From contig UCAU01000014.1 of NCBI GenBank assembly GCA_900470445.1, positions 1 through 64,000 on the forward strand: a stretch of 64,000 bases of DNA. The letters are read 5' to 3'. Made by a program: the position numbers and the translations under genes. The notes beneath the pieces were generated by a model. It was not told the origin of the DNA and did no database searches. It was given only the letters and a program-made list of their open reading frames with translations. Each line of letters opens with the position of its first letter. The stretch's first letter is position 1. Shown here piece by piece: positions 1 through 64,000 of the stretch. This DNA is from Hyphomicrobiales bacterium. GTDB lineage: Bacteria > Pseudomonadota > Alphaproteobacteria > Rhizobiales > Devosiaceae.

Positions 1-29
1 GGCCTGCGCCGGAATGACACGGTGGGTGG
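1..29. repeat. Palindromic repeat, family 1 (cut by window edge)
   Basis: Bases 1-29 match the right part of the element at 7662-7700, including the core GGCCTGCGCCGGAATGACAC and the GGTGGGTGG that follows. The core GGCCTGCGCCGG is a short imperfect palindrome. The left end lies outside the window. Confidence 0.6.
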
Positions 30-93
30 GGTAATTTCGGGGCATTTCCCTGTCGTGAGCCCAGATGTTGGGGCTCGCGACACCCCCTCCCAA

Positions 94-114
94 CCTCCCC
101 CGTCAAGGGGGAGG
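94..114. repeat. Hairpin of the GC-rich CTCCCCC/GGGGGAG family (family 2)
   Basis: CCTCCCCC at 94-101 and GGGGGAGG at 107-114 form a perfect 8-bp stem with a GTCAA loop. It lies just past the 3' end of the ThuA-like gene, so it may protect or end that transcript. There is no clear T-run. Confidence 0.5.
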
Positions 115-134
115 TGCTGTATCGTGGCTCTCGC

Positions 135-776
135 TTACCGCGCGGCCCAGTTCATGCCGCGGCGGAGGATGGTGTTCATTTGGGGGACGCTGAACTCGCT
201 CGCGACGTGGCCGAGCGAGGAATAGAAGACCCGGCCTTGGCCGTGTTTGCGTTTCCAGACGACCGGCATGGTGACGCCATCGATCCAGGCGGCATGTTCG
301 CCGGTGAAGGTGGTGGTTGCCAGCACCTCGTTGGAGGGGTCGACATGCATGTAATATTGCTCGGAATGGTAGGGGAAGCTTTCGATCCCCGCCATGACCG
401 GATCATCGGGGCGGGTGATATTGACCCGGTAGTCGATAATATTGCCGGGGTGAGCGACCCATTGGCCGCCGACCATGAACTGGTAATCGACCGCATCGCG
501 GAAGGCGTCGCCCATGCCGCCGTGATAGCCGGCCAGACCCACGCCGCCTTCGACAGCCGCGGTGAGGTTTGACAGCTCTTCCTTTTCGATCTTGCTCATG
601 GTGAAGATCGGCACGATCAGGCTGAGATCGCGGATGGAGGGATCGGCGAAGGCTTCGGTCGTGTTCTCGACATAGACCTTGAAGCCGTCTTCCTCGAGCA
701 TGGTGCGAATGATGGCGGCGCATTGTTCGGGCTCATGCCCGCTCCAGCCACCCCAAACGATCAGTGCTTCACGCAT
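135..776 (-). CDS. ThuA-like domain protein
   Basis: A 213-residue protein with the glutamine-amidotransferase-like fold of ThuA proteins. The N-terminus reads EALIVWGGWSGHEPEQCA, the central part has AGYHGGMGDAF, and the C-terminus has HGQGRVFYSSLGH, all typical of the family. ThuA proteins accompany sugar ABC transporters and sugar oxidoreductases and are linked to trehalose/disaccharide utilisation, though the reaction is usually unknown. The start has a strong AAGGAGG ribosome site. It is the last gene of a minus-strand operon after the Gfo/Idh/MocA gene, 21 bases downstream of it. The family call is firm; the substrate is not known. Confidence 0.85.
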   Translation of the reverse strand: MREALIVWGGWSGHEPEQCAAIIRTMLEEDGFKVYVENTTEAFADPSIRDLSLIVPIFTMSKIEKEELSNLTAAVEGGVGLAGYHGGMGDAFRDAVDYQFMVGGQWVAHPGNIIDYRVNITRPDDPVMAGIESFPYHSEQYYMHVDPSNEVLATTTFTGEHAAWIDGVTMPVVWKRKHGQGRVFYSSLGHVASEFSVPQMNTILRRGMNWAAR

Positions 777-797
777 TCCATTCCTCCTTAAATTCGA

Positions 798-1898
798 TCA
801 GGCCAGTTTGCCGTTGACGAGCGAGCTGCCCAATTGGGCGGGCCGCTCGGCTGGCGTGGTGATGTCGATGACGCGGCCGCTCGTGGAGGAGGTTTCAAAG
901 GCCTCCATCACTTCGAGTACGTGCAAAGCCAGGTCGCCATTACAGCGATGGGGCCGCCCCTCGAGAATGGCGTGGGCCATATCGGCCAGGCCGATGGAGC
1001 GGTAGTTGCCTTCGGCATAGGGCATGTCGGTGGCGATATCGGTCCATTCGCCGCCCTTTTCGAGCAACTGGATCTGGCCGCCGAAATGGTTGGGATCGGG
1101 CACGATGAGCGAGGCTTCGGTGCCGTAGATTTCGAGCGGCACATGCTTGTGGCCGGCGACGTCGAAGCTCATGGTCACCTGCACCACGGCGCCATTGTGG
1201 AACACCAAAGTGCCCGACACATGGGTGGGGACATGGACGGGGATGATCTCGCCGTTGCGGTCCTTGGAGGTGATGGTGCGGGTATCGCGCAGCTTGGTGC
1301 CGAAGCCGGACACCTTGGCGACCGGGCCGAGCAGATTGACCAGATCGGTGATGTAATAGGGCCCCATATCGAGCATGGGGCCGCCGCCGGCTTCGTAATA
1401 GAAGGCGGGATTGGGGTGCCAGCGCTCATGGCCGGGGCACATGAAATAGGCGGTGCCGCCGACCAGCTGCCCCAGGGCGCCCTCATCGACGAGACGGCGG
1501 GAAGTCTGGTGGCTGCCGCCCAGGAATGTGTCGGGGGCGGAGCCGACGCGCAGGTTTTTGGCCTTGGCGGCTTCGACCAGCTTTTTGCCTTCGGCAAAGA
1601 CAATGCCGAGCGGCTTTTCCGAATAGACGTGCTTGCCCGCCTCGATGGCGCGCAGGCCGACCTCGACATGGGCCTTGGGGATGGTCAGGTTGAGGATGAT
1701 GTCGATAGAGGGATCGGTGAAGATCGCGTCCAGATCGACGGCCTTGAGGCCGAATTCATCGGCGCGCGCCTTGGCGGCAGCGGGGTTCATATCCGCTACT
1801 GCGCGGATGTCGAGCACCGGAAAATCCTGGCTCGCCTTGAGATAGGCGGCGGAAATATTGCCCAGTCCGATAATGCCAATACCGACCTTGTCCATCAT
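798..1898 (-). CDS. Gfo/Idh/MocA family oxidoreductase
   Basis: A 366-residue NAD(P)-dependent sugar dehydrogenase-like protein. The N-terminal Rossmann fold shows GIIGLGNISAAYL. The EKP motif (YSEKPLG) carries the conserved lysine, and GGGPMLDMGPYYI is the usual segment of the C-terminal domain. Such enzymes oxidise or reduce inositols, aldoses or 3-keto-sugars. The start codon overlaps the stop of the upstream ROK regulator gene by ATGA, and the ThuA gene follows, so the three are probably co-transcribed. Substrate cannot be told from sequence. The divergent ABC transporter suggests it acts on the imported sugar. Confidence 0.85.
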   Translation of the reverse strand: MMDKVGIGIIGLGNISAAYLKASQDFPVLDIRAVADMNPAAAKARADEFGLKAVDLDAIFTDPSIDIILNLTIPKAHVEVGLRAIEAGKHVYSEKPLGIVFAEGKKLVEAAKAKNLRVGSAPDTFLGGSHQTSRRLVDEGALGQLVGGTAYFMCPGHERWHPNPAFYYEAGGGPMLDMGPYYITDLVNLLGPVAKVSGFGTKLRDTRTITSKDRNGEIIPVHVPTHVSGTLVFHNGAVVQVTMSFDVAGHKHVPLEIYGTEASLIVPDPNHFGGQIQLLEKGGEWTDIATDMPYAEGNYRSIGLADMAHAILEGRPHRCNGDLALHVLEVMEAFETSSTSGRVIDITTPAERPAQLGSSLVNGKLA

Positions 1899-3137
1899 TC
1901 ACTCCTCGTTCCGGCATTTGAAAATTCAGTGTAGCTGCGGCGCGCCGGGCCTGTCGTGCCCCAGGGCGAGCCATAAAGTTCGCCCAGGGCCACGGCGGCG
2001 GCGCCGCGCGCCCACAGCTCGTCGCTGACCTCGTCGATGACGATCTGGGCGACATTGGCGAGGCTTTCCGGGGTGGCGCGGGCAAAGGCGGTGCGCAGGG
2101 GATCAAGCAGATGATCGCCCAGGGCCAGGGTCGAGCCGACCAGGATGACGCGGGGCGGAGCGAACAGGGCGACCAGATTGGCAATGGCAATGCCGAGCGC
2201 TGCGCCGGCGCGGCCAGCGGCGTGTTTGAGGCGGTTGTCGCCGGCTTCGATCAGCCCACGCACCCGGCTCATGCCCTGGCCCAGCCTGATGGCGTCGCGA
2301 ATCTGGGGGTCGTTGTGTTCGCCATTGAGGATGGCGCGCTCGCTGGCGACTTCGGAGAGTTTGAGGGCGTGATCGGGGTCGGACCCCATGATCATATCGC
2401 CCAAAGTGAGGCTGAGTTCGCGGGCGCCGCGGAACAGCTGGCCGCCATGCATGACGCCCAGGCCCAGGCTTTCCTCGATGGCGACGAGGACGAAATCGTC
2501 GCAGTCGCGGCAGCGGCCGAACCAGTGTTCGGCCATGGTGATGGCATTGGCGTCGCTTTCGACAATGGTGTCGATGCCCAGGCGCTGCACGATGGCTTCC
2601 TTGAGCGGCACATTGGTGTCGCGGAAAATGCTGGAGGCGCGGACGCGGCCGGTGCCGTGTTCGACAATGCCGGGCAGGGACAGGGCGACGGTCTTGATCT
2701 GGTCCAGCGCCAAGCCGGCATCGAGCACGCAGCGGCGCACGCCGTCTTCGACCAGATCGGCAATGACATCGACCGGCAGGCGATCGACGCGCACCGGCAG
2801 GGTGAGATTGGCGAGCACGTCGCCCTGGAAATTGGTGACGGTGAAAGACCAGACGGTTGGTGGCGATCTTGGCGCCGACTACGCGGGCGGCTTCAGGATT
2901 GAGGGTCAGCATGACGCGGGGCCGGCCACGGCTGCCGCCGCTGCGCAGATCGCCTTCATGGCGGGTGGAAATCAGCCCGTCATCGAGGAGCGAGGCGGTG
3001 ATGGCCGAGACGGTGGTGGCCGAAAGCTGGATGCGTTCGCCGATCTCGACACGCGAAATCGCGCCGAACCGCCTGATGGTATCGAGCACGTGAAAGCGAT
3101 TGATCGCCCGCATCAATTCGGGATCGGCGGTCTTCAC
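1895..3137 (-). pseudogene. ROK family transcriptional regulator, frameshifted in this sequence
   Basis: The N-terminal frame starts at a GTG at 3137 and carries a winged-helix part (ISRVEIGERIQLSATTVSAI), ending in VVGAKIATNRLVF. The ROK domain continues in another frame from about 2843 down to 1895, beginning FTVTNFQGDVLANLTLP. Removing one A from the AAA at 2844-2846 (one T in the coding strand) restores a continuous protein of about 413 residues. This is therefore a single-base insertion: either a sequencing/assembly error or a recent inactivation. The ROK cysteine cluster seen in glucokinases is not visible, which is common in regulator members. It lies divergent from the sugar transporter at 3347-7623 and is its likely local repressor. 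Confidence 0.85.
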
Positions 3138-3272
3138 AGACGGGGAGGCTCCTCACGCGTTCATTTCTACGTGACGCGAATTAAGTTTTGTCTTTCTAGG
3201 CATGGCAAGGTGAGCAAAGCAAGCGCAAAGCGCTGAAACATGGCGCTTTTGGCGGGCGTTTTGCACACCCTC

Positions 3273-3303
3273 TTGACAGATGGAAACAGGCGGGCGCTAT
3301 TTA
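3273..3303 (+). promoter_or_regulatory. Candidate sigma-70 promoter for the sugar transporter operon
   Basis: A perfect TTGACA lies at 3273-3278. The best -10 candidate is TATTTA at 3298-3303 with a 19-base spacer, or CTATTT at 3297-3302 with 18. It faces the binding-protein gene whose start is at 3347. The spacing is long, so the -10 choice is uncertain. Confidence 0.4.
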
Positions 3304-3314
3304 ATACGCATCAA

Positions 3315-3328
3315 GGACAAATATGTCC
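3315..3328. promoter_or_regulatory. Inverted repeat, possible operator
   Basis: GGACAAATATGTCC has 5-bp arms (GGACA/TGTCC) around AATA. It sits just downstream of the candidate promoter and 18 bases before the binding-protein start, where a repressor could block transcription. The ROK regulator next door is a candidate binder; this is inference from position only. Confidence 0.3.
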
Positions 3329-3346
3329 GGATCTGGGAGGATCACC

Positions 3347-4642
3347 ATGAATCACGGCTTTGCCCGCCCTTGGCGGGATACGCTTCTGCTTGCCGTCAGC
3401 GCTGTGACGCTGTTCGGCGGTGTCACCGCTGGCTATGCGCAGAGCACCATCAAATGGCTGCATCTGGAAGCCAATGCGGACCGGCTCAAGACCTGGCAGG
3501 ACATTGCGGCGGCCTATGAGGCCGAGCATCCCGATGTCAAAATCGAATTCCAGTTCCTCGAAAACGAGGCGTTCAAGGCCAAGCTGCCGACGCTGCTGCA
3601 ATCCAATGACGCGCCCTCCATGTTCTATACCTGGGGCGGTGGCGTGCTGAAGGCGCAGTCGGAAACCGGCGCGATCCGCGACGTGACCGCGGCCATGGAT
3701 GCCGATGGCGGGGCCTGGCGCAATTCGATTTCCCCGGCAGCGGTGGATGGGCTGAGCATTGACGGCAAGGTATGGGCCGCCCCGATCCAGTCGGGCCTGG
3801 TCTCGTTCTTCTACAACAAGGCATTGTTCGAAAAGGCGGGCGTCGACGCCAGCGCCATCGCCACCTGGGACGATTTCCTGGCGGCGGTGAGCAAGCTCAA
3901 GGAAGCCGGCATTACCCCGATTGCCGGCGGTGGCGGGGACAAGTGGCCGCTGCATTTCTACTGGAGCTATCTGGCCATGCGCGAAGCGGGCCAGGATGGA
4001 TTTGCTGCGGCCAAGGGCGGCGAGGGCTTTACCGGGGAGGCGTTCGTCAAGGCCAGCCAGCATCTGGTTGATCTGGGGGCGCTGTCTCCATTCCAGGAAG
4101 GCTATCTGGGCGCAACCTGGCCCGATACTCAGGCGGTGTTTGCCGATGGGCGCGCTGCGATCATCCTGAGCTTTGAAAATACCGCGACGCCGCAGAACCA
4201 GGCCAATGCGGCAACGGATGGCAAGGGGCTGGCCGAGGACGCGATCGGGCGCTTCGCGTTTCCGCTGGTCGAGGGCGGGGCCGGGGTGATCACCGATGAT
4301 TTCGGTGGCCTCAATGGCTGGGTGGTGACGGCCAATGCACCCCCCGAGACCGAGGATTTCCTCAAATATTTCACCAGCAAGGACAATGCGGCCAAGCTGG
4401 CGGAGTTCAACAATATCCTGCCCACCACGCTGGGTGCCGATGTGGGGGTGAAGGACCCCTCGCTGGCCGAAAGCGCGGCGCAGATGGCCAAGGCCACCTG
4501 GCACCAGAATTTCCTCGATCAGGATCTAGGGCCCAATGTCGGCCGCGTGGTCAATGACATGTCGGTGGAACTGGTCTCCGGCCAGATCTCGCCGGAAGAC
4601 GCACTGCAGCAGATCGAAGACGCCTTCTCGCTCGAGATGTAA
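3347..4642 (+). CDS. Sugar ABC transporter, extracellular solute-binding protein
   Basis: A family 1 (MalE-like) binding protein of 431 residues. A signal peptide ends near the AYAQ/ST junction. The body has the usual IAAAYEAEHPDVKIEFQF segment and ends with a helical tail. The ATG at 3347 is chosen over 3325 or earlier starts because GGGAGG lies 6-11 bases before it and the signal peptide begins there. It opens an operon of binding protein, two permeases and ATPase, the full set of a CUT1-type importer. The ligand is probably an oligosaccharide or glycoside, but this is not provable here. Confidence 0.88.
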   Translation: MNHGFARPWRDTLLLAVSAVTLFGGVTAGYAQSTIKWLHLEANADRLKTWQDIAAAYEAEHPDVKIEFQFLENEAFKAKLPTLLQSNDAPSMFYTWGGGVLKAQSETGAIRDVTAAMDADGGAWRNSISPAAVDGLSIDGKVWAAPIQSGLVSFFYNKALFEKAGVDASAIATWDDFLAAVSKLKEAGITPIAGGGGDKWPLHFYWSYLAMREAGQDGFAAAKGGEGFTGEAFVKASQHLVDLGALSPFQEGYLGATWPDTQAVFADGRAAIILSFENTATPQNQANAATDGKGLAEDAIGRFAFPLVEGGAGVITDDFGGLNGWVVTANAPPETEDFLKYFTSKDNAAKLAEFNNILPTTLGADVGVKDPSLAESAAQMAKATWHQNFLDQDLGPNVGRVVNDMSVELVSGQISPEDALQQIEDAFSLEM

Positions 4643-4645
4643 GCG

Positions 4646-4680
4646 CCGCCGCCGCCTCGCTCACGCGGTGCGGCGGTTTT
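4646..4680 (+). terminator. Stem-loop with T-rich tail between binding protein and permease
   Basis: CCGCCGC at 4646-4652 (or the shifted copy at 4649-4655) can pair with GCGGCGG at 4670-4676, followed by TTTTCTTTCT. It lies directly after the binding-protein stop. Such partial terminators commonly make the binding protein more abundant than the membrane parts. Confidence 0.55.
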
Positions 4681-4711
4681 CTTTCTGGCGAACCAGGAGC
4701 CTCGATTTCGG

Positions 4712-5653
4712 ATGAGCCAAGCGACTTCCCTATCAGCAGACGGCCGGGCGGCGGCCAGGGTGCCCAGTGTGGCGCGACGGCGGCGCGGGCAGATGCGCGG
4801 CAAATGGCCGGTGCTGGTGCTGTTCCTGCCGCCAGCGCTGTTGCTGTTCACGGTGTTTGTCATCCTGCCGATGGGCGAGGCGGCCTGGTATTCGTTCTAC
4901 AACTGGAACGGCTATGGCCTGCCCAGCCAGTGGATCGGCACCAAGAATTACGAGCTGATCTTCCGCAACGGGGCGTTCCGCACCGCGCTGATCAACAATG
5001 GACTGATCATCGTCATCTCGATCTGCGTGCAGATCCCGCTGGCGCTGTGGCTGGCGACCATGGTGTCGCGCAATATCAAGGGCGCGCTGGCGTTCCGGCT
5101 GCTGTTTTTCCTGCCCTATGTGCTGGCCGATGTAGCGGCGGGCATGATCTGGCGCTTTGTCTATGACGGCGAATTTGGCCTGGTGGCCGGCATCTGGAAT
5201 TTCTTCGGGGCGGCGCCGCCGTTCTGGCTGGCCGACAAGCAGGTGGCGTTTTATGCCGTGCTCGGCGTCATCGTGTGGAAATATTTCGGCTTCCACATGA
5301 TGCTGTTCATCGCCGGGCTGCAAGCCATCGACAAGAGCGTGCTGGAAGCGGCCGATATCGATGGGGCCACCGGCTGGCAGAAATTCTACCGGGTCACGCT
5401 GCCACTGCTCGGCTCGACGGTGCGGCTTTCGGTGTTCTTTGCCGTGGTGGGCTCGCTGCAGCTGTTCGACATGATCATGCCGCTGACCGGCGGGGGACCA
5501 TCGAACGCCACCCAGACGCTGGTGACCTTCCTTTATTCCTTCGGCGTCATGCGCATGCAGGTGGGCTTCGGCTCGGCGGTGGGCGTCGTGCTGTTCATCA
5601 TCTGCGTCACCCTCGCCTTCGGCTACAAGCGGATATTCATGCGAAATGACTGA
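4712..5653 (+). CDS. Sugar ABC transporter permease (MalF/UgpA type)
   Basis: A 313-residue inner-membrane permease. A charged N-terminal tail precedes six predicted membrane segments, starting at VLVLFLPPALLLFTVFVIL. The EAA loop that docks on the ATPase reads EAADIDGATGWQKFYRVTLP. An AGGAGC ribosome site precedes the ATG. It overlaps the next permease by 8 bases. It forms the channel with that permease, the ATPase and the upstream binding protein. Confidence 0.9.
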   Translation: MSQATSLSADGRAAARVPSVARRRRGQMRGKWPVLVLFLPPALLLFTVFVILPMGEAAWYSFYNWNGYGLPSQWIGTKNYELIFRNGAFRTALINNGLIIVISICVQIPLALWLATMVSRNIKGALAFRLLFFLPYVLADVAAGMIWRFVYDGEFGLVAGIWNFFGAAPPFWLADKQVAFYAVLGVIVWKYFGFHMMLFIAGLQAIDKSVLEAADIDGATGWQKFYRVTLPLLGSTVRLSVFFAVVGSLQLFDMIMPLTGGGPSNATQTLVTFLYSFGVMRMQVGFGSAVGVVLFIICVTLAFGYKRIFMRND

Positions 5654-6518
5654 AGCAGCACCCATCGATGCGGCAACAGCCGCCAGCAGCGGCAGGCGAT
5701 TGAGCGCCGGCACGCAGACCTATCTTTATGTGTCCATGTTGATCATTGCCGGCATTGTCATCATTCCCCTGCTGACCACGGCGCTGGGCGGGTTCAAGAC
5801 GCTGGGCGAATTGCGCGGCAATCCGTTCGGGCTGCCGGCCGAATGGCAATGGAGCAATTACGGCAATATCCTCGCCAGCCAGCGCTATTGGATGCAGATG
5901 GGCAATTCCCTGCTGATTGCGGGGCTCACCGTGTTCCTGACGCTGCTGTTCGCTTCCATGGCGGCCTTTACCTTTGCCCATGTCAAATTCTTCGGCTCGG
6001 ACTTTTTGCTGAATTATTTCCTGATCGGGCTGATGTTTCCGGCGGCGACGGCCATCCTGCCGCTGTTCATCCGCATTCGCGATCTGGGGCTGCTCGACAC
6101 CTATTGGGGCGTGGTGCTGCCGCAGGTGGCGTTCGGGCTGGGCATGAGCATTCTGCTGTTCCGCAATTACTTCAAGAACCTGCCGCCCGAGCTGTTCGAC
6201 GCGGCGTTTGTCGATGGGGCGGGTTATCTGCGGTTCTTCTGGCATATCTCGCTGCCGCTGAGCCGGCCGATCATCGCCACGGTGGGCATCATCTCGTTCG
6301 TGGGCAGCTGGAACAGCTATATCCTGCCGCTGATCATGCTCAATTCGGAGAGCAAATATCCCTGGCCGCTGGGCATCATGGTCTATCGTGGGGAATTCAG
6401 CACCGATTGGCAGCTGATCCTGGCGTTCATCACGCTCACCATTCTGCCCACCGTCATCGTGTTCTTTGCGGCGCAGAAACACATCATTGCCGGCCTCACC
6501 GCTGGCGCAGTCAAATAA
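5646..6518 (+). CDS. Sugar ABC transporter permease (MalG/UgpE type)
   Basis: A 290-residue permease with six predicted membrane segments. Its EAA-type loop is AAFVDGAGYLRFFWHISLPL. The start lies inside the end of the previous permease gene, so the two are probably translated together in equal amounts. It is the second half of the transmembrane channel of this importer. Confidence 0.9.
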   Translation: MTEAAPIDAATAASSGRRLSAGTQTYLYVSMLIIAGIVIIPLLTTALGGFKTLGELRGNPFGLPAEWQWSNYGNILASQRYWMQMGNSLLIAGLTVFLTLLFASMAAFTFAHVKFFGSDFLLNYFLIGLMFPAATAILPLFIRIRDLGLLDTYWGVVLPQVAFGLGMSILLFRNYFKNLPPELFDAAFVDGAGYLRFFWHISLPLSRPIIATVGIISFVGSWNSYILPLIMLNSESKYPWPLGIMVYRGEFSTDWQLILAFITLTILPTVIVFFAAQKHIIAGLTAGAVK

Positions 6519-6555
6519 AGGGCGACGAGCAATCGGCGCTGTAGAGGAGGCATGA

Positions 6556-7623
6556 ATGGCGGGACTGGAATTACGGAACCTCGAAAAAAGCTATGGCTCG
6601 GTTTCGGTGATCGAGGACATCAATCTCACGGTCGCGGATGGGGAATTCGTCGCCCTGGTCGGGCCTTCGGGCTGCGGGAAATCGACCATTTTGCGCATGG
6701 TGGCGGGGCTGGAGGAAATCACCGCGGGCGATATCCTGATCGGGGACAAGGTGGTGAACGACCTGACCCCGCGCGAGCGCAATATAGCCATGGTGTTCCA
6801 GAGCTATGCGCTTTATCCGCATATGAGCGTCTATCGCAATCTGAGCTTTAACCTGGAACTAGCGGGCAAGCCCAAGGCCGAAATCGAGCGGCGGGTGATC
6901 CAGGCGGCGCGGATGCTGGAGCTGGAGCCTTTGCTGGAGCGCAAGCCGAGCCAGCTGTCGGGCGGGCAGCGCCAGCGCGTGGCCATGGGCCGGGCCATTG
7001 TGCGGGACCCGTCGGTGTTCCTGTTCGATGAGCCACTGTCGAATTTGGATGCCAAGTTGCGCGTGCAGATGCGTGGCGAGATCAAGACGCTGCACAAGAA
7101 GGTGGGGGTGACCTCGATCTATGTGACGCATGATCAGGTGGAGGCGATGACGCTGGCCGATCGGGTCGTGGTGCTGAACCGGGGCGTGATCCAGCAATCG
7201 GGTTCGCCGATGGAGCTCTATCGGCGGCCGGCCAATCTGTTCGTCGCCGGGTTTATCGGCTCGCCGGCGATGAATTTTGTCGATGCCAAGATGCAGGGCG
7301 GGGTGGCGCGGACCGAGGATGGCACGGATTTCGTGTTTACCCCGGGCCAGCAGCTGGCCGAGGGGCAGGCCGTGGTGGTCGGCGTGCGGCCCGAGCATTT
7401 GCTGGTGGCCGGCGAGGGAACGGCGATTACCGGGCAGATCAGCTTTGTCGAGCCGACCGGCGGGCAGACCTTTGTGACGCTGGATGTGCATGGCAAGCCG
7501 GTGACCGTGGTGATCAGCGGGGAGGACGATATTGCGCTCGATGGCGCGCTCACCGTGCGCGCGGCGCCGCACCATGTTTATGTGTTCGATGCGGCGAGCG
7601 GGGAGCGGGTGAGCGAGAATTGA
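6556..7623 (+). CDS. Sugar ABC transporter ATP-binding protein (UgpC/MsmX/MalK family)
   Basis: A 355-residue ATPase. Walker A is GPSGCGKS, the signature is LSGGQRQR, Walker B runs FLFDEP, and the H-loop is YVTHDQ. A C-terminal regulatory OB-type domain follows from about residue 235, as in MalK. GAGGAGG lies just before the ATG at 6556; another ATG four bases upstream is in the wrong frame. It powers the importer and may also serve other CUT1 transporters, since MsmX-type ATPases are often shared. Confidence 0.92.
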   Translation: MAGLELRNLEKSYGSVSVIEDINLTVADGEFVALVGPSGCGKSTILRMVAGLEEITAGDILIGDKVVNDLTPRERNIAMVFQSYALYPHMSVYRNLSFNLELAGKPKAEIERRVIQAARMLELEPLLERKPSQLSGGQRQRVAMGRAIVRDPSVFLFDEPLSNLDAKLRVQMRGEIKTLHKKVGVTSIYVTHDQVEAMTLADRVVVLNRGVIQQSGSPMELYRRPANLFVAGFIGSPAMNFVDAKMQGGVARTEDGTDFVFTPGQQLAEGQAVVVGVRPEHLLVAGEGTAITGQISFVEPTGGQTFVTLDVHGKPVTVVISGEDDIALDGALTVRAAPHHVYVFDAASGERVSEN

Positions 7624-7661
7624 GGAACCATCCAGCCATCCAGCGCCGGGATGATCTTCAG

Positions 7662-7700
7662 CCTGGATTCCGGCCTGCGCCGGAATGACACGGTGGGTGG
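7662..7700. repeat. Palindromic repeat, family 1
   Basis: Contains GGATTCCGGCCTGCGCCGG followed by AATGACAC and GGTGGGTGG. The same core occurs at 1-29, 16260-16285 and twice at 45463-45559. Here it sits between convergent genes (ATPase on plus, FadR-type regulator on minus). Confidence 0.65.
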
Positions 7701-7730
7701 AGGGAGAGCCAGGGTCGCGCAGGGGTCCGC

Positions 7731-8471
7731 TTAGCCGAACACTGCCATGGTCCGCTGCTTGTCGCGAGTGATGATGGATTGCATCAGCTGCACGGCGGCG
7801 TCGCCGTCGCCGCGTTCCATGGCGCTTACAAGGGCTTCGTGCTGGGCGACATAGTCGGCGTGGCGCTGGCGGAGATTGTCCGGCGGGGCGAATTTGGCTG
7901 ACAGGACCATGGTCAGTTCGACCACGCCAGTGACCGAGCGGAGCAGGGCATTGCCGGAGCTTTCGGCAATGGCGCGGTGGATCTCGAGGGCGGCCAGCAG
8001 ATGGGGTTCAACGCCATCTTCGGCGATGTCCATCTGGTGCGCCCAATATTTGAGGATGCGGATTTCATCGGCCGTGCGGCGGTGGCTCGCGAGTTCGGCG
8101 GCGCGGCTTTCCAGCGCTTCGCGCACGTCGAACAGACTTTCGTAGAAGCGGCGGTCGGGCTTGGCCTCGAAATGCCAGAACAGCACCTGGGGATCGAAAA
8201 AGCTCCAGCGGCTGGCGGGGGAGACTTTGGTGCCGACCTTGGGCCGTGCCTCGACCAAGCCCTTGGCTTCGAGCGTCTTGAGGGCCTCGCGCAAAACGGT
8301 GCGGGAGACGCCATAGGTTTCCATCATCACCGCATCACTGGCGAGGATCGAGCCAACGGGGAACTTGCCCGTGACGATGCCATGGCCGATTTCGTTGATG
8401 ACGAAGGTGTGGAAATTCCGTGCAGCGGATCGCCCAGAAAGCGAGCGAATAAGGCTGCCTGGCTCGATCAT
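7731..8471 (-). CDS. FadR-type GntR family transcriptional regulator (FCD domain)
   Basis: A 246-residue regulator. The winged helix (about 15-85) includes YGVSRTVLREALKTLEAKGLVEARPKVGTKV, and the all-helical FCD ligand domain follows with the metal-binding His/Asp pattern. The ATG at 8471 is chosen because upstream sequence is the end of yjfF in another frame; the yjfF stop (8473) and this start nearly touch. It closes the ytf operon and is the best candidate to regulate it in response to the imported sugar or its breakdown product. Confidence 0.85.
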   Translation of the reverse strand: MIEPGSLIRSLSGRSAARNFHTFVINEIGHGIVTGKFPVGSILASDAVMMETYGVSRTVLREALKTLEAKGLVEARPKVGTKVSPASRWSFFDPQVLFWHFEAKPDRRFYESLFDVREALESRAAELASHRRTADEIRILKYWAHQMDIAEDGVEPHLLAALEIHRAIAESSGNALLRSVTGVVELTMVLSAKFAPPDNLRQRHADYVAQHEALVSAMERGDGDAAVQLMQSIITRDKQRTMAVFG

Positions 8472-8472
8472 G

Positions 8473-9450
8473 CTACACTTTCTCGGGTGACTTTTCTCCG
8501 GGTGCGGAGGCGGCAAATATGATCCGCTGCAGGACGATGAACAAGAATAGCAGCACGCCAATAACGATCTTGGTCCACCAGCTCGATAGCGTGCCATCGA
8601 AGATGATGTAGGTCTGCACCAGGCCCAGCAGCATGACGCCGACAAAGGTGCCCAGCACGAAACCATAGCCGCCGGTGAGCAGGGTTCCCCCGATCACCAC
8701 TGCCGAGATGGCATCGAGTTCGACGCCCACCGCCGCCAGCGGATAGCCAGCAGATGTGTAAAGGGAAAAGACGATTCCCGCCAAGGCCGCAAGTACGCTC
8801 GAGAGCATGTAAATCTGTACCGTGGTGCGGGCCACCGGCACGCCCATGAGCGAGGCCGAGGTGGCGTTGCCGCCCAGGGCATAGACATAGGAGCCGAAGC
8901 GGGTGCGGTGGGCCAGCAGAGCGCCGATGAGGAAGATGGCGATCATCAAGAGGCCAATGAAACTGAGGCGGCCGCCGCCGGGCAGGCGGATGATGAGGCC
9001 GGTCAGCGTTGAATAGAATTCGTGATTGATGGGCACCGAATCCTGGGTGATGACCGAGGCGCCGCCGCGCGCCAGGAACATGCCGGCGAGGGTGACGATA
9101 AAACTGGGCACTTGCAGGTAGTGGATGGTGAGGCCCATGGCGGCGCCGAACAGGGCCGCGACCCCCAGCGCGATGGCGAAGGCGAGGAGGGGATGCACGC
9201 CCAGCCAGGAGATCAGCACGGCGACGAGGACGCCGGTGAAGCCGATCACCGCGCCGACCGACAGATCGATGCCGCCCGAGATGATGACGAAGGTCATGCC
9301 GACGGCGGCAATGCCCAAAAAGGCATTGTCGGTGAGGAAATTGCCCAGCACGCGGGTCGAGAGCAGGCCGGGAAATTGCACGACGCTGGCGGCATAGGCG
9401 ATGATGAAGATGACGGCGGTGGCCGCCAGGGGGCGCAGGCTGCGTTTCAT
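8473..9450 (-). CDS. yjfF: Galactofuranose ABC transporter permease YjfF
   Basis: A 325-residue CUT2-type permease. Segments such as LTDNAFLGIAAVGMTFVI, SGGIDLSVGAVIGFTGV and FDGTLSSWWTKIVIGVLLF agree closely with E. coli YjfF, recalled from the known protein. The ATG at 9450 overlaps the ytfT stop (ATGA). YjfF and YtfT are the two membrane subunits of a galactofuranose importer. The identification rests on all four ytf components being adjacent and in the E. coli order. Confidence 0.88.
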   Translation of the reverse strand: MKRSLRPLAATAVIFIIAYAASVVQFPGLLSTRVLGNFLTDNAFLGIAAVGMTFVIISGGIDLSVGAVIGFTGVLVAVLISWLGVHPLLAFAIALGVAALFGAAMGLTIHYLQVPSFIVTLAGMFLARGGASVITQDSVPINHEFYSTLTGLIIRLPGGGRLSFIGLLMIAIFLIGALLAHRTRFGSYVYALGGNATSASLMGVPVARTTVQIYMLSSVLAALAGIVFSLYTSAGYPLAAVGVELDAISAVVIGGTLLTGGYGFVLGTFVGVMLLGLVQTYIIFDGTLSSWWTKIVIGVLLFLFIVLQRIIFAASAPGEKSPEKV

Positions 9451-10451
9451 TTGGGGCCTGCCTTGGCGGGAACGAGGCGCTGCCGGGTGAAGAGGCGCGC
9501 GGCAAAGGGCGACTGGATCAGCAGGATCAGGATGATCATGCCGGCCTTGACGATGAGGTTGAATTCGGGCGGGAAGCCCGACATCAGGATGCCGGTATTC
9601 ATGGCCTGGATGATGATGGCGCCGACTACGGCCATGGGGACGGAGAAACGGCCGCCGAGGAGCGAGGTGCCGCCGATGACTACGGCGAGGATGGCGTCGA
9701 GTTCGAGCCAGAGGCCGGAATTGTTGGCATCGGCGCCGCGAATGTCGGCGGCGACGACGATGCCGGCAATGGCGGCGCAGAAGCCGGATAGCGCATAGAC
9801 CAGGACCAGCAGCATGCGGCTGCGGATGCCGGCGAGGGTAGCGGCGGCGCGATTGACGCCGATGGCCTGGATGAAGAGGCCGATGGCGGTTTTGCGCACC
9901 AGAACCGTCACCAAGATCAGCAGGACCAGGGCGATGACCGCGGCCATGGGGAAGCCGAGGAAGGAGCCGGTGCCGATAAAGATCAAAGCGGGGTCGTTGA
10001 AGGTAACGATGGAGCCTTCGGTGATGAGCTGGGCAATGCCGCGCCCGGCCACCATGAGCACCAGCGTTGCCACGATGGGCTGGATATCGAGGATGGCGAC
10101 GAGAAAGCCGTTCCACAGGCCACAGGCAATGCCGACGGCAAGCGCTGCTATCACCGCGACGGGGGTGGGATAGCCGGCGACCACCATGGTGGCGGCGACG
10201 GCGCCGCAGACCGCCATGATGGCGCCGACGGAGAGATCAACGCCCTTGGTGGCGATGACGCCAGTCATGCCGATGGCCAGGATCGCCACCGGCGCGCCGC
10301 GATTGAGCACGTCGATCAGGCTGCCGAACAGGCGCCCATCCTGCCAGGTGATGCGAAAGAAATTGGGAAAGAGCAGCCAGTTGATGAGCAATACGCCGGC
10401 GAGCGCCAGCAATTGCGGATTGGCGAGGCGTTCGAGATGGAGGCGCTTCAT
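9447..10451 (-). CDS. ytfT: Galactofuranose ABC transporter permease YtfT
   Basis: A 334-residue CUT2-type permease. QDGRLFGSLIDVLNRGAPVA, ATKGVDLSVGAIMAV and IVVAADIRGADANNSGLWLE match E. coli YtfT nearly residue for residue. It starts at 10451, overlapping the ytfR stop by 4 bases, and ends overlapping yjfF by 4 bases. The chain of ATGA overlaps indicates a tightly coupled operon. Confidence 0.9.
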   Translation of the reverse strand: MKRLHLERLANPQLLALAGVLLINWLLFPNFFRITWQDGRLFGSLIDVLNRGAPVAILAIGMTGVIATKGVDLSVGAIMAVCGAVAATMVVAGYPTPVAVIAALAVGIACGLWNGFLVAILDIQPIVATLVLMVAGRGIAQLITEGSIVTFNDPALIFIGTGSFLGFPMAAVIALVLLILVTVLVRKTAIGLFIQAIGVNRAAATLAGIRSRMLLVLVYALSGFCAAIAGIVVAADIRGADANNSGLWLELDAILAVVIGGTSLLGGRFSVPMAVVGAIIIQAMNTGILMSGFPPEFNLIVKAGMIILILLIQSPFAARLFTRQRLVPAKAGPK

Positions 10452-11965
10452 GGTTGGGCCTCGTCGGCGGAATTGGCGATGGCCTGCACGATCACTCCGG
10501 GGTTGATATTCTTGCCGCGCAATTCGGCCACCATTTCGCGATCGCGCATCACCACGATGCGCGAGCTATAGGCGACCACTTCGTCGAGCTCGGAGGAGAT
10601 GACGACCATGGCCATGCCATCGTCGCGCAGCCGGTTGATGGTGCGCACGATTTCGGCATGGGCGCCCACATCGATGCCGCGGGTGGGCTCGTCCAGAATG
10701 AGGAAGGCCGGGTCGGTGGCGAGCCAGCGCGAGAGGATGACCTTTTGCTGATTGCCGCCCGAGAGCAGCTTGACGGGCATGTCGAGCGAGGCGGCGCGGA
10801 TATCCATGGCCTCGCCGAATTTGCCGGCGATTTCGAGCTGTTCGTCGCGGTTGAGGGCGCGGAACCAGCCGAGCTTGCCCTGCAGTGCGATGATGATGTT
10901 TTCGCGCACCGACAGATCGCCGAAAATGCCCTCGGCCTTGCGGTCCTCGGGGCAGAAGCCGAAGCCACGGCTGATGGCGTCGGTGGTGTTGCGGATGGCG
11001 GTGGGCTTGCCGGCGACAGTGAGCGTGCCCTGATCGGCCGGATCGGCGCCGAACATCAGGCGGGCCATTTCGGTACGGCCGGAACCGAGGAGGCCCGCGA
11101 CCCCGATGACCTCGCCCTTGTGGATGGTTAGATCGAAGGGATGCACGCTTTTCTTGCGGCCATAGGATTTGAAATCGAGCAGCACATCGGTGGTGGGGCG
11201 CTCGGGTTCGAGGTCAGTGGCGCCGGAAAAGGCGATGTCCTTGCCCAGCATGAGGCGGACCACATCGGTGCGGCTGACGCTGTCGAGCTGGCGGGTATCG
11301 ACCAGCTTGCCATTGCGCAACACGGTCACCCGGTCGGAAATGGCAAAGACCTGATCGAGGAAATGGGTGATGAAGATGATGGCAAGGCCGCTTTGCTTGA
11401 GGTCGGCAATAACCTCGAACAGGCGCTCGACTTCGTTGCGGTCAAGGCTGGCGGTGGGTTCGTCGAGGATCAGCACCTTGCCGGAGAGTTCGACGGCGCG
11501 GGCAATGGCGACGATCTGCTGCACGGCGACCGAATGGCTGCCCAGATCGCTGCCGGGATCGATCGCCAGGCCATAGCGTTCGAGCAGCGTTTTGGCGGCC
11601 GCTTCCATCTTCTTGTGATCGACGAGGCCGAAACGGGTGGGCTGGTGGCCCAGATAAAGGTTCTCGGCCACCGAGCGGTTGGGCAGGAGATTGACCTCCT
11701 GATAGACCGTGCCGATACCATGGGTTTGCGCATGAAGGGGATTATCGAGGGTGACCGGAGCGCCGTCGACAAAGACGCCGCCGACATCGGGCTGGTAGGC
11801 GCCGGTCAGAACCTTGATCAGGGTGGACTTGCCGGCCCCGTTTTCACCCAAGAGGGCATGGACCTCGCCGGGCCGCAGGCCGAAATCGATGGCGTCGAGC
11901 GCGGTGTGATTGCCAAAAATCTTGGTCACGCCGCGTGCTTCGAGCACGTAAGGGCTATCGGTCAT
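10448..11965 (-). CDS. ytfR: Galactofuranose ABC transporter ATP-binding protein YtfR
   Basis: A 505-residue protein with two ABC ATPase domains in tandem, as in all CUT2 transporters. The first has Walker A GENGAGKS and a degenerate signature (SHSVAVQQ). The second has a degenerate P-loop region (LLGSGRTE), an intact LLSGGNQQK signature and LILDEPTRGIDVGAHAEI. It couples ATP hydrolysis to import by YtfT/YjfF. It is separated from ytfQ upstream by a long inverted repeat, which may lower its expression relative to the binding protein. Confidence 0.9.
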   Translation of the reverse strand: MTDSPYVLEARGVTKIFGNHTALDAIDFGLRPGEVHALLGENGAGKSTLIKVLTGAYQPDVGGVFVDGAPVTLDNPLHAQTHGIGTVYQEVNLLPNRSVAENLYLGHQPTRFGLVDHKKMEAAAKTLLERYGLAIDPGSDLGSHSVAVQQIVAIARAVELSGKVLILDEPTASLDRNEVERLFEVIADLKQSGLAIIFITHFLDQVFAISDRVTVLRNGKLVDTRQLDSVSRTDVVRLMLGKDIAFSGATDLEPERPTTDVLLDFKSYGRKKSVHPFDLTIHKGEVIGVAGLLGSGRTEMARLMFGADPADQGTLTVAGKPTAIRNTTDAISRGFGFCPEDRKAEGIFGDLSVRENIIIALQGKLGWFRALNRDEQLEIAGKFGEAMDIRAASLDMPVKLLSGGNQQKVILSRWLATDPAFLILDEPTRGIDVGAHAEIVRTINRLRDDGMAMVVISSELDEVVAYSSRIVVMRDREMVAELRGKNINPGVIVQAIANSADEAQP

Positions 11966-12015
11966 GCAATTTTCCCCCGCTAGCCAGATTAGTCTGGTTC
12001 AACCCCGATGGTACT

Positions 12016-12135
12016 CCCTCCCCCTTGTGGAGAGGTCAGCTTTTCGCCCTGCAGCGAAAAAGCAAGGGTGGGGGTGAGTCACAAACATCAAGCCAGATAA
12101 GAACCCCACCCTAACCCTCCCCACAAGGGGGAGGG
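12016..12135. repeat. Long inverted repeat between ytfQ and ytfR (family 2)
   Basis: CCCTCCCCCTTGTGG at 12016-12030 is the exact reverse complement of CCACAAGGGGGAGGG at 12121-12135. The interval contains a second pairing (AGGGTGGGGGT with ACCCCACCCT) and an inner hairpin near 12040-12062 (CTTTTCGC...GCGAAAAAG). The structure lies inside the operon, between the binding-protein and ATPase genes. It could stabilise ytfQ mRNA or stop some transcripts. Confidence 0.6.
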
Positions 12136-12158
12136 AATTGGGTGGGGGTCAATCCAGA

Positions 12159-13133
12159 TTAGTAGCCCAGACCCTTGCGGGTGTCATATTCGCCCTGCGG
12201 ATTGTCGGCAGGGGTATAGAGCTTGGATTCGGTGATGATGAACTTGGCGGGCTCGGTGCCGTCCTTGAGGTAGGCAGCGAGGGCGTCGAAGGCGGGGCCA
12301 GCCATGTTGGGGGTCAGTTCCACCGTGGCATTGGCTTCGCCGGCCACCATGGCCGAGAAGATGTCCGGCACGCCGTCGATCGAGACCACCTTGATGTCGG
12401 TGCCGGGCTTGAGGCCGGCATCCTTGATGGCCTGGATGGCGCCAACCGCCATGTCGTCATTGTGGGCGTAGACAGCGCAGATATCGGCGCCGCCATTTTC
12501 GGCCTTGATGAAGCCTTCCATCACTTCCTTGCCCTTGGCGCGGGTGAAGTCGCCAGTCTGGCTGCGGGCGATGGTGATGTTGTCGTGGCCCTTGATGGCC
12601 TCTTCAAAGCCCTGCTTGCGATTGATGGCGGGGGTGGAGCCGACAGTGCCCTGGAGTTCGACGACCTTGCACGGCTCGGTGCCGACGGCATTGACCAGCC
12701 AATCGCCGGCAACGCGGCCTTCCTTGACCTGATCGGAGGCAACCGAGGTGAGGTACAGGTCCTCAGGCGCATCGACGCCGCGATCGAGCAGGATGACCGG
12801 AATTTCGGCTTCCTTGGCTTCGGTCAGCACATCTTCCCAGCCGGTGGCGACGACGGGCGCGACCAGAATGGCATCGACGCCCTGGGCGATGAAGCCGCGA
12901 ATGGCTTTGATCTGGTTTTCCTGCTTCTGCTGCGCATCGGCAAATTTGAGATCGATGCCGCGCTCTTCAGCCTGCTGCTTGGTGACCGAAGTTTCGGCGG
13001 CGCGCCAGCCCGATTCCGAACCGATCTGGCTGAAGCCGACGACCAGGCCGTTCAGGCTATCCTGCGCGATAGCGACAGACGTCAAAGCAGTGGCAAGGCT
13101 CGCCGCGACGGCGAGCGTTTTAATGATGTTCAC
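12159..13133 (-). CDS. ytfQ: Galactofuranose ABC transporter, periplasmic binding protein YtfQ
   Basis: A 324-residue periplasmic sugar-binding protein. After a signal peptide ending SVAIA/QDS, the mature protein begins with VGFSQIGSESGWRAAETSVT. It keeps APVVATGWEDVL, VYAHNDDM and VELTPNMAGPAFDAL, the hallmarks of E. coli YtfQ, which binds galactofuranose. A GTG at 13133 is the start: GGGAGGAC lies 4 bases before it and the signal peptide begins there. It is the first gene of ytfQ-ytfR-ytfT-yjfF-gntR. Confidence 0.92.
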   Translation of the reverse strand: MNIIKTLAVAASLATALTSVAIAQDSLNGLVVGFSQIGSESGWRAAETSVTKQQAEERGIDLKFADAQQKQENQIKAIRGFIAQGVDAILVAPVVATGWEDVLTEAKEAEIPVILLDRGVDAPEDLYLTSVASDQVKEGRVAGDWLVNAVGTEPCKVVELQGTVGSTPAINRKQGFEEAIKGHDNITIARSQTGDFTRAKGKEVMEGFIKAENGGADICAVYAHNDDMAVGAIQAIKDAGLKPGTDIKVVSIDGVPDIFSAMVAGEANATVELTPNMAGPAFDALAAYLKDGTEPAKFIITESKLYTPADNPQGEYDTRKGLGY

Positions 13134-13190
13134 GATGTCCTCCCAATGTGGCCGCCGAGGCGTATTCACCTTCAGCGATGAGAGGACGAT

Positions 13191-13209
13191 ATATAAAGTA
13201 CTATTATAT
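13191..13209 (-). promoter_or_regulatory. AT-rich near-palindrome at the ytfQ promoter, possible operator
   Basis: On the minus strand the block reads ATATAATAGTACTTTATAT: outer arms ATATAA/TTATAT around the palindrome AGTACT, off by one base. A consensus-like TATAAT lies inside it, with no good -35 hexamer at normal distance. The base composition stands out from the surrounding GC-rich DNA. The FadR-type regulator at the operon's end is a plausible binder. Confidence 0.4.
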
Positions 13210-13303
13210 GTAAAGTGACGACGTGAAGGGGTATTTGCCGTTTGTTTTGCGGTGGCGTGAAGAGGGGTCAGGCCCCGGATTTTCAAGTAAATATTGTTAT
13301 TTT

Positions 13304-13385
13304 CCCTCGGGCTTGACCCGAGGGGCGGTCGGGCAGTCACTGGTTCAGTGCAAGCGGAGAATGGCCCTCGGGTCAGGCCCGAGGG
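13304..13385. repeat. Two identical-arm hairpins in tandem
   Basis: CCCTCGGG (13304-13311) pairs with CCCGAGGG (13317-13324) around CTTGA. The same arms recur at 13365-13372 and 13378-13385 around TCAGG. The two hairpins could also pair with each other into one long structure. This looks like a REP-type doublet rather than a terminator, as there is no T-run. Confidence 0.55.
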
Positions 13386-13488
13386 AGAACGGTGGGGAGG
13401 AGAGCTTGGGGTCGCGGGTCGGGTAGCATCTCGCCACGACCTCGTGGTTCGACAGGCTCACCATGAGGTCTACTGGAAGCCTGCCCGT

Positions 13489-14526
13489 TCAGCTGCGCCA
13501 TTGGGGGGTGGGTTCGGCCAGAGTTTGCAGGGTTTCCACCGGTTCGCCGTCGATGCGCTTGAGCAGGAGGCGGGTCAGTTCGACGCCGGCGCCGAAGACG
13601 TCTTCCTGGATGCTGTCGAGCGTGGGGAAGAGGGTGGGCAGGATGTCGGAGGTTTGTTTGTAGACCAGCTGGACATCGCGGCCCAATTGCAGGCCGCCAT
13701 CCTGCAGGCCTCCGATCAGGGCGATGGCGCGCATTTCGCTGTCGCTGATAATGCCATCGGGGTGATCGGGCGCGCGGGCCAGTTCCTCGCCGAGGCGCCG
13801 CACATCGGCCGAGCCGCCCAGCGCGACGGGGCCGCCGAGCACTCTGGCGCGCATGCCGGCCTGGGCGGTGGTGCGGTGAAAGGTGGTGACGATATTGTGG
13901 TAATTGGTGGTGCTGTCATCCCCGATCATCAGCAGCACATTCTTGCAGCCGCGCTCGGCCAGGCGCTGCACGGCCATGGCGGCGAAGGTTTCCGAATGGA
14001 AGTCGTGATAGGGGTGGGGGCTGTAAAATTCGGTGCGGCCGTGGCTGACAAAGGGAAAGTCGGCGTCCATCAGCATCTGTACCCGGCGGTCACGCGGGCC
14101 GGTATGGGTGATGATCACGCCATCGGCGGTGCGATTATCCAGAATGTAGCGGATGGTGTCGGTGGAGAGCTGGCGCTCGAATTCGGGCATCACCGTCAGG
14201 TGGTAGCGGGTATTCTTGATGGCCTGGCCGATGCCCTGGATCATCCGGCGGGAAAAATCGATGGAATCCTCGGCGCCATCGAGCACGAGGGCGACCACAT
14301 TGGTCTTGCCGGTGCGCAGGCGCACGCCCGCGCGGTCGGGCACATAGCCTAGCGATTGCGCCGCATCCATGACGCGCTGGCGGGTTTCCTGCTTCAGCGT
14401 GGTGCCGCCGCGCAATGACAGCGAAACGGTGGAAAGGCTGAGCCCGGTCAATTCGGCCAGCGTCTTCAGCGTCACGCGCTGATGGGCGCTGCCTGGCCGC
14501 GAACCCGGCTTTGGCGTTTGGTTCAT
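13489..14526 (-). CDS. LacI family transcriptional regulator (alpha-mannoside locus)
   Basis: A 345-residue repressor-type protein. The helix-turn-helix is TLKTLAELTGLSLSTVSLSLRG, followed by a hinge helix and a periplasmic-binding-like ligand domain (GVIITHTG, GIISDSEMRAIALI). The ATG at 14526 is chosen because it starts just before the DNA-binding domain; an ATG at 14595 in the same frame would add 23 unlikely residues. It is divergent from the binding-protein gene at 14802, with two matching palindromes between them, so it very likely controls the mannosidase operon. Confidence 0.85.
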   Translation of the reverse strand: MNQTPKPGSRPGSAHQRVTLKTLAELTGLSLSTVSLSLRGGTTLKQETRQRVMDAAQSLGYVPDRAGVRLRTGKTNVVALVLDGAEDSIDFSRRMIQGIGQAIKNTRYHLTVMPEFERQLSTDTIRYILDNRTADGVIITHTGPRDRRVQMLMDADFPFVSHGRTEFYSPHPYHDFHSETFAAMAVQRLAERGCKNVLLMIGDDSTTNYHNIVTTFHRTTAQAGMRARVLGGPVALGGSADVRRLGEELARAPDHPDGIISDSEMRAIALIGGLQDGGLQLGRDVQLVYKQTSDILPTLFPTLDSIQEDVFGAGVELTRLLLKRIDGEPVETLQTLAEPTPQWRS

Positions 14527-14590
14527 GGTTTCATTTGTCCCCGGCCTCTCTTTTACACCGGCTGCCTGATATTCCAAATGCTGTTCAGCT

Positions 14591-14602
14591 TGCAACGATG
14601 CA
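14591..14602. promoter_or_regulatory. LacI-type operator, copy 1
   Basis: TGCAACGATGCA differs from copy 2 at one position and keeps the central CG typical of LacI-family operators. It lies 65 bases upstream of the LacI start at 14526. Its centre is 109 bases from that of copy 2, a distance compatible with looping. Confidence 0.6.
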
Positions 14603-14699
14603 GAATGTATTCAACAGGCTAAAGCGCTCCAAATGGCCGTAAAGTCCTACGAAAAACGCCGTATGACGTGGTTCATAAGAGCACGAGACAATTAGGATT

Positions 14700-14711
14700 T
14701 GCAACGTTGCA
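14700..14711. promoter_or_regulatory. LacI-type operator, copy 2
   Basis: TGCAACGTTGCA is a perfect 12-base palindrome with central CG, the classic shape of a LacI-family site. It lies about 90 bases before the binding-protein start at 14802, in the divergent gap with the regulator gene. Confidence 0.65.
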
Positions 14712-14801
14712 TTTCCTGTGTTTACCTTGGGCCGCGCCGGGGGAGGGTCTGGCGCCGCAAAGCCGCGCAATGTCGCGGCGCGAGCACTCGAGGAGGAGTT
14801 G

Positions 14802-16121
14802 ATGCTCAAAAAGAATCTGCTGACGACGGTGGCCGCCATTGCCATGGCCGCGACGACTGCCCTGCCGGCGCATGCCGAAGTGACGATTATGTATGCCGAA
14901 TGGCTCTCGTCCCTGGTCGAACCCGGCATCAAGAATTTCGAGGCGGCGACGGGGGAGACGGTCAATGCGATCAAGCTGCCCGGCCAGGGCTATGATCAGC
15001 GCATTGCGCTCGACCTGAGCGCCGGCACGGCGGCTGATGTGATCCAGATGGACAGTTTCATGGTGTCCGAACTGGCGTCGGCGGGGTATCTGCATCCGCT
15101 CAACGAGCAGGGGGCAGGCTGGGACCAGTTCCAGTATTACCAGCCGGGACTGCTCGAAGTGGCGTCCTATGAAGGCAAGGTCTATGGTCTGCCCACCGAT
15201 ACCGACGTGCGCATGCTGTGGTACGACAAATCCAATTTCGAAAAGGCCGGCATTGCCGTGCCGTGGGAGCCCAAGAGTTGGGCCGATGTGCTCGATGCCG
15301 CCCAGAAGCTCAAGGATGCGGGCGTGCAATATTTCTTCCAGCTGCCCGCCGGCACCAAGCAGGGCGAAGCCTCCACCATGCAGGGCTTCTACATGCTGCT
15401 GCTGGGCGCCGATACGCCCGAGGGTGACCGCAACCGCCTGCTCAATCGCGAGACGGGGCAGTGGATCGGCGACAGCCCGGCCATCCGCCGGACGCTGGAA
15501 TTCTACAAGAAAGTCTATGGCGATATGGGCATGCCGGCCGACCTCAATTATGCCGCCGATCCCGGTGTGGCGGTGCGCGAGGCTTTGGCCAATGACCAAC
15601 TCGGCATTCATGCATCGGGCTCGTGGGAAGATGCGTGCCTGTGGGATTGCAACGGGGTGAACCTGCCGACCCGCGAAGAGCGCGATGCCATGGTGGGGTG
15701 GACCCCATGGCCCGGCTCGGGCGAGCCCGGCGCCAAGGCGACCACCAATATTTCGGGTGGCTGGACCATTGGCGTCAATGCCAAGGCCGCCAATCCGGAT
15801 ATGGCGTTCCAACTGGTGACGACGATTTTCGACGTCGAGAACTTCAAGGCCTGGACGCTGGCCAATCACCGCATGGCGGTGCGCACCGATATCTCGGACT
15901 CGCCCGAATATATGGAAGACGCGTATCTGGCCAAGGCGACGGCGCTCGCAGCCGACACAACGGGCCGCGATACGGTGCCCGGCTACCAGACGGTTTCGGC
16001 CCTGGTGCAGCAGATGACGGCCGATATCCTGGACGGCGCCGAAGTCGAAGACGTGGTGCAGGAATATCATGATGCCCTGGTCGACGAGTTCGGCGAGGAC
16101 AAGGTCATCACCTACGAATAA
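14802..16121 (+). CDS. Carbohydrate ABC transporter, extracellular solute-binding protein
   Basis: A family 1 sugar-binding protein of 439 residues. It begins MLKKNLLTTVAAIAMAAT with a signal peptide ending PAHA/EV. The body has GYDQRIALDLSAGTAADVIQ and a ligand-side aromatic segment VGWTPWPG. The ATG at 14802 follows GAGGAGGAG, which settles the start over earlier in-frame ATGs. It opens the operon with two permeases, a GH38 alpha-mannosidase and an ATPase, so the ligand is probably a mannose-containing oligosaccharide. Confidence 0.88.
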   Translation: MLKKNLLTTVAAIAMAATTALPAHAEVTIMYAEWLSSLVEPGIKNFEAATGETVNAIKLPGQGYDQRIALDLSAGTAADVIQMDSFMVSELASAGYLHPLNEQGAGWDQFQYYQPGLLEVASYEGKVYGLPTDTDVRMLWYDKSNFEKAGIAVPWEPKSWADVLDAAQKLKDAGVQYFFQLPAGTKQGEASTMQGFYMLLLGADTPEGDRNRLLNRETGQWIGDSPAIRRTLEFYKKVYGDMGMPADLNYAADPGVAVREALANDQLGIHASGSWEDACLWDCNGVNLPTREERDAMVGWTPWPGSGEPGAKATTNISGGWTIGVNAKAANPDMAFQLVTTIFDVENFKAWTLANHRMAVRTDISDSPEYMEDAYLAKATALAADTTGRDTVPGYQTVSALVQQMTADILDGAEVEDVVQEYHDALVDEFGEDKVITYE

Positions 16122-16138
16122 GCCACACCTCCCCGGTG

Positions 16139-16204
16139 CGGCGGTCTCCAGAATGGGGGCCGCCGTGACGGGGTGATTTCTGGGTGTCGCATGGTGTAGC
16201 GACA
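16139..16204. other. Stem-loops after the binding-protein gene
   Basis: CGGCGG at 16139-16144 pairs with CCGCCG at 16160-16165. A second hairpin pairs TGTCGC (16185-16190) with GCGACA (16199-16204). They fill the 188-base gap between binding protein and permease and, with the repeat at 16260, resemble the attenuating structures seen after other binding-protein genes in this window. No T-run follows. Confidence 0.4.
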
Positions 16205-16259
16205 TCTATCCCCACACGCGATGTCACCCGAGATCGACGACGCGGCAAAATCTCAGGAT

Positions 16260-16285
16260 GGTTCCGGCCGGCGCCGGAATGACAC
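16260..16285. repeat. Palindromic repeat, family 1
   Basis: GGTTCCGGCCGGCGCCGGAA then TGACACC: a variant of the family core with a symmetric GGCCGGCGCCGG centre. It lies inside an operon, between binding protein and permease genes. Confidence 0.55.
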
Positions 16286-16309
16286 CGAGCAAATCATGGG
16301 CCCGTGTGA

Positions 16310-17209
16310 ATGAGTTTGATGAAAAACCAGGCCAATCCCTGGCTCACCAGCAATCTGCTTGTGCTGGGGCTGGGCATGTTGCCGGCTTTGCTGCTGATCG
16401 GGGTGCTGCTCTATTTCACCGCTTGGGCCTTTGCCTTCAGCTTTACCGATCTGGCCCTGGTGGGCCGCAAATCGGTGGAGTGGAGCTGGGTGGGGCTGCA
16501 GAATTTCGAGCGACTGTTCACGCGGCGCGGCTTCCTTGAGTCGCTCTGGACCACGGTCATCTTCGTGTTCTTTTCGGCCATTGTGGGCCAATCGGTGCTG
16601 GGCTTTCTGCTAGCGGCGCTATTGCGCGGTACGCAGTCGACGATCAAGACCGTGGTCGAAGTCTGCATCATGCTGGGCTGGCTCTTGCCCGATATTGTGG
16701 CGGCGTTCCTGTGGTCGGCGACGACGTCGCAGACCGGGCTGGTCAATTCGCTGATCATCGTGCCGCTGGGTCTGCAGCCGATCAATTTCATCAATGATTA
16801 TGCCCTGCCGGTGGTGACCATCGCCAATATCTGGAAGGGCACGGCCTGGTCCTATCTGCTGTTTTCGGCGGCGCTGGATTCGGTGTCGCGCGAAGTGGTG
16901 GAGGCGGCCAAGGTGGATGGGGCGACCCCATTCCAGCGCATTTGGCTCGTCATGCTGCCGATCATCCGGCCGCATATCGCCACCAATATGCTGTTCATCA
17001 CCATCTGGACCTTCACCTATTTCCCGCTGATCTTCGCCATGACCGGGGGCGGGCCGGGCACGCAGACGCAGACGCTGGCCGTGTTCCTCTACAATCAGAG
17101 TTTTTCGCGCGGCAATCTGGGCTTTGGCAGCGCCATTTCGGTGGCCATGCTGGTCATCGTCGGCCTGTTGTCGCTGGTCTATCTGCGCATGTTGCGGGAG
17201 CCGAAATAA
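16310..17209 (+). CDS. Carbohydrate ABC transporter permease (MalF type)
   Basis: A 299-residue permease with six predicted membrane segments, the first being LLVLGLGMLPALLLIGVLLYF. The EAA loop is EAAKVDGATPFQRIWLVMLP. No strong ribosome site precedes 16310; an ATG nine bases later in the same frame is possible. Its stop is followed immediately by the next permease start. It forms the channel together with that protein. Confidence 0.88.
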   Translation: MSLMKNQANPWLTSNLLVLGLGMLPALLLIGVLLYFTAWAFAFSFTDLALVGRKSVEWSWVGLQNFERLFTRRGFLESLWTTVIFVFFSAIVGQSVLGFLLAALLRGTQSTIKTVVEVCIMLGWLLPDIVAAFLWSATTSQTGLVNSLIIVPLGLQPINFINDYALPVVTIANIWKGTAWSYLLFSAALDSVSREVVEAAKVDGATPFQRIWLVMLPIIRPHIATNMLFITIWTFTYFPLIFAMTGGGPGTQTQTLAVFLYNQSFSRGNLGFGSAISVAMLVIVGLLSLVYLRMLREPK

Positions 17210-18025
17210 ATGGAAGCCAATCCCGCTCACTCGCGGCTGACCGCGATTGCCCTCGCCTTCATGGCTATCATCTGGGTCAGCCCGTTTTCTTGGCTCATCC
17301 TCAATGCCTTCAACCCGGGGGCGACGGGGAGCCTGGCCATTCCCCAATCGGTAGGGTTGGACAATTTCGCGCTGGCGGTAAGCGGCAATGCCGGGCGGCA
17401 GTTCCTCAATTCGGTGCTGATCGCAGCGGGTACGGCGACGCTGAGCGTCGTGGTGGGGATTGCCGCGGCCTATCCGCTGTCGCGGCTTAAAATCCCGGGG
17501 CGCAATGCCTTTTTGTGGACGCTGGTGTTGCTGCGCATGCTGCCATCGGCGGGCGTGCTGGTGCCGCTCTACTTTGCGGCGCAGCGCGGGGGGCTGCTCA
17601 ACCAGTTCGGCGTGATCATTGCGCTCACCATTTTGAACCTGCCGTTCACGCTGCTGCTGCTGAAGAATTTCTTCGATACGGTGCCGATTGAGCTCGAAGA
17701 GGCCGCCTATGTGGAAGGGGCTTCGCTGTTCCAGATCGTGACGCGGATTGTCTTGCCCATGTCACGCGCCGGTATTGCAGTGGTGTGGTTCTTCAGCTTC
17801 ACCGGGGCCTGGAACGAGTTCCTGCTGCCGCTGATCTTTTCGCGCGTCGAGGCCGGCTTTCCCATGTCGGTCGGTCTTTACGCGGCCTTTGGCCAGCAGG
17901 GGTCCGTGCAATACGGGTTCCTGGCGGCCTATTCCATCATCTACGCAGCGCCGGCGGTCGGCGTATATTTTCTATTGCGGCGGAACATGAACACAGGGTT
18001 CGCCGGTGTCGGAGTTAAAGGATGA
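17210..18025 (+). CDS. Carbohydrate ABC transporter permease (MalG type)
   Basis: A 271-residue permease. The EAA loop is EEAAYVEGASLFQIVTRIVLP and the last membrane segment ends near the C-terminus (VGVYFLLRRNM). It abuts the previous permease gene with no gap and overlaps the alpha-mannosidase start by ATGA, so transport and glycan cleavage are translationally linked. Confidence 0.9.
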   Translation: MEANPAHSRLTAIALAFMAIIWVSPFSWLILNAFNPGATGSLAIPQSVGLDNFALAVSGNAGRQFLNSVLIAAGTATLSVVVGIAAAYPLSRLKIPGRNAFLWTLVLLRMLPSAGVLVPLYFAAQRGGLLNQFGVIIALTILNLPFTLLLLKNFFDTVPIELEEAAYVEGASLFQIVTRIVLPMSRAGIAVVWFFSFTGAWNEFLLPLIFSRVEAGFPMSVGLYAAFGQQGSVQYGFLAAYSIIYAAPAVGVYFLLRRNMNTGFAGVGVKG

Positions 18026-21000
18026 CCTATTCCAATCCCCTTTCGTCCAAGCTTGGCTTGCTGGACGATGACCTCAAGATGGAAGGCAAGCTCCTCAGGC
18101 TCTGCGCCGATCTCGAAAAGAAGATTTTGACGCCGATCCATGACGCGCCTTTCCAGTGGCATGTGCTGCGCGACGATGTGACGACCGAAGCCGCGCTCAA
18201 GGCGGATTGGCGCGGCTGGGAGAAGTTCGGCTCGCATTCGGTCTGGGCCAAGAAGCAGGGCCATACCTGGTTTGCGGCCGAGGTGACGGTGCCGGAAGCA
18301 GCGGCCGGCAAGACCTTCGTGCTCAAATTCACCAGCCAGTGGCAGGACCGGCCGGGTTCGACCGATCCGCAATGTCTGGCCTATCTCGATGGCAAGATCG
18401 CCCAGGCGCTGGATGGCAACCACACGGAACTGGTGATCGAGCGCAATGCCAAGCCGGGCAGCAAGCATGTGCTGCTGGTCAATGCCTTCACCTTTTTCGA
18501 GCGCCCGCTGGTCGGCTTCACCGTCGATTTCTATACGCGCAGCGAGCGGGCCGAAAAGCTCTATTGGGACCTGCAGACCCCGCTGGATGTGGCGACGCGG
18601 CTCTATCAGAACGACCCGCGCCGTCAGGCGATCCTCAACATCATCGACCGTTCACTGCGGGCGCTGGATCGCCGGGGCGGCTATACGGCCGAGTTCGAGG
18701 CCTCGCTGGGCGAAGCCGAAAAGATTGCCGCTGAAATCTATGCGCTGGTCGATACCGAGACCCAGCCGCAGATCACCGCCGTTGGTTCGACCCATCTCGA
18801 TGTGGGCTGGCTCTGGCGTGTGATGCATACCCGCGACAAGACGGGCCGGTCCTTTGCCACGGTGCTCAACCTGATGGAGGAATATCCCGAATTCGTCTTC
18901 ATGTATAACCAGTCGGTGCTGTTCGATTTCCTGAAGAAGGACTATCCCGAGCTGTGGGATCGTCTGCAGGCCCGCGTCAAAACCGGCCAGTTCGAGATCG
19001 AAGGCGCGATGTGGGTCGAGCCCGACGTCAATATCGTTTCGGGCGAAAGCCTGGTGCGTCAGATCATGCGCGGGCGGCAGTTCCATCTGGCCGAATTCGG
19101 CGTCGATCCCAAGACGGTGTGGCTGCCCGATACGTTCGGCTATTCGGCCAATTTGCCGCAGATCATGGACAAGTCAGGGCTGAAATATTTCGTCACCTCC
19201 AAGCTGAGCTGGAACGATACCGACCGGCATCCCTATGACAGTTTCCACTGGCGGGGCATCGACGGCACCGTCACCAAGGCCCAGCTGATCACCGCGCAGC
19301 GCTATGAGAGCGAGGCGGTTTATACCACCTATAATGGTGACCTGTCGGTATCGGAGACCATGGGCGCCTGGAAGCGCTATGAGCCCAAGGCGGTCCATGA
19401 TGAAGTGGTCATGTCCTATGGTTATGGCGATGGCGGCGGTGGCCCGACCCGCGGCATGATCGAGCGCGGCATTCGTCTCGAACGCGGCATTCCCGGCGCG
19501 CCGCGCGTCAAGCTCGAAGGCATCGTGCCGTTCCTTGATCGCCTCGGCGCCAAGATGGACGCGCCCGGCAACAGGTTCCCGACCTGGAATGGCGAGCTGT
19601 ACCTGCAATATCACCGCGGCACGCTGACTTCGGTGGCCAAGAACAAGGCCAATAACCGGCGGGCTGAGCGCCTGCTGCGTGAACTCGAATTGCTCGGCGC
19701 GCTGGCGCTGGCGACCACGGGCGCACCCTATCCCAAGGAGATTCTGGCCGAGTTCTGGGAATTGGTGCTGATCAACCAGTTCCACGACATCCTGCCGGGC
19801 ACCTCGATCCCCGAGGTCTATGTCGATAGCGACAATGAATATGGCAAGATTTTCTCGACCCTGGGTTCGGCCAATGGCCCCTGGCACAGTGCCGCGGCGG
19901 CGCTGAGCAAGGCGGGCGGCGGCGGGCTCAAGCTGTTCAACTTCACCGGCCAGACCCGTTCGGGCCTGGTCAGTGTGGGCAGCGATGCGGGCCTCGAAGG
20001 AACTTCGCTCAGCATTGGGGGCAATCAGCATAGTCTACAGAAGGTTACCGGCGCTGGTGGCGAGGTGGCCTATGTGGCGCCGGTTTCCGATCTGGCGCCG
20101 CTGGGCTGGACGGGGGCGCAGATCGTGACCGGGGCGACGGCTAATAGCTCGCCGCTGTCGGTGTCGACGAGCCATCTTGAGAACGAATTGCTCAAGGTTA
20201 CGTTCGACGCTTCGGGCGAAATCACTTCGGTGTTCGACAAGACGCGCAATCGCGAAACCATTGCGGCGGGCGAAAAGGCCAACCGGCTCATCGCTTATGA
20301 AGACAAGCCGATGGAATGGGACGCCTGGGATATCGACCGTTATTTCGAGGAGCAGTTCTGGCCGCTGGCCGATGCCAAGGCCAAGATTTCGGTCGTGGAA
20401 ACCGGGCCGCATCGCGCTGCCATCCGCATTGAGCGCAAATATCAGGCCTCAACCGTGGTGCAGGTGGTGTCGCTGGCTGCCGGCGCGCGGCAGGTGGAGT
20501 TCGATACCTTTATCGACTGGCAGGAGCGCCAGACGGTGCTCAAGGCGCAGTTCCCCTTCGATCTCAACACGTCCGAAATCCGTTCGGAAATCCAGTTCGG
20601 CCATGTGCGGCGCCCCACCCATCGCAATACCAGCTGGGACAAGGCGCGGTTTGAAGCCTCGATGCATCGCTGGGTGGATCTGAGCGAATCCGATTTCGGC
20701 GTCGCGCTGCTCAATGACTGCAAATATGCCTATGATTGCCTGGAGCAATCGGTGCGGCTGACCCTGGTGCGCGGTTCGACCTTCCCGCATCCCGGGGCCG
20801 ATCTGGGCGAGCATCGCCTGCGCTATGCGCTGTTCGTGCATGACGGCGTGGCCGATCTTGCCGATGTGCATCGTGCGGCCGAGCGCTTCAACAATCCGGT
20901 GGCGGTGATTGGTTCGCTTCATCCGGTGGCGGATGCCGTTGAGGATGCGGGCAGCTTCTCCTTTGCCAGTGTCGATCAGTCCAATGTGACGCTGGAAACG

Positions 21001-21222
21001 GTCAAGAAGGCCGAAAAGTCCGATGCCATCGTGCTGCGCGTGTTCGAGCACGCCAATATTCGGGCCGAGGCGACGATCACGTTTGGCATTCCGGTCAAGT
21101 CGGTGCGGGTGGTCAATCTGATGGAAGAGGGCGCGGGCGACGCGCTGGAGCTGATCAACAACGCGGTGACGCTGTCGCTGCGGCCCTTCGAGATCGCAAC
21201 GCTGCTGATCGAAGCGGCCTAA
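18022..21222 (+). CDS. GH38 family alpha-mannosidase
   Basis: A 1066-residue glycoside hydrolase family 38 enzyme, which removes alpha-linked mannose with retention using a zinc ion. The zinc site appears in GSTHLDVGWLWR (H258, D260) and the nucleophile aspartate in WLPDTFGYS (D370). The N-terminal region (about 1-250) is the usual beta domain of cytosolic alpha-mannosidases, and beta-sandwich domains follow from about 650. No signal peptide is present, so it acts in the cytoplasm on imported mannosides. It lies inside the ABC operon, overlapping the permease gene by 4 bases. Confidence 0.93.
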   Translation: MTYSNPLSSKLGLLDDDLKMEGKLLRLCADLEKKILTPIHDAPFQWHVLRDDVTTEAALKADWRGWEKFGSHSVWAKKQGHTWFAAEVTVPEAAAGKTFVLKFTSQWQDRPGSTDPQCLAYLDGKIAQALDGNHTELVIERNAKPGSKHVLLVNAFTFFERPLVGFTVDFYTRSERAEKLYWDLQTPLDVATRLYQNDPRRQAILNIIDRSLRALDRRGGYTAEFEASLGEAEKIAAEIYALVDTETQPQITAVGSTHLDVGWLWRVMHTRDKTGRSFATVLNLMEEYPEFVFMYNQSVLFDFLKKDYPELWDRLQARVKTGQFEIEGAMWVEPDVNIVSGESLVRQIMRGRQFHLAEFGVDPKTVWLPDTFGYSANLPQIMDKSGLKYFVTSKLSWNDTDRHPYDSFHWRGIDGTVTKAQLITAQRYESEAVYTTYNGDLSVSETMGAWKRYEPKAVHDEVVMSYGYGDGGGGPTRGMIERGIRLERGIPGAPRVKLEGIVPFLDRLGAKMDAPGNRFPTWNGELYLQYHRGTLTSVAKNKANNRRAERLLRELELLGALALATTGAPYPKEILAEFWELVLINQFHDILPGTSIPEVYVDSDNEYGKIFSTLGSANGPWHSAAAALSKAGGGGLKLFNFTGQTRSGLVSVGSDAGLEGTSLSIGGNQHSLQKVTGAGGEVAYVAPVSDLAPLGWTGAQIVTGATANSSPLSVSTSHLENELLKVTFDASGEITSVFDKTRNRETIAAGEKANRLIAYEDKPMEWDAWDIDRYFEEQFWPLADAKAKISVVETGPHRAAIRIERKYQASTVVQVVSLAAGARQVEFDTFIDWQERQTVLKAQFPFDLNTSEIRSEIQFGHVRRPTHRNTSWDKARFEASMHRWVDLSESDFGVALLNDCKYAYDCLEQSVRLTLVRGSTFPHPGADLGEHRLRYALFVHDGVADLADVHRAAERFNNPVAVIGSLHPVADAVEDAGSFSFASVDQSNVTLETVKKAEKSDAIVLRVFEHANIRAEATITFGIPVKSVRVVNLMEEGAGDALELINNAVTLSLRPFEIATLLIEAA

Positions 21223-21282
21223 GGGCCATTGGCCATCCCGGCCTTGTGCCGGGGTGGCCGCTATCGAATAGGGAGGAAAATC

Positions 21283-22338
21283 ATGGCTGATGTTACCCTG
21301 CGCGGCATTCGCAAGTCCTATGGCTCGCTCGAAGTGGTGCATGGCGTCGATCTCGACATCAAATCGGGGGAGTTCGTGGTGTTTGTCGGTCCTTCGGGCT
21401 GCGGTAAATCCACCTTGCTGCGGATGATTGCCGGGCTCGAGCCGATTTCGGGCGGCGAGATTTCGATCGGTGGAAGGGTGGTCAATGACGTGCCGTCGCC
21501 CCAGCGCGGCATCTCCATGGTGTTCCAGTCCTATGCGCTTTACCCGCATATGAGCGTCTACGAAAACATGGCGTTCGGGCTGAAGCTCGCCAAGACGCCT
21601 AAGGCGGAGGTGGACCAGCGGGTGCGCGAGGCGGCGCGGATCTTGCAGATCGAGGATTATCTCGAACGCATGCCCAAGGCGCTATCGGGCGGGCAGCGCC
21701 AGCGTGTCGCCATCGGCCGGGCCATCGTGCGCAATCCCAAGGTGTTTTTGTTCGACGAGCCGCTGAGTAACCTTGATGCCTCGCTGCGGGCGCAGACCCG
21801 GGTCGAGATCGCCAAGCTGCATGACACGCTTGATGCCACCATGATTTATGTGACGCATGATCAAGTCGAGGCCATGACGCTGGCCGATCGGATCGTGGTG
21901 CTCAATGCCGGGCGGATCGAGCAGGTGGGCTCACCGCTCGAGCTTTATCGCAATCCGGTCAATACCTTTGTGGCCGGGTTTATTGCCAGCCAGCGCATGA
22001 ACTTTTTGCCGGTGGTGGTGGAAGGCAATCAGCTGCGGCTGGTCGATGGCAAGGCTCTGCCGCTGTCGCATCCGCAATTGGCCAAGGCTGTGACGCTAGG
22101 CGTGCGGCCCGAGCATCTGGAACTGGCGAGCCCCGAAGCAGCGCATTTCAGCGGCACGCTGTCGGTGATCGAGCAGTTTGGCGAATATGCCCTGGCCTAT
22201 GTGGAACTGGCCTCGGGCGAGCTGATGACGGTCAAGCTGGATGGCGCGCCGGACCTTCAATTGCATGAGCAGGTGCATATCGGTCTGCCGGCCGATGGGG
22301 TGCATTTGTTTGACGCTGAGGGCAGGGCGCTGAGGTAG
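21283..22338 (+). CDS. Carbohydrate ABC transporter ATP-binding protein (UgpC/MsmX family)
   Basis: A 351-residue ATPase with Walker A GPSGCGKS, signature LSGGQRQR and Walker B FLFDEPLSNLD, followed by a MalK-like C-terminal domain. The ATG at 21283 follows GGGAGGAAAA; an upstream in-frame start would add residues unlike the family. It completes the mannoside importer and is close in sequence to the ATPase at 6556. Confidence 0.92.
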   Translation: MADVTLRGIRKSYGSLEVVHGVDLDIKSGEFVVFVGPSGCGKSTLLRMIAGLEPISGGEISIGGRVVNDVPSPQRGISMVFQSYALYPHMSVYENMAFGLKLAKTPKAEVDQRVREAARILQIEDYLERMPKALSGGQRQRVAIGRAIVRNPKVFLFDEPLSNLDASLRAQTRVEIAKLHDTLDATMIYVTHDQVEAMTLADRIVVLNAGRIEQVGSPLELYRNPVNTFVAGFIASQRMNFLPVVVEGNQLRLVDGKALPLSHPQLAKAVTLGVRPEHLELASPEAAHFSGTLSVIEQFGEYALAYVELASGELMTVKLDGAPDLQLHEQVHIGLPADGVHLFDAEGRALR

Positions 22339-22370
22339 AAGGCGGGTTTTTGTGGTTGCGGAAGTAAACC

Positions 22371-22505
22371 CCTCACCCGTCTCGGCCTATCGGCCGATCC
22401 ACCCTCTCCCTCAAGGGGCGAGGGTAGGCACCGAGTTCAGGATACGAGCAGAGCCTCCCTTCTCCCCTTGAGGGAGAAGGTGCCCGAAGGGCGGATGAGG
22501 GGTCG
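22371..22505. repeat. Composite inverted repeat (family 2)
   Basis: CTCCCTCAAGGGG at 22406-22418 is the exact reverse complement of CCCCTTGAGGGAG at 22464-22476. The right half is itself a hairpin with 9-bp stem (22458-22466 with 22472-22480). Outer segments CCCTCACCCG and CGGATGAGGG also pair with one mismatch. It lies between convergent genes (ATPase, second LacI) and may end both transcripts. Confidence 0.6.
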
Positions 22506-22538
22506 GGAGCTATCAAAACACGCGAAATGCTTGGCGTG

Positions 22539-23564
22539 CTAGGCCGCGCCCGGTCGCGGTAGCACCGATTTGCGCCAGATGGGGATTGGCTTGATGGGGG
22601 GCACGGTGTGGGCCCATTCGTCCGGGCTGGCTTGGGTGAGCAATTGCATGATGTGCTCGACCATTTCTTCCACCGGCTGGCGGAAGGTGGTGAGGGCGTA
22701 GGATTCCCAGCCGGCCTGTTCGATGTCATCGAAGCCGACAATGCTGACATCCTGGGGCACGCGCAGGCCGAAGGCGTGGCGGGCGGCATCCATGAAGCCG
22801 AGCGCCAGAAGATCGGTGACGCCGAACACGCCGTCGGGGCCGCCACTACGGCTATAGAGCTGGCGGGCGGCTTCGGCGCCGGCGGCATAGCCGGTGGGGC
22901 CGGCGCGGATGATGGGGACGCTCAGGCCATCCTCGGCGGCGGCGGCGACGAAGGCGCTGTCGCGGGCGGTGAGGCTGGGTGTGCCGGCGGTGGAGGAGAC
23001 CACGGCGAGCCGCTGGCAGCCGGCGCGGCGCAGCAGGTGATAGGCTTCGCGGGCGGTTTCGGCATTTTCGACCGCCAAATTGGCCGGGCCTTCGATGTGG
23101 TCGCTGCGATTGATCAGGATGACGCGCTGGCCATTGGCGACGCAGCTGGCGATCAGGGAAGCGTCGGGGGTGCCCGACAGCACGATGACGCCATCGGCGC
23201 GGAAATTGAGCGTCTGGCGCAGGGCATTGGCGACGCTTTCCTGGTCGCCGGTAGTGTTGATCACCATGCCGACCTTGCCGATGACCTGCAATTGGCGAGT
23301 CATTTCGTCGAGCATGCGCGCCTGATAGGGCGTGGGGATTTCGGAGACGATGATGCCGATAATGTTGCTGCGGTCATGCGAGAGGCCGCGGGCGAGATGG
23401 TTGACGTGGTAGCCAAGCGCATCGGCGGCTTCGAGCACCTTCTTGCGGGTGGCTTCGGACACGCTGGCGCCATCGGTGAAGGTGCGCGACACGGCCGAGC
23501 GCGAGACGCCCGCCAGGCGCGCCACCGTTTCGGCACTGACGAAACCTTTCGCCTTGATGTCCAT
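22539..23564 (-). CDS. LacI family transcriptional regulator
   Basis: A 341-residue regulator. The helix-turn-helix is SAETVARLAGVSRSAVSRTFTDG, the hinge helix includes VNHLARGLS, and the ligand domain has GVIVLSGTPD, GVFGVTDLLALG and VSIVGFDDIEQA. The ATG at 23564 follows GGGAGGG. Its targets are unknown: the only nearby sugar operon already has its own LacI regulator. A palindrome just upstream suggests self-control. Confidence 0.87.
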   Translation of the reverse strand: MDIKAKGFVSAETVARLAGVSRSAVSRTFTDGASVSEATRKKVLEAADALGYHVNHLARGLSHDRSNIIGIIVSEIPTPYQARMLDEMTRQLQVIGKVGMVINTTGDQESVANALRQTLNFRADGVIVLSGTPDASLIASCVANGQRVILINRSDHIEGPANLAVENAETAREAYHLLRRAGCQRLAVVSSTAGTPSLTARDSAFVAAAAEDGLSVPIIRAGPTGYAAGAEAARQLYSRSGGPDGVFGVTDLLALGFMDAARHAFGLRVPQDVSIVGFDDIEQAGWESYALTTFRQPVEEMVEHIMQLLTQASPDEWAHTVPPIKPIPIWRKSVLPRPGAA

Positions 23565-23580
23565 TTGCCCTCCCGCAACG

Positions 23581-23594
23581 TGCACGCCCGTGCA
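23581..23594. promoter_or_regulatory. Possible autoregulatory LacI operator
   Basis: TGCACGCCCGTGCA has perfect 6-base arms (TGCACG/CGTGCA) around CC. It lies 16 bases upstream of the LacI start at 23564, where binding would block transcription of the regulator's own gene. Confidence 0.45.
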
Positions 23595-23723
23595 TGGGCA
23601 GCTTACTAGCGTGCCCGGCAAAACTTGTCCAACGGGGCCAATGGCAAGATCGCCGTTGACGCGTCATCGAAAGGGCGTAGTCTGTTGCAACCGTGTGCAA
23701 GCCTTGGTGATCAACAGGTTTCA

Positions 23724-25397
23724 ATGTCGTCAACAATCCATCTGATCGATCTGCTCGGAGCCGGCGCCCTGCTGATCTGGGGGCTGCGCCTGATCAAGAC
23801 CGGCATCATGAATGCCTTTGGCGGCTCGTTGCGCCAGTGGATCGGCAAGGGCACGGGCAATCGCTTCAAGGCGGCACTGTCGGGGCTGCTGGCGACGCTG
23901 GCCCTGCAATCGAGCACGGCGACGGCGGTGATCACGGCGTCCTTTGCCAGCCGCGGCATTATCGAGCAGCGCATGGCGCAGGCGGTGATGCTGGGCGCCA
24001 ATGTCGGCACGGCGATTGCCGCAGTTATTCTGTCCATGGATGTGCACTGGATCGGCTCGGCCATGATCCTGATCGGGGTCGTGACCTATTCGGTTAGCCA
24101 ATATGCGCGAGGCAAGGGCGTGGGCCGAGCAGCGTTGGGGCTGGGGCTGATGCTGCTGGCGCTGCAATTGCTGGGGCAGGTGACCGAGCCGCTGCGCGAA
24201 TCCGAGATGGTCATCGCCGTATTGTCTGGACTGGGCGATGCGCCGGTCATTGCGCTGCTGCTGGCGACGGGGCTGGCCTTTGTGGCGTCGTCGAGCCTTG
24301 CCGTGGTGCTGTTCGTGGCGCTGTTGGCGCAATCGGGGCTGGTGACGCCGACTTTGGCGGTGATCCTGGTGGCCGGGGCTAATCTGGGCGGGGCCATTCC
24401 GCCCTGGCTGGCCGTATCGCGCGAGGGTGTCGAAGCGCGGCGGCTGACGCTGAGTAACCTCGTGGTGCGCGGTCTGGGGGCGCTGGTGCTGACGGCGTTT
24501 GCCGGGCCGGTGGCGGCGTTTGCGCTGCCGCTACTGCCCAATGCGCATATGCTGACCATTGCCACCCATATCGGGTTCAGCCTGGTGCTGCTGGTGGTGT
24601 TTTTGCCGCTGCTCGATCCGATTGCTGCGCTGGCCACCAGGCTGGTGCCGGCGCGGGCGGCGGGCAAGCAGGGGCCGACTTATCTTGACGACGGGGCGCT
24701 CGATACGCCGGCTATCGCGCTGGCCGTGGCGGCGCGCGAAACGTTGCGGGTGGGGGATCTGGTCGGCAAGATGCTGGAAATCAGTCTCAATGGGCTGATG
24801 CAGAACGATCCGGCGCTGCGCGACAAGCTGGGCGGCTTCGATGACGATGTCGATGCGCTGCAGGAAGCGATCAAGCTGTATCTCGCCAAGCTGGGCCGGG
24901 GCGAACTTGACCCCGATGATGATCGGCGGGCGGCCGAGATCGTGTCCTATGCAATAAATCTTGAACATATCGGGGACATTATCGATCGGGGCCTGTGCGA
25001 GCAGGCGACCAAGAAGACCCAGCGCAAGCTCAAATTCTCGCCTGAGGGACTGGCCGAAATCCAGGAAATGTATGCCAAGACCATCGAAAATCTGCGGCTG
25101 TCGCAATCGGTGTTTTTCGGGCGTGATCCAGAATTGGCGCGGGCGCTGATGGCGGGCAAGGTCGAAATCCGGCGGCTCGAAGCGGCGTCGAGCGAGCGGC
25201 ACCTCAAGCGGGTGCGGGCGCTGCGCAGCGAGACGCTGGAAACCAGCACGCTGCATCTCGATATCCTGCGCGATCTCAAGCGCATCAATGCGCATCTGGC
25301 TTCGGTGGCCGTGCCGATCCTGGAGCAAATGGGCGAATTGAGCGAAAGCCGGCTGGTACATCAGGCCAGCGCGGCACCGGCTTTGGAGCAGAAGTGA
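23724..25397 (+). CDS. Na/Pi cotransporter family protein with PhoU-like domain
   Basis: A 557-residue membrane protein. The N-terminal half (about 1-310) is a Na+/phosphate cotransporter-type domain with the signature QSSTATA (Q62 onward) and a second, partly degenerate copy (ASSSLAVVL). The C-terminal half is helical and PhoU-like, with EHIGDIIDRGL. Such proteins move phosphate or another anion with sodium across the inner membrane. The ATG at 23724 starts just before the first membrane segment; an earlier in-frame start at 23625 would add 33 residues lacking family character. The Nudix gene overlaps its stop. Confidence 0.85.
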   Translation: MSSTIHLIDLLGAGALLIWGLRLIKTGIMNAFGGSLRQWIGKGTGNRFKAALSGLLATLALQSSTATAVITASFASRGIIEQRMAQAVMLGANVGTAIAAVILSMDVHWIGSAMILIGVVTYSVSQYARGKGVGRAALGLGLMLLALQLLGQVTEPLRESEMVIAVLSGLGDAPVIALLLATGLAFVASSSLAVVLFVALLAQSGLVTPTLAVILVAGANLGGAIPPWLAVSREGVEARRLTLSNLVVRGLGALVLTAFAGPVAAFALPLLPNAHMLTIATHIGFSLVLLVVFLPLLDPIAALATRLVPARAAGKQGPTYLDDGALDTPAIALAVAARETLRVGDLVGKMLEISLNGLMQNDPALRDKLGGFDDDVDALQEAIKLYLAKLGRGELDPDDDRRAAEIVSYAINLEHIGDIIDRGLCEQATKKTQRKLKFSPEGLAEIQEMYAKTIENLRLSQSVFFGRDPELARALMAGKVEIRRLEAASSERHLKRVRALRSETLETSTLHLDILRDLKRINAHLASVAVPILEQMGELSESRLVHQASAAPALEQK

Positions 25398-25897
25398 TGG
25401 GAGCCAAGACGCCGGTGATGGAAAGGGCCAAAGTGGATCAGATCGTGGCTGGCGAGACGCCGCTGGATTTTGCGGCGCAGTTTGCCACTGTGCCCTGGCG
25501 TATCGGCCGCCGTGGCACGCTTGAAACCCTTTTGGTCACCTCGCGCACCAGCCGGCATTGGCTCCTGCCCAAGGGCTGGCTGGTGCGGGGCAAATCGGCC
25601 ATGGAATCGGCGGAGATCGAGGCGTTCGAGGAAGCCGGTGTGCAGGGCAAGATGCGCAACAAGCCGATCGGTGCCTTCGCCTATAACAAAATCCTCAAGA
25701 CCGGCGAGGCTCTGCCCTGCCGGGTGACGGTGTTCAGCCTCAAGGTCAAGAAGCTGCTCGATGACTGGCCGGAGGCCGGGCAACGCGAGCGAGCATGGTT
25801 CGACATCGCGGTGGCGGCCGATGCCGTATATGAGCCGCAATTGCGAGATTTCCTCCTCGGCCTGAGCCGGTCGGAGCCTATCGCATTGTTACGGTAA
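25397..25897 (+). CDS. Nudix hydrolase
   Basis: A 166-residue Nudix-fold protein. The Nudix box region GWLVRGKSAMESAEIEAFEEAGV keeps the first glycine, the EE pair and GV, but has K in place of the first E and I in place of R of the REUXEE motif. The K is usual in the rhizobial diadenosine/diphosphoinositol phosphohydrolase-like group; the missing R is less usual. It is coupled to the preceding transporter gene by TGATG. It may cleave a nucleoside or inositol polyphosphate, which would suit a phosphate transporter neighbour; this is inference. Confidence 0.8.
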   Translation: MGAKTPVMERAKVDQIVAGETPLDFAAQFATVPWRIGRRGTLETLLVTSRTSRHWLLPKGWLVRGKSAMESAEIEAFEEAGVQGKMRNKPIGAFAYNKILKTGEALPCRVTVFSLKVKKLLDDWPEAGQRERAWFDIAVAADAVYEPQLRDFLLGLSRSEPIALLR

Positions 25898-25939
25898 CGC
25901 TTTCTGCGTTCCCCCAGCGTGATCAGCTTTACCGGCATG

Positions 25940-25964
25940 GCGGCGCCCCTTAAGGTGGCGCCGC
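25940..25964 (+). promoter_or_regulatory. Hairpin before the alpha-2-macroglobulin gene
   Basis: GCGGCGCC (25940-25947) pairs perfectly with GGCGCCGC (25957-25964), with CC/GG extending the stem inside the loop. It ends 27 bases before the ATG at 25992 and has no T-run, so it may shape translation of the very long downstream message or end the Nudix transcript. Confidence 0.4.
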
Positions 25965-25991
25965 GAGTATGCGTTGGGAGAGGGCTGGGGT

Positions 25992-28900
25992 ATGGGCAAG
26001 CTGGGGGCGTTGCGCTGGTTGGGCGCGGCTGTGCTGATGGGGCTCAGCCTCGTGAGCGCGCAGGCGGCGGACGTCAAGGTGACGGTGCTGGAAAACACCG
26101 ACCTGCCGGGGTTCGATTATTCGATCCTCAGGGATACCGATCTCGATGCCTGCCGCGGCGCCTGTGTGGATGACAATATCTGCCGCGCCTTCACCTTCAA
26201 TGCGCAGTCCAATTGGTGTTTCCTCAAGGGCGACACCAATGAAATCGCCGAATTTGCCGGGGCCACTTCGGGCCGTGTGAGCCGGGCGCCGACGCCCGCT
26301 GCCACCGAGGCCGCGCGCCAGGCCGAATTGCCGTTTCCGCCGCAGGATCTGATCTCGCAGGCCAAGAGCTTTGCCTCGGGGCTGCCCAGCACCGACGCGC
26401 CGCCGCCCAAGACCAGCTATGCCGATCTGGTCGCGGCTGCCGAGCAGGCCGTGGCCGAGGAAAATCCGGCTGGCGCCATTGTGGCGTTCCGGCAGGCTTT
26501 GGCGATCAATGCCAATGACCGGGCCGTCTGGCAGGCGCTGGCCGATGTGGCGCTGGCCCGGGCCAAGGCGGTGGCCGGGCAATCCGAGGGCGACAATAGC
26601 TATGATCTGGCCTCGACCGGCACGTCGGCGGCGATGAATGCCTTCCTGCGTTCGACCGAGCGGGACGACCGCGCCATGGCGCTCAAGTCTCTGGCCGAAG
26701 GCATGGCCTATCGCGAAATGTGGCGCGAGGTGATTGCCACCTATCGCGCGAGCCTGGCGCTGGCGCCGAGCAAGCAATTGCAGGCCGAGCTGGATGATGT
26801 GATTGCCCAGCATGGCTTCCGCGTGACCAGCCATGAAGTGGATGCCGAATCCGCCTCGCCGCGCATCTGCGTGGTGTTTTCCGATCCGCTGCCCTCGGGC
26901 AGCACGGACCTGTCCGGTTATATCGTGGTGCCCAATGCGCCGCAGGCGGCCATTGAAACCGAGCAGAGCCAGATTTGTATCGATGGGGTGCAGCATGGCG
27001 CCCGCTATGCCATTCAGCTGCGGGCGGGCCTGCCGTCGGCCGATGGCGAAACGCTGCGCAAGGACGTCAAGCTCGACGTCTATGTGCCCGATCGTTCGCC
27101 TTTCGTGGCCTTTGCCAATAATGCCTATGTGATGCCGGCCGGCTTGGGCGGCGGACTGCCGATCACTTCGGTCAATGCCGAAACCGCCGATGTGATGATC
27201 TATCGCATCGGGGATAGGTCCATCGCCGCCGCCGTGCGCGACGGGATTTTCCAGGGCTCGCTGACCGGCTATTCGGCCGAAAATGTCGCCGATCAGTACG
27301 GCGAAAAGATCTGGGACGGGAAGGTGGACCTCGCCAAGGGGGCGGCCAATGCGCTGACCACCACGGCCATTCCGGTTGCCGATGTGCTCAAGGACATTCC
27401 GCCCGGCGCCTATGTGGTGACCGCCAAGGTGGCCGATAGCGAAGCCGATTATTGGGATAGCCTGGCCACGCAATGGTTCATCGTGTCCAATCTGGGGCTG
27501 ACCACGATTGCGGGCGATGATGGCGTGCATGCCTTTGTGCGCGGGCTGGGCGATGCCAAGCCGATCGCGGGCGTCGATGTGCGGCTGGTCGCGGTCAATA
27601 ATGAAATATTGGGCGAAGGCGTCACCGATGCCGATGGCCGTGCGGTGTTTGCGCCGGGCCTGGCGCGCGGCACGGGCGGCAAGGCGCCGCAATTGCTGGT
27701 CGCTGAAACCAAGGATGGCGATTACGCTTTCCTCGATCTGTCCAAACCCGCTTTCGATCTGACCGACCGCGGTGTCGAGGGCCGGCCGTCGCCGGGTCCG
27801 CTGGATCTGTTTGCCACCACGGAACGCGGTGTCTATCGACCGGGTGAGACGGTTTATCTGACGGCTTTGTTGCGCGACGCGCGGGCGCAGGCGGTCAAGG
27901 ATATGCCGCTGACCATGGAAGTCGAGCGGCCGGATGGCGTGGTCGCAACCCGCGATGTGCTGCGCGATGGCGGAGCGGGGGGCTATTTCACCGCGCTGCC
28001 CATGGTGGGCGACGCGATGCGTGGCTCCTGGACGGTGCGGCTTTATGCTGATCCCAAGGCGGCGGCGCTGACCAGCGTGGCCTTCCTCGTCGAGGATTTC
28101 GAGCCCGAGCGCTTGGCTTTTGACATTACCGCGCCCGATGCACCCGTGGAAACGGGCGTCGAGACCGCCATCGATGTCACCGCGAAATATCTCTATGGCG
28201 CCACGGCGCCTGGCCTGGCGGTGGAAGCCGATGCGGTGCTGCGGCCCCGTACCACGCTTGAGCAATTCCCCGGCTATACCTTTGGCCGCGAAGACGACAC
28301 GATCGAAACCAATCGCGAGCCGCTGGGCGTGGTTGGCACGACTGATGAAGCCGGCAAGGCGGTCGCCGCTGTCGTGCTGCCCGAGCCGCAATCCACCACG
28401 CGGCCGCTCGAAGCCCAGATCATTCTGCGGCTGGTCGATACCAATGGCCGCACGGTCGAGCGCTCGCTGACCCGTCCGGTGCTGGCCGATGTCGACCGGA
28501 TCGGCATCAAGCCGGCCTTTACCGACGCGACGGGCTTGGGCGAAGGATCCAAGGCGGAATTCGATATCGTCGCCGTGTCGCCGCAGGGCGAAGCGATTGC
28601 CAAGACAGGCCTGACCTGGACGCTGTCGCGCATCGAAACCAATTACCAATGGTATCGCGATGGCAGCAGCTGGAAATGGGAAGCCATTACTACGACGCGC
28701 GAAGCGGCCAATGGCACGCTGGACACGGTCGCGGGTGGTCCCGCCCGCATCGGGGCCAATGTGAATTGGGGCCGTTACCAGCTCGAAATCGAAAGCGCTG
28801 GGCCCAATCCGACCTCGTCGACCTACGAATTCTATGCCGGCTATTATTATGCCGATGCCGGCAGCGACACGCCGGATACGCTGCAGGTGGCGCTGGACAA

Positions 28901-31490
28901 GCCGGCCTATCGCGTCGGTGACACCGCCAATCTCAAGCTCGATCCGCAATTTGCCGGCACGGCGCTGGTGATGGTGGTGGATAACCGCATCATCGATATG
29001 GTTGCTGTCGAAGTGCCAGAAGGCGGCATGACTGTGCCGCTGCAGGTCACCGAGCAATGGGGGCCGGGCGCCTATGTGACGGCGGTGCTGTATCGGCCGT
29101 CCGACGCCAATGAAAAGCGCATGCCGGCGCGGGCATTGGGCCTGGCCTTTGCCGATGTCGAGCCGGGCGATCTCAAGCTCGCCACGACCATTGACGCGCC
29201 CAAGGAAACGCTGCCGCGCCAGAGCTTCACCGCCACGGTCAAGCTGGGCAATGTGGCGGCCGGGCAGCAGGCCTATGTGGCCGTTGCCGCGGTCGATCTG
29301 GGCATTCTCAATCTCACCAATTTCAAGGTGCCGGCGCCTGATGACTGGTATTTCGGCCAGCGTCAGCTCGGCATGGAAATCCGCGATCTCTATGGTCTGC
29401 TGATCGACCCGACCCAGGGTCTACCCGGCGCGATGCGTTCGGGCGGCGATGGCGGGGCGTCCCGTCTGGGCACACCGCCGCCGACTTCGGTGCTGGTGGC
29501 TTTGCATTCGGGTATCGTCAAGGTCGATGCTGAGGGCAATGCGACCGTCATCTTCGAAATGCCGGACTTTTCCGGCACGGTGCGGCTGATGGCCATGGCC
29601 TGGACCGACACGGCGGTCGGCCATGCTTCGGCCGATGTCATCGTGCGCGACCCGGTCGTGGTGACGCTGAGCCCGCCGCGTTTCCTGCGGGTGGGGGATG
29701 AGTCGCGCCTGCTGGTTGAGGTCAACAATGTCAGCGGTGCCGCCGGCAGCTATGGCATTGCGCTGAGCACCGGGCAGGGGATTTCGACCGATGCGGAAAA
29801 TACCGATGTCGAACTGGCCCAGGGTGCGCGGACGTCGCTCGACCTGAGCCTGACCGGTACGGGGATTGGCGATTGGCCGGTGGTGTTGACCATTACCGCG
29901 CCCGATGGCTCGATCCAGAAGAAAGAGCTGACGCTGGGCGTCCGCGCCACCAGTGGGCCGGTGACCACCAGCCGGTTGATCCCGCTGCCGGCGGGGCAGA
30001 CGGTGCGCATCGAGGACGGCTATTTCGATAGCTATATGGCCAATACCGGCGCGCTCACGCTCGCCATTGGTCCGCTGGCGCGTCTGGATGTACCAAGCCT
30101 GCTGCTCTCGCTTGATCGCTACCCTTATGGGTGCGCCGAGCAGACCTCGAGCCGTGCCCTGCCGCTGCTGTATCTGAATGAAGTGGCAAGCATGATCGGG
30201 GTGGGCAGTGACGACAAGCTCAACGAGACGGTGACCAAGGCCATTGCCTCGACCCTTGCCAAGCAGACCTCCACCGGCGGTTTTGGCCTGTGGGGTCCGT
30301 TCGATGGCGGGGATCTGTGGCTGGATGCCTATGTCACCGATTTCCTGATCCGGGCCAAGGCGGAAGGCTATGCCGTGCCCGAGGATGCCATGACCATGGC
30401 GCTGGATAACCTTTCCAACCAGGTGTCCTACGCCACCGATTTCGACAATGGCGGGGAAGCCATTGCCTATGCGCTGCACGATCTGGCCCGCGCCGGCCGT
30501 GCCGCCATTGGCGATCTGCGCTATTATCTCGAAGCCCGGCTCGACGCCTTCGCTTCGCCGCTGGCCAAGGCCCAGCTCGGCGCGGCTCTGGCGCTTTATG
30601 GCGATAGCACCCGCTCGGAAACCGCCTTCCTCGCTGCCGTCGAGGATCTGCGCAAGGCCGAGCAGCCCAATCGCTATCGCTCCGATTATGGGAGCCTCTT
30701 GCGTGACACGGCGGGCGTGCTGACGCTGGCCGCCGAGTTCAAGCCGGCCGGCGTGGATATTGGTGCGCTTACCAGCCAATTGGCCAAGCTGCGGGATCGG
30801 GCGCGCTATACCTCGACCCAGGAAGACAGCTGGACGCTGCTGGCTGCGGCCGCAGTGGGTCGCGATAGTGCCGATGGCTCCATAGCGGTGAACGGGGAGG
30901 CGCTGACCGGCCCGGTCTATCGGCGCTTTGATCAGGAAGAGCTGGAGGCTGCTCCCGTCGAGATCACCAATAATGGTGCGACCGATACGGAAGCCAAGGT
31001 GACGGTGACAGCCATTCCGCTGACGCCGCCGCCGGTTTCGAGCAATGGCTTTATCATCACGCGGGAATATTTCCTGCCGGATGGCACGAGCGTTGATCCG
31101 CAGGATGCGCCAATCGCCCAGAATGAGCGGCTGGTGGTGTTGCTGACGGTCAAGCCGCAGCATCTGGGCTCGGGGCAATATGTGATTGCCGATCCGCTGC
31201 CGGCGGGTTTCGAAATCGAAAACCCGGACCTGTCGGCGGGCGAGGGCGTGTCCGATTTCGCCTGGCTCACGGTGGATGCGCCGACCCATGTGGAATCGCG
31301 CACCGACCAGTTCGTCGCGGCCTTCCGCTATTTCTCCGATATCGGGACGTTCAAGACCGCCTACATGGTCCGCGCTGTTTCGCCGGGCAGTTTCACCCTG
31401 CCGGGCGCGACGGTGGAGGATATGTACCGGCCTGAATTCCGCGGCAATACCGCCGCGGGCCGCATCGAGGTCACCCAAGCGGGACAATGA
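25992..31490 (+). CDS. Alpha-2-macroglobulin family protein with N-terminal PAN-type domain
   Basis: A 1832-residue envelope protein. A signal peptide (LGAAVLMGLSLVSAQA) is followed by a cysteine-containing PAN/apple-like region (about 30-90), a helical linker, then macroglobulin domains. The thioester motif CAEQ is at C1381 to Q1384 in YPYGCAEQTSS, inside the complement-like helical domain. Bacterial members are thought to trap proteases in the periplasm and protect the envelope. The ATG at 25992 is preferred to a TTG at 25974. It overlaps the penicillin-binding protein 1C gene by ATGA, the usual yfhM-pbpC pairing. Confidence 0.93.
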   Translation: MGKLGALRWLGAAVLMGLSLVSAQAADVKVTVLENTDLPGFDYSILRDTDLDACRGACVDDNICRAFTFNAQSNWCFLKGDTNEIAEFAGATSGRVSRAPTPAATEAARQAELPFPPQDLISQAKSFASGLPSTDAPPPKTSYADLVAAAEQAVAEENPAGAIVAFRQALAINANDRAVWQALADVALARAKAVAGQSEGDNSYDLASTGTSAAMNAFLRSTERDDRAMALKSLAEGMAYREMWREVIATYRASLALAPSKQLQAELDDVIAQHGFRVTSHEVDAESASPRICVVFSDPLPSGSTDLSGYIVVPNAPQAAIETEQSQICIDGVQHGARYAIQLRAGLPSADGETLRKDVKLDVYVPDRSPFVAFANNAYVMPAGLGGGLPITSVNAETADVMIYRIGDRSIAAAVRDGIFQGSLTGYSAENVADQYGEKIWDGKVDLAKGAANALTTTAIPVADVLKDIPPGAYVVTAKVADSEADYWDSLATQWFIVSNLGLTTIAGDDGVHAFVRGLGDAKPIAGVDVRLVAVNNEILGEGVTDADGRAVFAPGLARGTGGKAPQLLVAETKDGDYAFLDLSKPAFDLTDRGVEGRPSPGPLDLFATTERGVYRPGETVYLTALLRDARAQAVKDMPLTMEVERPDGVVATRDVLRDGGAGGYFTALPMVGDAMRGSWTVRLYADPKAAALTSVAFLVEDFEPERLAFDITAPDAPVETGVETAIDVTAKYLYGATAPGLAVEADAVLRPRTTLEQFPGYTFGREDDTIETNREPLGVVGTTDEAGKAVAAVVLPEPQSTTRPLEAQIILRLVDTNGRTVERSLTRPVLADVDRIGIKPAFTDATGLGEGSKAEFDIVAVSPQGEAIAKTGLTWTLSRIETNYQWYRDGSSWKWEAITTTREAANGTLDTVAGGPARIGANVNWGRYQLEIESAGPNPTSSTYEFYAGYYYADAGSDTPDTLQVALDKPAYRVGDTANLKLDPQFAGTALVMVVDNRIIDMVAVEVPEGGMTVPLQVTEQWGPGAYVTAVLYRPSDANEKRMPARALGLAFADVEPGDLKLATTIDAPKETLPRQSFTATVKLGNVAAGQQAYVAVAAVDLGILNLTNFKVPAPDDWYFGQRQLGMEIRDLYGLLIDPTQGLPGAMRSGGDGGASRLGTPPPTSVLVALHSGIVKVDAEGNATVIFEMPDFSGTVRLMAMAWTDTAVGHASADVIVRDPVVVTLSPPRFLRVGDESRLLVEVNNVSGAAGSYGIALSTGQGISTDAENTDVELAQGARTSLDLSLTGTGIGDWPVVLTITAPDGSIQKKELTLGVRATSGPVTTSRLIPLPAGQTVRIEDGYFDSYMANTGALTLAIGPLARLDVPSLLLSLDRYPYGCAEQTSSRALPLLYLNEVASMIGVGSDDKLNETVTKAIASTLAKQTSTGGFGLWGPFDGGDLWLDAYVTDFLIRAKAEGYAVPEDAMTMALDNLSNQVSYATDFDNGGEAIAYALHDLARAGRAAIGDLRYYLEARLDAFASPLAKAQLGAALALYGDSTRSETAFLAAVEDLRKAEQPNRYRSDYGSLLRDTAGVLTLAAEFKPAGVDIGALTSQLAKLRDRARYTSTQEDSWTLLAAAAVGRDSADGSIAVNGEALTGPVYRRFDQEELEAAPVEITNNGATDTEAKVTVTAIPLTPPPVSSNGFIITREYFLPDGTSVDPQDAPIAQNERLVVLLTVKPQHLGSGQYVIADPLPAGFEIENPDLSAGEGVSDFAWLTVDAPTHVESRTDQFVAAFRYFSDIGTFKTAYMVRAVSPGSFTLPGATVEDMYRPEFRGNTAAGRIEVTQAGQ

Positions 31491-33619
31491 ATGAGGCGGG
31501 CGCCATTGCTGCACGCAAAGCTCCGCGCTGGCGGCGGGTGGCGCTTGTCGCCTGCCTCGTCGCTGGCGGGGTGCTGGCCGGCGGCACGATCTATGTCCGT
31601 ACAGTGATCGGGGAGATTGCTGCGACGCTGCCGGTTTTGCCTGATCTGGCGACCATGCCGGTATCGGTGGCGGTGGTGGATCGGGACGGGCAATTGCTGC
31701 GGCCGTTCACCACCAAGGATGGGCGTTGGCGGCTGCCCGTCACCACGGCGCAGGTCGATCGGCGGTTTCTGGATATGCTGGTCGCCTATGAGGATCGCGG
31801 CTTTGCCGGTCACCATGGCGTTGAATGGGGCTCCATGCTGCGCGCGGCGGGACAGTATGTGGGGGCAGGGGGCAATATCGTCTCGGGCGGCTCGACGCTG
31901 ACCATGCAGGTGGCGCGGCTGATCGAGGGCGCGCCCACACGAAATCTCTGGGGCAAGCTGCGGCAGATGGTGCATGCCGACAGTCTCGAACGGCAATTGA
32001 GCAAGGACCAGATCCTCAATCTCTACCTGACGCTGGCGCCCTATGGCGGCAATATCGAGGGCATTCGTGCGGCGAGCCTTGCCTATTTCGGCAAGGAGCC
32101 GACGCGGCTGACCACGGCCGAGGCGGCTTTGCTGGTCGCCCTGCCGCAATCGCCCGAAGCGCGACGGCCTGATCGTGACCCCGATGCCGCGCGCCGCAGC
32201 CGCGACATGGTGCTGGACCGGCTGGTCAGTGCCGGCGCCATTGCTGCGGAGGAGGCGGAAGCGGCCAAGCAGGAGCCTATCCCTACGGCGCGCAAGCAAT
32301 TCCCCATGCTGGCCAGCCATATGGCCGAGCAGGCCTTGCGGGCGCAGCCGGGCATGCGCCAGATCGGCTTGACGGTGGACAAAAGATTGCAGGATGCGCT
32401 GGAGCGGCTGGGTGCTGCCCGTGCCCGCCAGATCGATCCTAAAGTGTCCGTCGCCATCGTCGCTGCCGATATCCAGACCGGGGAAATCCTCGCTTCGGTC
32501 GGCTCGGCAGGTCTGTTCAATGCCGATAGCGCCGGCTATGTCGACATGACCAGTGCCATTCGCTCGCCCGGTTCGACGCTCAAGCCGCTGATTTATGGCC
32601 TCGCCTTCGAACTAGGCCTCGCCCATCCCGAAAGCCTGATCGAAGACCGGCCGACCGCCTTTGGCGGTTATGTGCCGGTCAATTTCGACGGCTTCAGCCG
32701 GGGCACGGTGACGGTGCGGCAGGCACTGACCGAATCGCTCAATATTCCGGCCGTCGTGGTGCTCGACGCGGTGGGACCGTCGCGGCTGATTTCGCGGATG
32801 AAGCGGGCATATGCCGATCCGCGCCTGCCGGTGAATACAGCGCCGAGCCTTGCCGTGGGGCTGGGTGGCGTGGGCATTTCGCTGCGCGATCTGGTGTCCA
32901 TCTATGGCGCCATTGCCCGCGGCGGCTCGCCGGTGCGGCTACGCGATGGGGTCAAGCCCGATACGACATTGGCGTTCGAAAAGCCGCCGCCGGTGCTTGA
33001 TCCGGTCGCGGCCTGGTATGTCGCCGATATCTTGGCCGATGTGCCGCCGCCGCTGAATGGTTCACCCGGCCGTATCGCCTACAAGACCGGCACGTCCTAT
33101 GGCTATCGCGATGCCTGGGCCATCGGGTTTGACGGCAAGACGGTGATCGGCGTCTGGGTCGGCAGGCCTGATGGTGCGCCGGTGCCGGGGCTGTCGGGCA
33201 TTATCGGTGCCGCGCCGATCCTGTTCGAGAGTTTCGATCGGTTGGGAAGTCGCACAGCGCCGTTGCGCAAGGCGCCGCCGGGCGTGCTGTTTGCTTCCAA
33301 CACCCAATTGCCCGCGCCGCTGCGCCGCTTCCGCCATCCCAATGAAGATGTCGTGGCGCGCGATGCTGCGCCCAAGATCGCCTTTCCGGCCGACGGGGTC
33401 GATGTCGATCTGGGGCTGGCTTCGGGCAGCGCGGCTTCGCTCATGGTCAAGGTGCGCGACGGGGTGCCGCCCTTCACCTTCTTTGCCAATGGCGCGCCGT
33501 TTGGTCGGTCGGCTTTCGCCCGCCAGAACGCCTGGCAGCCGGATGGAGCGGGCTATGTGACGCTCTCGGTGGTGGATGCCGAGGGGCGAGGGGACAAGGT
33601 TACGGTGTTTTTGAACTGA
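31487..33619 (+). CDS. pbpC: Penicillin-binding protein 1C
   Basis: A 710-residue bifunctional peptidoglycan synthase. A membrane anchor near residues 17-40 is followed by the GT51 glycosyltransferase domain (AYEDRGFAGHHGVEWGSMLR, GGSTLTMQVAR). The transpeptidase domain has STLK with the active serine, SLN and KTGTS, and a C-terminal beta domain (about 620-710) is typical of PBP1C. It is translationally coupled to the alpha-2-macroglobulin gene, fitting the idea that the pair repairs and guards a damaged envelope. A strong terminator follows. Confidence 0.94.
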   Translation: MNEAGAIAARKAPRWRRVALVACLVAGGVLAGGTIYVRTVIGEIAATLPVLPDLATMPVSVAVVDRDGQLLRPFTTKDGRWRLPVTTAQVDRRFLDMLVAYEDRGFAGHHGVEWGSMLRAAGQYVGAGGNIVSGGSTLTMQVARLIEGAPTRNLWGKLRQMVHADSLERQLSKDQILNLYLTLAPYGGNIEGIRAASLAYFGKEPTRLTTAEAALLVALPQSPEARRPDRDPDAARRSRDMVLDRLVSAGAIAAEEAEAAKQEPIPTARKQFPMLASHMAEQALRAQPGMRQIGLTVDKRLQDALERLGAARARQIDPKVSVAIVAADIQTGEILASVGSAGLFNADSAGYVDMTSAIRSPGSTLKPLIYGLAFELGLAHPESLIEDRPTAFGGYVPVNFDGFSRGTVTVRQALTESLNIPAVVVLDAVGPSRLISRMKRAYADPRLPVNTAPSLAVGLGGVGISLRDLVSIYGAIARGGSPVRLRDGVKPDTTLAFEKPPPVLDPVAAWYVADILADVPPPLNGSPGRIAYKTGTSYGYRDAWAIGFDGKTVIGVWVGRPDGAPVPGLSGIIGAAPILFESFDRLGSRTAPLRKAPPGVLFASNTQLPAPLRRFRHPNEDVVARDAAPKIAFPADGVDVDLGLASGSAASLMVKVRDGVPPFTFFANGAPFGRSAFARQNAWQPDGAGYVTLSVVDAEGRGDKVTVFLN

Positions 33620-33663
33620 GGGGTGTGTTGGTCCCAACGCCTCCCCAGTGAGTGAGCATGCAA

Positions 33664-33699
33664 AAAGCCCCGGATTTTTCATCCGGGGCTTTGGTTTTT
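33664..33699. terminator. Bidirectional rho-independent terminator
   Basis: AAAGCCCCGGAT (33664-33675) and ATCCGGGGCTTT (33681-33692) form a perfect 12-bp stem with a 5-base loop. T-runs occur on both sides (GGTTTTTA on plus; TTTTTG on minus). It lies between convergent pbpC and the heme receptor gene, whose stop is at 33698-33700, and serves both. Confidence 0.9.
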
Positions 33700-35767
33700 A
33701 CCAGTCAAACTGCTTGGCCAGGGTCACCTTGAAGGTGCGGCCGAGTGAGCGGTCGGGGGTCTGGTTGTCGCGGTAATCGACGTTGAAGATGTTGTCGATG
33801 CCGAAGCGCAACTCGGAGCCTTGCAGCGGGCCGGTGGTTGGCTTCCAGGAGGTGAACAGATCGAGCGTGCTGTAGGCGGGGGTTCCGCTGGATCCGGCTA
33901 TTGCCGGCGTCACGCCCGTTTCGGTCGATGCCGCGAACGTGGCCTTGATGCCATACTCAATTCCATATTCCGGCTCGCGACCCCCGACGGTAACCACCAG
34001 CTTGTGGGCAGGGATGGAAGTGAGCGCAGCGCCGGTCAAATCGTTCTTGCCGACCGTTGCGGTATAGGCGACGCGGCCGAACAAGCGTTCGGATTCGTAG
34101 GCGCCCTCCACTTCCACACCATAGATCGTGGCTTCCCCGATATTGCGATAGTAGGGGTTGCCGGGAACGCTTGGTGAAGACTCGATCATGTTAGTCAATT
34201 CGCTATAGAAGCCGGTGACCTTGACGCTGGCCTGGTCGCCGTCCTGGATCAGTTCGTAACCGGACAGCGCGAAGCCGGCTTCGTAATTGTTGGAGCTTTC
34301 CTTTTCGAGGCCCAGGCTGGGGCCCTTGGTTGCATTGTATTGGTAAAGCTCATCCAGCGTTGGCAGGCGTTCGGTGTGAGCGACCGAGCCGAAGATCGAG
34401 AAATTCTCGTTGATATCGTAGAGAGCGGCGATCTTGGGTGAGAGGGCGACGTCATCGATGTTGCGCTCGCCCTTGGTGGTTTCTTCCGGCCGCTGCCAGA
34501 CGAAATCGGCACGACCGCCTGTGATGATGGTCAGGCGATCGTCATAGATGGCCTCGTTCTGCACGAAGACGCCAAGTCTTGTGTCGGTGCCTTCCGGATG
34601 GGTGGTGATCGGGGTGTCAGTGCCAGTCGCCGTACTGAAGGCAATGCGATCCTGGTAGCTGGTCTGCACGCCATAGGTCAGGTAATGTGTCCAGTCTCCG
34701 AGATCGAATTCTGAAGTGTTCTGGATATTGCCCTGCCAAGTGCGGTAGCCGTATTCAGCCTCTGCAAAGCCACCCAACGGGGAGCCGGTCTGGGTCACAT
34801 AAGTGTCCGAGAATGACAAGTTGGCCTTGAGGTCAACCCAAGGATTGTCGCTGTCGGCATTTTCGTAGCTCAATACGGCTGTTTGATCGACGACCGTGCG
34901 ATCGACAAGGCCGAACATCGCGGATGTGCCGGTCTGGGCGTAATCCTGCTGGTCCGCATCGCTGCTCCAGCGCTGATAGGAGAGGCGCAGTACCTGCTCG
35001 TCATTGTCGCCAAAGCGGGCCGTGCCCTTGATCAGGCCCGACAGCGCATCGAAGTCGGAGCCGGACAGCGTACCGCCATTGGCCAGGTCGTACTCTTCCG
35101 AACGGCGCCAATTGCCGGCGGCCAACACGTCGAAGCTTTCATTGACGCGCTGGGCGACAATGCCTGAAACCAAAGTGCCATCGCCATTGGAGCTGTACTG
35201 GGTCTTGAGGCGGGCAGCGCCGGTATGGCCCTCGGTAATGAAGTCTGAGGCGTCCTTGGTGGTGAAGTTGATCACCCCGCCCAAGGCGCCCGAGCCATAA
35301 AGCGTTGAGGACGCCGGGCCGCGCAGCACTTCGACTTGCTTGTAAAGCTCGGGATCGGAGAAGAACGAGCCCATGCGGTATTGCTCGTAGAACTTCTTGG
35401 CGCCATCGACAGTGACGATGATACGCGCTTCGTCGCCCGAGGTTTCGGCCGTGCCGATGCCGCGGATGTTGAAGGATTCGCCGAAAACGCGGTCCGAGCC
35501 GATGATGGTGACGCCGGGTACGGTACTCAGCACCTCGCCGATGCTCGTCGCCTGCACGGCGTCGATATCGTCCTGATTGACCACCGTCACGGCCTGCGGG
35601 GTGTCGATGGCGATCTTGGGCGCCCCCGCCCCGATCACCAGACGCTCCAGCATCGTGATATTGCTTGCATTCGTGGTGGTGGCTTGGGCGAACGCCGCCC
35701 CCATCCCAACCACACTCAACGCCGCGCCGCACATCAGTGCAGCCGCATGCGACCTGACCAGCCCCAT
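33698..35767 (-). CDS. TonB-dependent heme/hemoglobin receptor
   Basis: A 689-residue outer-membrane receptor. A signal peptide ends near GAAFAQA. The plug domain (about 50-160) has VTVVNQDDIDAVQATSIGEVL and VEVLRGPASSTLYGSGALGG, and a beta-barrel runs to the terminal aromatic residue (KQFDW). It is divergent from hemP-hmuSTUV and shares a promoter gap with two iron-regulator boxes, so heme or hemoglobin is the likely ligand. GGAGT precedes the ATG at 35767. It needs the ExbB/ExbD/TonB set encoded at 40462-42558. Confidence 0.9.
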   Translation of the reverse strand: MGLVRSHAAALMCGAALSVVGMGAAFAQATTTNASNITMLERLVIGAGAPKIAIDTPQAVTVVNQDDIDAVQATSIGEVLSTVPGVTIIGSDRVFGESFNIRGIGTAETSGDEARIIVTVDGAKKFYEQYRMGSFFSDPELYKQVEVLRGPASSTLYGSGALGGVINFTTKDASDFITEGHTGAARLKTQYSSNGDGTLVSGIVAQRVNESFDVLAAGNWRRSEEYDLANGGTLSGSDFDALSGLIKGTARFGDNDEQVLRLSYQRWSSDADQQDYAQTGTSAMFGLVDRTVVDQTAVLSYENADSDNPWVDLKANLSFSDTYVTQTGSPLGGFAEAEYGYRTWQGNIQNTSEFDLGDWTHYLTYGVQTSYQDRIAFSTATGTDTPITTHPEGTDTRLGVFVQNEAIYDDRLTIITGGRADFVWQRPEETTKGERNIDDVALSPKIAALYDINENFSIFGSVAHTERLPTLDELYQYNATKGPSLGLEKESSNNYEAGFALSGYELIQDGDQASVKVTGFYSELTNMIESSPSVPGNPYYRNIGEATIYGVEVEGAYESERLFGRVAYTATVGKNDLTGAALTSIPAHKLVVTVGGREPEYGIEYGIKATFAASTETGVTPAIAGSSGTPAYSTLDLFTSWKPTTGPLQGSELRFGIDNIFNVDYRDNQTPDRSLGRTFKVTLAKQFDW

Positions 35768-35846
35768 TGTTAACTCCAGTAGTCTGTTTTTGGTTTGTCG
35801 GTTTTGGCTGGCGGCTGGCTGGCTGTTCGTGACCGGGTCTTTAAGC

Positions 35847-35861
35847 TGACTCTTAAAATCA
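35847..35861. promoter_or_regulatory. RirA-type iron box (TGA-N9-TCA), copy 1
   Basis: TGACTCTTAAAATCA fits the TGA-N9-TCA pattern of the IRO box bound by RirA, the iron-sulfur iron regulator of Hyphomicrobiales. It lies on the receptor side of the divergent gap, 79 bases upstream of the receptor start at 35767. Confidence 0.6.
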
Positions 35862-35884
35862 CCTATTGCGTCCTGTAATTAACA

Positions 35885-35899
35885 TGACTAGTAGAGTCA
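35885..35899. promoter_or_regulatory. RirA-type iron box (TGA-N9-TCA), copy 2
   Basis: TGACTAGTAGAGTCA is a near-perfect palindrome (TGACT/AGTCA arms) of the same TGA-N9-TCA form. It lies 69 bases upstream of hemP and 38 bases from the first box, so each divergent promoter may have its own site. Confidence 0.62.
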
Positions 35900-35968
35900 A
35901 GAAACTATGGACAGATCGGCCGCCGCTGTCAGGCACAGCCAAGCCACTGATCCGACGAGACATTAGTG

Positions 35969-36145
35969 ATGCAACGAAGCGATCAATCACCGCCGGGCAA
36001 GCCAGCCAATGCAGTGCCGCAAGGCACCAGAACCGTCACCACCGCTGAACTGTTCGGCGGCGGGGACGAAATCGTGCTGCTGCATAACGGGGTGCCGTAC
36101 CGGTTGCGCATCACCCGCCAGGACAAGCTCATTCTGACCAAATAG
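35969..36145 (+). CDS. hemP: Hemin uptake protein HemP
   Basis: A 58-residue protein starting MQRSDQSPPG and ending VPYRLRITRQDKLILTK. The RLRITRQxKLILTK ending is the hallmark of HemP, a small protein placed before hmuSTUV in many proteobacteria and needed for normal heme use, in some species by activating the receptor gene. It sits 8 bases before hmuS. It is easily missed because it is so short. Confidence 0.88.
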   Translation: MQRSDQSPPGKPANAVPQGTRTVTTAELFGGGDEIVLLHNGVPYRLRITRQDKLILTK

Positions 36146-36153
36146 GCCAAGCC

Positions 36154-37209
36154 ATGACCGAGAAAACTGCCAAGACTCCTGCCCAGATCCGCGAATTGCG
36201 GGCGCGCCACCCCGAAATGCGGGAGCGTGATTTCGCCCGTATCCACGGTATTTCCGAGGGCGAGCTGGTTGCCGCCGAAGTGGGCCGCAGTGCCGTGCGG
36301 CTGCAGGTCGATCTCGATCCGCTGCTCAATGGCCTCAGGGCCTGTGGCGAGGTGATGGCGCTGACCCGCAATGAGAGCGCGGTGCATGAAAAGATCGGGC
36401 CTTACGAAAAGGTGGTGATCGGCCCGCGCGCTTCGATGGTGCTGGGCGAGCAGATCGATTTGCGCATTTTCCCGTCGCGCTGGGCCTTTGGCTTTGCGGT
36501 CGAAAAGGCGGGCGAGGAGGGCGCGGTGCGTCGTTCGCTGCAGTTCTTCGACCAGCAGGGTGTGGCCGTACATAAGGTGCATGCGCGGCCCTCGACCAAT
36601 TTCGAGGCCTGGGACCTGCTGATCGCCAATCTGCGTCATGCAGACCAGTCCGAAGGCATTATTGTGAGCGAGGCCGAGGCGCCGGAGCCGCTGGGCGAGG
36701 CCGCGGGTATTGCGGAACTGCGCGAGCGTTGGGCGGCGATGACCGACACGCACCAGTTCTTCGGCATGATCAAGGCACTCAATCTGCCGCGGCTCGATGC
36801 GCTCGAAATGGTGGGCGAGGACTATGCCTTCCAGCTCGATCATGCGGCTGTCGCCAAGCTGTTCGAGGAATCCGCGGCGAGTGAATTGCCGCTGATGGCC
36901 TTTGTTGGCAATCACGGCTGCATCCAGATTCATGCCGGGCCGGTCAAGACGATCAAGACCATGGGCCCCTGGCTCAATGTGATGGACGACACGTTCCACC
37001 TGCATTTGCGGCTCGACCAGATCGCCGCCGTATGGGCGGTGCGCAAGCCGACTGCCGATGGCCATGTGACGTCGGTGGAAGTCTATGACGCGCAGCGCGA
37101 GCTGATCATCCAGTTCTTCGGCAAGCGTCAGGAAGGTTTTGACGAGCGGGCCGCCTGGCGGACGATTGTCGAATCGCTGCCGCTGTTTGCCCAAACCCAC
37201 GCTGCGTGA
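36154..37209 (+). CDS. hmuS: Hemin-degrading factor HmuS
   Basis: A 351-residue cytoplasmic HemS/ChuS-type protein with two related halves. It begins with RELRARHPEMRERDFARIHG and repeats this layout in the second half (IAELRERWAAMTDTHQFFGM). GNHGCIQIHAGPV is a conserved block of the family. It binds incoming heme and passes it on or opens the ring to free iron. Its stop overlaps a possible GTG start of hmuT. Confidence 0.93.
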   Translation: MTEKTAKTPAQIRELRARHPEMRERDFARIHGISEGELVAAEVGRSAVRLQVDLDPLLNGLRACGEVMALTRNESAVHEKIGPYEKVVIGPRASMVLGEQIDLRIFPSRWAFGFAVEKAGEEGAVRRSLQFFDQQGVAVHKVHARPSTNFEAWDLLIANLRHADQSEGIIVSEAEAPEPLGEAAGIAELRERWAAMTDTHQFFGMIKALNLPRLDALEMVGEDYAFQLDHAAVAKLFEESAASELPLMAFVGNHGCIQIHAGPVKTIKTMGPWLNVMDDTFHLHLRLDQIAAVWAVRKPTADGHVTSVEVYDAQRELIIQFFGKRQEGFDERAAWRTIVESLPLFAQTHAA

Positions 37210-37217
37210 GATCAGTC

Positions 37218-38087
37218 ATGACTTTGTCTTTCAAGCGTTTCCTGGCTGCTGGCGCGATTGTCGCGCTGGCCTCGCTGCCGACCAATGCGCAGGAGCTGCA
37301 TCCCTTTGCCGATAGTTCGCGGCTGGTGTCGATCGGCGGTTCGCTGACCGAAATCATCTATGCGCTGGGCGAGGAAGGTAAACTGATCGCCCGCGACCAG
37401 ACCGCGACCTATCCCGAAGCGGCGGCGGCGCTGCCCGACGTAGGCTATATGCGCCAATTGGCGCCGGAAGGCGTGCTCTCGGTCAGCCCCAGCGCCTTGC
37501 TGGTGATCGAGGGTAGCGGCCCACCGGAGGCGCTCGAAGTGCTGTCTCATGCCGGGGTGGAATACCAGACCGTGCCGGAAAGCTTCAGCCACGACGGTAT
37601 CCTGGTGAAAGTGCGGGCCGTGGGTCAGGCGCTGGGTGTGCCGGACAAGGCCGAGGCTTTGGCCAGCGAACTCGATACGGCGCTCAAGGCCGTCGAGCAG
37701 CGCACCGCTGATATCACCACCCGCAAGCGGGTGCTGTTCGTGCTGTCGGCCGAGGGCGGCAAGATCCAGGCTTCGGGCACCGGCACGGCGGCCGATGGCA
37801 TTATCGCACTGGCCGGCGCGGTCAATGCGATCGACGAATATTCCGGCTACAAGGCGCTGACCGAGGAAGCCATTATCGAGGCCGCGCCCGATGTGATCCT
37901 GATGATGGATCGCGGTGGGGACCATAGCGCCAGCAATGCCGATCTGATCGGCAATCCGGCGATCGCGCTGACCGAGGCGGGGCGCAATCACGCCATTATC
38001 CGGCTCGACGGCGCCTATCTGCTCGGCTTCGGTCCGCGCACGGCCGAAGCGGTTTCCGACCTCGTCGACGCGCTGTACGGCGAGTAG
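37218..38087 (+). CDS. hmuT: Hemin ABC transporter, periplasmic binding protein HmuT
   Basis: A 289-residue class III periplasmic binding protein. A signal peptide ends near LPTNA/QE. The mature part starts with SRLVSIGGSLTEIIYALGEEGKL, which is typical of heme-binding HmuT. The ATG at 37218 is taken as start; a GTG at 37206 overlapping the hmuS stop would add four residues. It delivers heme to the HmuU/HmuV importer encoded downstream. Confidence 0.92.
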   Translation: MTLSFKRFLAAGAIVALASLPTNAQELHPFADSSRLVSIGGSLTEIIYALGEEGKLIARDQTATYPEAAAALPDVGYMRQLAPEGVLSVSPSALLVIEGSGPPEALEVLSHAGVEYQTVPESFSHDGILVKVRAVGQALGVPDKAEALASELDTALKAVEQRTADITTRKRVLFVLSAEGGKIQASGTGTAADGIIALAGAVNAIDEYSGYKALTEEAIIEAAPDVILMMDRGGDHSASNADLIGNPAIALTEAGRNHAIIRLDGAYLLGFGPRTAEAVSDLVDALYGE

Positions 38088-38092
38088 GCGGG

Positions 38093-39187
38093 ATGAGCCA
38101 GGTCATGTCCATCCATGGTGCCATTGCCGAGCGTGCCGAGGGCGACCGCAGCGGGCTAGGCCGCATGGTGGTGATCGCTTTGGCGCTGCTGCTGGTGGTG
38201 ACTATGGCTATTTCGATGACCACGGGGGCGTCCGGCGCCTCGGCCTCTACTATTATCGGGGGCTGGTTTGGGCTGGTTCCCGAAAGCGAAGTGCAGGCGG
38301 TGCGTGACTATGCGGTGATCTACAATATCCGCCTGCCGCGCATGATCTTGGGCGTGCTGATCGGGGCGGCTCTGGCGGTGTCGGGGCTATTGATGCAGGG
38401 CCTGTTCCGCAATCCGCTGGCCGATCCCGGGCTGGTGGGCGTGTCGGCCGGGGCGGGGCTGGGCGCGGTGGGCATCATCGTTTTGGGCACGACGATGCTG
38501 GCGCCGCTGACCGCATTGCTGGGGATTTATGCGCTGCAGATCGCTTCGTTCATCGGCGGGCTCATCACCACCTTCATTCTCTATCGCGTGGCGACGCGCA
38601 GCGGGCAGACGGCGATTGCCACCATGCTGCTGGCCGGCATTGCGCTGGGGGCACTGGCCGGGGCAGTCACGGGTGTGTTGGTCTATGTGGCCAATGACGC
38701 ACAATTGCGGGACCTGACCTTCTGGGGCATGGGCTCGCTGTCGGGCGCCAACTGGACCAAGATCATGGCGTCCGGCCCGATCATCGTCGTGGCGCTGGCC
38801 GTGGCGGCGTTTCTGGGCAAGGGGCTCAATGCGCTGACCTTGGGCGAGGCGACCGCGGGGCATCTGGGCGTGCGTGTGCAGGGCTTCAAGCGCGTGGTTA
38901 TTGTCGCGGTGGCGGCGGCGACCGGTGCTTCGGTGGCGGTCAGCGGCGGCATTGGATTTGTCGGCATTGTCGTGCCGCATCTGTTGCGGCTGGTGATCGG
39001 ACCTGACCATCGCTATCTGCTGCCGGCTTCGGCGCTATTGGGCGCCTCGTTCCTGCTGATGGCCGATGCCGTCAGCCGGCTGATCGTGGCGCCGGCGGAA
39101 CTGCCGATCGGCATCGTGACCGCCGCGGTGGGTGGGCCGTTCTTCCTCTGGATATTGCTGCGCAAACGCGCCGTCTTTGCCTGGTGA
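38093..39187 (+). CDS. hmuU: Hemin ABC transporter permease HmuU
   Basis: A 364-residue FecCD-type permease with about ten membrane segments. Family blocks include YNIRLPRMILGVLIGAALAVSG, QGLFRNPLADPGLVGVSAGA and ISGGIGFVGIVVPHLLR-like text near the C-terminus (AVSGGIGFVGIVVPH). It forms the inner-membrane heme channel. It lies 5 bases after hmuT and 4 before hmuV. Confidence 0.93.
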   Translation: MSQVMSIHGAIAERAEGDRSGLGRMVVIALALLLVVTMAISMTTGASGASASTIIGGWFGLVPESEVQAVRDYAVIYNIRLPRMILGVLIGAALAVSGLLMQGLFRNPLADPGLVGVSAGAGLGAVGIIVLGTTMLAPLTALLGIYALQIASFIGGLITTFILYRVATRSGQTAIATMLLAGIALGALAGAVTGVLVYVANDAQLRDLTFWGMGSLSGANWTKIMASGPIIVVALAVAAFLGKGLNALTLGEATAGHLGVRVQGFKRVVIVAVAAATGASVAVSGGIGFVGIVVPHLLRLVIGPDHRYLLPASALLGASFLLMADAVSRLIVAPAELPIGIVTAAVGGPFFLWILLRKRAVFAW

Positions 39188-39191
39188 CGCC

Positions 39192-40016
39192 ATGATCCAT
39201 GTCGACAATATCGCGGTTGAAATCGGCCAGCGGCGCATTCTCGATGGCGTCAGTTTTTCTGCCTATCCGGGGCAGGTGACTGCCATTATCGGCCCCAATG
39301 GCTCGGGCAAATCCACGCTGATGAAGGCGCTGTGCCGGGACTATGCGTTCAGCGGGGCGATCAGCATCAATGGCCGCGATGTGGCCAGCATGGATCTGGG
39401 TACCGCCGCCACTTTGCGGGCCGTGCTGCCGCAATCGAGCACATTGCCATTCCCCTTCACGGTGCGTGAAGTGGTGGCTTTGGGGCTTACTGCCGGCCGG
39501 CCGGGCGTGTCGCTCGCGGCGCTGCGGCGGTTGCCGGACGAGGCGCTGGCGCGGGTTGATCTCAGCGGTTTCGGTGGACGGTTCTATGGCGAATTGTCGG
39601 GCGGGGAGCAGCAGCGCGTGCAATTGGCGCGCGTCATCTGCCAGGTGTGGGAACCGGTGCTCGATGGGGTGCCGCGGTTCCTGTTTCTCGATGAGCCGGT
39701 CTCGAGCCTGGATATCAAGCATCAGTTGATGATCATGGATGTGGCGCGCCAGTTCGCGGCGGCGGGAGGGGGCGTCATCGCCATCCTGCATGATCTGAAT
39801 CTGGCGGCCATGTATGCCGACCAGATTGTGGCAATCCGCAATGGCGCGGTGGCCGGCGCCGGCACGCCCGCCGAAGTTCTGACCGATGGCCTGATCGCCG
39901 AGGTTTTCGATTGTCCGATGCGGGTGGGCGCTGTTCCCACCGGCAATATTCCCTTCGTCTTGCCGCAGTCGGCGCAGCGTTCCGTCGCCGCGGCACCACA
40001 AAGCAAGGTTGCCTGA
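39192..40016 (+). CDS. hmuV: Hemin ABC transporter ATP-binding protein HmuV
   Basis: A 274-residue ATPase with Walker A GPNGSGKS, signature LSGGEQQRVQLARV and Walker B FLFLDEPVSSLD. The start at 39192 follows the hmuU stop by 4 bases; an earlier in-frame start at 39132 would only read hmuU sequence in another frame. It powers heme import through HmuU. The following gene starts inside its stop codon. Confidence 0.93.
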   Translation: MIHVDNIAVEIGQRRILDGVSFSAYPGQVTAIIGPNGSGKSTLMKALCRDYAFSGAISINGRDVASMDLGTAATLRAVLPQSSTLPFPFTVREVVALGLTAGRPGVSLAALRRLPDEALARVDLSGFGGRFYGELSGGEQQRVQLARVICQVWEPVLDGVPRFLFLDEPVSSLDIKHQLMIMDVARQFAAAGGGVIAILHDLNLAAMYADQIVAIRNGAVAGAGTPAEVLTDGLIAEVFDCPMRVGAVPTGNIPFVLPQSAQRSVAAAPQSKVA

Positions 40017-40450
40017 TGTCTAGATTTTTGTCCGCCCTCCTGTTCGGCGCTTTTGCCCTGTCCGCCCCCGTGCTGGCGCAAGAGGCGGCGCCCGCCGCCG
40101 CGCCATCCCTGGCAGTTGAACTCAACGCCCTGCAGCCCGCCGACACCGGTTGCCGGGTGACGTTCCTCGCCACCAATAATCTGGGTGGCCAGCTCGATCA
40201 GGCTGCAGTGGAAGTGGCGTTCTTCACCAGCGATGGCGCTATCGACCGCATCGTGACGCTTGATTTTAAGGCGCTGGCCGAGGGCAAGACCAAGGTGCTG
40301 CAGTTCGAACTCAAGAACCTCAGCTGCGAGGGCATCGGGCGCCTGCTGATCAACGATATCACCGCCTGCGAAGGCACGGGCATTGCGGCGACGGCGTGCC
40401 TTGATGGGCTCGTCACCACGACGCGGCCCGACATTGCCTTTGGCGTTTGA
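40016..40450 (+). CDS. Secreted protein of unknown function in the heme/Ton operon
   Basis: A 144-residue protein with a clear signal peptide (LSALLFGAFALSAPVLAQ). The mature part has four cysteines (TGCRVTF, NLSCEGIG, ITACEGTG, TACLDG), suggesting disulfides in the periplasm, and a beta-rich pattern. I do not recognise a named domain. It starts inside the hmuV stop (TGATG) and lies 11 bases before exbB, so it is made with the heme importer and Ton motor. A periplasmic helper in heme transfer or Ton assembly is a guess. Confidence 0.7.
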   Translation: MSRFLSALLFGAFALSAPVLAQEAAPAAAPSLAVELNALQPADTGCRVTFLATNNLGGQLDQAAVEVAFFTSDGAIDRIVTLDFKALAEGKTKVLQFELKNLSCEGIGRLLINDITACEGTGIAATACLDGLVTTTRPDIAFGV

Positions 40451-40461
40451 GGACGGGGCCG

Positions 40462-41156
<695 letters not shown>

Positions 41157-41157
<1 letters not shown>

Positions 41158-41591
41158 TGGGCATGGCGCTGGGTAATAACAAAGGCAAGCGCGGCCGGGG
41201 CAGGGCCCCGATCAGCGAGATCAACATCACCCCCATGGTGGATGTGATGCTGGTGCTGCTGATCGTCTTCATGGTCGCGGCGCCGCTGATGACCATGGGC
41301 GTGCCGATCGACCTGCCCGAGACGCGGGCGCAGGCCATGCCGCTGCAGACCAAGCCGATCACCGTGACGGTGGAGCCCAGCGGTGCACTGTCCATCGAGG
41401 GCGAGCCGGTGACGCTGGACACGCTGGTGACAAGCGTTGCGGCGCTGGCTGTCGAGGGCACCGACGAGCGGCTTTATGTGCGCGGCGATACCACGGCGGC
41501 CTATGGCGCCATCATGGAAGTGATGGGCGAATTGTCGGGCGCCGGCTATAGCCGCATCGGCCTTGTCACCGTGCCGGCGCGGACCCCCTGA
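41157..41591 (+). CDS. exbD: Ton system protein ExbD
   Basis: A 144-residue ExbD/TolR family protein. It has a single membrane segment VDVMLVLLIVFMVAAPLM with the conserved aspartate that carries protons, preceded by ISEINITPM, and a periplasmic domain with LPETRAQAM. It partners ExbB in the energising complex. Its stop lies directly before the tonB ATG. Confidence 0.93.
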
Positions 41592-41592
41592 C

Positions 41593-42558
41593 ATGCGTTA
41601 TGCCCTGCCAGGTTCGCTCTTGGTGCATGCCGGCATTTTCGGCATGGCTTTTATCGGCTTTGCCTGGCCGCAGCCCGAGGATGCGCCGCCGCCGGGGGCC
41701 GTGACGGTGGACATTATTTCGGTCACCTCGGTTTCGAGCAATGAAACCTCCACTGTCGAGGATGGCAGTGCGGAAAATCTGATCTCGGCGGGTGGCGAAA
41801 TCGCCGTAACGACGCCGAGTGAAACGCTTGAGCCGGTCGAGCCCGAAACGCAGGTCGCCGAAGTGCCGGTCGAGCAGGCGGTGCCGCCCGAAACGGTCGA
41901 GCCGCTGGAGCAGGACGAGGCGCCACCGCTTGAGACCGCCATGGCCGAACCTGTCGAGCCGGTTGCCGAGACGATCGACATGGCTGTGCTGGCGACGCCG
42001 GTCACCAGCCCTGAACCCGTCGAGACGGTTGCGCCAGTGGCGACCGAAGCACTCGAGCCGGTCGAGGAGAGCGAGTTGAACGCTGCTCCCGTGCCACGGA
42101 CGCTGAGTTTCGAGCGGCCCAGTGCGCCCACGCAGCGGCCGCGGCCACAGCAACAGCCGACGCAACAGGCCTCGCGCGAAGCCCCGCGGCCACCGCCGCC
42201 GGCCGGCAATAGCGGGCAGAGCAATGCCGACAGCGCCGCGGCTCGGGCTACGGCCGGCCAGCAGAGTCAGGGGAGTGGCGGCGTCGCTGAAGCGGCATCG
42301 TGGCAGCGTCAGGTGCAGCGGCGCCTCAACAATGCCAAACGCTATCCGCGGTCGGCCGGCGGGGCGACGGGAACGGCCCTGGTGCGGTTCACCATCTCGG
42401 CCGGCGGTGGGCTGGCTGGCGTGAGTCTGGTGCAGTCATCCGGCAATCCGGCGCTCGATCAGGCCGCTATCGACGCGGTCAATCGCGCTGCGCCCTTCCC
42501 GCCGGTGCCGACCGGCACCAGCAAGTCCATGGCTGTGCCGGTGGATTTCACGCGGTAG
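41593..42558 (+). CDS. tonB: Energy transducer TonB
   Basis: A 321-residue protein. A short N-terminal membrane anchor (LLVHAGIFGMAFIGFAW) is followed by a long spacer rich in Pro, Glu and Val (about 80-190), a Gln/Pro/Asn linker, and a C-terminal TonB domain from about 240 (QRRLNNAKRYPRSAGGATGT, LVQSSGNPALDQAAIDAV). It spans the periplasm and opens TonB-dependent receptors such as that at 33698. The ATG at 41593 begins just before the membrane anchor. Confidence 0.92.
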   Translation: MRYALPGSLLVHAGIFGMAFIGFAWPQPEDAPPPGAVTVDIISVTSVSSNETSTVEDGSAENLISAGGEIAVTTPSETLEPVEPETQVAEVPVEQAVPPETVEPLEQDEAPPLETAMAEPVEPVAETIDMAVLATPVTSPEPVETVAPVATEALEPVEESELNAAPVPRTLSFERPSAPTQRPRPQQQPTQQASREAPRPPPPAGNSGQSNADSAAARATAGQQSQGSGGVAEAASWQRQVQRRLNNAKRYPRSAGGATGTALVRFTISAGGGLAGVSLVQSSGNPALDQAAIDAVNRAAPFPPVPTGTSKSMAVPVDFTR

Positions 42559-42593
42559 GGGCCCCCCCCGGCATCGAGCTTTAGGCGCTCCCT

Positions 42594-42719
42594 AGCCCTC
42601 CCCACAAGGGGGAGGGTGACATCGAGTGTCTGGTCCCATCCAGCCACACCCATTGGCCGTATGGGGCACCATCCCGCCAAGTTCACCGGGGTCACCCTCC
42701 CCTTGATGGGGAGGGGTGG
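42594..42719. repeat. Pair of family 2 repeats in inverted order
   Basis: CCCTCCCCACAAGGGGGAGGG near 42597-42617 and CACCCTCCCCTTGATGGGGAGGGG near 42693-42716 are each partly self-complementary and complementary to each other. They fill much of the gap between tonB and the polyketide synthase gene (42559-42843), in which I see no other feature. Confidence 0.55.
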
Positions 42720-42843
42720 GGGAGAGCCACGATCCGCAGGTTCTTTCCATGAGGAACAAAAACCGCAAGCCCCCCAGCGTTGCCGGCTAAGTGATGGATC
42801 GTTTGGGCATTTGTGCAATTACTGGGCGCTTACGCGTTGTTTG

Positions 42844-43917
42844 ATGGCGCGAAAGGACAAGCCCTTGTCTGCATTTGCCCAATTGATCTCCACCGCCACT
42901 GCCGTGCCGCCCAATATCCTGCTGCAACGTGATGTCGCGACGGCGGCGGGGGAGATTTTCGGGCCGCGCTTTCGTGAATTCGATCGCATGGCCAAAGTGT
43001 TCGAAACCGCCGGGATCACCAAGCGCCATTCGGTGCGGCCCATCGACTGGTTTTTCGAGACCCGCGGCTGGCCCGAACGCACGGCGGTCTATCTCGAAGC
43101 CGCCTGCGCGCTGTTCATCGAAGCGGCGTCGAAAGCGCTTGAGGAGGCCGGGCTCACCGGCGCCGATATCGATAGCGTGGTCACTGTCTCTTCCACGGGC
43201 ATTGCCACGCCCTCGCTCGAAGCGCGGGTAGCCGGCCGCATGGGCTTTCGCAGCGATATCGAGCGCGTGCCGGTCTTCGGGCTGGGCTGCGCCGGGGGCG
43301 TGTCCGGCTTTGCCATCGGTTCGCGCCTCGCCGTGGCGCGGCCAGGCACCAATGTGCTGGTGGTCGCGGTTGAGCTGTGCACTCTCGCCTTCCGGCTCGA
43401 TGAATTGAGCAAGGCCAATATCGTGGCAACCGCGCTATTCGGCGACGGCGCCGCTGCCTGCGTGTTGCGGGCGGGGGAGGGTGGGCTGGCCGATGTCGAG
43501 GCAGCCGGGCAGCACACCTGGCCCGATACGCTCAACATTATGGGCTGGAGTGTCGACCCGCAGGGTTTTGGCGTTATTTTTGACCGTACCATTCCCCCTT
43601 TTGCCGAAGCCGAAATGGGCCCAGCCGTCAGCGCCATTCTGGCGCGAGCGGGGCTCACAGTGGACGATATCGACCGGTTCGTCTGCCATCCCGGCGGCAT
43701 CAAAGTGGTTGAAGCGCTCGAACATGCGCTGCGCCTTGAGCAAGGCTCGCTCGATGTGGAGCGGCAGGTTTTGGCCGACTACGGTAATATGTCCGCGCCC
43801 ACCGTGCTTTTTGTGCTCGACGCCGTGCGGCGGCGTGGCCTGCCCAAGCGGTCCCTGCTGACGGCGATGGGGCCGGGCTTTTCGGCCTCTTGCCTCTCGC
43901 TCAAGGCCGCCGCGTGA
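42844..43917 (+). CDS. Type III polyketide synthase
   Basis: A 357-residue thiolase-fold enzyme of the chalcone/stilbene synthase family. The catalytic triad is visible as C149 (GLGCAGG), H282 (CHPGG) and N315 (GNMSAP). The H-to-N spacing of 33 equals that of chalcone synthase. It probably extends a fatty acyl starter with malonyl-CoA into an alkylpyrone or alkylresorcinol. The start has no good ribosome site; 42844 is the ATG closest to the family N-terminus. The methyltransferase gene overlaps its stop by GTGA. Confidence 0.9.
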   Translation: MARKDKPLSAFAQLISTATAVPPNILLQRDVATAAGEIFGPRFREFDRMAKVFETAGITKRHSVRPIDWFFETRGWPERTAVYLEAACALFIEAASKALEEAGLTGADIDSVVTVSSTGIATPSLEARVAGRMGFRSDIERVPVFGLGCAGGVSGFAIGSRLAVARPGTNVLVVAVELCTLAFRLDELSKANIVATALFGDGAAACVLRAGEGGLADVEAAGQHTWPDTLNIMGWSVDPQGFGVIFDRTIPPFAEAEMGPAVSAILARAGLTVDDIDRFVCHPGGIKVVEALEHALRLEQGSLDVERQVLADYGNMSAPTVLFVLDAVRRRGLPKRSLLTAMGPGFSASCLSLKAAA

Positions 43918-44402
43918 TCGGCTCGATACTGCTGCTGGGTTTCGTCACCGCCGAGCGGCTAGGCGAACTCGTGCTGGCGCGGTGTAATACTGCGCGCTTG
44001 TTGGCAGCGGGCGCGGTCGAACATGCGCGGGGCCATTATCCGCTGATCGTGTTGCTGCATGCGGTCTGGCTGATCGGGCTGTGGCTGCTGGCGTGGAACC
44101 TGCCGATCAATCTGGGGTGGCTGGTCGTCTTCATCGTCCTGCAAGGCCTGCGCCTTTGGGTACTCGCGACGCTCGGGCCCCGCTGGACCACGCGCATTAT
44201 CGTGCTGCCGCAGGCGGACCTCGTTGCGCGTGGGCCTTATCGCTTCGTCAAACATCCCAATTATCTGGTGGTCATCGGGGAAATTGCCGTGCTCCCGCTG
44301 GTGTTCGGGCTGGTCTGGTATGCGGGGTTGTTTTCCCTGCTCAATGCCGGAATTCTCTTCATTCGCATCACGGCCGAAAATAAGGCGCTGGCGGCCCGAT
44401 AG
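43914..44402 (+). CDS. Isoprenylcysteine carboxyl methyltransferase (ICMT) family protein
   Basis: A 162-residue membrane methyltransferase with about four hydrophobic segments. The family core is GPYRFVKHPNYLVVIGEI, whose RHPxY-type motif binds S-adenosylmethionine. A GTG at 43914 overlaps the polyketide synthase stop. ICMT-family proteins next to type III synthases (the bpsAB arrangement of Bacillus) methylate the pyrone product, so an O-methyl alkylpyrone is the likely outcome. Confidence 0.85.
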   Translation: MIGSILLLGFVTAERLGELVLARCNTARLLAAGAVEHARGHYPLIVLLHAVWLIGLWLLAWNLPINLGWLVVFIVLQGLRLWVLATLGPRWTTRIIVLPQADLVARGPYRFVKHPNYLVVIGEIAVLPLVFGLVWYAGLFSLLNAGILFIRITAENKALAAR

Positions 44403-44451
44403 GTGCCGGCAGGCAGCGTTTTGCGCATTACATTTCCGTGCGCGATTTTTC

Positions 44452-44470
44452 TTGTCGACAAACTAAATAC
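44452..44470 (+). promoter_or_regulatory. Hydroxyproline regulator site, copy 1
   Basis: TTGTCGACAAACTAAATAC starts with the perfect palindrome TTGTCGACAA, typical of GntR/FCD operators. Eighteen of its 19 bases recur in the same orientation relative to the gene at 48665-48683, before the GntR regulator. It ends 52 bases before the deaminase start. Confidence 0.7.
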
Positions 44471-44522
44471 AAAACTCTAAATCTGGCTATGGAGACGCTA
44501 TTGCGACAATGAGGAATTAGGC

Positions 44523-45437
44523 ATGCAAAAGAGTGATTTCCGCGGTGTATTGCCCGCGATCACGACCAAGATGACGGCGGACCAGCAGGTCGATCTCGAT
44601 GGCGTCAAAGCCGATGTGGTGTTTCAGATCGAGGGTGGCGTCGATGCCATCGTGGTCTGCGGCTCGCTGGGCGAAGCCTCGAGCCTGACGGTCGCGGAAA
44701 AGCTCGCCATCGCCAAGGCCGCCATTGAAGCGGCAGCGGGCCGTGTGCCGGTGCTGCTGACCATTGCCGAGGACTCGACCAGCGTCGGCGCGGCGCTTGC
44801 CGCTGAAGCCGAAAAGATCGGTGTCGAGGGGCTGATGGTACTGCCGGCCATGCGCTACCTGGCCGATGACCGCGAAGTGGTGTTCCACTATCGGGCGATC
44901 GCTGCGGCCTCGAACTTGCCGATTATCGTCTACAATAATCCCCTGGCGTACGGCATCAACATCACCGCCGAGATGCTCAAGGACATGGCCGACGAGCCCA
45001 AATTCGTCGCTATCAAGGAATCGACCGGCGACACGCGCCGCATCAACGAGACAATCAATGCATTGGGCGATCGCTACCAGTTGCTGACTGGCGTGGACGA
45101 CCTGGCGCTGGAAAGCCTGGTGCTGGGTTGCCATGGCTGGATTGCGGGCCTGGTCGTTGCCTTCCCCAAGGAGACCGTGGCCATCTACAGACTCGTGCAG
45201 CAGGACCGCATCAAGGAAGCCATGGAAATCTACCGCTGGTTCCTGCCGCTGCTGCATCTCGATATCGGCCCGAAATTCGTCCAGAACATCAAGCTATGCG
45301 AAGCGATTGTGCGTGGCACGTCCCCGGTCGTGCGCCAGCCGCGGTTGGAGCTGGTCGGGGATGAGGAAAAGGCTATTCGGGCCGTGGTCGAGCAGGGGCT
45401 GAAGACGCGGCCGGATTTGGCCAAGTACGGTTTCTAG
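44523..45437 (+). CDS. DHDPS-family aldolase/deaminase, probable pyrroline-4-hydroxy-2-carboxylate deaminase
   Basis: A 304-residue TIM-barrel protein of the dihydrodipicolinate synthase family. The Schiff-base lysine is K165 (FVAIKEST), the catalytic tyrosine Y137 (YNNP), and the carboxylate-binding loop is GSLGEASS. Next to a 4-hydroxyproline epimerase and a D-hydroxyproline-type oxidase it most likely converts pyrroline-4-hydroxy-2-carboxylate to alpha-ketoglutaric semialdehyde, releasing ammonia (the HypD/LhpC role). It stands alone on the plus strand, convergent with the epimerase gene. Confidence 0.85.
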   Translation: MQKSDFRGVLPAITTKMTADQQVDLDGVKADVVFQIEGGVDAIVVCGSLGEASSLTVAEKLAIAKAAIEAAAGRVPVLLTIAEDSTSVGAALAAEAEKIGVEGLMVLPAMRYLADDREVVFHYRAIAAASNLPIIVYNNPLAYGINITAEMLKDMADEPKFVAIKESTGDTRRINETINALGDRYQLLTGVDDLALESLVLGCHGWIAGLVVAFPKETVAIYRLVQQDRIKEAMEIYRWFLPLLHLDIGPKFVQNIKLCEAIVRGTSPVVRQPRLELVGDEEKAIRAVVEQGLKTRPDLAKYGF

Positions 45438-45462
45438 TCTCGGGCGTCTCTACACCCACAAT

Positions 45463-45559
45463 GTCATCCCGGCGCAGGCCGGGATCCATGCTGAAGGCTC
45501 TCCCATCATCCAGTTTGGGGTTGGTTCACGGCATGGATTCCGGCCTGCGCCGGAATGAC
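45463..45559. repeat. Inverted pair of family 1 repeats between convergent genes
   Basis: The 28-base arms at 45463-45490 and 45532-45559 are reverse complements at 26 of 28 positions, with a 41-base loop. Each arm carries the family core (CCGGCGCAGGCCGG or CCGGCCTGCGCCGG). Placed between convergent genes, the long hairpin can end transcripts from both sides. Confidence 0.7.
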
Positions 45560-45589
45560 TCCGTGGGGTGGAATGCTAAGGGGTGCCCC

Positions 45590-46594
45590 TCAGTTCACCG
45601 TAAACCCCTTCACAAACGGATCGCGGTCGTCGAGGAAGATCGTGTTGTAACCCGTGATCCAGGCCTGGCCGGCGATAGAGGGCACGATGGCGTCGTAGGG
45701 GCCGACCTTGGTGGCGGCCTCGACCCGGCCGACAAACAGGCTCCCGATGATCGATTCATGCACAAAGCTCTCGCCCACCTTGAGCTCGCCGCGTGCGGCT
45801 TTCTGGGCCAGGCGCGCCGAGGTGCCGGTGCCGCAGGGTGAGCGGTCGATGGCTTTTTCGCCGTAGAATACCGCATTGCGGGCATCGGCCTTGGGGTTCA
45901 CCGGGGCGCCGGTCCACATGATATGGCGCAGGCCATTGATGGTGGGGAATTCGGGGTGCTGGAAGGTGTATTTCTCGTTGATCAGCCGGCGGGCGACGGG
46001 CGAAAGTTGCTGGATATCGAAGGCTGAGAGCTGGTTCATATCGGTGAAGCCGGGCTGCGGTTCGAAAATGGCGTAGAAATTGCCGCCATAGGCGACGTCG
46101 AACTTGAGCGGCCCAAGCCCCGGCAGGTCGATTTCCAGCCCGGTCGCATAAAGGAAGGAGGGCACATTGGTGATGCGCACGTCGATCACATGGCCCGCAT
46201 TGTCCATGGTGTATTCGGCCTCGATAGTGCCGGCCGGCACTTCGAGCCGCAGCTTGCCCGGTGTCTTGGGCGTGACCAGGCCTTCTTCGATCATCACCGT
46301 CACCGTGCCGATCGTGCCATGGCCGCACATGGGCAGGCAGCCCGAGGTTTCGATGAAGAGGATCGAGCCGTCCACATCCTCGCGCAAAGCAGGATAAAGG
46401 ATCGATCCGCTCATCACGTCATGGCCGCGCGGCTCGAACATCAGGCCGGTGCGGATCCAGTCATATTCGGCCAGAAAATGCTCGCGGCGGGCATTCATCG
46501 TATCGCCCTTGAGGTCGGGGCCGCCCCCGGCCACGACGCGGACCGGATTGCCGCTTGTATGGGCGTCGATACAGAAAAAGCTCTTCTTGCTCAT
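45590..46594 (-). CDS. 4-hydroxyproline 2-epimerase (proline racemase family)
   Basis: A 334-residue proline racemase-fold enzyme. The two catalytic cysteines are both present: C90 in LPMCGHGTIG and C254 in RSPCGTGTSA. That pair marks an epimerase or racemase rather than the Ser/Cys or Thr/Cys dehydratase types. Given the oxidase and deaminase neighbours it most likely turns trans-4-hydroxy-L-proline into cis-4-hydroxy-D-proline. Its start follows the oxidase stop by 6 bases. Confidence 0.9.
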   Translation of the reverse strand: MSKKSFFCIDAHTSGNPVRVVAGGGPDLKGDTMNARREHFLAEYDWIRTGLMFEPRGHDVMSGSILYPALREDVDGSILFIETSGCLPMCGHGTIGTVTVMIEEGLVTPKTPGKLRLEVPAGTIEAEYTMDNAGHVIDVRITNVPSFLYATGLEIDLPGLGPLKFDVAYGGNFYAIFEPQPGFTDMNQLSAFDIQQLSPVARRLINEKYTFQHPEFPTINGLRHIMWTGAPVNPKADARNAVFYGEKAIDRSPCGTGTSARLAQKAARGELKVGESFVHESIIGSLFVGRVEAATKVGPYDAIVPSIAGQAWITGYNTIFLDDRDPFVKGFTVN

Positions 46595-46600
46595 GATGGC

Positions 46601-47833
46601 CTATTGGAAGCGGGTAATGCTGAAAGGGGCGAGCGCCGGATCGGCCGGTGCATCGGCAATAAGGCTAGCGACCAGTCGCGCGGTGACGGCGCTCAGGGTC
46701 AAGCCCAGATGGCCATGGCCGAAGGCATAGACGATGCGGTCGTCGCCGGGATGGTGGCTGATGACGGGCAGGGAATCGGGCGTCGAGGGGCGGCGGCCCA
46801 TCCATTCCTTGCCGGTTTCGGGCAGGGCGGGCACATAGCGGCGCATCTTGGTGCGCATGGCCCTGGCGCGGGCGAAATTGGGGGCGGTGTCGGGCTTGGC
46901 CAATTCCACCGCGCCGCCCACGCGCAGGCCATCGACCAGTGGCGAAGCGATAAAGCCATGATCGGCAAAACCTACCGGCATGGGCAGGTTCCAGTCCAGA
47001 TCGGTGAAGGTGGTGTTATAGCCGCGCTCGTTTTCGAGCAGTACTTTGGCGCCCAGCCCGCGCACCAGATCGCGCGACCACACCCCGGCGGCGACCACCA
47101 CCTTGTCGAAGGTTTTCTGGCCCGATGGTGTGGCGATGGTGATGCCGTTCTCGCCCTGTACCAGCCGTGTCACCTTGGCCGGCACGAGCTTGGCGCGGCC
47201 ACTGACGAAGGACTGATAATGGCGCAAAATGGTCAGGGGATTGGAGGCCGTCCAATAGCTGGGCTGATAGATGGCACCGGCAAAATTGCCCTCCAGCTGC
47301 GGCACCAATTGGCGCGCACGCTCGGGGGTGATGCGTTCGAAATCATAGCCCAGAGTGGCCTTGACGACGCCGGCTTCATGCAGGGCGGAGGCTACGCTTT
47401 TTTCGCTGTCATGCACCGAAACGTAGCCGGTCTGCCGCAAGTGGCCGGAGAGAGCAGCCTTGCGGCCCAGCTCTTCATGGTCGGCCAGCGCGCTGGTCAT
47501 CAATAGCGTCAGCGCTTCGCGCGCTTTGACTCCGCGGGCCGGTGTGGCGGAGGCGAGGAATGCCAAAAGCCAGGGCAGTAGCGCGGGCACATCGGTCCAG
47601 CGCAGGGTCAGCGGCCCCAGCGGATCGAGCAGCCAGCCTGGTACGGCCGACAGAATGCCGGGGCTGGCAATCGGCGCGATTTCGGGCAGGGCGATCAGCG
47701 AGGCGTTGCCTGATGAGGTGGGCAGGCCATCGGGCTCGGGCTCGAAGACCGTGACGTCATGGCCCTGATCGATCAGCCAGGTGGCAATGGCGGCGCCGAT
47801 AATGCCGGCGCCGGCAACGGCGATACGGGCCAT
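46601..47833 (-). CDS. FAD-dependent D-amino acid dehydrogenase, probable cis-4-hydroxy-D-proline oxidase
   Basis: A 410-residue DadA-type flavoprotein. The N-terminal FAD site is VAGAGIIGAAIATWL and the C-terminal FAD segment is GHGHLGLTLS. Placed between the epimerase and GntR regulator genes, it should oxidise cis-4-hydroxy-D-proline to pyrroline-4-hydroxy-2-carboxylate, passing electrons to the respiratory chain. Its start overlaps the regulator stop by one base (TAATG). A general D-amino acid role is possible but less likely. Confidence 0.88.
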   Translation of the reverse strand: MARIAVAGAGIIGAAIATWLIDQGHDVTVFEPEPDGLPTSSGNASLIALPEIAPIASPGILSAVPGWLLDPLGPLTLRWTDVPALLPWLLAFLASATPARGVKAREALTLLMTSALADHEELGRKAALSGHLRQTGYVSVHDSEKSVASALHEAGVVKATLGYDFERITPERARQLVPQLEGNFAGAIYQPSYWTASNPLTILRHYQSFVSGRAKLVPAKVTRLVQGENGITIATPSGQKTFDKVVVAAGVWSRDLVRGLGAKVLLENERGYNTTFTDLDWNLPMPVGFADHGFIASPLVDGLRVGGAVELAKPDTAPNFARARAMRTKMRRYVPALPETGKEWMGRRPSTPDSLPVISHHPGDDRIVYAFGHGHLGLTLSAVTARLVASLIADAPADPALAPFSITRFQ

Positions 47834-48573
47834 TAGCGGGCGTCCGAGAGGCTAATATGGGCGGCGGTGTCGCGGCCGATATAGCTCTGGATTTGCCGCA
47901 CGATCTGGGCGGCATGTTCGGCACCCAGCCGGTCGGCGAGGTCCGCGTCGCCCGCTTCGATGGCCGCAACCATGGCGCCGTGTTCGTCGACATATTGGCG
48001 CGGCAGCTTGTCATCGAAGGAGGAATAATAGAGCCGCAGGATGCGCCGACCCTCGTCGAGCAGCCGGCCAAAGAGGTTGGTGAAATAGATATTGCCGCCG
48101 GCTTCGGCGATGGCCATGTGGAAATCGCGATTAGCCTGGATCATGCCCAGTGCATCGCGCCGTGCCACGGCCTCCGAATAGGCGCCTTCAAAGCCGCGAA
48201 TGGCCAGCAGATGTTCGGGCCGGCGATGCACCGCCGCGGAGCGCGTGGTGACGCGATACATCAGCGTCAGCGCCTCGAAATAGAGCGGCAGCCGCACGAA
48301 ATCGATGGTCGAGACCACTGTGTTGCGATTGGGCAGCGTGGTCACCAGCCCTTCGCCCGAGAGGCGCACCAGCGCCTCGCGGATCGGGGTGCGCGACATT
48401 TCGAATTGTTCGGAGAGGCTTGATTCGTCGAGCGGGCTGCCGGGCTCAAGCTCGAGTTCGAGAATGGATTGGCGCAGCCGCTCATAAACGGTCTGGGCGC
48501 CTTGCCCGCGCACGCGGCCATTGGCAGGGGCTTCGGCGGCCGGTTTGGTTTTCTGGGTCTTGGCCGTGGCCAT
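47833..48573 (-). CDS. GntR family transcriptional regulator (FCD domain), hydroxyproline locus
   Basis: A 246-residue regulator. The winged helix (about 28-95) includes SEQFEMSRTPIREALVRLSGEGLV, followed by an FCD ligand domain (about 105-235). The first 25 residues are a flexible Lys/Ala-rich tail. It heads the minus-strand operon with the oxidase and epimerase. The palindromic element upstream of it is repeated before the deaminase gene, so it probably controls both promoters, sensing hydroxyproline or an intermediate. Confidence 0.88.
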   Translation of the reverse strand: MATAKTQKTKPAAEAPANGRVRGQGAQTVYERLRQSILELELEPGSPLDESSLSEQFEMSRTPIREALVRLSGEGLVTTLPNRNTVVSTIDFVRLPLYFEALTLMYRVTTRSAAVHRRPEHLLAIRGFEGAYSEAVARRDALGMIQANRDFHMAIAEAGGNIYFTNLFGRLLDEGRRILRLYYSSFDDKLPRQYVDEHGAMVAAIEAGDADLADRLGAEHAAQIVRQIQSYIGRDTAAHISLSDAR

Positions 48574-48664
48574 GTTCAGTGCTGCTCCATAGGCTTGGTA
48601 CCCGATCAGGCCGATAGCTTGTCAGCCGGCTGGTGCGGTTTCAAGCGCGCTCGGAACCTACATC

Positions 48665-48683
48665 GTATTCAGTTTGTCGACAA
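48665..48683 (-). promoter_or_regulatory. Hydroxyproline regulator site, copy 2
   Basis: On the minus strand it reads TTGTCGACAAACTGAATAC, identical to 44452-44470 at 18 of 19 positions. It is 91 bases upstream of the GntR start and points the same way towards its gene as copy 1. The LysR gene starts 70 bases to the other side. Confidence 0.7.
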
Positions 48684-48752
48684 TATGGTCTTTGCACTGC
48701 CGGCCGGTTCGCCTTAGCTCTAGCCGCGCGAAAATGGCAAGGGTCGGCGGCG

Positions 48753-49802
48753 ATGGATGATGAACGAGCAGGCGCAAAGATCAAGCGCGCCGGCAATGCC
48801 AGATCTGCCGCACGCCAGAAGGCCGGCGAGGTCACGCTCCATCAATTGCGCATTTTCTGGGCCGTGGCCCGCTCGGAAACCCTGACCAAGGCGGCCAAGC
48901 AATTGGGGCTGGCGCAGCCGTCATTATCCCAGCAATTGAGCAAGCTGGAAGCCAATGTCGGCACGCTGTTGTTTCATCGCCGCTCCAATGAAATGGAACT
49001 GACCGAGGCAGGCGCTTATCTGCTGCCCAAGGCCGAGCAGGTGCTGCGCAATATGCGCGAATTGGAAGATGGCCTGGGTCAGTTCAGCGGCGGCAAGCGG
49101 CTGACGCTGCGGCTGGCGGGCATCAATTCGGTGCTGCGCGTGCTGTTGCCCGCGGCCATCGGCAGTATGCAGAGCCAATTCCCCGAGGTCGATTTCGACA
49201 TTCAGGAAAGCGCCCCCGCCGATATTCTGGAACTGCTCTATGGGCGGCGGGTCAATATCGGCCTGCTCGCCGCCAATTCGGTGGCGCAGGCGGGTGTCGG
49301 CTTCGTGCAGATCCCGCTGATCGAAGACCCCTATGTGTTGGTGGTGCCCGAGTCCCTCACGCTCGATGGCATTGCTGATCCACAGAATGAATTGCCGGCG
49401 GAACAATTGGGCCTGCTCAACCAATCCATCCAGTTCACCTTTGGCAGTCAGCAGGCCAATCGGGTGGCCGATTGGTATGATCGGCTGCTGCCGCAGCATC
49501 GTGTGGTTGCGCAATGCCGCAGTTTTGAAACGGCCATTGGCCTGGTGCGAGCGGGGTCTGGGGTGTGCCTCGCGCCGGCGCTCGCCACCATTGCAGGCAA
49601 TGGGCCGCCGGGCGGGGTCAAGCTGTACCGTGTCAAGGCGCCGCCGCGCCGCATCGTGGCTTTGGTGCCCTCGCAATATCGCTGCGCCGAGCCCTATGCG
49701 AGCCTGCTCGACCTGCTGCAGCAGACTTCGGCTTCTTATGTCCTGCCGGGAATAAGGCCGACGCCGCCATTTCTGGCGGTGGATACGGAAGACGATTTCT
49801 AG
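48753..49802 (+). CDS. LysR family transcriptional regulator
   Basis: A 349-residue regulator. A basic N-terminal tail of about 25 residues precedes the helix-turn-helix (ETLTKAAKQLGLAQPSLSQQLSKLE), and the LysR substrate domain follows from about 115 (RLAGINSVLRVLLPAAIG). The ATG at 48753 is chosen; an earlier in-frame start at 48633 would add unrelated residues. It lies directly before pqqA on the same strand and back to back with the GntR gene. It may control pqq genes or act elsewhere; sequence alone does not say. Confidence 0.85.
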   Translation: MDDERAGAKIKRAGNARSAARQKAGEVTLHQLRIFWAVARSETLTKAAKQLGLAQPSLSQQLSKLEANVGTLLFHRRSNEMELTEAGAYLLPKAEQVLRNMRELEDGLGQFSGGKRLTLRLAGINSVLRVLLPAAIGSMQSQFPEVDFDIQESAPADILELLYGRRVNIGLLAANSVAQAGVGFVQIPLIEDPYVLVVPESLTLDGIADPQNELPAEQLGLLNQSIQFTFGSQQANRVADWYDRLLPQHRVVAQCRSFETAIGLVRAGSGVCLAPALATIAGNGPPGGVKLYRVKAPPRRIVALVPSQYRCAEPYASLLDLLQQTSASYVLPGIRPTPPFLAVDTEDDF

Positions 49803-49915
49803 GCGCTACCAGCACTATAGGCAAAAGCTATCGCGGCCATAGAGTGCGCTCGGGCCGCTCAGCCGTCACCCTCACCGCCAGCGGCGATCCTGCCGCCTTC
49901 GTGAGGAGACCTGAA

Positions 49916-49996
49916 ATGGCCTGGAAGAAACCAACCATCGTTGAAGTTCCCGTCAGCATGGAAATCAACATGTACGCTTGCGCCACGCGCAAGTAG
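49916..49996 (+). CDS. pqqA: PQQ precursor peptide PqqA
   Basis: A 26-residue peptide beginning MAWKKPTIVEVPVSMEIN and ending MYACATRK. The conserved glutamate and tyrosine with three residues between (E16, Y20) are the atoms from which pyrroloquinoline quinone is built. A GAGGAG ribosome site precedes the ATG. pqqB follows after 26 bases. Confidence 0.92.
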   Translation: MAWKKPTIVEVPVSMEINMYACATRK

Positions 49997-50022
49997 GGAC
50001 TGGCCTGCCGCGGGCGCTGACA

Positions 50023-50916
50023 ATGATCAAAATAGTCATTCTGGGCTCCGCGGCGGGCGGGGGCCTGCCGCAATGGAATTGTGGGTGCGACAACTGTCTT
50101 GCAGCACGAGGCGAGCCGGGCCTGCGCGCCAGCCAGGCTTCGATCGCCATTAGTGGGGATGGCGAGCATTGGTTTTTGATCAATGCATCGCCCGATCTGC
50201 GCCAGCAGATCGTGGATACGCCGGTGCTGCATCCGCGTGCCCTCAGGCACAGCCCGATTGCCGGGGTGATCCTCACCAATGGCGAGGTTGACGCTGTGAC
50301 CGGCCTGCTCTCGCTGCGCGAAGGCTCGCCCTTTGCGCTTTATGCACATCAGCGCGTGCAGGACATTTTGCGGACCAACAGCATTTTCAATGCGCTCAAC
50401 CCGCAGAAGGTGACGCGCATCGCCATCGAGACCGGGGTGGCTTTCGAGCCGACGCTGCCCGATGGCTCGGGATCGGGGCTGCTCATCGAACCTTTCATCG
50501 CCCCCGGCAAAACGGCGCTTTATCTCGAAGGCGCGGCCGAGAACGACGAGGGTGACACGCTGGGCCTGCGCATCACGCGCAATGGCAAGGTACTGGTCTT
50601 TCTCGCCGCCTGTGCCGCTGTCACGCCCGAAGTGGCCGACAGACTGGCCGGGGCCGACCTCGTTTTCTTCGACGGCACGCTGTGGCGCGATGATGAGTTA
50701 ATCGCCTTGGGCCTCGGGCAAAAAACCGGGCAGCGCATGGGCCATATCGCCATGGATGTGGCCATGCCGGCGCTCGCTGACCTGCGGGTTGGCCGCAAGG
50801 TCTTTCTGCATATCAACAATTCGAACCCGGCCTGGCGGCGCGATGCGCCCGAGCGGCTGCAAGCAGAACAAGCAGGATGGATTATTCCTGCCGATGGGAT
50901 GGAGATGACGCTTTGA
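50023..50916 (+). CDS. pqqB: PQQ biosynthesis protein PqqB
   Basis: A 297-residue metallo-beta-lactamase-fold protein. The N-terminus ILGSAAGGGLPQWNCGCDNC, with the zinc-binding cysteines, and the HINNSNP block near the C-terminus are family hallmarks. It acts as an iron-dependent hydroxylase on a tyrosine-derived intermediate. ATG 50023 is the start matching the family N-terminus. Confidence 0.94.
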   Translation: MIKIVILGSAAGGGLPQWNCGCDNCLAARGEPGLRASQASIAISGDGEHWFLINASPDLRQQIVDTPVLHPRALRHSPIAGVILTNGEVDAVTGLLSLREGSPFALYAHQRVQDILRTNSIFNALNPQKVTRIAIETGVAFEPTLPDGSGSGLLIEPFIAPGKTALYLEGAAENDEGDTLGLRITRNGKVLVFLAACAAVTPEVADRLAGADLVFFDGTLWRDDELIALGLGQKTGQRMGHIAMDVAMPALADLRVGRKVFLHINNSNPAWRRDAPERLQAEQAGWIIPADGMEMTL

Positions 50917-50921
50917 CAGCA

Positions 50922-51677
50922 ATGACAGCTTTTTCGGTTGCGTCTGACGCGGTGCTCGATAGTGCCGAAGATCTGGAAGCGCAGCTGCGCGCCATCGGCG
51001 CCACCCGCTACCATAATCTGCACCCCTTTCATCACCTGCTGCATGGCGGCAAGCTGAACAAGGGGCAGGTGCAGGCCTGGGCGCTCAACCGCTATTATTA
51101 TCAAAGCTCGATCCCGCTGAAAGACGCCGTGGTCATCTCGCGCTTCCGCGACCGGGCGACCCGTATTGAATGGCGCCACCGCATCGAGGATCACGATGGC
51201 GATGTGGGGAGCGAAGGCGGTATCGAGCGCTGGCTGCAACTGACCTCGGGCCTGGGGCTCGACAATGATTATGTCGAAGCCGCCGAGGGCATTCTGCCCG
51301 CCACGCGCTTTGCGGTGGATGCCTATATTCATTTCGTCAGGGACCATAGTCCGCTCGAAGCCATCGCCTCGTCCCTCACCGAACTCTTCGCGCCCAACCT
51401 GCACGAAGAGCGGATTTCTGGCATGCTGGAGCACTATGATTTCATCAATCCGGGCGTGATGACCTATTTCAAGCGCCGGCTGGAACAGGCCCCGCGCGAC
51501 GCCAATTTCGCGCTCGATTACGTCAAGGCCAATGCGAAAACCCCGGCCGAGCGGCAGGCGGTGTGCAATGCCTTGATCTTCAAGACCAATGTGCTCTGGG
51601 TGCAGCTCGACGCGCTCTATCACGCCTATGTCGAGGGGCATGTGCCGCCCGGCGCTTTCGTGCCGGCCCGGCCATGA
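50922..51677 (+). CDS. pqqC: Pyrroloquinoline-quinone synthase PqqC
   Basis: A 251-residue all-helical oxidase that performs the last ring closure and oxidation of PQQ. YHNLHPFHHLLHGGKLN, ALNRYYYQSSIPLKDA and WRHRIEDHDG are family blocks carrying active-site His, Arg and Tyr residues. ATG 50922 gives the usual length; a TTG at 50913 overlapping the pqqB stop is an alternative. It overlaps pqqD by ATGA. Confidence 0.94.
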   Translation: MTAFSVASDAVLDSAEDLEAQLRAIGATRYHNLHPFHHLLHGGKLNKGQVQAWALNRYYYQSSIPLKDAVVISRFRDRATRIEWRHRIEDHDGDVGSEGGIERWLQLTSGLGLDNDYVEAAEGILPATRFAVDAYIHFVRDHSPLEAIASSLTELFAPNLHEERISGMLEHYDFINPGVMTYFKRRLEQAPRDANFALDYVKANAKTPAERQAVCNALIFKTNVLWVQLDALYHAYVEGHVPPGAFVPARP

Positions 51678-51997
51678 CCGACTTTGTCGCCCCGGCTACC
51701 CGCCGCCGCATGAGTGTCAGCGAAGCCAGCGTGCCCACTTTGGCGCGCGGCACCAAATTGCGGCTCGATGAGACCCGCCAGCGCTGGGTGTTGCTGGTGC
51801 CCGAGCGGGTGATGGCGCCCGACGAGATCGCCGTCGAAGTGCTCAAGCTCTGCGACGGACAGCGCAGCGTTGCTGACATCACCGATCACCTGGCTGACAT
51901 CTACAATGCGCCGCGCGCGGAGATTGCCGGCGATATCATCGCCATGCTGCAAGACCTGGCGGATTCCGGCTTTCTGGTCGAGGCGGTAAAACCATGA
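51674..51997 (+). CDS. pqqD: PQQ biosynthesis peptide chaperone PqqD
   Basis: A 107-residue protein. The core (about 20-105) has VPTLARGTKLRLDETRQRWV and a winged-helix end (LQDLADSGFLV). PqqD binds PqqA and presents it to PqqE. The first 18 residues are longer than in minimal PqqD. It overlaps both pqqC and pqqE by 4 bases. Confidence 0.93.
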   Translation: MTDFVAPATRRRMSVSEASVPTLARGTKLRLDETRQRWVLLVPERVMAPDEIAVEVLKLCDGQRSVADITDHLADIYNAPRAEIAGDIIAMLQDLADSGFLVEAVKP

Positions 51998-53190
51998 GCC
52001 CGACCATGAGCGATGCCAGCCCCGTGCTGGTCGATGCCAATGATGGCTTGGCCATCCTCGAAGGCCAGTCCATCGCACAGGCCTATGGCATTCCGCTGGC
52101 GGTGCTGCTGGAAATGACCCATCGCTGCCCGCTGCAATGCGGCTATTGCTCCAATCCCGTCGAGATGGAGCGGGCGGGCAATGAGCTGACCACCGACGAG
52201 TGGAAAAAAGTGCTGACCGAGCTGGCCGAAATCGGGGTATTGCAGGTGCATTTTTCTGGCGGCGAACCCAGTGTGCGCAAGGACCTGGTCGAGCTGGTGC
52301 GTCATGCCAATGATCTGGGGCTCTATACCAATCTGATCACTTCGGCCGTGCTGATCACCAAGGAGCGCCTGACCGAGATTGCCGATGCGGGCCTCGCCCA
52401 TATCCAGATCAGCTTTCAGGCCAATGATCCGGCTTTGGCCAATCGCATTGGCGGCTTCAAGAATGGCCATGCCAAAAAGCTCGACGTGGCGCAATGGTCG
52501 CGCGAACTGGGCCTGCCGCTCACCGTCAATGCGGTGATGCATCGGCAGAACCTGCATGAGCTACGCGACATGATTGCGCTGGCCGTGCAGCTCGATGCCG
52601 ACCGGATCGAAGTCGCCAATGTGCAGTATTATGGCTGGGCGCTGAAGAACCGCGCCGCTTTGATGCCGACCATCGAGCAGATCGATGAGGCCACCGCCAT
52701 TGTCGAGGAAGAGCGCGTCCGGTTGCGCGGCATTCTCGACATCGATTTTGTGGTGCCCGACTATTATGCCCTGCGCCCCAAAAAATGCATGGGCGGCTGG
52801 GGCCGGCAGTTTTTCAACATCACGCCCTCGGGCAAAATCCTGCCCTGCCACGCCGCCGAAACCATCACCGAACTCAATTTTGAATCGGTGCGCTCCAACC
52901 ACTCCATCGCCTGGATCTGGCAGAATTCGGATGCCTTCAACCGCTATCGCGGCACCGGCTGGATGCCCGAGCCCTGCCAGGGCTGCGCCTTCAAGGAGAT
53001 CGATTTTGGTGGCTGCCGTTGCCAGGCTTTCGCCTTGACCGGCAGCGCCGGCAATACCGATCCGGCCTGCCATCTCTCGCCCTTGCATGAGAGCATTTTC
53101 AAGACGGCCGAGCGGGAATCCAGCACCGGGGGAGACCGTTTCATCTATCGCAATTTTTCTGGCGGCACGCTGGAGCCTGAGCAGCCATGA
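51994..53190 (+). CDS. pqqE: PqqA peptide cyclase PqqE (radical SAM)
   Basis: A 398-residue radical SAM enzyme that joins the Glu and Tyr side chains of PqqA. The iron-sulfur motif is CPLQCGYC (C45, C49, C52). A C-terminal SPASM domain carries further cysteines (GKILPCHAAE, PEPCQGCAFKE, GGCRCQAFAL, DPACHLSPLH). It overlaps pqqD and the downstream hydrolase gene by 4 bases each. Confidence 0.95.
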   Translation: MSPTMSDASPVLVDANDGLAILEGQSIAQAYGIPLAVLLEMTHRCPLQCGYCSNPVEMERAGNELTTDEWKKVLTELAEIGVLQVHFSGGEPSVRKDLVELVRHANDLGLYTNLITSAVLITKERLTEIADAGLAHIQISFQANDPALANRIGGFKNGHAKKLDVAQWSRELGLPLTVNAVMHRQNLHELRDMIALAVQLDADRIEVANVQYYGWALKNRAALMPTIEQIDEATAIVEEERVRLRGILDIDFVVPDYYALRPKKCMGGWGRQFFNITPSGKILPCHAAETITELNFESVRSNHSIAWIWQNSDAFNRYRGTGWMPEPCQGCAFKEIDFGGCRCQAFALTGSAGNTDPACHLSPLHESIFKTAERESSTGGDRFIYRNFSGGTLEPEQP

Positions 53191-54158
53191 CGCCACCCGA
53201 CGGCGGGGCCGACCCCTTCGCCCCGCTCACCAGCCAGATGCTCGATGTTGGCGACGGGCATAGTCTTTATGTCGAGACGGTGGGCCGGGCCAATGGCATT
53301 CCGGCCGTCTATCTGCATGGCGGCCCCGGCAGCGGTTGCCAGCCGTCACACCGGCGGCTGTTCGATCCCAGCCGGTTTCGCGCGGTGCTGTTCGATCAAC
53401 GCGGGGCAGGGCGCAGCCAACCGGCCCGCTCGCGGGAGCACAATAATACCCAGCATCTGATCGCCGATATGGAGCTTGTGCGGACGGCTCTAGGGATCGA
53501 GCGCTGGCTGGTCGTTGGCGGCAGCTGGGGCGCAACGCTGGGCCTTGCCTATGCCCAAGCTCATCCCGAGCGCGTTAGCGGCATCGTGCTCCGCGCGACG
53601 TTTCTGGGAACGCGGGCCGAGCTGGATTGGGCGTTCGGCACTGGTCTCCGGACGTTCCATCCGGGGCTTTACGAGGACTTCCTCAGCATCCTTACGCCCG
53701 ACGAGCGCGGCACTCCGCTCGACGCCTATTTCCGCCGCATCCTTGATCCCGATCCGGCAATCCACGGGCCGGCTGCTCGCGCCTGGCATGATACTGAACG
53801 GGTGCTCTCCGAGGCTCGACCGGGTACGAGGCGGCTTGATCTGGATGATGTCCAAAACGGCAGCCGGTTGCCGTCGACTGCATTTATGGAAGCCCATTAT
53901 TTTGCGCAGGGATCGTTCTTGGCCTCCGACCAATTGCTGGCTGGGGCAGGGCGGCTCAAGCCTATCCCAGGGGTGATCGTGCAGGGGCAGTTTGACCTGC
54001 TCTGCCCGCCGGCGATGTCATATGCACTGGCAAAGACATGGGGGAATGCGGAGATTGTGCTGGTCGAAGGGGCAGGGCACGCCATGTCGGAGCCGGGGGT
54101 GAGCGAGGCGGTGGTGGCGGGGATCAACACTCTAGCGATCAATCACCCGCGCCAATAG
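53187..54158 (+). CDS. Proline iminopeptidase-like alpha/beta hydrolase in the pqq operon
   Basis: A 323-residue S33 family hydrolase. The oxyanion segment HGGPGSG (44-50), nucleophile S113 in GGSWGA, the acid in GQFDLL and the histidine in GAGHAMS are all present, as in proline iminopeptidase. It overlaps pqqE by ATGA, so it is translated with the PQQ genes. A role in trimming PqqA after cross-linking is suggested by context; a general aminopeptidase role is possible. Its last 27 bases overlap the convergent dipeptidase gene. Confidence 0.87.
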   Translation: MTPPDGGADPFAPLTSQMLDVGDGHSLYVETVGRANGIPAVYLHGGPGSGCQPSHRRLFDPSRFRAVLFDQRGAGRSQPARSREHNNTQHLIADMELVRTALGIERWLVVGGSWGATLGLAYAQAHPERVSGIVLRATFLGTRAELDWAFGTGLRTFHPGLYEDFLSILTPDERGTPLDAYFRRILDPDPAIHGPAARAWHDTERVLSEARPGTRRLDLDDVQNGSRLPSTAFMEAHYFAQGSFLASDQLLAGAGRLKPIPGVIVQGQFDLLCPPAMSYALAKTWGNAEIVLVEGAGHAMSEPGVSEAVVAGINTLAINHPRQ

Positions 54159-55181
54159 GTCCAGCCAATTGCCATGCGCCAGTCGCTGTACCAGCGCATC
54201 ATCAAACCCATGCTGCTGCAGAGCCTCGATCAACACCTGCAACCCCGCCGACGAACCAATCGCGGCCGGGAGCATGGCGCCATCGAAGTCCGAGCCCAGG
54301 CCCACGCGCGTTTCGCCAACTGCCTCGATCATTGCATCGAGATGCCGCAGCATGACGTCTAGTCCGGTATCCGGTCGCCACGCGCCGTCAGGCCGCAGGA
54401 AGCCGGTGGCGAAGTTGAGGCCTACCATGCCGTCGCTGTCGCGGATCGCCTTGAGCTGGTCGGCGGTGAGGTTGCGCGGATTGGGGCAGATGGCGTGGAC
54501 ATTGGAATGGGTGGCAACCAGCGGTGCGCTGGAGAGTTCGGCCACGTCCCAAAAGCCTTTTTCGGTGATGTGGGACAGATCGATCAGCACGCCCAGCCGA
54601 TTGCAGGCGGCGACAAGGCGCTTGCCGACGTCGGTGAGGCCTGGGCCGGTATCGGGCGAGCCGGGGAAATTGAATGGCACGCCATGGCCGAAGATATTGT
54701 CCCGGCTCCAGACCGGGCCGAGCGAGCGCAGGCCGGCGGCATAGAGCACGTCGAGAAACTGTAAATCGGCATCGATGGCTTCGACGCCTTCGATATGCAG
54801 TACGGCAGCGATTTTGCCGGCTGCCATGGCGGCCTTGATCTCAGTCGTGTTGCGGCAGACGGCGAGGGCGCCGGCGGCTTCCAGCCGATAGAGCAGGCTG
54901 ACCTGTTGGATCGCCATGGCCTGAGCGGGAACGAGGTCCAGCGGCAGCGGCGCCATGTCGAAGGCCATGCCCGGCGGGAGCACGCCATCGGGCTTTTTTG
55001 GGGAGGGGCAGAACACGGCGAACATGCCGCCGGCAAAGCCGCCGGCCTTGGCCTTGATCGGGTCGATATGGCTGGGAAAGGAGCCAGTGAGGAAGGCTTG
55101 CACCGGATCGGCGACGTCGGACGTCGCCAGATGGCCCAGAATGTCATTGTGGCCATCAAAGACCGGAATAGGCTCGCTCAT
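54132..55181 (-). CDS. Membrane dipeptidase (M19, renal dipeptidase family)
   Basis: A 349-residue zinc dipeptidase-type protein. The metal-binding residues appear as DGHND (H11, D13), HIEGVEA, DLSHI, ATHSNVH and LGSDFDG. Bacterial members cleave dipeptides, often with a D-residue at the C-terminal side. No signal peptide is visible, so it is probably cytoplasmic. It overlaps the 3' end of the pqq-linked hydrolase gene on the opposite strand and is followed upstream by the response regulator on the same strand. Confidence 0.9.
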   Translation of the reverse strand: MSEPIPVFDGHNDILGHLATSDVADPVQAFLTGSFPSHIDPIKAKAGGFAGGMFAVFCPSPKKPDGVLPPGMAFDMAPLPLDLVPAQAMAIQQVSLLYRLEAAGALAVCRNTTEIKAAMAAGKIAAVLHIEGVEAIDADLQFLDVLYAAGLRSLGPVWSRDNIFGHGVPFNFPGSPDTGPGLTDVGKRLVAACNRLGVLIDLSHITEKGFWDVAELSSAPLVATHSNVHAICPNPRNLTADQLKAIRDSDGMVGLNFATGFLRPDGAWRPDTGLDVMLRHLDAMIEAVGETRVGLGSDFDGAMLPAAIGSSAGLQVLIEALQQHGFDDALVQRLAHGNWLDLLARVIDR

Positions 55182-55191
55182 TACCCTGCCG

Positions 55192-56676
55192 TCATGCTGC
55201 GTCGTTGATCAATTCCTCAGCCAGACCATATTCGTGCAGCTTGCGGTAGAGGGTGGAGCGGCCAATCTTGAGGGCGCGGGCGACGCGCGACATGCGCCCG
55301 CCATGATGCTCAATGGCAAAGACGATAGCGGCGCGCTCGATTTGCGCCAAGGCCGCGATTTCGCCGGAGGCATCGAGGAAGCGGTCAGGCGCAGCGGGTT
55401 GTTCCTCAAAGGCCCGCTGGCGGGCGGTTGCGGTGTCGATATGGGTCGGCGCGGCGGGTACCGGCACGGTTTCGATATCGGAGAGGGCGGTTTCGCGGCC
55501 GGCAGATTGGGCGACGATCTGGGGGAAATCGACGGTTTCGAGGAAGGCGCCGTCGCTGAGCACAATGGCGCGATAGACTGCGTTTTCCAGCTGTCGCACA
55601 TTGCCGGGCCAATCATAGCCGAGCAGCAGATCAAGCGCGGCGGGAGAAAGCCCCAGCACCCGCTTGCCGGCCTCGGCCGAGAAGCGGGCGATGAACATGG
55701 AGACTAAAGCGGGCACATCTTCCATGCGCTCGCGCAGCGGCGGCACATAAATGGGGAAGACGTTGAGGCGGTAGTAGAGGTCTTCGCGGAATTCGCCGGA
55801 TTTGGCGAGATTGAGCAGCCGCCGATTGGTGGCCGAGATGACACGGACATTGACCCGCTCGGTGCGGCTGGCGCCGACCGGCTCGATCTCGCCATCCTGC
55901 AGTGCCCGCAGCAATTTGACCTGGGTGTCGGGCGGCAGTTCGCCGATCTCATCGAGAAACAGCGTGCCGTTATGGGCTTCGGCAAATTTGCCCGGCTGGT
56001 CGGCAATGGCACCGGTAAAGGCGCCCTTTTTGTGCCCGAACAGCACGGACTCCACCAGATTAGGCGGAATGGCCCCGCAATTGACGGTGATGAACGGCCT
56101 GCCGGCGCGGTCACCCGAGCCCTGGATGATGCGGGCCACCAATTCCTTGCCGACCCCGGTCTCGCCTTCGATCAGCACAGGAATGGTCGATTTTGCCGCC
56201 TTGGCGCAGAGCGTCAGCACGCGACCCATGGCAGGCGCCTTGGCGATCATGTCGGCGGCGGTAAAGGTGCCGGTCTTGCGGGCATGCTCGGCGCGGATGG
56301 CGGCTTCGAGCGTATCGAGCTTCATGGCATTGCGCAGCGAGATGACCAGCCGTTCGGGCGATACCGGCTTGACGAAATAGTCCGCTGCGCCCTGGCGCAT
56401 GGCCGAGATAACGGTCTCGAGCGAGGCATTGGCGGTCTGGATGATGACGGGCGTGGTCAGCCGCTCGCGGCGCATCGCTTCCATCACGGCCATGCCATCG
56501 AGATCAGGCATGACCAGATCAAGGATCATGGCGCCGATATTGCGATCCTCGCGCAGAATGGCCAGCGCCTGCTCGCCCCCGGTGGCGGTCAGCGGCTTGA
56601 AGCCGGCGCGGTTGGCGATTTCGGCGGTGAGCCGCAGCTGCACCGGATCATCGTCGACAACGAGAACACGCGTCAT
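55192..56676 (-). CDS. Sigma-54-dependent response regulator (NtrC family)
   Basis: A 494-residue activator. The receiver domain (1-118) has the acidic pocket VVDDD and phospho-acceptor D53. The AAA+ domain (about 140-375) has Walker A GETGVGKE (171-178) and the sigma-54 contact loop GAFTGA (218-223). A Fis-type helix-turn-helix (MSRVARALKIGRSTLYRKL) ends the protein. The ATG at 56676 is preferred to a GTG at 56697 because GAGGTAAGT lies before it. No histidine kinase gene is adjacent, so its partner is unknown. Confidence 0.92.
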   Translation of the reverse strand: MTRVLVVDDDPVQLRLTAEIANRAGFKPLTATGGEQALAILREDRNIGAMILDLVMPDLDGMAVMEAMRRERLTTPVIIQTANASLETVISAMRQGAADYFVKPVSPERLVISLRNAMKLDTLEAAIRAEHARKTGTFTAADMIAKAPAMGRVLTLCAKAAKSTIPVLIEGETGVGKELVARIIQGSGDRAGRPFITVNCGAIPPNLVESVLFGHKKGAFTGAIADQPGKFAEAHNGTLFLDEIGELPPDTQVKLLRALQDGEIEPVGASRTERVNVRVISATNRRLLNLAKSGEFREDLYYRLNVFPIYVPPLRERMEDVPALVSMFIARFSAEAGKRVLGLSPAALDLLLGYDWPGNVRQLENAVYRAIVLSDGAFLETVDFPQIVAQSAGRETALSDIETVPVPAAPTHIDTATARQRAFEEQPAAPDRFLDASGEIAALAQIERAAIVFAIEHHGGRMSRVARALKIGRSTLYRKLHEYGLAEELINDAA

Positions 56677-56860
56677 ACTTACCTCAGGCTTGGTCACGGC
56701 ACGCGAATCTGGTGTGCCGTTTTGGGAAGAAGATGGGCCAAGGGGTTTAAGAGGGGATTAACTGTGTGGGATTTTGGGGGATTGGGCGTCGGAGTGGCCC
56801 TCCGATGGACGGCCTGACCACCGCTCGCTAGGATCACCCAAAACCAAACGAGAAGGCATT

Positions 56861-57610
56861 ATGGTCCTCAGAATTTTCGCAGTGCTGGCAACGATTATCG
56901 CCCTCCTATCCGCAGCACCCGCAATGGCCGACGGCGCCGTGCTCAGCGGCACGGTGTTCTTCCGCGAGCGCATCATGTTGCCCGATACGGCCAAGGTAAG
57001 TGTGCAATTGCTCGACACCTCGTTGGCCGACGCGCCCGCCAGGGTGCTGGGGGAGACCATGGCCAGCGGCAAGTCGCCGCCTTATGCCTATGCCATTGCC
57101 TATGACCCCGACGCGATCGTGCCCGGCCACCGCTATTCGGTGTCTGCCCGCATCACCGAGGGCGACAAGCTGCTCTTTATCTCGACCACGCATAACAGTG
57201 TCTTCGGATCCGGCCCCGACGCCACCGAGATTCTGGTCGAGCGGGTTGCCGAGGCCATTTCGGCCGCCAGCCCTGGCTGGCCGGATGGACGCTGGCTGGC
57301 CGAGGACATTGATGGCGGTGGGGTGATCGATAATCTGCAGACCGTGCTGGAGCTGGCGCCCGATGGGCAGGTGAGCGGTATGGCCGGTTGCAACCGTTTT
57401 GGTGGCAAGGCCAGCATTGATGGTTCGGCGCTCAGCTTTGGCGATCTGTTTTCGAACGAGATGGCTTGCGCGCCGGCCATCATGGATCAGGAGAGCAAAT
57501 TCCTCGATGCGCTGGAGCGGGTGGCGAGCTACCGGCTCGACAATGCTCGCGGCAAGCTGATCCTGCTCGATGCAGAAGGCAATGACATCATGGTTCTCGC
57601 CCGGATTTGA
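56861..57610 (+). CDS. Secreted protein with YbaY-like and META domains
   Basis: A 249-residue protein. A signal peptide ends near APAMA/DG. Residues 25-125 resemble the YbaY type III secretion/lipoprotein-like fold (LSGTVFFRERIMLPDTAKVSVQLLD), and residues 140-249 a META/HslJ domain (SGMAGCNRFGGKASIDG, MACAPAIMDQE). No lipobox cysteine is seen at the cleavage site. Such proteins are envelope stress or antibiotic-tolerance factors of unclear action. The ATG at 56861 follows GAGAAGG. Confidence 0.8.
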   Translation: MVLRIFAVLATIIALLSAAPAMADGAVLSGTVFFRERIMLPDTAKVSVQLLDTSLADAPARVLGETMASGKSPPYAYAIAYDPDAIVPGHRYSVSARITEGDKLLFISTTHNSVFGSGPDATEILVERVAEAISAASPGWPDGRWLAEDIDGGGVIDNLQTVLELAPDGQVSGMAGCNRFGGKASIDGSALSFGDLFSNEMACAPAIMDQESKFLDALERVASYRLDNARGKLILLDAEGNDIMVLARI

Positions 57611-57685
57611 GCGCGCTGCCCTTCCAATCGCCGTCCTCGCTGGCTAAGGTCCGCGCGCAATTGGACCAGCCGGAGAGAGCACGCC

Positions 57686-59491
57686 ATGACCGAAACCAAG
57701 AGCCAGAAGGGCCACAACCAGTTCGGCACGCTGCCGGTATGGGACCTTTCCGATCTTTATCCCGGCAAGGACAGCAAGGAATTTGCTGCGGCGCTGGACG
57801 AGGCCAAGGCGCTCGCGACGCAATTCGAGGCCACCTATAAGGGCAAGCTGGTCGAGCTGACCAAGGCGGGCAAGCTGGTCGAAGCGATCAAGGCCAGCGA
57901 ACAGCTGGGCGATATCAGCGGGCGCATCGGCTCGTTCTCCTTCCTGCAATATGCACAGAAATCGACCGATCCGGATCGCGCCAAGTTCATGGGCGATACC
58001 AATGAGGCGCTGACCAATCTCTCCACCAAAGTGCTGTTCTTCGAACTCGAACTGAACCGCATTGAGGATGCCGATCTCGAAGCCGCCTTCGCCGGCGATG
58101 CGGAGCTGGCGCGCTATCGCACCTGGTTTGCCGAATTGCGCAAGGCCAAGCCCTATCAGCTCGACGATAAGCTCGAAGAGTTGTTCCACGACAAATCGGT
58201 CACCGCCTATTCCGCCTGGAACCGGCTGTTTGACGAGACGCTGTCGAGCCTGCAATTCGAGGTGGATGGCGAGATTCTCAATATGGAATCAACGCTGCAT
58301 CTGCTGTCGGAAAAGGACGAGAAGAAGCGCGAAGCCGCCTTTAGGGCGCTAGGCAAGACGCTCAAGGACAATGCGCGGCTCTTCACCCACATCACCAATG
58401 TGCTGGCCAAGGACAAGGAAATTTCCGATCGCTGGCGCGGCTACCAGGATATTGCCGATAGCCGCCATATGGCCAATTCGGTGGAACGCGAAGTGGTCGA
58501 TGCCCTGCAAAAGGCGGTGACCGACGCCTATCCCAAGCTCAGCCATCGCTATTACAAGATGAAGGCCAAGTGGTTCGGCAAGGACAAGCTCAATGCCTGG
58601 GATCGCAATGCGCCGCTGCCGACCAGCGACGAGCGCACCTGGGATTGGGATAGCGCCGTTTCCACCGTGCTCGAGGCCTATGGCAAATTCTCGCCCGAAC
58701 TGGCTGAGGTCGCCAAGCCGTTCTTTAATTCGGGCTGGATCGACGCGCCGGTGGCCGAAGGCAAGCTGTCGGGCGCCTTTGCCCATCCCACCGTGCCCAG
58801 CGCGCATCCCTATCTGATGCTCAATTATATGGGCCGCTCGCGTGATATCATGACGCTGGCGCATGAATTGGGCCATGGCGTGCATCAGCGGCTGGCCGCG
58901 GCGCAGGGGCCGATCCTATCCAATACCCCGCTCACGCTGGCCGAAACCGCCTCGGTCTTCGGCGAAATGCTGACCTTCCGCTCGCTGCTCGACAAGACCA
59001 CCGATCCCCAGCAGCGTTTTGCGCTATTGTCCTCAAAGGTCGAGGATATGCTCAATACCGTGGTGCGGCAGATTGCCTTCTACACCTTCGAGCGGCGCGT
59101 CCACACCGCCCGCCGGCAGGGGGAATTGCGCACCGAGGAGATCAACCAGATCTGGCTCGACGTGCAGGCGGAATCCCTTGGCGATGCCATCATTGCCAAT
59201 GAAGGCTATGACATCTTCTGGGCCTATATTCCGCACTTCATCCACTCCCCCTTCTATGTCTACGCCTATGCGTTCGGGGACTGCCTTGTGAACTCGCTTT
59301 ACGCGCAGTATGAGAAGGCCAGTGAGGGCTTTGCGGAGCGCTATTTCGAACTGCTCAAGGCCGGCGGGAGCAAGCACCATTCCGAGTTGCTGGCCCCCTT
59401 CGGGCTCGACGCGAAGGACCCCAAATTCTGGTCGCTGGGCCTGTCGATGATCGAAGGATTGATCGACGAGCTGGAAGCGACCAGCCCATAA
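57686..59491 (+). CDS. pepF: Oligoendopeptidase F (M3 family)
   Basis: A 601-residue cytoplasmic zinc peptidase. The active site HELGH is at 393-397, in TLAHELGHGVHQ, and the third zinc ligand lies in the TLAETASVFGEML segment. The PepF/M3B type is shown by the N-terminal helical lid and the C-terminal SPFYVYAYAFGD block. It cleaves medium-length peptides in protein turnover. Confidence 0.93.
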   Translation: MTETKSQKGHNQFGTLPVWDLSDLYPGKDSKEFAAALDEAKALATQFEATYKGKLVELTKAGKLVEAIKASEQLGDISGRIGSFSFLQYAQKSTDPDRAKFMGDTNEALTNLSTKVLFFELELNRIEDADLEAAFAGDAELARYRTWFAELRKAKPYQLDDKLEELFHDKSVTAYSAWNRLFDETLSSLQFEVDGEILNMESTLHLLSEKDEKKREAAFRALGKTLKDNARLFTHITNVLAKDKEISDRWRGYQDIADSRHMANSVEREVVDALQKAVTDAYPKLSHRYYKMKAKWFGKDKLNAWDRNAPLPTSDERTWDWDSAVSTVLEAYGKFSPELAEVAKPFFNSGWIDAPVAEGKLSGAFAHPTVPSAHPYLMLNYMGRSRDIMTLAHELGHGVHQRLAAAQGPILSNTPLTLAETASVFGEMLTFRSLLDKTTDPQQRFALLSSKVEDMLNTVVRQIAFYTFERRVHTARRQGELRTEEINQIWLDVQAESLGDAIIANEGYDIFWAYIPHFIHSPFYVYAYAFGDCLVNSLYAQYEKASEGFAERYFELLKAGGSKHHSELLAPFGLDAKDPKFWSLGLSMIEGLIDELEATSP

Positions 59492-59542
59492 GGCGCCGGT
59501 GGCGCAAAGACTTTGAGACGACGCGAATTATTGAGGACGAGA

Positions 59543-59794
59543 ATGGCAGCCAGCAAGCACGAACCGCTTCCGCCCCTGCGCGAAGAATCCCCGATGGACT
59601 ATGCCCAGCACGAGGCCACCTATAGCGGCTTTGTGACGGTGACCAAGTATACCATCATGGGCATCGCCATCCTGATGGTGGGGCTCTATTTCGCCGTGAT
59701 CGCCGGCCAGCCGGTGCTGGGCCTAGTGTTGGTGCTCGCCTCTTTCGTCGTGCCGCCAGTGGTGGGCGTGTTGAGCGAGATATCCAAGAAATAG
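59543..59794 (+). CDS. aa3-type cytochrome c oxidase subunit IV
   Basis: An 83-residue protein. MDYAQHEATYSGFVTVTKY is the typical start of the bacterial aa3-type oxidase subunit IV domain, followed by membrane segments (YTIMGIAILMVGLYFAVIA, VLGLVLVLASFVVPPVVGV). It is a small accessory subunit of the terminal oxidase. The main oxidase genes are not in the window; here it lies directly before the transhydrogenase genes. Confidence 0.85.
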   Translation: MAASKHEPLPPLREESPMDYAQHEATYSGFVTVTKYTIMGIAILMVGLYFAVIAGQPVLGLVLVLASFVVPPVVGVLSEISKK

Positions 59795-59833
59795 CAGCCC
59801 TGCGGCAGGTGCCGCTTCGGGTCAGCAGCGCGT

Positions 59834-59904
59834 CGGGCCATGGCCCGGCCGCACGTCGTCGGCATGCCGCAGTGCACGCTAGGTGCATTGCCGCCGCAGG
59901 AGGT
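59834..59904 (+). promoter_or_regulatory. Structured leader of pntAA
   Basis: The perfect palindrome CGGGCCATGGCCCG is at 59834-59847. A hairpin pairs GCAGTGCAC (59869-59877) with GTGCATTGC (59883-59891), 8 of 9 bases, around GCTAG. It ends just before the AGGAGG ribosome site (about 59898-59903), so it could control access of ribosomes to the transhydrogenase message. Confidence 0.45.
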
Positions 59905-59909
59905 AGTGC

Positions 59910-61412
59910 ATGAAGATCGCCATCGTCCGTGAACGTTTTGAAGGCGAGAACCGCGTCGCGGCCACGCCGGAAACCGTCGGCAAGCTCGTGGGTCTGGGCG
60001 GCAGCGTGACGGTGGAGAAAGGGGCGGGCCTGGGCTCGCGCATTCTCGATGCCGATTATGTCGCCGCTGGCGCCACGATAGCGGCCAGTGCCGATGCGGC
60101 CCTCAAGGGCGCCGAAATCGTGCTGACCGTGCGACGGCCTGCTGCTTCAACGCTTGTTGGCGTGGCCAAGGGCGCCCTGGTGATCGGGGCGCTCGACCCC
60201 TATGGCAATGACCAGGACGTGGCGGCTCTGGCCAAGGCGGGCGTTACCGCCATTGCCATGGAATTCATGCCCCGCATCACCCGGGCGCAGGTGATGGATA
60301 TCCTTTCCTCCCAGGCAAACCTCGCCGGTTATCAGGGCGTCATCGAAGCTGCTGCGCAGTTCGATCGCGCGTTGCCCATGATGATGACCGCCGCTGGCAC
60401 GGTGCGTCCGGCCAAGGCCTTTGTCATGGGGGCTGGCGTCGCGGGGCTGCAGGCCATCGCCACAGCCAAGCGGCTGGGCGCGGTGGTTTCGGCTACCGAT
60501 GTGCGTCCGGCGGCCAAGGAGCAGGTGGAAAGCCTGGGCGGCAAGTTCGTTGCCGTCGAGGACGAGGAATTCAAGCAGGCCGAAACCGCTGGCGGCTATG
60601 CCAAGCAGATGTCGGCTGAATATCAGGCCAAGCAGGCCGAGCTGACTGCGAGCCATATCGCCAAGCAGGATATCGTCATCACCACTGCGCTGATCCCCGG
60701 GCGCCCGGCGCCGCGGCTGATCACCAAGGCCATGGTGGAATCCATGGCCCCCGGTTCGGTGATTGTAGATTTGGCCGCTGAGCGCGGTGGCAATGTCGAA
60801 CTGACGGTGTCCGGCAAGGTCATCGAGCATAATGGCGTGACCATTATCGGCTATACCAATGTGCAGGGCCGCATTCCCACCACGGCGAGCCAGCTTTATG
60901 CGCGTAATCTTCTGGCCTTTGTCACCACGCTGATCGACGCCAAGGAAAAGACCCTGGCAATTAATTGGGATGACGAATTGGTCAAGGCGACGGTGCTGAC
61001 CCGCGACGGCGCGGTGGTACATCCAAGTTTTGCAGTGGTTGCTCCGGCGGCCGAGACTAAGCCCGTTGCGGTGCCCAAAGCTGCGCCCAAGGCGCCGGCT
61101 GCCAAGGTCGAAGCCAAGCCTGCGCCGGTCAAGACAGGCGCTGCCAAGCCTGTGCCTGCCAAGAAGCCTACGGCCAAGAAGACCGAAAGCGCTGCCATGG
61201 CCGACACGCCGAAAAAGGCTGCGCCGGGCGTAGAGCAATCGATCCCAGCGGCTGCCGAGGCACCGGTTCCGGCGCGCAGGCGCGCTGCCGTCAAGAAGGC
61301 CAGTGCGGTGATCGAAGCTGCGGCGGAAGCACCCAAGCCGGCTGCTGCCAAAAAGCCCGCCGCGAAGAAACCGGCGGCCAAGAAGCCGACCACGCCAAAG
61401 GGGGCCAAGTAA
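59910..61412 (+). CDS. pntAA: NAD(P) transhydrogenase alpha subunit, part 1, with long basic tail
   Basis: A 500-residue protein. Residues 1-370 are the NAD(H)-binding domain I of proton-translocating transhydrogenase, with the alanine-dehydrogenase-like nucleotide site VMGAGVAGLQAIATAKRLGA. Usual length is about 370-390. From about residue 371 a 130-residue tail rich in Ala, Lys and Pro follows, with repeats such as PAAKKPAAKKPAAKKP, like histone H1. With PntAB and PntB it uses the proton gradient to make NADPH. pntAB begins directly after its stop. Confidence 0.93.
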   Translation: MKIAIVRERFEGENRVAATPETVGKLVGLGGSVTVEKGAGLGSRILDADYVAAGATIAASADAALKGAEIVLTVRRPAASTLVGVAKGALVIGALDPYGNDQDVAALAKAGVTAIAMEFMPRITRAQVMDILSSQANLAGYQGVIEAAAQFDRALPMMMTAAGTVRPAKAFVMGAGVAGLQAIATAKRLGAVVSATDVRPAAKEQVESLGGKFVAVEDEEFKQAETAGGYAKQMSAEYQAKQAELTASHIAKQDIVITTALIPGRPAPRLITKAMVESMAPGSVIVDLAAERGGNVELTVSGKVIEHNGVTIIGYTNVQGRIPTTASQLYARNLLAFVTTLIDAKEKTLAINWDDELVKATVLTRDGAVVHPSFAVVAPAAETKPVAVPKAAPKAPAAKVEAKPAPVKTGAAKPVPAKKPTAKKTESAAMADTPKKAAPGVEQSIPAAAEAPVPARRRAAVKKASAVIEAAAEAPKPAAAKKPAAKKPAAKKPTTPKGAK

Positions 61413-61775
61413 ATGGAAACGACGGCAGGACAAAGCGCCGATGTGATTGCGGCCGTGGCGCACGGCGCGCTGGGCGGGGCGATCGATCCCTTCACCTTCC
61501 GCCTGGCCATTTTCGTGCTGGCCATTTTCGTCGGCTATTTCGTGGTCTGGTCGGTCACTCCGGCGCTGCACACCCCGCTGATGAGCGTCACCAATGCGAT
61601 TTCCTCGGTGATCGTGGTGGGCGCCTTGCTGGCCGTGGGCGTGCATCTGGCGGCTGATGCCAGCTGGGTGTCCAAGCTGTTCGGCTTCATCGCCCTGGTC
61701 TTTGCCAGCGTGAACATTTTTGGCGGGTTCCTCGTCACCCAGCGCATGCTGGCCATGTACAAGAAAAAGGGTTGA
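61413..61775 (+). CDS. pntAB: NAD(P) transhydrogenase alpha subunit, part 2 (membrane)
   Basis: A 120-residue membrane protein with about three to four segments and the family block [25 protein letters not shown]. It is half of the proton channel (domain II) of the three-subunit transhydrogenase. It starts at the base after the pntAA stop and pntB follows after 4 bases. Confidence 0.93.
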
Positions 61776-61779
61776 GCCG

Positions 61780-63186
61780 ATGATCTCTGCAGATATCGCA
61801 GCCCTGCTCTATCTCGTTGCCGGGGTGCTGTTCATCCTGGCGCTGCGGGGCCTGTCCAATCCCCGTTCGGCCCAGCAGGGCAACCGCTTCGGCATGATCG
61901 GCATGGGCATTGCCATCGTCACCACGCTGGCCCTGGCCGCGCCCTCCGATTGGGTGAGCTGGGCGCTGATCATCGGCGGCATTGCCCTGGGTGGCGGCAT
62001 CGGCGCCTATATGGCGCGCACCATCAAGATGACCGACATGCCGCAGCTGGTCGCGGCCTTCCACTCGCTGGTGGGCCTGGCCGCCGTCTTCGTCGCCGCT
62101 GCGGCGCTCTATGCGCCCGAGGCGTTCAATATCGGCGAGGTTGGCGCCATCCATACCCAGGCGCTGATCGAGATGAGCCTGGGCGTCGCCATCGGGGCCT
62201 TCACCTTTACCGGCTCGGTCATCGCCTTTGCCAAGCTCAACGGCAACATGTCGGGCAAGCCCATCCTGCTGCCGGCCCGCCATGCGATCCATATCGCGCT
62301 CGGCTTGGTGCTGATTGGTCTCGTCTGGGCTTTTGTTGTCACCGGCAATCCCTGGCTGTTCTGGCTCACCACGCTCCTGGCGCTGGTGCTGGGCGGGTTG
62401 ATGATCATCCCCATTGGCGGCGCCGATATGCCCGTCGTGGTCTCGATGCTCAATTCCTATTCGGGCTGGGCCGCCGCCGGCATTGGCTTTACCTTGGGCA
62501 ACACCGCGCTGATCATTACCGGCGCATTGGTGGGCTCGTCCGGCGCGATCCTCTCCTACATCATGTGCAAGGCGATGAACCGCAGCTTCATTTCGGTGAT
62601 CCTGGGCGGGTTCGGTGCCGATAGCAGCGCCGCGGCCTCGGCCGCCGAAGATGACCGCCCGGTCAAGCAGGGCGCCGCTGAAGACGCGGCATTCCTGATG
62701 AAAAATGCCGGCAAGGTCATCATCGTGCCCGGCTATGGCATGGCCGTGGCCCAGGCCCAGCATGCTCTGCGCGAAATGGCCGATATGCTCAAAAAGGAAG
62801 GCGTCACCGTCAAATACGCCATCCATCCGGTGGCCGGCCGCATGCCGGGGCACATGAATGTGCTGCTGGCTGAGGCCAATGTGCCCTATGACGAAGTGTT
62901 CGAGCTGGAAGATATCAATTCCGAATTCGCCCAGTCCGACGTCGCCTTCGTTATCGGTGCCAATGACGTGACCAACCCGGCCGCCAAGACCGACAAGACT
63001 TCGCCGATCTACGGCATGCCTGTGCTCAATGTCGAAGATGCCGGCACCGTGCTGTTCATCAAGCGCGGCATGGCGGCGGGCTATGCCGGGGTGCAGAACG
63101 AATTGTTCTTCCGCGACAACACTATGATGCTGTTCGGCGACGCCAAGAAGGTCACCGAGGACATCGTCAAGGCGCTGGGGCACTGA
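61780..63186 (+). CDS. pntB: NAD(P) transhydrogenase beta subunit
   Basis: A 468-residue protein. About nine membrane segments (1-275) complete the proton channel. The C-terminal NADP(H)-binding domain III (about 290-468) has VPGYGMAVAQAQHAL, VAGRMPGHMNVLLAEA and VIGANDVTNPAA. It faces the cytoplasm and exchanges hydride with PntAA. The ATG at 61780 fits the family start. A strong terminator follows. Confidence 0.95.
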   Translation: MISADIAALLYLVAGVLFILALRGLSNPRSAQQGNRFGMIGMGIAIVTTLALAAPSDWVSWALIIGGIALGGGIGAYMARTIKMTDMPQLVAAFHSLVGLAAVFVAAAALYAPEAFNIGEVGAIHTQALIEMSLGVAIGAFTFTGSVIAFAKLNGNMSGKPILLPARHAIHIALGLVLIGLVWAFVVTGNPWLFWLTTLLALVLGGLMIIPIGGADMPVVVSMLNSYSGWAAAGIGFTLGNTALIITGALVGSSGAILSYIMCKAMNRSFISVILGGFGADSSAAASAAEDDRPVKQGAAEDAAFLMKNAGKVIIVPGYGMAVAQAQHALREMADMLKKEGVTVKYAIHPVAGRMPGHMNVLLAEANVPYDEVFELEDINSEFAQSDVAFVIGANDVTNPAAKTDKTSPIYGMPVLNVEDAGTVLFIKRGMAAGYAGVQNELFFRDNTMMLFGDAKKVTEDIVKALGH

Positions 63187-63214
63187 GGGGACACCTCTTT
63201 CGGCAACCAAAACC

Positions 63215-63242
63215 AAGCCCGCTTCGGCGGGCTTTTTCTTTG
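63215..63242 (+). terminator. Rho-independent terminator of the pnt operon
   Basis: AAGCCCGC (63215-63222) and GCGGGCTT (63227-63234) form an 8-bp stem with a TTCG tetraloop, followed by TTTCTTTG. It lies 28 bases after the pntB stop. Confidence 0.9.
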
Positions 63243-63251
63243 CTTGCCCGC

Positions 63252-63282
63252 TTGACCTCAGCTTTACTTGAGGTTGTAGGCA
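63252..63282 (+). promoter_or_regulatory. SoxR/MerR-type promoter
   Basis: TTGACC (63252-63257) and TAGGCA (63277-63282) are separated by 19 bases, the long spacer of MerR-family promoters. Inside lies CCTCAGCTTTACTTGAGG (63256-63273), which matches the E. coli soxS SoxR box CCTCAAGTTAACTTGAGG at 15 of 18 positions. It faces the SgcJ/EcaC-type gene at 63307. Confidence 0.7.
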
Positions 63283-63306
63283 GTTTTCTCACCCAAGAGG
63301 AGCAAG

Positions 63307-63723
63307 ATGATGAACGAACATGCCGCCAGTTTTGCCGATAGCTGGCACCGCAACGCCGTCGAACAGGTGGTGCGTAGTCTTGAGGCCGCGTTCAATGCGC
63401 ATGATCCAGATGCCTTGGCCGCGTGCTATTCCGAAAACACGGTCTGGACCAATGCGATGGGAAGGCGACTATTGGGCCGGGCGGCCGTTGCGGAATTCGG
63501 TCACTCGGTCATCTCGAGGCTCAAGGACAGCTATGCGCGCTACGAGATCGCTTCCATTGTCGCCCTCCGACCCGATCTGCTCGCGGTTGGCGTCGACCAG
63601 ACTCCGACGGATGCGGATGGAATAGCCATCGATGGCGGCCGTGGCGCCGCGCTATACGTGATCGGGCTGGAGATTGACGGCTGGAGGATCGTGGCGGGGC
63701 AGAATACGATCGTTGCCTCGTAG
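63307..63723 (+). CDS. SgcJ/EcaC-type protein (SnoaL/NTF2-like fold)
   Basis: A 138-residue protein of the cone-shaped NTF2-like fold. EQVVRSLEAAFNAHDPDALAACYSENTVWTN is the usual start of the SgcJ/EcaC group, and the strand IDGWRIVAGQNTIV ends it. The function of the group is mostly unknown; members bind small molecules or act as isomerases or hydrolases. AAGAGGAG precedes the ATG. The SoxR-like promoter suggests induction by redox-active compounds. Confidence 0.82.
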   Translation: MMNEHAASFADSWHRNAVEQVVRSLEAAFNAHDPDALAACYSENTVWTNAMGRRLLGRAAVAEFGHSVISRLKDSYARYEIASIVALRPDLLAVGVDQTPTDADGIAIDGGRGAALYVIGLEIDGWRIVAGQNTIVAS

Positions 63724-63739
63724 ATCGGTGTAGCCCTAC

Positions 63740-63838
63740 CTAGCCTCCCCTTGGTGGGCGGTATCTCCACGCTTGGAACTGGATCGCGTTCTAACCACAA
63801 GGGCGGTCCCTCCCCTATCAGGGGAGACTAGGAGGGGT
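63740..63838. repeat. Family 2 type inverted repeat
   Basis: CCTAGCCTCCCCTTGGTGG and the later CCCTCCCCTATCAGGGGAG with GACTAGGAGGGG are partly complementary. It lies between convergent genes and runs into the last codons of the alpha/beta hydrolase. Confidence 0.4.
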
Positions 63839-64000
63839 ATCCGTCACAGATTCCAAAAACTCCAACACCACGCGGTTGAACAGGTCCGGCCGTTGCAGCG
63901 GGGCGAAGTGGCTGACGCCTTTTAGCTCCACCAGCTTTGCGCCGGGAATGGTGTTCGCGAGATAACGGGCATGTTCGGGCTTGATGAACTCGTCGTGCTC
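63818..64000 (-). CDS. Alpha/beta hydrolase, C-terminal fragment (cut by window edge)
   Basis: The last 60 codons of a minus-strand gene, from 64000 to a TGA at 63818-63820. The reading EHDEFIKPEHARYLANTIPG carries the likely acid residue and VSHFAPLQRPD the catalytic histidine, as in many alpha/beta hydrolases. The N-terminal part lies beyond the window, so the substrate class cannot be judged. Confidence 0.75.
   Translation of the reverse strand, partial: EHDEFIKPEHARYLANTIPGAKLVELKGVSHFAPLQRPDLFNRVVLEFLESVTDTPPSLP

Follow-up and report, generated by a model that had tools for sequence, protein, structure and literature searches.

Two nearly identical 19-bp elements flank a GntR regulator gene cluster in a Devosia genome, which raises the question of which regulator recognizes these elements and how far its regulon extends. 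The stretch of DNA analyzed (the window, 64 kb in length) contains the following features:

44452..44470, plus strand: operator 1 (candidate), palindrome TTGTCGACAA at 44452-44461 followed by extension ACTAAATAC, with a proposed third half-site ACAA at 44469-44472
44523..45437, plus strand: DHDPS-family protein (Pfam DHDPS), predicted as a likely pyrroline-4-hydroxy-2-carboxylate deaminase; 32% identical to a pSymB gene, with complementary distribution
45590..46594, minus strand: 4-hydroxyproline epimerase HypE (NCBIfam NF010578, 560.6 bits, cut-off 376), with both family Cys motifs present
46601..47833, minus strand: FAD-dependent oxidase/dehydrogenase (Pfam DAO), predicted to act probably on D-hydroxyproline (HypO); 38% identical to a pSymB gene
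47833..48573, minus strand: GntR/FCD regulator of the HypR type (Pfam PF00392, 68.2 bits; PF07729, 68.2 bits)
48665..48683, minus strand: operator 2 (candidate), palindrome at 48683-48674 followed by extension ACTGAATAC, with a proposed third half-site ACGA at 48666-48663; precedes gntR
48753..49802, plus strand: divergent LysR-family regulator, sharing its intergenic region with operator 2

As originally predicted, the elements TTGTCGACAAACTAAATAC (44452-44470, plus strand) and TTGTCGACAAACTGAATAC (48665-48683, minus strand) are identical at 18 of 19 positions and differ in one base, their first ten bases form the perfect palindrome TTGTCGACAA, and both extensions face their own gene. The distance to the ATG is 52 bp for operator 1 (ATG 44523) and 91 bp for operator 2 (ATG 48573, minus strand). 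When up to three mismatches were allowed, exactly these two sites were found in the 64-kb window and none in 100 dinucleotide shuffles. On its other side, operator 2 is separated by roughly 70 bp from the start of the divergent LysR gene (ATG 48753), an arrangement absent from the original prediction, and it is uncertain whether this LysR gene belongs to the regulon. The Cys motifs of the HypE protein presumably have their family role, and the HypO candidate scored below every NCBIfam cut-off shown.

HypR is a GntR-family regulator of hypE, hypO and hypD in Proteobacteria (Leyn et al., 2016; PMC5343134). In S. meliloti, it is described as regulating negatively, with induction by 4-hydroxy-L-proline (PMC5343134; White et al., 2012, as cited in PMC5343134 and PMC12445080), and taxon-specific members of the regulon in Alteromonadales or Aeromonas include proline peptidases, a peptide permease and collagenases (PMC5343134). 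HypR, its palindrome and its proline-peptidase members are already known. The window GntR protein is 59% identical over 223 amino acids to a HypR homolog encoded on pSymB of S. meliloti. The gene of this homolog has TTGTCGACAAATAAAATACAA to one side and, to the other, a copy with reversed extension. HypE (65% identity), HypO (38%), DHDPS2 (71%) and Ldh2 (71%) are encoded within the same 49 kb. The name hypR for the pSymB gene is based on homology and neighbors, because the record is unannotated there. Residues His152, His198 and His220 of the window GntR are invariant across nine aligned orthologs and fit an FCD metal site, the residues of which have been described for related proteins (PMC6608401).

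Among 75 Devosia genomes examined, the 19-mer (at most two mismatches) is present in 17 and a GntR ortholog in 20, and 16 genomes contain both; the P values of the analysis ignore shared ancestry of the genomes. Genome G021 has a 19-mer site and lacks GntR, and four of the 20 GntR-positive genomes (G019, G027, G076, and G094) have no site within two mismatches, with weaker variants nearby. At 80 named GntR-ortholog loci, 47 exact TTGTCGACAA palindromes were counted compared to 1.2 expected (about 40-fold), ranking first of 320 palindromes of the same composition. The exact palindrome is present at 39 and absent at 41 of these loci, and the variant TTGTCGACAGTTTGTATAT occurs at four loci without it (L063, L064, L067, and L069). 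Its GT-N2-AC form is the same as that listed for HypR among FadR-subfamily operators (PMC4494728), in agreement with the GntR and FCD domains of the regulator. Judged from these sequence data, the 19-mer is very probably the site of a hydroxyproline-responsive repressor.

The one-sided extension is conserved beyond the window and recurs in other genera as RAATACAA. In 27 sites oriented by positions 14-16 alone, TACAA at positions 17-21 was matched 25, 16, 22, 22, and 16 times, compared to 9, 7, 13, 9, and 9 times on the opposite side. This test is fairer than the alignment columns of Devosia (38 of 40 contexts kept) and other genera (32 of 36), which favor the extension because contexts were chosen by extension score. 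The extension is best read as a putative third half-site, ACAA-like and one helical turn from the palindrome. Extra boxes beside the palindrome have been reported in 13 FadR-subfamily groups (Suvorova et al., 2015; PMC4494728); in contrast to those, the extra box found here is strongly conserved and one-sided, with its AC about 13 nt from the center, at or just outside their range of 7-12 nt. A promoter element (-10 box) would also explain the extension, a reading which we consider rather unlikely. It is favored by the orientation of the sites, which resembles that of a promoter: at 19 sites gene starts lie only in the direction of the extension, at four only in the opposite direction, and at eight on both sides (31 of 53 sites counted, including the six of this genome; the others have no clear side, lie inside a called gene or have no start within 350 bp). 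However, the conserved end of the extension, ACAA, equals the half-site of the palindrome itself, extra half-sites 7-12 nt from the center are reported for FadR-subfamily operators (PMC4494728), and the palindrome is only 11-20 bp from the mechanically called start at seven loci (L101, L104, L107, L114, L119, L120, and L121), so that a leader would hardly fit. Two-sided overlapping matches in L047 and L048 raised the option of a symmetric 28-bp operator, which was rejected as a general rule because the left flank is poor in information.

The search for further sites covered the entire genome (4.80 Mb in 108 contigs). Calling genes only by their length produced antisense ORFs, the genomes being GC-rich, and a codon-position GC filter was then used; start distances outside the window are approximate because this filter can err, also on start codons. 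The 19-mer with up to three mismatches occurs at eight places and the reversed pattern at none. Six of the eight stand before genes and outside the genes of the filtered caller, and are referred to as strong sites. The remaining two, on contigs C22 and C99 with three mismatches each, are inside called ORFs and were dropped as probable chance matches. The palindrome by itself was counted 18 times in the genome (reversed control, two), and in five cases it is followed by an extension that agrees at 8 or 9 of its 9 bases. The other 13 have at most 5 of 9 and were rejected as chance palindromes, 12 of them being inside called genes. The extension separates candidate operators from chance palindromes, because extension-poor palindromes mostly lie within genes. 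The relaxed pattern TGTCGACANNNNNNATAY with at most one mismatch gave 53 matches compared to six for the reversed pattern; six had no mismatch (five regulon sites and C26:84697) and 47 had one, among them the C74:10808 site. C26:84697 is located inside a coding region which by eye resembles serA and was dropped.

The four strong sites outside the window precede an oligopeptide importer/Xaa-Pro aminopeptidase gene pair, genes for an arabinobiose-type importer and a GH127 protein, a HyuAB operon and a gene for a likely S. meliloti-type HypD. Three of the four thus precede genes fitting the use of hydroxyproline or hydroxyproline-rich proteins, in line with the predicted tie to hydroxyproline genes, and the 19-mer is not scattered through the genome away from such genes; the HyuAB site alone is unexplained. 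The HyuAB operon has no clear role in hydroxyproline use. With six strong sites, the originally predicted two-promoter regulon is too small. It is very unlikely that the regulon comprises two promoters for free hydroxyproline only and that the elements on the remaining contigs have nothing to do with it or belong to a different regulator: the window itself has no sites other than the two flanking the gntR cluster and a pair of this kind is all that is found in some relatives (G035), but an identical 19-mer is present between the peptide-importer and peptidase genes on contig C74, and in G020 and G066 orthologs of these importer and Xaa-Pro peptidase genes form one cluster with the oxidase and gntR genes, with the same operators. 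That a different regulator binds the 19-mer, for example the LysR or LacI proteins encoded divergently at operator 2 (between gntR and lysR) and C74:10808, is still less probable, given that the palindrome is built like those described for GntR/FCD operators and that at least 50% identical LysR and LacI proteins are encoded at one and none of the 80 GntR-centered loci, respectively, against 39 with the exact palindrome.

GntR is present in all seven Devosia genomes with an ortholog of the M24 peptidase (E up to 1e-150) and in all nine with the GH127 clade (at least 85% identity). The arabinoside branch is accessory: the GH127 clade is found in nine of the 20 GntR-positive genomes and missing from 11, and at 75 of the 80 named loci no GH127 gene of at least 50% identity was found within about 10 kb. 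In G098, the GH127 and Xaa-Pro peptidase genes overlap by four bases (called starts) behind an operator, and the GH127 operon has no recognizable operator in G017 and no strong one in G027. Outside the genus, nine of 11 GH127 orthologs are located beside hydroxyproline-catabolic or oligopeptide-importer genes (hypO and hypE in four, an oligopeptide importer in five), compared to one of 20 paralogs, these controls being hand-picked from GH127 matches within the genus; L295 and L303 have no hydroxyproline or peptide gene nearby. The GH127 protein matches PF07944 (4.3e-97) and has ETC and CxCCP motifs that align with 4qjy and 6ex6, the Cys and Glu residues of which we take to have the same roles in this protein. 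Among its PDB matches, 4qjy (661 bits) ranks first, ahead of 3wkw (388 bits), and the best NCBIfam model, aceric acid hydrolase, is below its cut-off, which leaves the substrate uncertain. The best PDB match of the sugar-binding protein of the GH127-linked importer is 6lce (194 bits; next match, 102 bits), a beta-arabinobiose-binding protein (PMC8106489). These importer, GH127 and peptidase neighbors suggest one coordinated program for plant cell-wall glycoproteins.

We consider it likely that the 19-mer is a HypR-type GntR operator and that its six sites form a regulon for plant hydroxyproline-rich glycoproteins, in which binding, repression, inducer and substrates are what we infer. The repressor encoded at 47833-48573 would bind as a dimer to the palindrome TTGT-CG-ACAA, and the third ACAA-like half-site might accommodate another subunit or set the orientation. 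Release in the presence of hydroxyproline or an early product would switch on all six operators together and, with them, the hydroxyproline catabolic genes, the likely S. meliloti-type HypD, the oligopeptide importer and Xaa-Pro aminopeptidase, the arabinobiose-type importer and GH127 beta-L-arabinofuranosidase, and HyuAB, in a joint program aimed at plant hydroxyproline-rich glycoproteins such as extensin. The chances seem evenly balanced for a wider proposal, in which one hydroxyproline-sensing repressor joins the arabinoside, prolyl-peptide and hydroxyproline branches through a three-half-site operator on chromosome and plasmid in legume-associated Devosia, and the same program includes the GH127 orthologs found in Rhizobium, Martelella and elsewhere in the order.

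Compared to the proteobacterial HypR regulon, GH127, an arabinobiose-type ABC importer and HyuAB are added here; the HypR section of PMC5343134 contains no glycosidase, and no link of HypR to GH127 or arabinosides was found in the parts of the literature searched. The bifidobacterial BauR and HypBA1/HypBA2 system likewise combines a LacI-family regulator, a sugar-binding protein with two permeases and a GH127 enzyme, HypBA1, which is intracellular (PMC5928203; PMC7263609); in the GH127 protein described here, no signal peptide is visible. In contrast to that system, the promoter described here also contains a HypR-type operator and the genes are tied to hydroxyproline and peptide catabolism. 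Xanthomonas arabinoside enzymes for hydroxyproline-rich glycoproteins include HypBA and HypAA homologs, one of which adjoins a predicted prolyl oligopeptidase gene, but this peptidase gene is called a pseudogene and control is by HrpX through a PIP box rather than by a hydroxyproline repressor (PMC6085000). HypR of Streptomyces coelicolor is likewise a GntR/FadR-subfamily repressor, acting on hydroxyproline genes and on a putative collagenase gene upstream, but its motif CTNTGC(A/C)ATGTCAC differs from the 19-mer (PMC6608401). If correct, the proposed regulon would represent a concrete genetic program by which soil and nodule bacteria use plant-wall hydroxyproline-rich glycoproteins, would connect a family of glycosidases with an amino-acid regulon, and would offer a short operator from which more members could be predicted in other genomes.

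The GntR/FCD operator, the one-sided extension and the hydroxyproline link of the original prediction are supported, and besides the regulon size its deaminase label for the gene at 44523 had to be revised. The encoded protein is only 32% identical to the DHDPS protein encoded next to the HypR homolog of S. meliloti, and the 71% match to the latter DHDPS protein is encoded on contig C51. Among the 20 GntR-positive Devosia genomes, six have the window-type DHDPS alone, 10 the S. meliloti type alone, four both and none neither (G070 was left out of the window-type count, its match within the E-value limit being 46% identical). From this distribution, the protein encoded at 44523 looks like a replacement for the S. 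meliloti-type HypD, which, if correct, would suggest a second, unrelated deaminase in the hydroxyproline pathway.

A 19-base element, composed of a 10-base palindrome and a 9-base one-sided extension, had been proposed in front of two hydroxyproline gene groups of the window. Both copies lie where they had been placed, the window has no further copy at up to three mismatches, and 100 shuffled windows contained no occurrence (up to three mismatches). The palindrome TTGTCGACAA alone, allowing one mismatch, is found five times in the window versus 0.91 expected, and therefore the remarkable unit is the full 19 bases. Outside the 19-mer the sequence is unlike at the two window sites, which are therefore not pieces of a longer recent duplication. 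A search of the whole genome (4.80 Mb) with at most three mismatches returned eight places, and a reversed-pattern control returned none. Two of these places carry three mismatches each and lie inside called ORFs; the others are as follows (C74, C86 and C51 are other contigs of the same genome).

Window 44452-44470, plus strand: 19-mer ahead of the putative window deaminase gene (DHDPS family, 44523-45437, plus strand)
Window 48665-48683, minus strand: 19-mer ahead of the operon with the GntR/FCD regulator gene (47833-48573, minus strand), the oxidase gene hypO and the epimerase gene hypE
C74:7750: exact 19-mer, between a divergent oligopeptide ABC operon and an M24 (Xaa-Pro peptidase-like) gene
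C74:10808: one mismatch, flanked on one side by a LacI gene and on the other by a sugar ABC operon containing a GH127 gene (putative beta-L-arabinofuranosidase; PF07944, 4.3e-97)
C86:101331: one mismatch, upstream of a short ORF followed by HyuA/HyuB
C51:87504: two mismatches (one in the palindrome, extension matching at 8/9), upstream of a DHDPS-family gene 71% identical to the gene adjoining the S. meliloti regulator

Genome-wide, the palindrome is present in 18 exact copies. Five have 8 or 9 of the 9 extension bases, all of them among the 19-mer sites listed, and the other 13 have at most 5/9; a random 9-base flank reaches 8/9 with a chance of 8e-5 under an independent-base model. The regulon of two promoters described in the original prediction is thus too small, as the four sites outside the window show.

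Loci around the best 80 of 579 relatives of the regulator (1.55 Mb; Devosia, Chelativorans, Rhizobium, Agrobacterium, Martelella, Paracoccus and others) were analyzed. These contain 47 exact palindromes in 39/80 loci versus 1.2 expected; the most frequent of the 319 alternative palindromes with identical base composition has 21 copies (mean of the 319, 1.07). Exact palindromes are absent from 41/80 loci, and in the four of these that were inspected (L063, L064, L067, L069) TTGTCGACAGTTTGTATAT adjoins gntR. At the homolog on S. meliloti pSymB (59% identity), TTGTCGACAAATAAAATACAA lies behind the regulator gene and ahead of the DHDPS gene. A second copy, with its extension reversed, precedes the regulator gene. 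S. meliloti HypR is described as exerting negative control, its inducer being 4-hydroxy-L-proline (PMC5343134), and S. meliloti strains carrying plasmid integrations at hypRE as unable to grow on trans-4-hydroxy-L-proline (PMC12445080). The pSymB sites and this literature therefore tie the 19-mer to HypR. Reading the element as a GntR-type operator was right in kind; the operator belongs to the already known HypR type, and the arabinoside branch sets this case apart. Among the matches listed for open-licence papers, no publication tying HypR to that branch was found.

The extension, predicted to be conserved, held up as well. In 38 Devosia contexts (of 40) it is best conserved at positions 11, 13 and 15-19, a result favoured by selection on extension score. 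A fairer test used 27 sites from other genera, oriented by positions 14-16 only: TACAA at positions 17-21 was matched by 25, 16, 22, 22 and 16 sites, and the opposite flank of the same sites gave 9, 7, 13, 9 and 9 matches. The terminal ACAA repeats a half-site and is spaced 11 bp from the palindrome's second half. Weaker additional boxes 7-12 nt from the centre in 13 groups of the FadR subfamily, and a HypR spacing of GT-N2-AC, are reported by Suvorova et al. (PMC4494728). It is possible that the extension is instead a -10 promoter box, because it tends to face the gene (19 sites toward only, 4 away only and 8 both, of 53).

The genes behind the C74 sites point to peptide and arabinoside uptake. 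The oligopeptide operon encodes a binding protein with an SBP_bac_5 domain, ATPases and two permeases recognised from translations, and an alpha/beta hydrolase of putative peptidase type. The M24 protein has Xaa-Pro aminopeptidase 1 as top PDB match (3ctz, 391 bits), and the sugar-binding protein has 6lce (194 bits; runner-up 102), the beta-arabinobiose-binding protein of Bifidobacterium longum according to a review (PMC8106489). The regulon probably serves the use of plant hydroxyproline-rich glycoproteins.

Among 75 genomes of the genus, taken to be Devosia on the strength of G095, the 19-mer (at most two mismatches) is present in 17, a GntR ortholog (E up to 1e-50, at least 71% identity) in 20 and both in 16. 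GH127 relatives occur in 60/75, and a distinct clade (at least 85% identity) in nine, all GntR-positive (hypergeometric P 1.3e-6, shared ancestry ignored); 11/20 GntR-positive genomes are without it. All seven genomes with an M24 ortholog are likewise GntR-positive. In three genomes of the genus, G020, G077 and G083, the extension is directed at the other gene of the pair. In G098 the called M24 and GH127 genes overlap by four bases, in G027 no strong operator accompanies the GH127 gene next to the gntR cluster, and the GH127 operon of G017 has no recognisable operator. GH127 (at least 72%) lies near GntR in five of the 80 named loci (Devosia sp. 66-14, Rhizobium sophorae, R. ruizarguesonis, Rhizobium sp. 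G21 and Martelella mediterranea), with a 16/19 site in the divergent LacI/sugar-operon start region of M. mediterranea. In the reverse direction, a sample of 397 genomes of the order yielded 14 with GH127 (E up to 1e-180). Eleven of these 14 do not belong to the genus; four of the 11 loci lie beside hypO and hypE, five beside an oligopeptide importer and two beside neither. Only 1/20 control loci with paralogous GH127 (47-54%), picked from the genus matches, had any Hyp-catabolic or oligopeptide-importer gene, and this exception (G098 C1:25500-45000) coincides in part with the regulon cluster itself. Close to the GH127 gene or operon, loci L294-L298 have ORFs of 238-264 aa sharing the stretch LPxQGRSEQVIKALA, perhaps another GH127 regulator.

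G020 and G066 have gntR, the oxidase gene and M24 in a single cluster with the peptide operon, with operators between divergent pairs; this apparently also holds for G017, where the oxidase was identified by eye. The C74 genes are on a separate contig from the window cluster. In G095, a genome of the same species, C74-type sites are on contig C1 and the window cluster is on contig C2; a second gntR on C1 has the same coordinates as on plasmid NZ_CP104964.1 of D. neptuniae A18/4-1 (Vicia costata root nodule). The regulon of G095 therefore seems to span plasmid and chromosome, with the operator holding the parts together. Many plasmid-cluster genes of G085 (L231, L232) are broken into adjacent frames, probably by assembly errors.

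Two putative deaminase types occur. The window protein is 32% and the C51 protein 71% identical to the pSymB DHDPS gene product. The window type (at least 84%) is present in 10 genomes of the genus, all GntR-positive, and the C51 type (at least 67%) in 16, of which 14 are GntR-positive. Every one of the 20 GntR-positive genomes has at least one type (window only 6, C51 only 10, both 4), a distribution that fits the window deaminase being a functional replacement of the C51 type.

The nearest NCBIfam models of the Hyu proteins are caprolactamase subunits (CapB for C86 HyuB, CapA for G098 HyuA), both far under cut-off. In L233:2712-12385 and L228:1857-10444, caprolactamase-like HyuAB, a trans-3-hydroxyproline-dehydratase-like gene and a ribose-type ABC importer are grouped downstream of variant operators; in L233 (G095) a second HypR copy accompanies the group. 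Directly beside the window cluster (49916-53190) is what we take, from translations, to be a PQQ biosynthesis operon-like run (short PqqA-like peptide and PqqB-, PqqC-, PqqD- and PqqE-like ORFs), and presumably chalcone-synthase-like (type III polyketide synthase) and isoprenylcysteine-methyltransferase-like ORFs (42616-44402) end just ahead of the first operator.
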